Below are positions 1 to 20,084 of a DNA stretch of 20,084 bases, one piece after another. A model generated the notes under the pieces. That model was not told the origin of the DNA and searched no databases. It saw only the letters and a list, made by a program, of their open reading frames with translations. Where the stretch lies: IMG/VR virus record IMGVR_UViG_3300037042_005756, positions 1-20,084 of that record; one strand, 5' to 3'. Both the position numbers and the translations under genes were made by a program. Numbering within the stretch: position 1 is the first letter of the stretch; each line of letters starts with the position of its first letter. The stretch comes from a virus.

Positions 1-87
1 TACTTTATCAATACCAAAAAAATTAGTTATTTTGGCTATTGTATCACCAACACCTTGTGATTCTTGTTTTGGGTCAAATCCTTCCAT
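1..87 (-). CDS. Start of an unidentified phage protein (partial, cut by window edge)
   Basis: An open frame starts at an ATG at bases 85-87 and runs off the left edge, giving 29 visible residues that begin MEGFDPKQES and continue with an amphipathic stretch ending GIDKV. The visible part has no signal peptide and no recognisable domain. It lies downstream of the LamG gene, after a probable weak terminator (118-149) and an AT-rich spacer. The stretch resembles the amphipathic N-terminus of small phage proteins of the 'GDTIxKxTxxxGI' kind that I associate loosely with marine phages, but this is a memory-level resemblance, not an assignment. Its position beside virion genes suggests a structural or accessory role, which is inference only. 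Confidence 0.6.
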   Translation of the reverse strand, partial: MEGFDPKQESQGVGDTIAKITNFFGIDKV

Positions 88-117
88 AATATAACATTTT
101 ACGTTATATAAATATAT

Positions 118-149
118 ATAAAATTAAGGAAAACTACCAAACTTCCTTA
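118..149 (-). terminator. Possible weak terminator after the LamG gene
   Basis: A perfect 7-bp inverted repeat (TAAGGAA at 125-131, TTCCTTA at 143-149) encloses an 11-base loop and begins directly after the stop codon of the LamG gene. On the minus-strand transcript the stem is followed by ATTTTATATA, a mixed rather than pure U tract. Position supports a terminator, but the stem is AT-rich and the U run is interrupted, so termination may be partial. Confidence 0.45.
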
Positions 150-1019
150 TTATAAATTATAAGTATTTTTTATTGCATTATAGTTTTGAGTGATTTCGGC
201 TCCAGATAATGCTCTATTATATAATCTCATTTGATAGAATATAGGTTGTAGTGATACGTTTGAGTTATTTAATACATCTGTGAATCCTGTACCTTCATTA
301 GTATGTCTTGCACCAAAATAGAAATTATTAGATGTGAATAGAGTTTGAATACTCACTGTATCTGTAGTACCAACTTGTGAACCATTCAGATACAAACTAT
401 GTTGTGTACCATTAAGAACAAAAATCCATTGTCTTACAGCATCACTAGCTGTTATAGTTTTTGAGGATTCAGAAGTTGGCTTACCATAATTTATTGTTGT
501 TGAGCCATCCATGTAAGCAAAGTAGCCAGCATCAGAGTTGTAAAATTCATTACTCCAAATAACTCCCCAAAATGATGTTGGATTAAATGAAGCAACCACT
601 TCAACTGTTACAGTACTAGCACTAATATTATATGGAACACTAATATAATCAGTTCCATTATTATCATCATTATTTAATTTTATACCACCACCAAACGAAC
701 CTGTATATGAAGATGAACCTTGTAAAGTTGCATCATAACCATTACCTGAAGCATCAGTCCAAGTTGTTCCTGATAAGGGTGCTGTTTGTAAATTAAATAC
801 TAATCCATTTGTAACAAAAGGTGAAGTTGTTGGAGTTGGTGTTGGAGTTGGCGTTGATGTTGGTGTAGGGGTAGGAGTTGGAGTAGGAGGTGTATAAGCT
901 TCACCATTTTCTTTAAACATTACAAAACCTTTTTTAGTAATGATATTAGATGATTTCTCATTCTTTTTGAATGGATTCTTGTCATTATTAAATAAAGAAT
1001 ATTTGCCTGTTGATACCAT
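150..1019 (-). CDS. LamG/concanavalin-like virion or adhesion protein with Thr-Pro repeat linker
   Basis: This 289-residue protein has three parts: a basic N-terminus (residues 1-42), a linker of alternating Thr and Pro (43-67), and a C-terminal jelly-roll domain (about 70-289). The last part has hallmarks of LamG/LamG-like lectin folds: a TWTDASGNGYDATL segment, WIFVLNGTQHSLYLNGSQVG, and the characteristic end LYNRALSGAEITQNY. In phages such domains occur in tail fibres and decoration proteins that bind sugars on host surfaces. The gene follows a strong terminator and precedes a second hairpin, so it is probably its own transcription unit, consistent with late virion expression. There is no signal peptide, as expected for a virion protein. 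The exact structure it belongs to cannot be told from sequence. Confidence 0.8.
   Translation of the reverse strand: MVSTGKYSLFNNDKNPFKKNEKSSNIITKKGFVMFKENGEAYTPPTPTPTPTPTSTPTPTPTPTTSPFVTNGLVFNLQTAPLSGTTWTDASGNGYDATLQGSSSYTGSFGGGIKLNNDDNNGTDYISVPYNISASTVTVEVVASFNPTSFWGVIWSNEFYNSDAGYFAYMDGSTTINYGKPTSESSKTITASDAVRQWIFVLNGTQHSLYLNGSQVGTTDTVSIQTLFTSNNFYFGARHTNEGTGFTDVLNNSNVSLQPIFYQMRLYNRALSGAEITQNYNAIKNTYNL
819..893 (-). repeat. In-frame hexanucleotide tract coding a Thr-Pro linker
   Basis: Degenerate six-base units (Thr codon plus CCN) run through residues 43-67 of the LamG protein, giving alternating Thr and Pro interrupted once by Ser-Thr. Such tracts make stiff, extended linkers. The repeats differ at third codon positions but remain near-identical, so replication slippage in steps of six bases could lengthen or shorten the linker without breaking the frame. 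Confidence 0.85.
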
Positions 1020-1033
1020 TGTATATAAATATT

Positions 1034-1070
1034 AAAAAAATAAGTGCTCCTTGTTTAAAGGAACACTTAT
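1034..1070 (-). terminator. Strong intrinsic terminator ending the main leftward transcription unit
   Basis: Arms at 1058-1070 and 1040-1052 form a 13-bp stem with a 5-base loop (1053-1057). On the minus-strand RNA the only non-Watson-Crick pair is a U-G wobble, whereas on the plus strand it would be a C-A mismatch, so the element is tuned to leftward transcription. The stem is followed by a run of U from the A tract at 1034-1040. It sits between the dUTPase-fold gene and the LamG gene and likely ends the replication/nucleotide operon. Confidence 0.85.
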
Positions 1071-1100
1071 CAAAGGTATGATGGTTTAACCTTTATATCT

Positions 1101-1628
1101 CTATAATGAAATGCGTTGTTTATCATTCTGCCACTGTCCATCATATTTTTCAGCAGGTGCACACTCATGAAAATAAATTTGTGCTACTCTAGCATCTTTT
1201 TCAATGAATATTGTTTCATGTACATAAAGTAATGTACCCATATTATCTGTTTTAAAACCTGGATCAAATACAGGGCTATTAATAATAGCACCATTACGAT
1301 ATAATGATGAACGTTGTTTAATAAATGCTACTCTGTTTTCTGGTATGTTACAACCTTCCCAGAATGTAATATCATATACACCTTCATATAATAACCATCC
1401 TTCAGCTCCATCTAATTTAATAGTTGGTAATGAAGTATATGTAGTTAATTGTGTTTTATCCTTTAACACTTTACCAATTGGACCAGGACTATAAGTACCA
1501 TTTCCAATTTTGTTACCTACTTTATTCACTGCTTTTAAACTAAGATCATAACCAACTTGCGCTGGTTTACCTTTGGTTTCATCTAATTTCAATAAACCTT
1601 CTTCAATAATTTGTTTAACGTTTAACAT
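1101..1628 (-). CDS. dUTPase/dCTP-deaminase superfamily protein
   Basis: This 175-residue protein carries the conserved elements of the trimeric dUTPase/dCTP deaminase fold: QVGYDLSL (about 25-32) as motif 1, KQRSSLYRNGA (about 104-114) as the phosphate-binding Arg-Ser-Ser motif, SPVFDPGF as the substrate-site strand with its Asp, and ARVAQIYF followed by KYDGQWQ near the C-terminus. The DPGF and YDGxxQ wording is closer to dCTP deaminase than to classical dUTPase. However, the Glu normally following the glycine after DPG[WF] in dCTP deaminases is not evident, so the exact reaction is open. Either activity would lower dUTP or make dUMP for dTMP synthesis, fitting the nearby ribonucleotide reductase. 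It is the last gene before the strong terminator. Confidence 0.8.
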   Translation of the reverse strand: MLNVKQIIEEGLLKLDETKGKPAQVGYDLSLKAVNKVGNKIGNGTYSPGPIGKVLKDKTQLTTYTSLPTIKLDGAEGWLLYEGVYDITFWEGCNIPENRVAFIKQRSSLYRNGAIINSPVFDPGFKTDNMGTLLYVHETIFIEKDARVAQIYFHECAPAEKYDGQWQNDKQRISL

Positions 1629-1638
1629 ATTTTTTTAT

Positions 1639-2298
1639 TTAAAGTATCATTGGTTTTTCATGCCCTACTATTACTTCAGGATCAACCCAAATATCATATC
1701 CTTTTTGATTTAATTCATAACATATTGAAATATCTTCTGACATTATATCTTTTATAGTGACTCCATTATGATTCCACTCTTTCCAAATTGGTTTAAACCA
1801 TGGAAATTCAAGAGATTCAAATACTCCTTTTTTAAATAAAGTCCATCCAAATCCTACAAAAGCTGCTTTAAATAGTCCTTTTTTATCAGATAGTGTTTTT
1901 TTAGTCATAAATTCATAAGTACTATATTTTTGAAAATAATCTTCATCCCAATGTTCAGAAACTGTGTATAAAAAGTTATTATGCATTTTATATACTCCAC
2001 TAACGATATCTTTATCAGCAGATAATAATTTAAAAAAATGAGATGGATTAAAAACAATATCAGAATCAATCCACATTATATAATCATAATCTACTTCACC
2101 TTGAAATGGTTTTTGATGTATTCCATTTTTTAATTCACCTCCCAAACATATGTTGCGAGCATAATATATTATAGGAGAATAATGTTGATATATTATAGTG
2201 TTAATTCCTTGGTTAACACACGCTCCTAATAATTGAGACCATGATTTAAGAAATGCTCCACTATATTCTTTACCTGGAAGGCAAAATACTACGTTCAT
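1639..2298 (-). CDS. GT-A fold glycosyltransferase
   Basis: This 219-residue soluble protein looks like a compact GT-A glycosyltransferase. It opens with a beta strand and nucleotide-binding region (MNVVFCLPG). It has a hydrophobic strand ending in the metal-binding Asp-Ser-Asp (MWIDSD, residues 75-80), a DIVSGVYK segment, an acceptor-side motif FVGFGWTLFKKGVFE, and a late EDISICYELNQKGYDIWVDP block that supplies the usual catalytic Glu-Asp pair. No transmembrane segment is visible. Its start overlaps the end of the phosphoribosyltransferase gene by 29 bases, placing it in the modification operon. It could glycosylate a modified DNA base, a virion protein or host surface sugar; the sequence does not decide between these. 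Confidence 0.75.
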   Translation of the reverse strand: MNVVFCLPGKEYSGAFLKSWSQLLGACVNQGINTIIYQHYSPIIYYARNICLGGELKNGIHQKPFQGEVDYDYIMWIDSDIVFNPSHFFKLLSADKDIVSGVYKMHNNFLYTVSEHWDEDYFQKYSTYEFMTKKTLSDKKGLFKAAFVGFGWTLFKKGVFESLEFPWFKPIWKEWNHNGVTIKDIMSEDISICYELNQKGYDIWVDPEVIVGHEKPMIL

Positions 2299-2692
2299 AA
2301 TCTGGTATTGTTTGTGAATCTTTATTTTCCCATGGGTATACTATCCATTCATTTTCATAAGCAATCTCCCAAAAGTAATTGGGTTGATAGTCAGCTGATT
2401 GTTTCCAGTGTAGAGCGGCAGTATAGATATTGTTTTCAAATTTAAATCGCTTTAATGTTCTACCTGTATCACAGATATCATCTACAACTAGAATATCACC
2501 CTCTATTGATGCTATATTAGCTTGAGCTACAAATGGAATACTTAATCTATGAGATAACATTACTGCTGGAATCAATCCTCCACGAGGTAATCCACCAACA
2601 GCCTCTAATTTAACTCCACTAGTGTGGATGCTAGCAACTATTCTGTTAACTGCTCTATCAACATCGTTCCAACTTAAAAATCGTCTATCCAT
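2270..2692 (-). CDS. Purine-type phosphoribosyltransferase
   Basis: This 140-residue protein has the type I phosphoribosyltransferase signature: a GGLPRGG loop (33-39), the PRPP-binding motif VVDDICDTGRT (69-79), and a C-terminal ENEWIVYPWE (113-122), a pattern typical of xanthine/guanine/hypoxanthine phosphoribosyltransferases. The predicted reaction is purine base plus PRPP to nucleotide monophosphate. At about 140 residues it is near the short end for the family. The stop codon of folE and this start codon share a base (TAATG), so translation is probably coupled to GTP cyclohydrolase I. That pairing suggests it feeds guanine back to the GTP pool used by FolE. Base specificity cannot be read from sequence with confidence. 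Confidence 0.82.
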   Translation of the reverse strand: MDRRFLSWNDVDRAVNRIVASIHTSGVKLEAVGGLPRGGLIPAVMLSHRLSIPFVAQANIASIEGDILVVDDICDTGRTLKRFKFENNIYTAALHWKQSADYQPNYFWEIAYENEWIVYPWENKDSQTIPDYERSILPSR

Positions 2693-3417
2693 TATTTATA
2701 TCCTTCCATATTTAGTTTTAACATTTCAATTACCTCCATCTTAGCTGTTCTACTATGATCAGCAAATACACCACTTACTTCACTTGTAACCATACTAGCG
2801 CCAAAGTGTTTTACGCCTCTACAACTAACACAGTTGTGGTATGAGTGAATTACTACCATTACGTTTTCAGTTTCAGCTACAGCTTGAATAGCATTATGTA
2901 CAGCTACTGTAAGTTGTTCTTGAATAGCACCTCTACGAGCAAAATGTTCTACAATACGATTCAATTTACTTAAACCTACTACTTTACCATCTTCACCTGG
3001 TATATAAGCGATATGTGCTTTACCTAAAATAGCCTGATGATGATGTGAGCACATACTAACAATTGGAATATCTCTTTCTAATACAATACCTGCGTAACCA
3101 TCACTTGGAAATGCAGTAATGTCAGTTGGTAACTCATATCTACCTCTCCATAAATCAAACACATAGGCTTTAGCTACACGACGAGGTGTTTCCATACTAT
3201 TAGGATCATTTTCCCAATCAACACCAAGTGCTGTTAAAAACTGTCCATATGCTTTTTCAGCATTAGCTACAATACCCCATTTTTCATCATCACTTAAAGA
3301 ACGATGTTTACCATCCTCAAGTAATGACTTTAAATGAGTTGAAATACCATTAGCAAAACCTGCTTGTGCTGTTTCTAATGTTTCTACATTAGCTATTTTC
3401 CTGCGTTTGTTCTCCAT
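2692..3417 (-). CDS. folE: GTP cyclohydrolase I
   Basis: This enzyme converts GTP to 7,8-dihydroneopterin triphosphate, the first step of 7-deazaguanine synthesis. The 241-residue length matches the family. Zinc ligands are visible as Cys123 and His126 in MCSHHHQ and Cys196 in HNCVSCRGV. Other conserved blocks are DPNSMETPRRVAKAY (71-85) and VVGLSKLNRIVEHFARR (146-162). It is a canonical FolE rather than the FolE2 type. The start overlaps the small membrane protein upstream by 29 bases, and the stop overlaps the phosphoribosyltransferase start by one. The same cluster holds queD, queE, queC and dpdA but no other folate or pterin genes, so the role in deazaguanine synthesis is well supported by context. 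Confidence 0.95.
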   Translation of the reverse strand: MENKRRKIANVETLETAQAGFANGISTHLKSLLEDGKHRSLSDDEKWGIVANAEKAYGQFLTALGVDWENDPNSMETPRRVAKAYVFDLWRGRYELPTDITAFPSDGYAGIVLERDIPIVSMCSHHHQAILGKAHIAYIPGEDGKVVGLSKLNRIVEHFARRGAIQEQLTVAVHNAIQAVAETENVMVVIHSYHNCVSCRGVKHFGASMVTSEVSGVFADHSRTAKMEVIEMLKLNMEGYK

Positions 3418-3628
3418 TATTATTTTCTTTATTATTTAATATATCAATTTCTTTTTGGGTATCCAAAAGTTTCATTGCGACCATAGTATTCCAAACTGAA
3501 ATTTGATTCCATAGTTTTTGGATTTCACTATGTGCTTTATTAATTTGTCTCCATTGAAATAATTGCATACCCATTAGAAACAAAATAATAATAAGATAAA
3601 AGTGTTCTTGAGTTAATGTAAATGTCAT
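3389..3628 (-). CDS. Small single-pass membrane protein with coiled-coil tail
   Basis: This 79-residue protein has one hydrophobic segment at about residues 10-26 (FYLIIILFLMGMQLF). A predicted amphipathic/coiled-coil stretch with regularly spaced Leu, Ile and Trp follows (28-65), then a polar Asn/Gln/Glu-rich end. The layout is that of a tail-anchored or spanin-like small phage membrane protein, but no family is recognised. The gene overlaps folE by 29 bases and follows the Smr gene by 9 bases. With the 32-residue membrane peptide at 3841-3939 it flanks the Smr gene on both sides. Confidence 0.65.
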   Translation of the reverse strand: MTFTLTQEHFYLIIILFLMGMQLFQWRQINKAHSEIQKLWNQISVWNTMVAMKLLDTQKEIDILNNKENNNGEQTQENS

Positions 3629-3637
3629 ATATATATT

Positions 3638-3844
3638 TTAATCTATTACAATTATTTCTCCTGGATTATGAGATGGAGTGTAGAAATCATATTTGTGTTT
3701 TTTTAATACTTCTTGTGTTAGATTTCTCATTCGATCAGATAATCCTGTTATAATTCTAATAGGCGGATTATTCATTAAAATAAAGTTCTCAACTACATCT
3801 CTAACATCATAATGAGATACACCATGAAGATCTAGCTCTTTCAT
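3638..3844 (-). CDS. Minimal Smr-domain protein
   Basis: This 68-residue protein consists almost only of an Smr (small MutS-related) domain: LDLHG at 4-8, the RIITGLSDRMRNLTQEVL block (30-47) matching the usual glycine-containing helix start, and NPGEIIV near the end in place of the common GxGxxxV strand. Smr domains are nicking nucleases or nucleic-acid-binding modules, active on DNA in MutS2 and on RNA in other proteins. The conserved LDLHG is kept. The central motif reads TGLSD rather than the more usual HGKG, so catalytic competence is uncertain. Its ATG overlaps the stop of the upstream membrane peptide gene (ATGA), implying translational coupling. Confidence 0.72.
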   Translation of the reverse strand: MKELDLHGVSHYDVRDVVENFILMNNPPIRIITGLSDRMRNLTQEVLKKHKYDFYTPSHNPGEIIVID

Positions 3845-3939
3845 TTTAATTTATTTATTTGTTTAAGCATGTCTATTGTACCATATATAGCTACAAAAAA
3901 TAAAATTCCTAATGATATAATAAGAACTATTGTATTCAT
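3841..3939 (-). CDS. Tiny 32-residue membrane peptide
   Basis: A short open frame begins one base after the queE stop and ends with TGA inside the ATG of the Smr gene (ATGA overlap). It encodes 32 residues: MNTI, then a hydrophobic segment through about residue 22 (VLIISLGILFFVAIYG), then a basic tail rich in Lys ending KQINKLK. The composition is that of a single membrane span with the positive end in the cytoplasm. The exact fit between two real genes and the stop/start overlap support it as a true gene despite its size. No function is recognised. Confidence 0.7.
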   Translation of the reverse strand: MNTIVLIISLGILFFVAIYGTIDMLKQINKLK

Positions 3940-3940
3940 A

Positions 3941-4774
3941 TTATACATTTAATGTTTTATTCCAAGCTGAGATATGTAAACGAGTCAGTCCTCTAAATTT
4001 ATATATTTTAGCCATTTCTAAAACGAAATTAGTACGCTCATGGAAATCATCTTGATCATCTAAACCAGGCATACACACTACATTTTTAAGAGGTATATTG
4101 AATGGTTCTACAAAGTCACGGAATAATTCCTTAACATCATCTTCTGTGCTGATAACAAATTTAAATTGGTAGTTTCCATGTTGCATGATTCTTTTAATAG
4201 CATCAGGTACAATACGTTGTTTAGCTGTCATACCTGAATTAGCCAACTTAGGTGAGCAGTTAATTTGGTTTAAGTAACTAAATAAATCATCTTCAATTAC
4301 TACAGTACCATTAGTTTCAATTTCATTATAAACTTGCCAGCTGTAATCTCCATTTAAATTCCAATATTTAAAGAAATTAACAATAGCCTCTTGATGCCCT
4401 TTAATTGTAGGTTCACCACCAGTCCAAATAATATGAATAACACCATTTAAGATATCATCGTAGATGCCTTGTTCTTTCCATCTATCAATTAGATATTGAA
4501 ACTCTTTATCTTCACCTCTCCATAACCACTGGCTTGTAGAATCACAAGTCCAAGTTGCTTTACCCTCAGCATGTAAATCACCAACAAATATTTCTCCGTC
4601 TTCTAGCTTTTGTTCTTTAGCTAATGCATTTGCAAACTTACGAGACATACCACAAGTTAGGTTACAAATACCTAAACGAACAAAGTAAGAGGGCACTCCT
4701 GAGGAGATACCCTCACCTTGGACAGAGTAGAAGTCACTAGAAATTAATAATTTATTTGGATCAATTTTACTCAT
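3941..4774 (-). CDS. queE: 7-carboxy-7-deazaguanine synthase (radical SAM), variant cluster motif
   Basis: QueE rearranges 6-carboxytetrahydropterin to 7-carboxy-7-deazaguanine using a 4Fe-4S cluster and SAM. Family features are FYSVQGEG (15-22), SYFVRLGICNLTC (29-41) and WTGGEPT, plus an NEIETNGT block and SPKLANSG. The usual CxxxCxxC cluster motif is split: Cys37 and Cys41 are in place, but the third Cys equivalent is Cys77 in WTCDST, after an insertion of 35 residues rich in charged amino acids. At 277 residues the protein is longer than many QueE (about 210-245), consistent with the insertion. Its stop overlaps the following region by one base gap, and its start overlaps queC's end by 4 bases (ATGA). 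Confidence 0.9.
   Translation of the reverse strand: MSKIDPNKLLISSDFYSVQGEGISSGVPSYFVRLGICNLTCGMSRKFANALAKEQKLEDGEIFVGDLHAEGKATWTCDSTSQWLWRGEDKEFQYLIDRWKEQGIYDDILNGVIHIIWTGGEPTIKGHQEAIVNFFKYWNLNGDYSWQVYNEIETNGTVVIEDDLFSYLNQINCSPKLANSGMTAKQRIVPDAIKRIMQHGNYQFKFVISTEDDVKELFRDFVEPFNIPLKNVVCMPGLDDQDDFHERTNFVLEMAKIYKFRGLTRLHISAWNKTLNV
4689..4714 (-). other. GC-rich hairpin inside queE coding sequence
   Basis: Nested inverted repeats lie within queE codons 21-29: outer arms GAGGG (4689-4693) and CCCTC (4710-4714), inner arms CTCC (4696-4699) and GGAG (4703-4706), with a 3-base loop and a small internal loop. In an otherwise AT-rich gene this makes a locally stable mRNA hairpin near the start of the message. 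Function is unknown; it could slow translation or simply reflect the Gly/Pro codons there. Confidence 0.45.
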
Positions 4775-5616
4775 ATGTTTGTTTTTTTATGTTCTAATAA
4801 TACTTTTTCAACATGTTCTTTAGCTTTTTCCCATTTAACAGGACCAGTTTCATCAGCGTAAGCTACAGGATCAGGACGATCAAGTTTTAAAAATGCTTCA
4901 ATACGTTCTACAGAAGAAGCTGATTTATAATCTGAATACCAAATTGGTTTGCCACTAAATGAGTCTATAATTAAAATTGGTTTATAAGATGTGTTAGTAC
5001 GTTTATATACTTCATCAAAATCAAATCCTAATTTTTTACAACATACTTCTCCATCTTTTAAAATATCAAATTTATTAATTGATAAGTATGGAGTATATAC
5101 ACTGATTAATTCACTATCCCAATTACCTGTTTTAAATGCTTCAAAATCAACATCACGAAACTCTTGTCTACAATCAGGATAGATAGCATGGTCACCAGCA
5201 TGAATACCCATTGCAATAGCAACCTCTTGTTTTTCATCTTTAGTAGCAATTGATAATGCTACTGCTTGAATAATAGAACTAAAAATCTTATTACGATTAG
5301 GTACTACTGTTTCTTTCATGTTAGCTTGTTCATAATGTCCTTCAGGAACATCTTTCCCACCACTAACAAGCGCTGAATTTAATAATTCACTTAATCCTTC
5401 AAGTTTAATTACTTGATAGCGTACCATAGGTACTTTAGCTTTAAATAACTTGTCATTAACATACTCAATTAACTGTTGAGCACGTTCAAGTTCAACTCTA
5501 TGTTTTTGTCCATAATCAAATGATAACGCTGTAACTTCATAGCCATTGGCAAGTAGATGAAGCAGCAATGAGGAACTATCCATTCCTCCACTTAATGATA
5601 ATACTGCTTGTTTCAT
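4771..5616 (-). CDS. queC: 7-cyano-7-deazaguanine synthase lacking its zinc site
   Basis: QueC uses ATP and ammonia to turn 7-carboxy-7-deazaguanine into preQ0. The PP-loop SGGMDSS (9-15) is intact, as are FDYGQKHRVEL (33-43), VVPNRNKIF (104-112), MGIHAGDH (136-143) and YPDCRQEF (146-153), all strong family marks. The normal C-terminal zinc site with four Cys (SCY..., then CxxCxxC before ERxEAF) is recognisable in outline but every ligand is changed: Ser210, Asp229, Ser232 and Ser235 occupy the four positions, the last before VERIEAF. The length of 281 is somewhat above the usual 220-235, partly from an insertion around 213-228 and a longer C-terminus. The gene overlaps queE and dpdA by 4 bases each. 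Confidence 0.9.
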   Translation of the reverse strand: MKQAVLSLSGGMDSSSLLLHLLANGYEVTALSFDYGQKHRVELERAQQLIEYVNDKLFKAKVPMVRYQVIKLEGLSELLNSALVSGGKDVPEGHYEQANMKETVVPNRNKIFSSIIQAVALSIATKDEKQEVAIAMGIHAGDHAIYPDCRQEFRDVDFEAFKTGNWDSELISVYTPYLSINKFDILKDGEVCCKKLGFDFDEVYKRTNTSYKPILIIDSFSGKPIWYSDYKSASSVERIEAFLKLDRPDPVAYADETGPVKWEKAKEHVEKVLLEHKKTNI

Positions 5617-6398
5617 TTTATATATTGTTTAAATTTTTCAACATTAAAGATAATATTATCCATTCGCTCAGTCAAATCTACTTCAAATAGTTCTTCAATT
5701 TTTGTTTTTGGTTTATATTCAATTCCGTTGTCTCCATATCTAACACCTTCAGATCCTACAATAATTGGATTTGATGTGTCAACTGATTTAATCCATTCAA
5801 AATTAGTATAAGCCATAAACTCTTGAGGTAATGAACATCCTAATAAATGATGATAAACATGTTTATATACTGTATCTTTTTCAACTAAACGTCTAATCAA
5901 TTCAATTCTACCTAACATTTGAGCATATACTGGTTTATGGTTAGGATAAAATTCAGTATAAGCTATACTTGAATGATTAAATGCGATATGTTTATACCCT
6001 ATATCAATCAAAGTTTGATATGTAGTAATCAACTCACCCATATTTTTACCTTGACATACAGCCATAAACTGAGTGTCTTCAGGTACTTTATCTTTATAGT
6101 TAAACATCCAATGTTTAGCATTTCTTAAAGTAGCATTTGAATCATTCCATTCATCAGGTACTACAAATATGTCAGGTTTAACTAACCACATTTTATCAAA
6201 TAAATCTTCAGTTGTATGTTTTACACCTTCAAATAATCCATTATCCATAATAATGAATCTTTGATCTAACCTAGCTTTTTGAAAATATAATCTATAACGA
6301 TCATATTTATCTATTAAATGTGGAAGACAATAATCTATATCATTCCACTCATAACTGTGATTCATTAATTCAATAGGTAACTCATGACTTACTTTCAT
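5613..6398 (-). CDS. dpdA: DpdA/TGT-like DNA guanine transglycosylase
   Basis: This 261-residue protein matches the TIM-barrel core of tRNA-guanine transglycosylase paralogues found in phages. Landmarks in order are FIIMDNGLFE (48-57, the base-binding Asp52), FVVPDEW (78-84, Asp82), MAVCQGKN (112-119, the VQGG-like loop), KHIAFNH (136-142), HHLLGCSLP (183-191, matching HLxGxG) and SVDTSNP (205-211) with Asp207 at the nucleophile position. The C-terminal zinc domain of tRNA TGT is absent, as in phage DpdA proteins. The predicted reaction swaps guanine in DNA for a 7-deazaguanine base. The short length suits a phage DpdA2-like form, though the subfamily needs a phylogeny. Overlap with queC (4 bases) and nearness to queD support the role. 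Confidence 0.88.
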   Translation of the reverse strand: MKVSHELPIELMNHSYEWNDIDYCLPHLIDKYDRYRLYFQKARLDQRFIIMDNGLFEGVKHTTEDLFDKMWLVKPDIFVVPDEWNDSNATLRNAKHWMFNYKDKVPEDTQFMAVCQGKNMGELITTYQTLIDIGYKHIAFNHSSIAYTEFYPNHKPVYAQMLGRIELIRRLVEKDTVYKHVYHHLLGCSLPQEFMAYTNFEWIKSVDTSNPIIVGSEGVRYGDNGIEYKPKTKIEELFEVDLTERMDNIIFNVEKFKQYIK

Positions 6399-6403
6399 AT
6401 TGT

Positions 6404-6616
6404 TTATTTATAATGGTGTAATTTCTTTTTCCATTTATCAATTTGTGTCTGGCAATACCACTTTCCTAACCAACTAGAAGCATTAAAATATTTTTTCTCC
6501 CATTCCTCTATTTTTTTAAATATAGGTCTATTAGCTTTATTAATGATGTCTATATCATAATAGCTATTTTCTTCTAGCATTGCTTTTTCCCATTGTTCTT
6601 TTTTATTATCCTTCAT
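6404..6616 (-). CDS. Small charged protein of unknown function
   Basis: This 70-residue, Lys-, Glu- and Trp-rich protein sits between queD and dpdA. Five Trp residues and alternating charges suggest a helical, possibly nucleic-acid- or protein-binding peptide. The C-terminal WKKKLHHYK is basic. Its start lies 11 bases inside the queD end and its stop is 5 bases before dpdA, so it is part of the operon. No family is recognised; a helper of the transglycosylase is possible only by position. Confidence 0.6.
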   Translation of the reverse strand: MKDNKKEQWEKAMLEENSYYDIDIINKANRPIFKKIEEWEKKYFNASSWLGKWYCQTQIDKWKKKLHHYK

Positions 6617-7070
6617 AGATAGCTGAGTTTTTATTATTTTCCATAAATTCTACTCTTGTAACTTTAACTCTATTATTAGTTTCTTCTTGAACAAATGTGT
6701 TAATTTTTTCAAAAATATATTTAGCAAATTGTTCTGCTCCTACAGCTGGTAATACTCTAGTTTGAGCTAAACCATGCTCACCCATTGCTTTAAAACCAGC
6801 TAAATATGGATCATCTTCAGCTACAACTAATGTATGATCAAATGTATAATCCATCCATTCTTTAGGATTCATACCATCAATTTTACCCTTAGCTCTTTTC
6901 ATTCCTCCAAAATCCCATACCCAATTTCTTTCATCTAATTCACCTGCAAACCATACTCTAAATGAAACACCATATCCATGTAAGAAACGACAATGTGTTC
7001 CTTCTGCTTTCCATTGACGGAATACACAACTATATCCATCAAATAATTTAGTTGATAAAAATTTACTCAT
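6606..7070 (-). CDS. queD: 6-carboxytetrahydropterin synthase, divergent zinc ligands
   Basis: QueD makes 6-carboxy-5,6,7,8-tetrahydropterin from dihydroneopterin triphosphate. The 154-residue protein has the T-fold marks: catalytic Cys27 in THCRFLHG (25-32), NWVWDFGGMK (49-58) matching the VxDFxxLK strand, FDHT with His79, PAVGAEQFAKYIF (108-120) matching the PTxExxA helix, and Glu144 in FMENNKNSAIY. Two of the three zinc histidines seen in classical QueD are not obvious: the first falls in CVFRQW and the HGH becomes His31-Gly-Tyr33, with His26 a possible substitute ligand. I believe a related subfamily with FRQW and HGY occurs elsewhere, so this looks like a subfamily trait. The start overlaps the upstream gene by 4 bases. 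Confidence 0.85.
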   Translation of the reverse strand: MSKFLSTKLFDGYSCVFRQWKAEGTHCRFLHGYGVSFRVWFAGELDERNWVWDFGGMKRAKGKIDGMNPKEWMDYTFDHTLVVAEDDPYLAGFKAMGEHGLAQTRVLPAVGAEQFAKYIFEKINTFVQEETNNRVKVTRVEFMENNKNSAIYEG

Positions 7071-7558
7071 ATAATATATTTTTTAGGTCTTCCTCTACGT
7101 TTTTGTTTTGCTCTGAAATTATAAGTAGCTTTTATTAGGTCATAAAGCTCTCTTAATGTGCCTTCAAAAGACTCCATTTTATTATCTAACTCTTCATCTT
7201 CAATTTCAAATAAACCAGTTATAGCTTTTTTATATAACTCTAAACGTTGTGGTTCATCTTTTTCAAAATCCTTCATTAAACGTCTATAACGTTCTCTATA
7301 TATAGTTTGCGCCTCATGTCGTTTAACTGGGTCATTAATATCTCCTGTTTTTTCTTCCATCTCAAGTAAAGCATATTGTGCTTGCCAATAATATGATGAA
7401 AAGTCAAAATCTCCATTATCAATCCTAGCATGTACAGCATCTTTAGATGATAATGAAGACTTATCTTTAAATTTTCGCCACCAGAAAAACTGGTTATATT
7501 TGAGTGGTTGTAGTTTACTTAACTCTCTATTAATTATTTCTTTTGTGTGTATTATCAT
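7067..7558 (-). CDS. Unknown helical protein with AT-hook-like C-terminus
   Basis: This 163-residue, mostly helical, highly charged protein belongs to no family I recognise. An aromatic stretch (FFWWRKF, 24-30) is followed by long Glu/Lys/Arg-rich helices (60-145). The last 12 residues hold KRRGRPKK, in which the Arg-Gly-Arg-Pro core (155-158) is the classic AT-hook that binds the minor groove of AT-rich DNA. The gene overlaps queD by 4 bases and the DUF5522-like gene by 29. A DNA-binding partner of the modification or replication genes is a reasonable guess, not shown. Confidence 0.6.
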   Translation of the reverse strand: MIIHTKEIINRELSKLQPLKYNQFFWWRKFKDKSSLSSKDAVHARIDNGDFDFSSYYWQAQYALLEMEEKTGDINDPVKRHEAQTIYRERYRRLMKDFEKDEPQRLELYKKAITGLFEIEDEELDNKMESFEGTLRELYDLIKATYNFRAKQKRRGRPKKYII

Positions 7559-7823
7559 AACCTTTATTATTAAATATATCTATTTCTTCCTTGGTCACCA
7601 AATATTTGTCCTGTACATTTTGATTACCATGTTTATGTTTTGGTTCAAACGGACAATGTCTACAGCCATTACCACAACATTGGCCACGTTCAATATGGAA
7701 TTGAGCGGTGAATATCACACGCTCACCTTCCATATAATAATGTATATCTTCTTTAAACAACTTCACAAGCACCTCCAGCACATGCTGCTTGGTCTTGTAA
7801 GTTAGTTTCATCACTAAATTCAA
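7530..7823 (-). CDS. DUF5522-like Cys-rich small protein
   Basis: The diagnostic block is YYMEGERVIFTAQFHIERG followed by a Cys cluster with Cys49, Cys50, Cys54 and Cys57 (CCGNGCRHCPF), which matches the small DUF5522 family widespread in Bacteroidota. The Cys spacing suggests metal binding. Function is unknown. The start is uncertain. The longest frame begins at 7823 and overlaps the ribonucleotide reductase end by 71 bases; a Met at 7811 overlaps by 59; a Met at 7733 avoids overlap but would cut the conserved DxxYY strand. A TTG near the reductase stop is a further option. The end overlaps the AT-hook gene by 29 bases. Confidence 0.72.
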   Translation of the reverse strand: MNLVMKLTYKTKQHVLEVLVKLFKEDIHYYMEGERVIFTAQFHIERGQCCGNGCRHCPFEPKHKHGNQNVQDKYLVTKEEIDIFNNKGYDNTHKRNN

Positions 7824-9606
7824 CTACTTTACTTAAATCAAGAGCATGTAAATGTTTAACACGTTCATTAAATTGTTCTTCAGTAATTGTCTCAAATGGA
7901 GCTTGAGTATATGTTCCTAAATCCTCTGGTAGGAATGATAATGCGGTAAAATACTCTTTATTTTCCCATAACCACTCTCCTACAGTTGACCATTCTTCTT
8001 GTTTAATGTTTACTGTAGCTGATACGTTATGCATATTACTACCTTTTCTATGACCTGGTTTAATCCACTCTTTATTAAATTTCTTAATACGTTCAAGTAA
8101 TTCAACAGCTGTTTCTTTAGGACGTACAATAGCGTTTTTAGGAGCACGCTGAGGAATAGTTACAATTGCTTGAATGTTTGGTTTAAAGAAATCATCTTCT
8201 AACAATTCAGGATGATGAATTGATAAGTGAGTGTATAATGCCTCGTTCTTACCAATACGGATTCTTCTTAAATAGAAGTCATCATGCCAAGCGTGAATAC
8301 CACTTGATGTACCTAATACTAATGATGTAGTACCTGATGGTTTAACACATGTAACACGAGCTGCTTTATTAATGCCAATTACCTCAGCTAAACGAGCGTT
8401 TTCTTCAGTAGCAATTTTAGCTGCTTCTTTTAAACTAAAATTTAATACAGCACCTGAGGCAATACCAGTCATTCCGATACCTAATAATGCTTCTTTTTCA
8501 GTTGTTTTCTTCCATACATCTCTTAGATAATGGAAATCAGTATATGATGCTTGTAATGTACCAATGAATGCTGCTGCTTTAACTCTAGCATTTAAATCCT
8601 CTTGTGATTCAACTGTTGAGGCATTTACCTCACATAGATTACAGAATTGATTTGGTTTCAAGTTAATTTCAGCACATGGGTTAGTACCAGCATCTTTATC
8701 GTTTGAGAAGATAAATCCTGGTTCACCTGAATTACTTAATTCGATTTTCTTCCATAAATTAAGAAACACATCTTTTTCAATCTTAGATTTAATTAATACA
8801 GCTGTATTATTAGCTCTTCCACGTTGTGGATTATCTTCCCACCATGATCCAAACTTACATGTTAACATTTCCTCATCATCTAAATTAAATAATGCAATGA
8901 GGGCAGCGCGACGAATACCACCTGATAATACTGCATCAGCTAAATGACAGATGATATCATGACATTCAAGTGATGTGAGTTGTTCACCATCTTTTTTTCT
9001 GTCTAATATTGCTTGTACGTGTACTAAAGCTAATTTAAGTGGTTCTGGACCAGGTGCTTTACCACCTACAGTAATTAATTGAGCACCTTTAGGACGAATA
9101 TCTCTAAAATCAAATAATGGAAGTGCACCACCACGTAAATAAGATTTAACTAATACTTTAACAGCATCAGCCCATCCTTCAATACTATCACCTACAAGGT
9201 AACGTTTTGATTTTAATGGCTTTCTTACAACAGGTAACTTTTCAATATGATGTTTTTGAACACTATATCCTACCCCACAACCAGAAAGAAGTAAAAACAT
9301 TATTTCACTGAAAGAAGCGATGTCATCAATAGGCAAATAAGAGCAATTAAATATACGAGCATTATTGATGTCAACGGGCTTACCTGCAAATTGCATCGAT
9401 CGCATCGATGGTAATACTTTTTTATTGTAAACAAATTTATAAGCTTCTTCAATTTCATTTTTTAAATTTGGGAATTTTTTTAAGTGCATTTCTTTGTTTC
9501 GATCTACTAATTCACTCCATGTTTCTCTTCTGTTTAATTCTGGTCTGAACTTGCTATACTTCATGTATGTGGTTATTTCAGATAGAATTTCTTGTGTTAC
9601 GTCCAT
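7753..9606 (-). CDS. nrdJ: Adenosylcobalamin-dependent (class II) ribonucleotide reductase, monomeric type
   Basis: This enzyme reduces ribonucleotides to deoxyribonucleotides using a B12-generated thiyl radical. Cysteines line up with Lactobacillus leichmannii RTPR: Cys88 in FNCSY (like C119), Cys311 in NPCAEINL (like thiyl Cys408) and Cys322 in FCNL (like C419), with the same 11-residue spacing, plus a C-terminal redox pair Cys609 and Cys614. Other marks are LSGCGVGYSV (107-116), a glycine-rich KAPGPEPL block and VTCVKPSGTTSLV. At 617 residues it is shorter than RTPR (about 740). No B12-binding accessory domain or second subunit is visible. The enzyme works without oxygen and needs host or environmental cobalamin. 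It is preceded by a 79-base spacer with a hairpin, the longest gap in the replication block. Confidence 0.92.
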   Translation of the reverse strand: MDVTQEILSEITTYMKYSKFRPELNRRETWSELVDRNKEMHLKKFPNLKNEIEEAYKFVYNKKVLPSMRSMQFAGKPVDINNARIFNCSYLPIDDIASFSEIMFLLLSGCGVGYSVQKHHIEKLPVVRKPLKSKRYLVGDSIEGWADAVKVLVKSYLRGGALPLFDFRDIRPKGAQLITVGGKAPGPEPLKLALVHVQAILDRKKDGEQLTSLECHDIICHLADAVLSGGIRRAALIALFNLDDEEMLTCKFGSWWEDNPQRGRANNTAVLIKSKIEKDVFLNLWKKIELSNSGEPGFIFSNDKDAGTNPCAEINLKPNQFCNLCEVNASTVESQEDLNARVKAAAFIGTLQASYTDFHYLRDVWKKTTEKEALLGIGMTGIASGAVLNFSLKEAAKIATEENARLAEVIGINKAARVTCVKPSGTTSLVLGTSSGIHAWHDDFYLRRIRIGKNEALYTHLSIHHPELLEDDFFKPNIQAIVTIPQRAPKNAIVRPKETAVELLERIKKFNKEWIKPGHRKGSNMHNVSATVNIKQEEWSTVGEWLWENKEYFTALSFLPEDLGTYTQAPFETITEEQFNERVKHLHALDLSKVVEFSDETNLQDQAACAGGACEVV

Positions 9607-9645
9607 TTTGGTTTATATATTTAAAAGTTAAGTGTACAATATCAT

Positions 9646-9661
9646 GCTATCTCTCGACAGC
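9646..9661. other. GNRA-type hairpin ahead of the ribonucleotide reductase gene
   Basis: Arms GCTATC (9646-9651) and GACAGC (9656-9661) form a 6-bp stem. On the minus-strand RNA the loop is GAGA, a GNRA tetraloop, and one pair is a G-U wobble. It lies 40 bases upstream of the reductase start codon, so it may be a leader structure affecting translation or mRNA stability. Read on the plus strand it is followed by a T-rich run (9663-9673), which would resemble an intrinsic terminator for antisense transcription. Confidence 0.5.
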
Positions 9662-9685
9662 CTTTCTTTTTTTATGTTTTGATTT

Positions 9686-9949
9686 TTAAAGTAAGCGACT
9701 ATCTAATTCAGTCATCTGGAGATATAAAACAAAATCTTCAAATATGTCTTTAGGTACACCTTTAAGTGACAAAGCATGTTCTTGAAGAAGTGATTCTGAA
9801 ATCCTGTCGCTAGTTCCCTCTAATAATAATGGTTTAAAACCAGTAAAAACTTCATTAATAGTTTTTGTTTCATCAACATCACCAAAATCATCATTGTCTT
9901 GAAGATATTGAATCATCAATTCTTCAATTTTGGTTTTAGAGTATTCCAT
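9686..9949 (-). CDS. Small acidic protein of unknown function
   Basis: This 87-residue acidic protein has no Cys or membrane segment. It is probably helical, with a negative DNDDFGDVDETK stretch (18-29) and a regular hydrophobic pattern towards the C-terminus. Its start lies 14 bases inside the end of the DUF6884-like gene, which supports expression as a pair. No domain is recognised. Confidence 0.6.
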   Translation of the reverse strand: MEYSKTKIEELMIQYLQDNDDFGDVDETKTINEVFTGFKPLLLEGTSDRISESLLQEHALSLKGVPKDIFEDFVLYLQMTELDSRLL

Positions 9950-10424
9950 TTTTATAGAGTTTTTTTACTTCCTTAATTATTTTTGTTGTCAACTTAATAA
10001 TAGCTTCTTTCAATTTCTGAAGTAATGCTTTCTTTTGTTGACCAATGCGTAGACCCTCAAATGGAACTTCAACGTTCTTCATATGGGGTTCTAAATATTG
10101 ACGATATGCATTTCCTGCTAAAATAACAAACTTATCTTTATCAAGATTATAACCTTTTTGTTTTAATTGACCCAATACAGTCTCAGCCCATTTCTCACGT
10201 TCTGGAGCTGGCATTTCTTTCAATGTCTTATTGTATGGATCAATTTTAGCACGTAATGGTACTAAATGATACTTAGCGGAAATAATATATATATCATTTG
10301 GGCTAGTAAGTTTTTTGGCGTACTCCAATTGTTTTTTAAACAAATCAGAATTATAAAGTTCTTCAGCAGGAGCTGCTTGACTTTCTTTACCCGCGGAACA
10401 TGATACTAATACAACCTTACTCAT
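9936..10424 (-). CDS. DUF6884-like (YaaA-related) protein
   Basis: The 162-residue protein has the pattern of the DUF6884 family: VVLVSCSAGKE (4-14) with the Ser-Cys-Ser motif, APAEELYNSDLFKKQ (18-32), DIYIISAKYHLVPL (44-57), IDPYNKTL (61-68) and a late VILAGNAYRQYLEP (99-112). The family occurs in phages and bacteria, and its biochemical role is not established to my knowledge; it looks distantly like YaaA (DUF328). The C-terminus (130-162) is a Lys-rich helix that could bind nucleic acid. The gene sits between helicase and ribonucleotide reductase, a few kilobases upstream of the deazaguanine genes. Confidence 0.75.
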   Translation of the reverse strand: MSKVVLVSCSAGKESQAAPAEELYNSDLFKKQLEYAKKLTSPNDIYIISAKYHLVPLRAKIDPYNKTLKEMPAPEREKWAETVLGQLKQKGYNLDKDKFVILAGNAYRQYLEPHMKNVEVPFEGLRIGQQKKALLQKLKEAIIKLTTKIIKEVKKLYKNGIL

Positions 10425-10445
10425 ATAGGTATAAATATAATTAAA

Positions 10446-11816
10446 TTAACTATTATTATTAAGTTCAAAAAATTTCTTTTTAAGTATATCCCTATCTACA
10501 GAGTCAAAATTTTCATTTAGTTTAACTGGTCTTTCTCTTTCAAGTGTTTCTTCATCAAGTTCATCAGTGTCAATTTGTATATGACCTGTTGATGTATCTA
10601 TGACAGCTGAGTAAGTAACACCATCCATACCATATCGATTTTTCATAATATGGAATCTACCTGTACCACCTGCTTTATCTTGACGTCGACGTGAAATTGA
10701 CATTGCAAAATCTGTAATCATCATTTTATTATAAGAACCAGCGGCTTTATCACCCTCAATAATATTGTCATTAGCACCTGCTCTATTAACCTGACTCACA
10801 GACCAAATTGGAACATTTAATTCACGTGCTAAACCTTTAGTAGCTACATAAACATCATCAATTTCTTCCTTACGTTCTTTACTTGTTCTATTAGCACGTA
10901 ACAAGTCAACATAGTCAATAATTACTAAGTCAGGCATTTGATCTAAGTCTCTACATTTTTGAATATGCGCTTCAATAGTACTTATAGTTGCTTTACCTGT
11001 CGGATATTCTTTAATCACCAATCTACCAGGTAGATTAGTAATAACCTTTTCAACGTCTGTTCTATGGTTTTGAATGTTATTTACTGATATGTTAGTGAAA
11101 CAAGCATCATATCTTTTACCAACATATGCTTCACTTAACTCAAGTGTATAGTGATTAACATTAAAACCAGCTTGTACAGCTGCTGCTCCTAGAGCAATTA
11201 ATGACCAACTCTTACCACCACCTGGTCCTCCAAATATTAGTCCAAAATCACCTCCACCTAAACCACCTTGTAACAGTTGGTTAATACCAGGCCAAGGTGT
11301 AGCGACTGGATTTCTATATTCTTCACGATATCTGTCTTCAACATCCTTTTCATATTCATGACCTAAATTCTTATCCATACCTGCTTTTAATGCTGAATCA
11401 ATTAGATGTCTAATATCATCATACATTCCAGATTGTAATAGATCTACAGATGTTAATAGTGCTTTCTTTAATTGTTGGTTTTTGCAAAAGTTACTAAACT
11501 CAGCTTCAACATACTCAGCATCTTCATTTGTTGCTTTATATGCTTCTTTTAATTGTTCTACTACTGATGTTTTTAATACTTCATTATCAATTTTCTTTAC
11601 CTCAATATGTAATGTATCAAGTGTAGGTGTAGCATGCCACTTATCAAAATACTTAATAATTGTTTCTACTAACCATTGATGAGCTTGGTTATCAAAATAT
11701 TCTGGTGTAGCTACATCACGAATATTAAGTAGGAATTTTTTATTCTTTAAAAGCGAGCTAATAACCTTGGTTTGAAAATTCAAACCATATTGATTTAATT
11801 TGCTGAATGCAACCAT
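10446..11816 (-). CDS. Replicative DNA helicase, DnaB/gp41-like
   Basis: This 456-residue ring helicase of the DnaB superfamily would unwind the replication fork. The N-terminal helical domain (1-150) fits the DnaB primase-interaction domain. The RecA-like core has Walker A GGPGGGKS (196-203), a TLELSE segment (224-229) corresponding to H1a, Walker B LVIIDYVDLL (297-306, Asp301), and VPIWSVSQVNRAG (335-347) as the H3 motif with the sensor Gln. A short disordered acidic region precedes the C-terminus. It lies directly downstream of exonuclease, recombinase and gp32-like genes. A separate primase is not in the window. Confidence 0.92.
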   Translation of the reverse strand: MVAFSKLNQYGLNFQTKVISSLLKNKKFLLNIRDVATPEYFDNQAHQWLVETIIKYFDKWHATPTLDTLHIEVKKIDNEVLKTSVVEQLKEAYKATNEDAEYVEAEFSNFCKNQQLKKALLTSVDLLQSGMYDDIRHLIDSALKAGMDKNLGHEYEKDVEDRYREEYRNPVATPWPGINQLLQGGLGGGDFGLIFGGPGGGKSWSLIALGAAAVQAGFNVNHYTLELSEAYVGKRYDACFTNISVNNIQNHRTDVEKVITNLPGRLVIKEYPTGKATISTIEAHIQKCRDLDQMPDLVIIDYVDLLRANRTSKERKEEIDDVYVATKGLARELNVPIWSVSQVNRAGANDNIIEGDKAAGSYNKMMITDFAMSISRRRQDKAGGTGRFHIMKNRYGMDGVTYSAVIDTSTGHIQIDTDELDEETLERERPVKLNENFDSVDRDILKKKFFELNNNS

Positions 11817-11819
11817 AAC

Positions 11820-12866
11820 TTATTTTAATTTATAAACTTGAAGATAAGAAAAAATTTCGTTAAGCCAAATCTCTGTGTTAGGTATGGAGTTTTGAAGATT
11901 ATCTTCGTTATATAACTTTAGGAAATGTAATTTATCTAATTTATTAGGTTCATTAGTTAATACTTGTTCTATTTCTTCTAAACTGTCTTCTGATAAGTCA
12001 ATATTAGATAAATCCATTAATTGTTGATTGATAAGTAGTTGTTTTTTAAAATTAACTATATCACCATACAATCCATGTTCATTAACTAACTCTTCAGACT
12101 TAGTAAATATACTATCTAATGTAACTATAAGATTACCTTCTAGTTCTGGAAATAATTTAAATAGCTTTTTAGGTCCTAATCCTTTAACACCAGGTATATT
12201 ATCTGAATCATCACCCATTAATATTTTTTTATTAATAAAGTTTTGAGGATATAAACCATACTCTTCCTTTACTAATTTAGGTGTATAGAATTTCTTTTTA
12301 ATAGGTGAATATATTGTCACTTTATCATTTACTAATTGCATAAAGTCTTGGTCAGCAGACATTATATATACTTCACCATCTAATTTATTTGTTATATAAC
12401 CTATAACATCATCAGCTTCTACTTTATCGATAGATAATAAATCAACAGGTAAACACTTTAAATACTCTACTAAACGTAACATTTGATTTTCAATAGAGGC
12501 TGATTCATCTTCTTTACCATCAAAACCATCCCAATTAGTTATACGTTGTAGTTTTCTATGTGCTTTATATTCTGGATATAGATTCTTTTTATTGGTAGTA
12601 CTACCATTACCATCAAATATTAGAATAACTCTTGTAGGCTTAATATGACGAATTGCAAAACCAATCGATTTTAAGAACCCAGTGAGCCCACCGATGTGGG
12701 CTCCACTTGGATTCATATGGTTGATCATGGCAAAACTTCTTAAAAAGGTATTCATTGAGTCTACTAAGAGTACCTTACTGTTTAAATACAAGGCTTCTTG
12801 CTTAGTATTCTTAATATTGGATAGTATATCTTTAAACGTCTTGTTCATCGTCATTATCGATTTCAA
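11820..12866 (-). CDS. 5'-3' exonuclease / flap endonuclease (T4 RNase H-like)
   Basis: This 348-residue PIN/FEN-type nuclease would remove RNA primers and flaps on the lagging strand. Metal-binding acids appear in the usual order: Asp36 (LLVDSMN), Asp85 (LIFDGNG), Glu150/Asp152/Asp153 (VEADD), Asp172/Asp174 (ADQD) and Asp219/Asp220/Asp222 (GDDSDN). A helix-hairpin-helix follows (IPGVKGLGPKK, 224-234). The longest frame overlaps the recombinase end by 35 bases; an internal Met at residue 7 would shorten the overlap to 17. The gene contains a remarkable stable hairpin over codons 51-64. Length and motif order fit T4 RNase H and the polymerase I 5' nuclease domain. Confidence 0.9.
   Translation of the reverse strand: MKSIMTMNKTFKDILSNIKNTKQEALYLNSKVLLVDSMNTFLRSFAMINHMNPSGAHIGGLTGFLKSIGFAIRHIKPTRVILIFDGNGSTTNKKNLYPEYKAHRKLQRITNWDGFDGKEDESASIENQMLRLVEYLKCLPVDLLSIDKVEADDVIGYITNKLDGEVYIMSADQDFMQLVNDKVTIYSPIKKKFYTPKLVKEEYGLYPQNFINKKILMGDDSDNIPGVKGLGPKKLFKLFPELEGNLIVTLDSIFTKSEELVNEHGLYGDIVNFKKQLLINQQLMDLSNIDLSEDSLEEIEQVLTNEPNKLDKLHFLKLYNEDNLQNSIPNTEIWLNEIFSYLQVYKLK
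12675..12714 (-). other. Long stable hairpin inside the exonuclease gene
   Basis: A GC-rich inverted repeat lies inside an AT-rich gene. The inner arms AGCCCAC and GTGGGCT (7 bp) close a 4-base loop at 12692-12695. Pairing extends outward through GTG/CAC, CCA/TGG and GAA/TTC, with two single-base bulges and one position that is a U-G wobble on the minus-strand RNA but a C-A mismatch on the plus strand. About 17 pairs form in total on the coding-strand transcript. It is not followed by a U run, so it is not an intrinsic terminator. Confidence 0.75.
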
Positions 12867-13941
12867 TCATTGGAGATATCTTACTACTTTCTTCCCACTC
12901 ACTATTATCCTCAGTAACCTTTATCTCATCAATTTTTACTCCCTCACCAAACCATTCATGAGCATGGGCTGCTTTATAAGCTTTCTCATCATCTTTGTCA
13001 TCTGGAATGAATCCATGAGGTGTAACAATTACTGTTGATGTGGTAGCGATTCCACAATCAGCATGAATTTTATCGATAGCGATCTTAGTACGTTTAGCAA
13101 ATTCTACTTTCTTACCCTTATGTTGAGCGTGAATCTTACTTGTACCACTATTTGTAACATTACCAAATGTAATTACAATTGAGGCGTCCCAATACATTGT
13201 ATTACCACCTTTATTAGTCATACGAGGTTGACTCATAGGAGTTAAAGCTGGTTGAACACCTGTTTTATTAATTACAAAGAATGTGTTAGTAAATTGATAT
13301 GATTCTTTACGTGATAGTGGAATTTTCTGATTGATAAAATTACCAAACTGTGTAGCCATTGCTCCAGCATTCCACATTGGATTATTTTTACCTTGTTCAA
13401 TACTTAAATCACATGGTATAGAACCTACTGAATCCCATAAGAATAATAAATCATGAGGTAAGTTACCTTTCTTTTGTTCATCTAAAATGTCAGCCATAAA
13501 TGCTGCTACATCCTCAATTGAATTAAGAGTTGATCTATCAACATATAGAAAAAAACCTTTGTAATTTATTACTTCACCTGTAGCTTCATCAGCTTCAGCT
13601 TCACATTGAAAGCCCATTTTTTGAGCATGAGCGAAATCCCATTTCATCTCAGTAATGATAAACACCGGTAGAATGCCCATTTTCTGAGCATTCACCGCTG
13701 TTTCAATCATTAATGTTGTTTTACCTGTATCCGAGCCGCCTCTAGCTATGGTAATATGTCCCATAGGCACGCCTGGTATTGAGAGAGCGTCTTGTACTGC
13801 AGGTGAGAATGGAATCCACTTTTGGGTTTTAAAGTTAGACGATTGGTCTAGCTTTTTAGTTTTCTTGAACTTGTCAAGATCAAATGTACCCTTAATTGCT
13901 TGTGATACACTTGCATTTACACTTTTAGCGGATTTTGCCAT
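12832..13941 (-). CDS. RecA/UvsX-like recombinase
   Basis: This 369-residue RecA-family ATPase would form filaments on ssDNA and drive strand exchange and recombination-dependent replication. The Walker A loop is ARGGSDTGKTT (66-76). VFIITEMKWDF follows (core Glu near 98), then a Walker B-like strand LLFLWDSVGSIP, and an MTNKGGNTMYWDASIV stretch corresponding to loop L2 and the conserved core strand. The C-terminus is acidic (EIDNDDEQDV), as in RecA and UvsX, where such tails modulate binding. The neighbouring gp32-like protein 5 bases upstream and the nuclease overlapping downstream form a compact replication/recombination set. Confidence 0.9.
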   Translation of the reverse strand: MAKSAKSVNASVSQAIKGTFDLDKFKKTKKLDQSSNFKTQKWIPFSPAVQDALSIPGVPMGHITIARGGSDTGKTTLMIETAVNAQKMGILPVFIITEMKWDFAHAQKMGFQCEAEADEATGEVINYKGFFLYVDRSTLNSIEDVAAFMADILDEQKKGNLPHDLLFLWDSVGSIPCDLSIEQGKNNPMWNAGAMATQFGNFINQKIPLSRKESYQFTNTFFVINKTGVQPALTPMSQPRMTNKGGNTMYWDASIVITFGNVTNSGTSKIHAQHKGKKVEFAKRTKIAIDKIHADCGIATTSTVIVTPHGFIPDDKDDEKAYKAAHAHEWFGEGVKIDEIKVTEDNSEWEESSKISPMIEIDNDDEQDV

Positions 13942-13946
13942 ATTAA

Positions 13947-14750
13947 TTACTTGTTAAAAAGTTCATCAAATTCATCTTCATCAAACCCTTTTTTCTTAGT
14001 GTTAAGGGTATAGTTAGCCTTAGGAGCTTCTTGTACTGGTGTTTCAGTAACTTCTTCAGTTGTTTCTTCACCATTGTCCTCAGATGGTTCTAACCATTCC
14101 ATTAACATAGTCTTCATTTCATCAAACTCATACTTTTTATAGAGTGATAAAACATCAGGCTGTTCACTAATCCATTTCTTGATAACTTCATTGTCTTCAG
14201 TCAATGGGCTAGTTTTTGGTTTAATACGAATAGATGATTTGTTGAACTTAGTACCTGTAACTTCAGGACCAACTGTATCAACTGTTAAATCTCTACCTTC
14301 CATAATGTCGGTGTAGTCTCCGATGTCCTCATCCTCAGCAATACCTAATAATTCAAGATACATTTCCTTACCAAATTGCCACATGCGAACACCTTTTTCT
14401 TCTTCGCCACGTACAATGACAGGAACAAATACCCTCATTTTAGGTTCAATCTTCTTAGCTAATGACCAATTTTCTTTGTCACTAGTTTTACGAAGTTGCT
14501 GTGCAAACTCAACAATTGGATCTTTTTCTCCAAAGTTAGTTAATGCTAACATGGTTTTGTTTCCAATACCATAATGGAACATCACTTCTCTGAATGGATT
14601 TGCTTTGTTAAGTTTAGATGGAACAATACGAATCACTGATTTGCCAACAGGTGGAACCCAGAAATTCTTGGCGCGGTCATCTTTGTTACCGCCGCCTTTA
14701 CCTTTGTTTTGCAACGATTGCATACGTTGCTTGATAGCTTGTAAATCCAT
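13947..14750 (-). CDS. Single-stranded DNA-binding protein, gp32-like
   Basis: This 267-residue protein has the three-part plan of T4 gp32: a basic, Gln/Lys/Gly-rich N-terminus (1-30) for cooperative self-association, an OB-fold core including FWVPPVGKSVIRIVPSK (30-46) and the aromatic/basic strands around VRMWQFGKEMYLELL, and a long acidic tail (about 225-267, ending DEDEFDELFNK) that normally recruits partner proteins. The Cys/His zinc site of T4 gp32 is absent, as in several distant gp32 homologues. A hairpin lies 34 bases upstream of the start codon and may be an autogenous control site. The gene heads the recombinase-nuclease-helicase run. Confidence 0.88.
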   Translation of the reverse strand: MDLQAIKQRMQSLQNKGKGGGNKDDRAKNFWVPPVGKSVIRIVPSKLNKANPFREVMFHYGIGNKTMLALTNFGEKDPIVEFAQQLRKTSDKENWSLAKKIEPKMRVFVPVIVRGEEEKGVRMWQFGKEMYLELLGIAEDEDIGDYTDIMEGRDLTVDTVGPEVTGTKFNKSSIRIKPKTSPLTEDNEVIKKWISEQPDVLSLYKKYEFDEMKTMLMEWLEPSEDNGEETTEEVTETPVQEAPKANYTLNTKKKGFDEDEFDELFNK

Positions 14751-14783
14751 AACTGTTTATTATTTTAGAATTAAATATAAGAT

Positions 14784-14806
14784 AAGTTAAGCCGAAGGCC
14801 AAACTT
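14784..14806 (-). promoter_or_regulatory. Leader hairpin upstream of the gp32-like gene
   Basis: Arms AAGTT (14784-14788) plus GCC (14791-14793) pair with GGC (14797-14799) plus AACTT (14802-14806), enclosing a 3-base loop. One G-U pair and one mismatch lie between the two stem parts. It overlaps the stop codon of the upstream gene and ends 34 bases before the gp32-like ATG, and the spacer is unstructured and A/U-rich. T4 gp32 represses its own mRNA through a leader structure at a similar distance; whether this one does so is inference. No U run follows, so a terminator role is unlikely. Confidence 0.45.
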
Positions 14807-15230
14807 AGAGATTGATAATCTTATAGATAGTTGTTTCCAACTTTCTAAGATCAGGACCATTAGTTAATAAGATAGTGTTCTTATAATCAGTCCATTCAAC
14901 TTTATAACTAGGATCAGCATAACCATTATTTAATGTTTTGATTAAAGTATTCAACGCATTAATAGTATATAATGTGTTTGACTCTTTCTTGCGGTGTAAC
15001 AATATAGTATTAGGTAATACAGAAGTTGTACTCATATTACCTGGATCAATATTATATGTACAGATAAATTCATCACTATCCTTAGACTCTAAAATAAAAA
15101 TTTTATTGAATAAGATAGAATAACGAGATGTAATAACCTCAATTGTTTTTTCTATGTCTTCTTTCTTTGAGAAAGTTGCAAAAAGCTTATTAGCCATTTC
15201 TTCAGCCGTTAACAGTATTTCGTTCGTCAT
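14805..15230 (-). CDS. Unknown protein between polymerase and gp32-like genes
   Basis: This 141-residue protein has mixed alpha/beta composition, with no Cys pairs that suggest metal binding and no membrane segment. It has an N-terminal helix (TAEEMANKLFATFSKKEDIEKTIEVI), a central beta-rich part (ILFNKIFILESK, EFICTYNI) and a C-terminal WTDYKNTILLTNG then LRKLETTIYKIINL. It lies 7 bases after the polymerase gene and its stop lies in the stem of the gp32 leader hairpin. T4 relatives place replication or transcription accessory proteins (gp59, gp33) next to gene 32, but I see no sequence basis to assign either. Confidence 0.65.
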   Translation of the reverse strand: MTNEILLTAEEMANKLFATFSKKEDIEKTIEVITSRYSILFNKIFILESKDSDEFICTYNIDPGNMSTTSVLPNTILLHRKKESNTLYTINALNTLIKTLNNGYADPSYKVEWTDYKNTILLTNGPDLRKLETTIYKIINL

Positions 15231-15237
15231 AAATATG

Positions 15238-16497
15238 TTATTTTTTTATTAAAGCACCATAGTTTTCGCCAATACTCATGCGAGTTGGAAAACCATCAGC
15301 TTCTAATTCTTGTTTAATTTTTGGTAATAGTTTAATATCTTCTTTAGCTACATCCAGTAATATTGAGTCATATGTGTATAATACTATTTTAGTTTTTTTA
15401 CCATATAGTAGTTTTAATACACGTTGTAATGTTATTGTGTTATAATATGTTTCGTAAGCCTGGATTAGATAGCTTAATATTTTATTTTTATTTGGTTCTT
15501 TTATTTGACCAGCCCATATATTAGGGCCACTAGGTAATTTTAAATGGTTAGTATGTTTAAATTCTTTCCATTGTTCATCTAACCACTCATTTAATTTACT
15601 AAAAAATGGAAACCATGCATATTCATCTCTAATACCACCATATATGTTTTGAAACATTATTTCTTTAGGTATTTCATCATATGGTTCAATCTCAAATGTA
15701 TAACCAATTGCTTTAGCAATGATGTGGGGGTGGTAAGCACTATAATCAAATTCAACAAATACATAATTATTTGGTTCAAATGATTCACGTGCGCCGTCCT
15801 TAGGTAAAGCGGCGAAATTAACGCCATTAAATGCGTTTGAAGGACGAGTAGTTGTATTATATAAATTATATTGTGTATAAACAGTATTCCCGTAAATCGA
15901 ATTATCTTTCCAAGTTAATTCAAAATGTTTATTAAACTTACGTGGATCAATACCTATACCATTTTTCTCAATTTGATAAAATACTTCAGTGTAATCAAAA
16001 TTTAAAAATAAATTATCACCATGCCATTTAGAAAAATATAATTTTTCATTTAAATAATTGTATATATTTTCCCATTTCTCATAATGTTTAGGAATAGGAA
16101 TGAGTGTATTTAATTCATTTATATAATACTTGTCATGATTAAAATCAATATGTACTTTAGTGTCATATTCTGACTCATCAACATAACCATTAAAATTTAT
16201 ATCAATTAAATTATCACCAGGTAAAAAATATAAATGAAATTTCTTATCTAAAACATAGACAGTATCAATACCACGTATGAATTGTCTAACTATTTCCCAA
16301 TCTAATTTAAATGCTTCACTATGGTCTATAGGTAATATATAACCTTTTTCTCCATCATGATAATATACTAAACATGGTTTAGTTAAAGATGGATGACGAT
16401 TATCATTTGTTGTAATAATATTGACAAAACATTTGTTTGATTCTGATTTGTCAAATAGATATTTTAGTTGTTCTTCTGTTTCAACAATGTAATACAT
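15238..16497 (-). CDS. Reduced, divergent family-A DNA polymerase
   Basis: This is a 419-residue protein, against about 700 or more for T7 gp5 and 600 for Klenow. The pre-motif A block (TRPSNAFNGVNFAALPKDG, 217-235, then ARESFEP) is strongly family A. Motif A is FDYSAYHPHIIA (250-261) with catalytic Asp251; His256 stands where the steric-gate Glu normally is. Motif B is KEIMFQNIYGG (278-288), keeping Lys, Phe and Tyr-Gly but with Asp274 where the first Arg is expected. Motif C is LYTYDSILLD (373-382), with Tyr-Asp-Ser replacing His-Asp-Glu and Asp377 kept. The N-terminal about 110 residues look like a remnant exonuclease fold with NIITT (26-30) in place of DTETT. Thumb and fingers are shortened. 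Confidence 0.82.
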   Translation of the reverse strand: MYYIVETEEQLKYLFDKSESNKCFVNIITTNDNRHPSLTKPCLVYYHDGEKGYILPIDHSEAFKLDWEIVRQFIRGIDTVYVLDKKFHLYFLPGDNLIDINFNGYVDESEYDTKVHIDFNHDKYYINELNTLIPIPKHYEKWENIYNYLNEKLYFSKWHGDNLFLNFDYTEVFYQIEKNGIGIDPRKFNKHFELTWKDNSIYGNTVYTQYNLYNTTTRPSNAFNGVNFAALPKDGARESFEPNNYVFVEFDYSAYHPHIIAKAIGYTFEIEPYDEIPKEIMFQNIYGGIRDEYAWFPFFSKLNEWLDEQWKEFKHTNHLKLPSGPNIWAGQIKEPNKNKILSYLIQAYETYYNTITLQRVLKLLYGKKTKIVLYTYDSILLDVAKEDIKLLPKIKQELEADGFPTRMSIGENYGALIKK

Positions 16498-16527
16498 AAC
16501 CTTTATTATAGGCTAAATATAACAAGG

Positions 16528-17115
16528 TTAACTTGGCTTGCCAAACTGGATTAAGTCTGTAAAATATAGAGATAAGTTAGGTATGAATTTTTCAGCCTCT
16601 TGAATTGATCTTTTGTTAGTGTCAATTATACCTGAGGCTATTCTGATATTGTCTTTATAAGTATCATGTAATGGACCTGTTAATTTCCAAGTGACATTAG
16701 CAAATTTATATAATGTTTGTAAATCATTACTTTGAACTACTTGATTATATTTATCAGATTTTACCTCAATAAAATCGTTTAATCGAGTACTAATAGTTGG
16801 TTTTAATACAAATCGTATGAAATAACCATTATTATAGTCCTGTTGTGTAGGCATTATAAAATCAGCTGTGAATGCTGTTTTAGGTAATGAGTTTGGATTA
16901 AGTGTAGAGTAAATGCCTCCAAATATATTAGTGTTAGATGATTGAGATACACTTTCTAATTCAACACTATTACTAGTCCATGTTTGTCCAGTATAAAACT
17001 TATTATCAGTAGTTGTGAAATAATATCCACTATAAGCTTGACCATTTGATTTAATAATGAAATCTCCCCCATTAGTAAACCCACTAGATATAATATTTGA
17101 TACTGGTATATACAT
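16528..17115 (-). CDS. Putative virion structural protein
   Basis: This 195-residue beta-rich protein has no catalytic motif. The N-terminal part (SSGFTNGGDFIIKSNGQAY, 10-28, then SGYYFTTTDNKFYTGQTW, 29-46) follows a pattern seen repeatedly in virion proteins of marine tailed phages, where a strand ending Tyr-x-Gly-Tyr-Tyr is followed by Tyr-Thr-Gly. The C-terminus is more helical (KRSIQEAEKFIPNLSLYF). Its start is 2 bases after the stop of the large baseplate-like gene, so the two are probably made together and may be partners in the tail. No specific T4 counterpart can be named. Confidence 0.65.
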   Translation of the reverse strand: MYIPVSNIISSGFTNGGDFIIKSNGQAYSGYYFTTTDNKFYTGQTWTSNSVELESVSQSSNTNIFGGIYSTLNPNSLPKTAFTADFIMPTQQDYNNGYFIRFVLKPTISTRLNDFIEVKSDKYNQVVQSNDLQTLYKFANVTWKLTGPLHDTYKDNIRIASGIIDTNKRSIQEAEKFIPNLSLYFTDLIQFGKPS

Positions 17116-17117
17116 GA

Positions 17118-20084
17118 TTAATATATAGAAAATACTTTTCCAGCGTTTAATTCTGTTTTACTTGGTAAGAATTGAGCATCTATACTACTAAAAAATCCTG
17201 AATCTACTATATAATTATAATATATTTTAAATAAATCACTATTATTTTTTGGAAATCTATAGTAAAAAGTTTGTGGATCTGTTGTAGATACAAAAAGTCC
17301 ATCTTGTACTAAAGCATTATTATTAAAAGTATATTGAACACCACCTGTTGGAGTTGTATTACTTTTAGTAAAATCAACATAGTCTGGACTTCTAAACACA
17401 AATGAATCTTTTAACCAATCATTAGGTGATGAATTAAGTTTTAATGGAAATGATAAAAACTTATCAAGATTAGATGTTATTACAGGAACAGACACAATTT
17501 TGTTTTGTCCATTTACTGTTATTTCTGCAAACGCTCTAACATCATCAAGTGTTTTTAAATTATTTAATTTTGTAACTAAATCAGTATTTCCATCATTAGT
17601 TGCTTTAGATATAGCGGCTGGTCTCCAAACATTGGTATAGAATTTAGCTATATCTGGTTCAAATATATCTCCAAATGTTGTTGAGTTAATTTTAGCGTTT
17701 TCATATGTGTCTTCATAGCGACGAATAATATTACTGTACCTTCCATAAGTATTGTAAGCAAAAAAGTAATGATCTTTATCAGATTCATTAAAGAATTTAG
17801 CTCCAGCATCTGCTAAAGCATCAGTTGTATCTTTCCAAGTTAATGTGCTTAGTTTACTAGTGCTAACATAAGCTTTAGTATATCCATAAACATCTAAAGA
17901 TATTTTAGTCATATAATCAGCTAATACACTCCATAAAATAACATTAGATTCTCTTCTTTCAATAAGTTTACCTAACTCATTTCTAAGTTTATCTAAATCA
18001 ACTAACTCTTGTTTAATATTTTCATTATCTAGAAGACAAACCTGAGTTTTAACAGTTGTTACCCAATCATTATTTTGTAAACTATGAGATAATCCTGTTA
18101 TAATAAATCCTATATTACTAGAGCTATATTGAGACGGTAGTATATTTTTATTAATTTTAAAAATTTGTCCTTGTACTAAACCAGCTATACCATCTAATAC
18201 TATTTCTAATTCAAAAGGAATAATAGCTTTGAAATTTATATCATCTCCATTTAATTGAAGATAAAATGTTTTTAATAAAGATGAAGCATTAGATATTTCA
18301 GTTGGAGTAGGATAAGTTATTTTAGCTAAATTTCCTCCTGTATTAACACCTATACATTTACTGTTAATGTAATTTTGTAATACAATTAAGTTAGTAAATA
18401 TCTTCTTTATATAATCAAAGTAAGTTGGGTATTTATCATTCCATATTACTTTATCAAGTGCTATTCTATCTCTTAACCCACGGTTAAAGTAATTCTGAGT
18501 TGATGAGTATAAATCACCTACATTAGCATTACCTGATTGGGCAGCTATAGCCATCATAGTAGACTGAGATTCAAATACTCGGGATGATATTTTAACATCA
18601 CGACATATACTTTTTAATCCCAATAAATCAAATTCATATTTTGTTTTACCAGCTCCTTTTTCTAAATATTTAATATCAATTATTTGAGCTGAACTTTTAG
18701 TTGTATATAATTGAAAATCATTTATACCACCTAGAGCTTGAGATATTTTATTTAGTAATGTTTTTAAAAAAGATATAACTGAAACATCAGTAGTACCTCC
18801 TGACTCAGAGCGATATATTTCAAGTATTTTAGGTATAGCTATAAAAATATTACCTATTTTACCTAAAGTATTATCATCTAAAAATTGTTCATCACTTACA
18901 GTACTAGGAATATCAATATAATATGTGTTAGTATTAGGATCATACTTAGTTATTGTTTTAGGTAAAGCACCATCAGTTGGTAAACCTGTTATAAAAGTAG
19001 CTTTACTATTATATATAATGCATGTACTTGGATCTACAGAAACTGAATTTTTACTAGCTAAACAAGGTGTATCATTTGGGATTAATATTTGAGATATAGT
19101 TTTATTATTAGCATCTTTAAAATTAAAATATAAATTTAAAAGAGCTATAAAATAATCCATTTTAATATACTCAATACCAACACCACTATCTGTATTACCA
19201 TCTGTTAAAAGAAATTTACCAAAAAATTGAGTGTCTCCATTAGATGGGTATAAAGCACTTTGAATTGTTTTATTATATAATGCTGTTGTTGAACCTGAAA
19301 CAGCATATAAAGGAGCTTCAAGTCTATTTTTAAAATCATTTTTAAAGTCTGATACTGAATTATTAGTTACAATACTTGATGTTGTGGCAAATTGTCCTAC
19401 TCTATTTGGATCACTACTATTTATAAACTCAGCTGCATTAATTACAGCTGAATAATTTAACATTAATGATTCAAACAAAGATAATGGTGGAGTAGAAGTT
19501 GAAGCATCTAATGTTGACACGAAAGAAGGTCCATTGCTACTTAATTTTAAAGTAGAAATAACCTCACCTCTAGATATTAATACTGTTGTGCATTCAAAAC
19601 CTCCATTTTCCATTAATTGCCATGAAAAGTTCTTAACATAACCTAACATAGCATCATAATTACCATTTGTTGATTGATTTAATGATTCTATTTTTTTATA
19701 TACTACTTCATCTGATGTGATATCTTTGGGAGGTGATAATATATCTTTATCATAAAAAATATCAATAGTAGGAGTGTCAAAATTTCTTATAGATACATTA
19801 TCTAAAGTATTACTATAATCCTCAGTTCCATCATCTTTTTTAATAAATTTACCTGATTGTAGATACTGAGACCATCCCCATTCAAGAAGAACAGAGTAAC
19901 CTGTTCTCATGTATAATAATTCTAACTCTTCTAGTTGATGTTTATCCCAAGCATAGAATTTAACAGTAGCTTCTCTTAATGAACCATAAGCTGATTTGTT
20001 ATTTATTTGAATAGAAGTAATACCAGGTAATGGTCTATATCCAAGTGGTCTGTCTCCTCCTAAGTCAATATCAGAAGCGTAAGC
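17118..20084 (-). CDS. Large baseplate/tail-hub-like virion protein (partial, N-terminus beyond window)
   Basis: The frame is open from the right edge to 17118, giving 988 visible residues; an internal Met at 19910 is not the true start because 58 upstream codons read in frame as protein-like sequence (GYRPLPGITSIQINN, then YGSLREATVKFYAWD) that joins smoothly to ELLYMRTGYSVLLEWGWS. That join is a conserved-looking 'YMRxGYxVLLEWGW' element. A later GFIITGLSHSLQNNDWVTTVKTQ block resembles the strand pattern of tail-hub and baseplate proteins of contractile and siphovirus tails. A long, low-complexity Asn/Ser/Thr-rich middle and no enzyme motif support a structural role. Which baseplate component it is remains open. 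Confidence 0.75.
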   Translation of the reverse strand, partial: AYASDIDLGGDRPLGYRPLPGITSIQINNKSAYGSLREATVKFYAWDKHQLEELELLYMRTGYSVLLEWGWSQYLQSGKFIKKDDGTEDYSNTLDNVSIRNFDTPTIDIFYDKDILSPPKDITSDEVVYKKIESLNQSTNGNYDAMLGYVKNFSWQLMENGGFECTTVLISRGEVISTLKLSSNGPSFVSTLDASTSTPPLSLFESLMLNYSAVINAAEFINSSDPNRVGQFATTSSIVTNNSVSDFKNDFKNRLEAPLYAVSGSTTALYNKTIQSALYPSNGDTQFFGKFLLTDGNTDSGVGIEYIKMDYFIALLNLYFNFKDANNKTISQILIPNDTPCLASKNSVSVDPSTCIIYNSKATFITGLPTDGALPKTITKYDPNTNTYYIDIPSTVSDEQFLDDNTLGKIGNIFIAIPKILEIYRSESGGTTDVSVISFLKTLLNKISQALGGINDFQLYTTKSSAQIIDIKYLEKGAGKTKYEFDLLGLKSICRDVKISSRVFESQSTMMAIAAQSGNANVGDLYSSTQNYFNRGLRDRIALDKVIWNDKYPTYFDYIKKIFTNLIVLQNYINSKCIGVNTGGNLAKITYPTPTEISNASSLLKTFYLQLNGDDINFKAIIPFELEIVLDGIAGLVQGQIFKINKNILPSQYSSSNIGFIITGLSHSLQNNDWVTTVKTQVCLLDNENIKQELVDLDKLRNELGKLIERRESNVILWSVLADYMTKISLDVYGYTKAYVSTSKLSTLTWKDTTDALADAGAKFFNESDKDHYFFAYNTYGRYSNIIRRYEDTYENAKINSTTFGDIFEPDIAKFYTNVWRPAAISKATNDGNTDLVTKLNNLKTLDDVRAFAEITVNGQNKIVSVPVITSNLDKFLSFPLKLNSSPNDWLKDSFVFRSPDYVDFTKSNTTPTGGVQYTFNNNALVQDGLFVSTTDPQTFYYRFPKNNSDLFKIYYNYIVDSGFFSSIDAQFLPSKTELNAGKVFSIY

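Follow-up and report, generated by a model that had tools for sequence, protein, structure and literature searches.

Gene content and order of the cluster

The window analysed here is a whole virus record of 20,084 bases, and the record stops at both window edges. It encodes a minus-strand run of genes with the following content:

6606..7070, minus strand: QueD-like 6-carboxytetrahydropterin synthase, 154 aa (PF01242, E 8.6e-16; phrog_2389, E 2.1e-40)
6404..6616, minus strand: orf70, small and basic, encoded after queD and ahead of dpdA (open reading frame)
5613..6398, minus strand: putative DpdA-type DNA guanine transglycosylase, 261 aa (fold and invariant residues; the immuto homologue is annotated DpdA)
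4771..5616, minus strand: QueC-like 7-cyano-7-deazaguanine synthase, 281 aa, without zinc cysteines (PF06508, E 1.6e-37)
3941..4774, minus strand: QueE-like radical SAM protein, 277 aa (phrog_2076, E 1.7e-38)
3841..3939, minus strand: predicted membrane peptide, 32 aa, MNTIVLIISLGILFFVAIYGTIDMLKQINKLK (sequence and translation)
3638..3844, minus strand: Smr-domain-like protein, 68 aa (PF01713, E 4e-4, under the cut-off)
3389..3628, minus strand: TM79, a 79-aa small membrane protein with an N-terminal hydrophobic helix (open reading frame)
2692..3417, minus strand: FolE, GTP cyclohydrolase I, 241 aa (PF01227, E 9.6e-46)
2270..2692, minus strand: purine phosphoribosyltransferase, xanthine/guanine type by similarity (NF006613, 1vdm)

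The first-pass annotation had described queD, dpdA, queC, queE and folE as one minus-strand run, and all five genes lie where it placed them, each backed by its family or fold. The run does not end at folE as claimed, since it goes on into the phosphoribosyltransferase gene. The 1-4 base overlaps ascribed to the run hold for dpdA/queC and queC/queE (4 bases each) and for folE/phosphoribosyltransferase (1 base), but queD/orf70 and TM79/folE overlap by 11 and 29 bases, and short gaps separate orf70 from dpdA and smr from TM79. Small reading frames are interleaved in the run as described, namely orf70 and, between queE and folE, the membrane peptide, the Smr-like protein and TM79. Pfam and PHROG searches gave no family match for orf70, and its homologues occupy the same position in many relatives; the Smr-like protein is present in a minority of relatives, and TM79 is conserved in part among them. 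The clustering of dpdA, queC and queD is not due to chance, because, of the 33 viral loci whose DpdA is close to that of the window (58-89%), all have QueC adjacent to it and 32 have QueD adjacent as well. A glycosyltransferase gene (1639-2298) was considered as a further part of the system and rejected; its homologue adjoins the cluster in only two relatives.

The run very probably encodes a phage pathway for 7-deazaguanine DNA modification with dPreQ0 or dADG as product, in which QueC and probably QueD work without the zinc sites of their studied relatives. The complete gene set, together with the DpdA fold, bears out the earlier proposal that all steps from GTP to a deazaguanine base plus its insertion are encoded, here as a GTP-to-preQ0 set and a DNA-type transglycosylase. 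From the genes, we infer that FolE would open GTP, QueD would make carboxytetrahydropterin, QueE would form 7-carboxy-7-deazaguanine, and QueC would convert the latter through its amide to preQ0. DpdA would then swap guanine in phage DNA for the modified base, and host restriction enzymes would be expected to cut the modified DNA less. The guanine freed by DpdA may be returned to GMP by the neighbouring guanine-type phosphoribosyltransferase.

The transglycosylase and its predicted target

The window DpdA has no Pfam match, its PHROG match (phrog_19058) carries the label "unknown function", and it was identified by fold. A Foldseek search of the PDB with its AlphaFold2 model (pLDDT 95.0, pTM 0.91) returned a tRNA-guanine transglycosylase (TGT; 2pot, E 6.9e-9) and a DpdA (7ui4, E 2.3e-8) at the top. 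Residues D52, N53, D82, Q116, G187 and D207 are invariant among 77 DpdA sequences. In a weak profile match to 7ui4 (E-value 0.043), the HLLG motif and the SxD nucleophile motif are aligned, and D207 lines up with SxD. Judged by motif position and not by superposed coordinates, D52 and D207 are the putative counterparts of TGT D102 and D280; Asp207 would be the nucleophile, and Asp52 may act in base recognition or acid-base catalysis.

Because the window DpdA has a TGT fold, it might instead act on tRNA, so that the cluster would boost queuosine-type tRNA modification during infection, as has been proposed for some phages that carry preQ0 genes without DpdA (PMC6884629). Several lines of evidence make this very improbable. 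The tRNA TGT family PF01702 has no match in the window DpdA and none in 18 related records, and the same search found TGT in 14 of 14 known genomes used as a control. The CxCxxC zinc motif, which reads CDCYTC in E. coli TGT, is absent from all 82 DpdA homologues; the window protein has only 261 aa, and no tRNA genes occur in the 20,084-base window. Moreover, a DpdA of this family occurs in CP220, a Campylobacter phage reported to have modified DNA.

DpdA1 and DpdA2 were too divergent to be placed in one tree with the window DpdA, and the grouping was therefore made by profile comparison. In hhalign, the window DpdA profile gave 100% with both CP220 and immuto and 98.6% with phiST, compared to 10% or less with Iggy, CAjan and nt-1 and 11% with E. 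coli TGT. By these profiles, the window DpdA groups with immuto and CP220, apart from the CAjan/Iggy and nt-1 types; we take this grouping to be the subfamily named DpdA3. The first-pass call of a DpdA-like protein, which a grouping with tRNA TGT was to have overturned, holds by PF01702, CxCxxC and the profile comparison alike.

Departures from canonical metal-binding motifs

QueC, QueD and QueE of the window all depart from canonical metal-binding motifs, and all three score under the NCBIfam curated cut-offs. The motifs that define QueC are SGGxDS, YxQxHxxE, VPxRN, YPDC and the zinc motif C(x)8CxxCxxC (PMC13329287). The first four are intact in the window QueC (SGGMDS, YGQKHxxE, VPNRN, YPDC), and the four zinc cysteines are replaced by S210, D229, S232 and S235. 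Of the 99 non-redundant viral QueC homologues, 97 show the same Ser/Asp/Ser/Ser set at these positions and none has CxxCxxC; the four other motifs are kept in 97-99 of them, as is the Tyr that follows the first of the zinc Cys positions. Likewise, the CxxxHGH signature of QueD (PTPS-I; PMC5041015) reads CxxxHGY in the window protein; HGY is found in 80 of 82 QueD homologues and CxxxHGH in none. Its residues C27, H31, D78, H79 and E144 are invariant (68 homologues), and the structures matched by its AlphaFold2 model (pLDDT 91.8) include 7v0f (QueD2) and 4ntk (E. coli QueD). Both the fold and the putative catalytic Cys, Asp-His and Glu residues are present.

In QueE, a 35-residue insert lies between the second and third Cys of the cluster motif (CX3CX35C), so the compact three-Cys radical SAM motif is lacking; the three cysteines are conserved, the spacing of 35 recurs in 79 of 82 homologues, and the NCBIfam models match with E 6e-12 to 5e-7, under their cut-offs. 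FolE gave a clear PF01227 match (155.9 bits vs a cut-off of 27) and keeps its zinc-ligand motifs, with CSHHH and HNCVSCRG aligning with other phage FolE. The phosphoribosyltransferase matches the xanthine phosphoribosyltransferase model NF006613 (E 4e-11, under its cut-off) and the purine phosphoribosyltransferase 1vdm (E 2e-11).

The loss of zinc motifs that define QueC (PMC13329287) and QueD (PMC5041015) could mean that both enzymes are degenerate or repurposed, with the phage drawing on host preQ0, as do several phages that have DpdA alone and rely on the host (PMC6884629), or with the QueC-like protein doing something else, such as protein deazaguanylation like that of Cap9 or QatC. We consider this improbable. 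SGGMDS, YxQxHxxE, VPxRN, YPDC and the replacement residues are nearly invariant, and such strict conservation across many homologues argues that the change is not decay. As for repurposing, the window QueC retains exactly those Cluster 1 motifs that are lost from QatC (PMC13329287), and the window shows no recognisable partner of the CBASS or Qat type. Furthermore, the zinc-site-less QueC is the sole full-length QueC in all eight TGT-bearing cellular genomes checked, and cells with such a sole copy carry QueF or an archaeal-type TGT, both of which need preQ0. Since these proteins stand as sole copies beside TGT and QueF, zinc-site-less QueC and HGY QueD probably still make preQ0. Uptake of preQ0 by such cells could, in principle, weaken the sole-copy argument. 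Active QueC, and probably QueD, without the zinc sites of studied relatives is accordingly the reading adopted here.

Fastidiosibacteraceae provide a cellular view of these enzymes. In three members, a zinc-site-less QueC stands beside the only QueD/PTPS, which is also of the HGY type, and QueF is present. The QueC and QueD of their queD-queC-queE locus (Cysteiniphilum, Facilibium) are 57-60% and 41-52% identical to those of the window and have the same zinc-ligand losses, and their QueC is nested within the viral clade in our tree. Unlike the window, this locus is chromosomal and accompanied by QueF and TGT; a search found no DpdA there, and the genes presumably serve tRNA queuosine. The reading of these genes as a prophage was rejected, as the neighbours are, by sequence, ribose transport, enolase and IspD genes. 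We lean, by a modest margin, towards the broader view that preQ0 can be made without zinc in QueC and QueD, and that one lineage that has lost the zinc ligands serves phage DNA modification and, where it is the sole copy, the pathway to modified tRNA in Planctomycetota, Poseidoniales archaea, Neomarinimicrobiota and Fastidiosibacteraceae; Fastidiosibacteraceae probably received it from phages.

Modification by 7-deazaguanines is a known phage strategy against restriction, and the pathway as such is one further example. The useful part lies in the enzymes. According to a 2026 family study, the zinc motif of four cysteines is a hallmark of QueC, and older work gives CxxxHGH as the QueD signature; yet these ligands are missing from several cellular lineages and from a viral clade that is large and strictly conserved, and the enzymes there look functional. 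If complementation confirms their activity, the rules for annotation and the metal requirement assumed for the preQ0 pathway must change, and the nested Fastidiosibacteraceae sequences, if the view is true, would be phage enzymes taken over for the cell's tRNA modification.

Predicted DNA base and comparison with known systems

No queF was found by a Pfam search of the whole 20,084-base record, in agreement with the first-pass annotation, and it is likewise missing from close, near-full-length relatives (155-183 kb). Among 18 records, clear QueF is confined to the Flavobacterium phage vB_FspM_immuto (MW353176), G011 and G003; QueF is paired with a formyltransferase in just three records, one of them immuto, and the near relatives do not have the pair. 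Weak PF14489 matches in several relatives (~51-53 profile positions, in frames of ~211-231 aa adjoining the cluster) were rejected as QueF and taken as FolE. The record is a genome fragment, and the part beyond it may hold QueF or another tailoring enzyme. As no QueF is encoded in the window, the DNA is expected to carry dPreQ0 or dADG. The base had been put at the preQ0 or 7-carboxy level; the former is favoured, and the latter (dCDG) is unlikely because QueC is encoded with all its catalytic motifs. The likeliest predicted product is dPreQ0, with dADG as the main, distinctly less likely alternative.

Because of the CP220 group, dADG, earlier covered only by "related masses", is a real alternative. 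Its DpdA belongs to the same family as that of the window (32% identity), and CP220 DNA is reported to be 100% dADG (PMC8306585); a complete pathway here might similarly replace most or all guanines with the amide, and the changed C-terminus of the window QueC could halt the reaction at the amide step. This remains a minority reading. CP220 differs from the window in its scattered deazaguanine genes and in a QueC that keeps all four zinc cysteines, so zinc loss does not explain its dADG and was rejected as the cause. Immuto combines a zinc-site-less QueC with QueF, implying that its QueC reaches preQ0, and the need of the cellular QueF and archaeal-type TGT for preQ0 counts in the same direction.

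Immuto offers a close parallel in gene content. Its queD, a small reading frame overlapping queD, queE, a phosphoribosyltransferase gene, folE and dpdA lie in one region as in the window, the phosphoribosyltransferase homologue sitting within the deazaguanine cluster, and it shares the zinc-site-less QueC and HGY QueD. Identities to the window are 33% for DpdA, 67% for QueD and about 60% for QueC. In contrast to the window, immuto encodes QueF and a formyltransferase, its queC is ~11 kb distant, and its QueE lacks the 35-aa insert.

The dPreQ0 phages of the Queuovirinae, Pseudomonas phage Iggy and Escherichia phage CAjan, encode FolE, QueD, QueE, QueC and DpdA without QueF, as does the window. 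Iggy also shares the HGY QueD and a QueC without zinc cysteines, whereas CAjan QueC keeps them, and the DpdA of both is of a different, longer subfamily out of reach of the window DpdA profile. Iggy is reported to carry dPreQ0 (PMC11008142, citing Olsen 2023); this is not proof of working phage enzymes, because its host, like many others, makes preQ0. The bacterial DpdA preQ0 insertase 7ui4 is the second distinct protein by fold and the best by sequence profile, and it has the HLLG and SxD motifs in common with the window DpdA, at >400 aa compared to 261 aa.

Gene layout and likely host

The window is the entire 20,084-base virus record, with no sequence beyond either edge, and is transcribed leftward. 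The first-pass annotation had named five genes of a 7-deazaguanine DNA modification pathway, and all five were borne out: QueD, QueC, QueE and FolE by profile, and dpdA by fold. Replication genes lie upstream of the cluster. After the ribonucleotide reductase gene the order is orf163, queD, orf70, dpdA, queC, queE, three small ORFs and folE, followed by genes for a phosphoribosyltransferase (PRTase), a glycosyltransferase-like protein and a dCTP deaminase/dUTPase-like protein.

Features in and around the cluster (window positions)
14750-13947, leftward: SSB, replication gene, upstream of cluster
13941-12832, leftward: UvsX, replication gene, upstream of cluster
12866-11820, leftward: exonuclease, upstream of cluster
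11816-10446, leftward: DnaB-like helicase, upstream of cluster
9936-10424, minus: DUF6884 protein (PF21818, E 5e-43)
9606-7753, leftward: B12-dependent ribonucleotide reductase, upstream of cluster
7530-7823, minus: small ORF, CCGNGCRHCPF motif
7070-6606, minus: queD
6398-5613, minus: dpdA
5616-4771, minus: queC
4774-3941, minus: queE
3417-2692, minus: folE
1639-2298, minus: glycosyltransferase-like protein (phrog_1574)

The DUF6884 gene sits between the helicase and reductase genes, with 78–97% identity in some relatives. The motif of the small ORF presumably resembles DUF5522 proteins, which are common in Bacteroidota. A Bacteroidota host is suggested by the lack of a clear Shine-Dalgarno sequence ahead of any start examined in the window, the 31% GC content, and Flavobacterium and Cellulophaga phages as the nearest isolates. 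The most exchangeable gene of the cluster is folE: its identity to relatives is about 80–98% in some and about 40–47% in others with otherwise similar clusters, which suggests that it has been replaced repeatedly.

The PRTase gene overlaps folE, its product is most similar to xanthine/guanine-type enzymes, and a homologue likewise lies inside the deazaguanine cluster of Flavobacterium phage vB_FspM_immuto. DpdA exchange would release guanine, which a guanine PRTase might convert back to GMP; we offer this recycling role as a tentative hypothesis. The glycosyltransferase-like gene overlaps the PRTase gene by 29 bases, and it is probably not a pathway member, with a homologue adjoining the cluster in only two relatives.

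The transglycosylase and the pathway product

No Pfam model matched the window DpdA (261 aa), and its PHROG has no known function. Among named homologues, the immuto protein annotated DpdA comes closest (33% identity); homologues in the Campylobacter phage CP220 group (31–33%) have no assigned function. Foldseek matched its AlphaFold2 model (pLDDT 95; 77 aligned sequences) to tRNA TGT and the DNA preQ0 insertase 7ui4 (E about 1e-8) and, among viral models, to a protein of Cellulophaga phage phiST (TM 0.88) and nt-1 DpdA2. The best PDB sequence by profile was again 7ui4, at an E of only 0.043. Invariant residues across the 77 aligned sequences include D52-N53, D82, Q116, G187 and D207; by motif order, we take D52-N53, D82, Q116 and D207 to correspond to TGT D102, D156, Q203 and the nucleophile D280. 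None of 82 homologues carries the TGT zinc motif. In profile comparison the protein groups with CP220 and immuto, with phiST more distant, and not with the DpdA of Pseudomonas phage Iggy, Escherichia phage CAjan or nt-1. The assignment of this protein as a DpdA stands. We take this group to be the DpdA3 group of Cui 2023, which reportedly permits complete guanine replacement.

The phiST protein, gp042 (9294-10073 of its locus), is unannotated and matches the window DpdA by profile at 98.6%; queD, queE and folE lie alongside, with no annotated queC. A 168,946-base viral contig carries close DpdA (72%) and QueC (78%), and no QueD was found inside its 20-kb locus.

All four preQ0 genes are encoded in the window. 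Clear QueF was found in three of 18 related records (immuto and the virus records G011 and G003) and a formyltransferase in two of 16 virus records, G011 and G003 only; in immuto a formyltransferase gene adjoins dpdA. The two functions co-occur in these three and therefore mark a separate branch. The closest relatives of the window virus have neither QueF nor formyltransferase, which points to dPreQ0 as its product. The amide dADG, reported at 100% in CP220 DNA (PMC8306585), whose DpdA groups with that of the window, is a less likely but real alternative. Of the preQ0 and 7-carboxy levels proposed in the first-pass annotation, the latter (dCDG) is unlikely, since the cluster encodes a QueC that keeps its catalytic residues.

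Altered metal sites in QueC and QueD

Canonical QueC carries SGGxDS, YxQxHxxE, VPxRN and YPDC plus a C(x)8CxxCxxC zinc motif, according to a 2026 study (PMC13329287). The window QueC carries the first four, and its zinc-cysteine positions are S210, D229, S232 and S235. Among 99 non-redundant viral homologues, S210 is found in 98 and the other three in 97; CxxCxxC is found in none. QueD shows a similar change: of 82 homologues, 80 read CxxxHGY in place of the published signature CxxxHGH (PMC5041015), and the first zinc His is likewise not conserved, with C27, D78-H79 and E144 invariant and likely catalytic. The QueE cluster motif is CX3C, 35 residues, then the third Cys (79/82 homologues), and FolE retains its zinc-ligand motifs. 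Judged by sequence, QueC, QueD and QueE are each 'like' their families, each failing one published motif test.

Cellular relatives and known systems

When bacterial and archaeal genomes were searched, QueC without the zinc site turned up in Fastidiosibacteraceae (57–60% identity), Pirellulaceae, Poseidoniales and Neomarinimicrobiota; some further metagenome-bin matches also encode a DpdA, and these are probably phage contigs. In eight cellular genomes the zinc-site-less form is the sole full-length QueC, other matches being weak and partial. All eight have TGT and six have QueF; both exceptions are archaeal, and QueF is not expected in archaea. The three Fastidiosibacteraceae among them have no PTPS protein other than an HGY QueD, encoded next to queC. 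The queE, queD and queC genes of Cysteiniphilum litorale (6618-8807 of its locus) lie on the chromosome; by sequence, their neighbours include genes for enolase, IspD and ribose transport. On the simplest reading, the altered QueC and QueD would supply preQ0 for tRNA in these cells. In a quick QueC tree, built without the zinc region and with SH-aLRT support and no bootstrap, Fastidiosibacteraceae QueC is nested among viral sequences (SH-aLRT 91 and 94), and the starred branches require the zinc-site state to have changed at least twice. This nesting makes transfer of preQ0 genes from phage to cell likely, though not proven, in Fastidiosibacteraceae such as C. litorale.

The first-pass reading of the pathway was right, and the system is of a known kind; as far as the literature searched shows, what is unreported is that QueC and QueD have lost zinc ligands and that this loss is conserved. 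QueC of E. coli, CAjan, nt-1, phiSM and CP220 retains all four zinc cysteines, unlike that of the window, whereas QueC of immuto, Iggy and a Rhizobium phage, as in the window, does not. Iggy has both variants, zinc-site-less QueC and HGY QueD, as in the window, and its DNA reportedly contains dPreQ0 (PMC11008142), but preQ0 is also made by its host.

Follow-up and report, generated by a model that had tools for sequence, protein, structure and literature searches.

A thumb-truncated family-A DNA polymerase of the divPolA1 group, with an invariant histidine at the sugar-gate position, in a phage replication cassette

The stretch of viral DNA analyzed here (the window; 20,084 nucleotides) carries a small DNA polymerase gene on its minus strand, and a set of replication and recombination genes lies downstream of it. 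The features that bear on the polymerase are as follows, with the values for profile matches in brackets.

15238..16497, minus strand: mini family-A DNA polymerase, divPolA1 family, 419 aa (AlphaFold2 model and homology)
15721..15747, minus strand: motif A of the polymerase, residues 251-259 (DYSAYHPHI), gate residue His256
15637..15675, minus strand: motif B, residues 275-287 (EIPKEIMFQNIYG), with Lys278, Phe282 and Tyr286 kept
15361..15378, minus strand: motif C, residues 374-379 (YTYDSI), YD[SA] replacing His-Asp-Glu
14805..15230, minus strand: conserved 141-aa companion ORF, candidate partner of the mini-polymerase (158/158 loci)
13947..14750, minus strand: gp32-like SSB (PF08804, 3.4e-12; PHROG SSB, 2.9e-21)
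12832..13941, minus strand: UvsX/RecA-like recombinase (PF00154, 3.4e-8; PHROG UvsX, 1.6e-17)
11820..12866, minus strand: FEN-type 5'-3' exonuclease (PF02739, 5.7e-32; PF01367, 2.4e-10)
10446..11816, minus strand: DnaB-type (gp41-like) replicative helicase (PF03796, 1.2e-18; PHROG, 4.1e-75)

The first-pass annotation of this DNA had described the polymerase as a 419-residue miniature with rewritten motifs, and its reading of the sequence holds on every point. The ORF encodes 419 residues, its thumb and fingers are shortened and its exonuclease domain has decayed; the protein divides into a dead exonuclease-like region (residues ~1-125), a stunted thumb, and palm and fingers (~200-419). Motif A reads D251-Y-S-A-Y-H256-P-H, with histidine in place of the steric-gate Glu, and motif B reads D274-x-x-x-K278-x-x-x-F282-x-x-x-Y286-G, with Asp for the first motif-B Arg at residue 274 (the position of Klenow Arg754). 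Motif C is Y376-D377-S378. An N-terminal strand, FVNIITT, replaces the DTETT of proofreading PolA enzymes (AYDTETT in the regular PolA of Flavobacterium phage immuto), and with it the exonuclease acids are gone.

A simple database search places this protein poorly, given that single-sequence searches of Pfam, PDB and NCBIfam with the window protein alone returned no polymerase match. Weak matches to a PHROG polymerase family (E 7.8e-4) and to TraI_2_C (E 0.16) were not relied on. The immuto homolog scores 42.7 bits against PF00476 (cut-off 34.3), whereas the window protein has no match to that family, and a profile of the whole family matches Klenow with E 3.9e-6. In the profile alignment, Klenow chain positions 234-325 (~90 thumb residues) face family positions 190-196 (~5), leaving a thumb ~85 residues shorter than Klenow's. 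The spacing between E177 and T216 is 39 in 100 of 116 members, and the window's close relatives have 10-18 fewer residues between motifs A and B than other members. Structure prediction, which the first-pass annotation had suggested as a check, gave a Klenow-like fold with most of the thumb missing (AlphaFold2, pLDDT 93.7, pTM 0.91; input alignment of 54 rows, with three phage-collection rows left out). The Foldseek matches listed are all family-A polymerases, namely Pol theta, Pol nu, Klenow, Taq and apicoplast Pol, with E values between 1e-14 and 4e-16 for Klenow, Taq and Pol theta (Pol theta 8efc, E 3.7e-16; Klenow 1d8y, TM 0.75 by query length). The right-hand fold with motifs A, B and C is present in the model and, together with homology to immuto gp001, bears out the family-A assignment made from the sequence. 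The usual, though not universal, motif-A Glu, Arg at the start of motif B and His-Asp-Glu motif C are absent throughout the members, and we therefore file the window protein under the divergent branch divPolA1 rather than under canonical PolA.

When 57 members that are 30-91% identical to the window protein are aligned, residues R218, D251, H256, K278, F282, Y286, Q346 and D377 are invariant; the catalytic aspartates and motif-B lysine that had been noted as retained (D251, D377 and K278) are thus kept in 57/57. Residue 274 varies in this alignment, and the exonuclease positions drift, positions 26, 28 and 88 being variable or hydrophobic. The gate histidine is present in 116 of 116 distinct sequences, while adjacent motif-A residues vary freely. 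In the same 116 sequences motif C is YDS (101) or YDA (15), with Y376 and D377 invariant. dN/dS values against close relatives are 0.10-0.29, pointing to purifying selection on the mini-polymerase. Judged from these alignments, the motif pattern is far beyond chance, and the invariance of the histidine shows that position 256 is under strong constraint.

By tblastn, the window protein is 34.7% identical over 93% to immuto gp001 (E 3e-59), 30% identical to a protein of Microcystis phage Mel-JY01 and 32% identical to an ORF of an uncultured phage of 484 kb. In IMG/VR, one scan found 124 stretches encoding the mini-polymerase and a second at least 589. The divPolA1 family was named by Yutin et al. 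(2024, Virol J 21:200; PMC11348598), with immuto as the leading example and gp001 as a named member; in the portion of that paper available to us, divPolA1 proteins are reported to have a truncated thumb, an inactivated exonuclease and conserved palm residues, and their genomes to carry conserved replication genes downstream as well as a regular DNAP (family A, B or C). The window protein has the truncated thumb, replaced exonuclease acids and palm residues D251 and D377, and conserved replication genes lie downstream of it. It is a member of this already described branch of divergent family-A DNA polymerases, which occurs in T4-like phages of the 'far-T4' type such as immuto, and not a new kind. 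Relative to the set in the available text of PMC11348598, the window member comes from a metagenomic fragment and is ~35% identical to immuto, and Mel-JY01 and the 484-kb phage fall outside the set listed there. That portion of the text says nothing of the 141-aa companion, the sugar-gate replacement or YD[SA] as motif C, and we found no measured activity of any divPolA1 protein in the literature searched.

Comparison with better known polymerases shows both what is kept and what is lost. The mini-polymerase shares with Klenow (E. coli Pol I) the palm/fingers fold, the Arg before motif A, the Lys, Phe and Tyr of motif B and the two catalytic Asp, but has His for Glu710, Asp for Arg754 and Tyr-Asp-Ser for His-Asp-Glu. 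It further differs from E. coli Pol I in the thumb deletion of ~85 residues, in the loss of the exonuclease acids and in having FEN as a separate nearby gene. FEN activity is fused to PolA in bacterial Pol I, and Taq-type Pol I keeps an exonuclease-dead domain as a scaffold beside its active polymerase. The mini-polymerase resembles Taq in keeping such a domain, and Taq structures are among its fold matches; unlike the mini-polymerase, Taq has canonical motifs and an intact thumb, is fused to FEN and is its cell's repair and Okazaki polymerase. PMC11348598 also describes divPolA2 (Vibrio phage 1.063.O and barbaviruses), likewise a divergent extra phage PolA without an exonuclease. However, divPolA2 has an unrelated N-terminal globular domain where the window protein has a decayed exonuclease-like one, and it keeps Glu in motif A (YDFKAFET) and has FDEV as motif C. 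Single-sequence hhalign, which was uninformative against both divPolA2 and the immuto PolA, gave no significant match between the window protein and divPolA2.

The gene order of mini-polymerase, 141-aa ORF, SSB, UvsX, FEN and helicase recurs in representative loci with identities as low as 30%; in the 484-kb phage, UvsX falls below threshold. The 141-aa ORF lies just downstream of the mini-polymerase in all 158 loci that reach far enough; the 11 loci that lack it are short extracts or stop at, or shortly after, the polymerase gene. It is found in the same six phage records as the mini-polymerase. Among distant members the 141-aa protein is better conserved than the polymerase (45-67% versus 30-53%), with a core of TIL.HRKK..NTLYTINALN.LI..LN.G. 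It matches no known family, and a PDB fold search with its AlphaFold2 model (pLDDT 87) gave weak matches only, none at E <= 0.001. Six loci (L016, L030, L045, L072, L127 and L128) have ~600-700 extra bases between the two ORFs, an inserted element or gene.

The window itself holds no second polymerase. Contig G011, which is syntenic with it (91% nucleotide identity over 10 kb) and whose mini-polymerase is 90% identical to the window's, encodes at 7136-9724 a complete 862-aa PolB (PF03104 exonuclease domain plus PF00136) that is closest to RB69 gp43. Base 15213 of G011 corresponds to base 1 of the window, which puts this PolB outside the window, ~5.5 kb past its left edge; farther on lies a 545-aa ORF that, read from its start, we take to be GroEL. 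Further contigs with the mini-polymerase (G002, G003, G004, G008, G009, G018, G020-G023, G025 and G026) also have a PolB, as do Mel-JY01 and the 484-kb phage, and the regular polymerase of immuto, gp199, is a PolA of 777 aa that has both a polymerase and an exonuclease domain. Besides the mini-polymerase, a full-size polymerase is present in seven of the eight records longer than 100 kb; the remaining one, G019 (111 kb), may be a fragment. Each regular polymerase that was examined has an exonuclease domain of its own, and in a check for a split replicase, a separate RNase_T-type exonuclease was absent from 12 of 13 relatives. Given that relatives carry a full-size proofreading replicase (in nearly all of them a PolB of T4 type, in immuto a PolA), the mini-polymerase is most likely the phage's second polymerase. 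This phage is itself predicted, from its relatives, to encode a PolB outside the window, ~5-6 kb past its left end; the T4/RB69 gp43 type would then be a companion from a different family. These data indicate that T4-like phages here carry both a replicase and a stripped-down PolA, with no replacement of the replicase.

The first-pass annotation had proposed that the mini-polymerase may be the replicative enzyme, had remarked that its T4-like neighbors usually work with a family-B polymerase, and had named a complete PolA or PolB elsewhere in the genome as evidence against its proposal. Such a polymerase is what the relatives carry, and the complete exonuclease-bearing PolB of the near-identical, syntenic G011 leaves the replicase proposal unsupported; the family-B partner that seemed to be missing sits, in relatives, beyond the window edge. 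As for the second polymerase or DnaQ-like exonuclease that it had considered worth looking for, the polymerase was found in relatives and not in the 20-kb window, and the exonuclease search came up empty in the 12 relatives noted above. What survives of the replicase idea is a version in which the mini-polymerase replicates without proofreading and the regular PolB or PolA is used for repair. The mini-polymerase does sit in the conserved replication cassette beside helicase and SSB, and the regular DNAP of relatives lies elsewhere, near GroEL-type chaperonins. However, in the relatives PolB is a complete gp43 of T4/RB69 type whose exonuclease motifs are intact, the search for a separate RNase_T-type exonuclease found none in 12 of 13 relatives, and an enzyme that lacks proofreading and most of the DNA-gripping thumb is an unlikely replicase for a genome of ~150 kb. 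We consider this version improbable. With the regular DNAP near chaperonins and divPolA1 in the replication module, the 2024 authors leave the roles of the two open (PMC11348598).

Based on these data, we propose, with a probability of about 60%, that the divPolA1 protein is an active second polymerase that would serve as a low-processivity helper within the SSB/UvsX/FEN/helicase cassette, beside a full-size replicase. Its gene neighborhood makes an accessory role, in short gap filling or strand extension beside PolB, the most likely one. The adjoining FEN nuclease represents the activity that is fused in bacterial Pol I, suggesting Pol I-like gap filling by the mini-polymerase together with this neighbor; alternatively, the mini-polymerase may extend 3' ends generated by UvsX-driven recombination. 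With the thumb lost, the enzyme is expected to be poorly processive unless this is made up for by another factor or by the 141-aa protein, which may hold the mini-polymerase on DNA. In this reading the bulky His256, lying beside the invariant Tyr286, is probably the sugar gate and would not admit ribonucleotides. A more elaborate scheme, a two-subunit polymerase in which the 141-aa protein replaces thumb or clamp and which, with a histidine sugar gate, carries out lagging-strand or recombination synthesis beside PolB, seems to us possible but rather unlikely. Two features deserve following up: the invariant histidine gate and the 141-aa protein that constantly accompanies the polymerase.

Other roles for an active enzyme fit parts of the evidence. 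A translesion or repair polymerase, exonuclease-dead and with a loose active site, would bypass lesions or extend mismatched or recombination ends in the manner of Pol theta or Pol nu. The lost exonuclease acids, the changed gate and motif-B Arg, the presence of Pol theta and Pol nu among the top structural matches and UvsX in the same cassette agree with such a role, but Foldseek ranks Klenow and Taq almost equally and so does not single out Pol theta, the mini-polymerase is shorter than Klenow throughout, and the constant linkage to helicase and FEN fits replication too; we regard this role as unlikely, though deserving of thought. Still less probable, in our view, is a ribonucleotide-tolerant or primer-making enzyme in which His256 relaxes sugar discrimination, so that RNA-containing primers are extended or made. 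The Pol I gate Glu is replaced in every member, and the position matters, since poor growth is noted for E. coli mutated at Pol I residue E710 (PMC13136892). However, immuto has a separate DnaG-type primase, and Tyr286 is invariant, the O-helix Tyr that in another phage PolA is treated as a sugar-discriminating residue (PMC8599892). With a bulky histidine and an invariant O-helix Tyr, the change from Glu to His alone is no reason to expect ribonucleotide use. We found no description of a histidine sugar gate in family A in the literature that could be searched. A histidine steric gate has a precedent in PolD, which we do not use as evidence. Finally, the many rewritten motif positions and stunted thumb could mark a catalytically dead scaffold of polymerase origin, but this is very improbable when both metal-binding Asp, the motif-B Lys, Phe and Tyr, Arg218 and Gln346 are unchanged in 57/57 members spanning 30-91% identity.

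Several further observations concern polymerases and other genes. Three types of polymerase seem to coexist in the genome of the 484-kb phage (LR756508.1, W02; locus L086): besides the mini-polymerase it encodes a PolC-type frame (DNA_pol3_alpha) and a PolB that is divided over two frames. PolB also seems split into frames of ~590 and ~300 aa in G018 (93355-95419) and G008 (39566-41439), possibly a split gp43 or an insertion. At locus L095 a 243-aa ORF (331-1062) directly after PolB is a sliding clamp candidate by position; it has no Pfam or PDB match and falls in PHROG 12062 (function unknown), and in the search for the T4 clamp (PF02916) the control gave no match. In the window, 9936-10424 encodes a DUF6884 protein (E 5e-43) of unknown function. 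The ORFs at 2692-3417, 3941-5616, 5613-6398 and 6606-7070 are probable 7-deazaguanine DNA modification genes; the set includes Pfam matches to GTP cyclohydrolase I, QueC and PTPS/QueD-like proteins and, by resemblance to immuto genes, QueE-like and possible DpdA-like ORFs. The ribonucleotide reductase at 7753-9606 (PHROG 367, 6e-134; weak PF21995 insertion domain) looks B12-dependent (class II), and immuto has NrdA/NrdF in its place.
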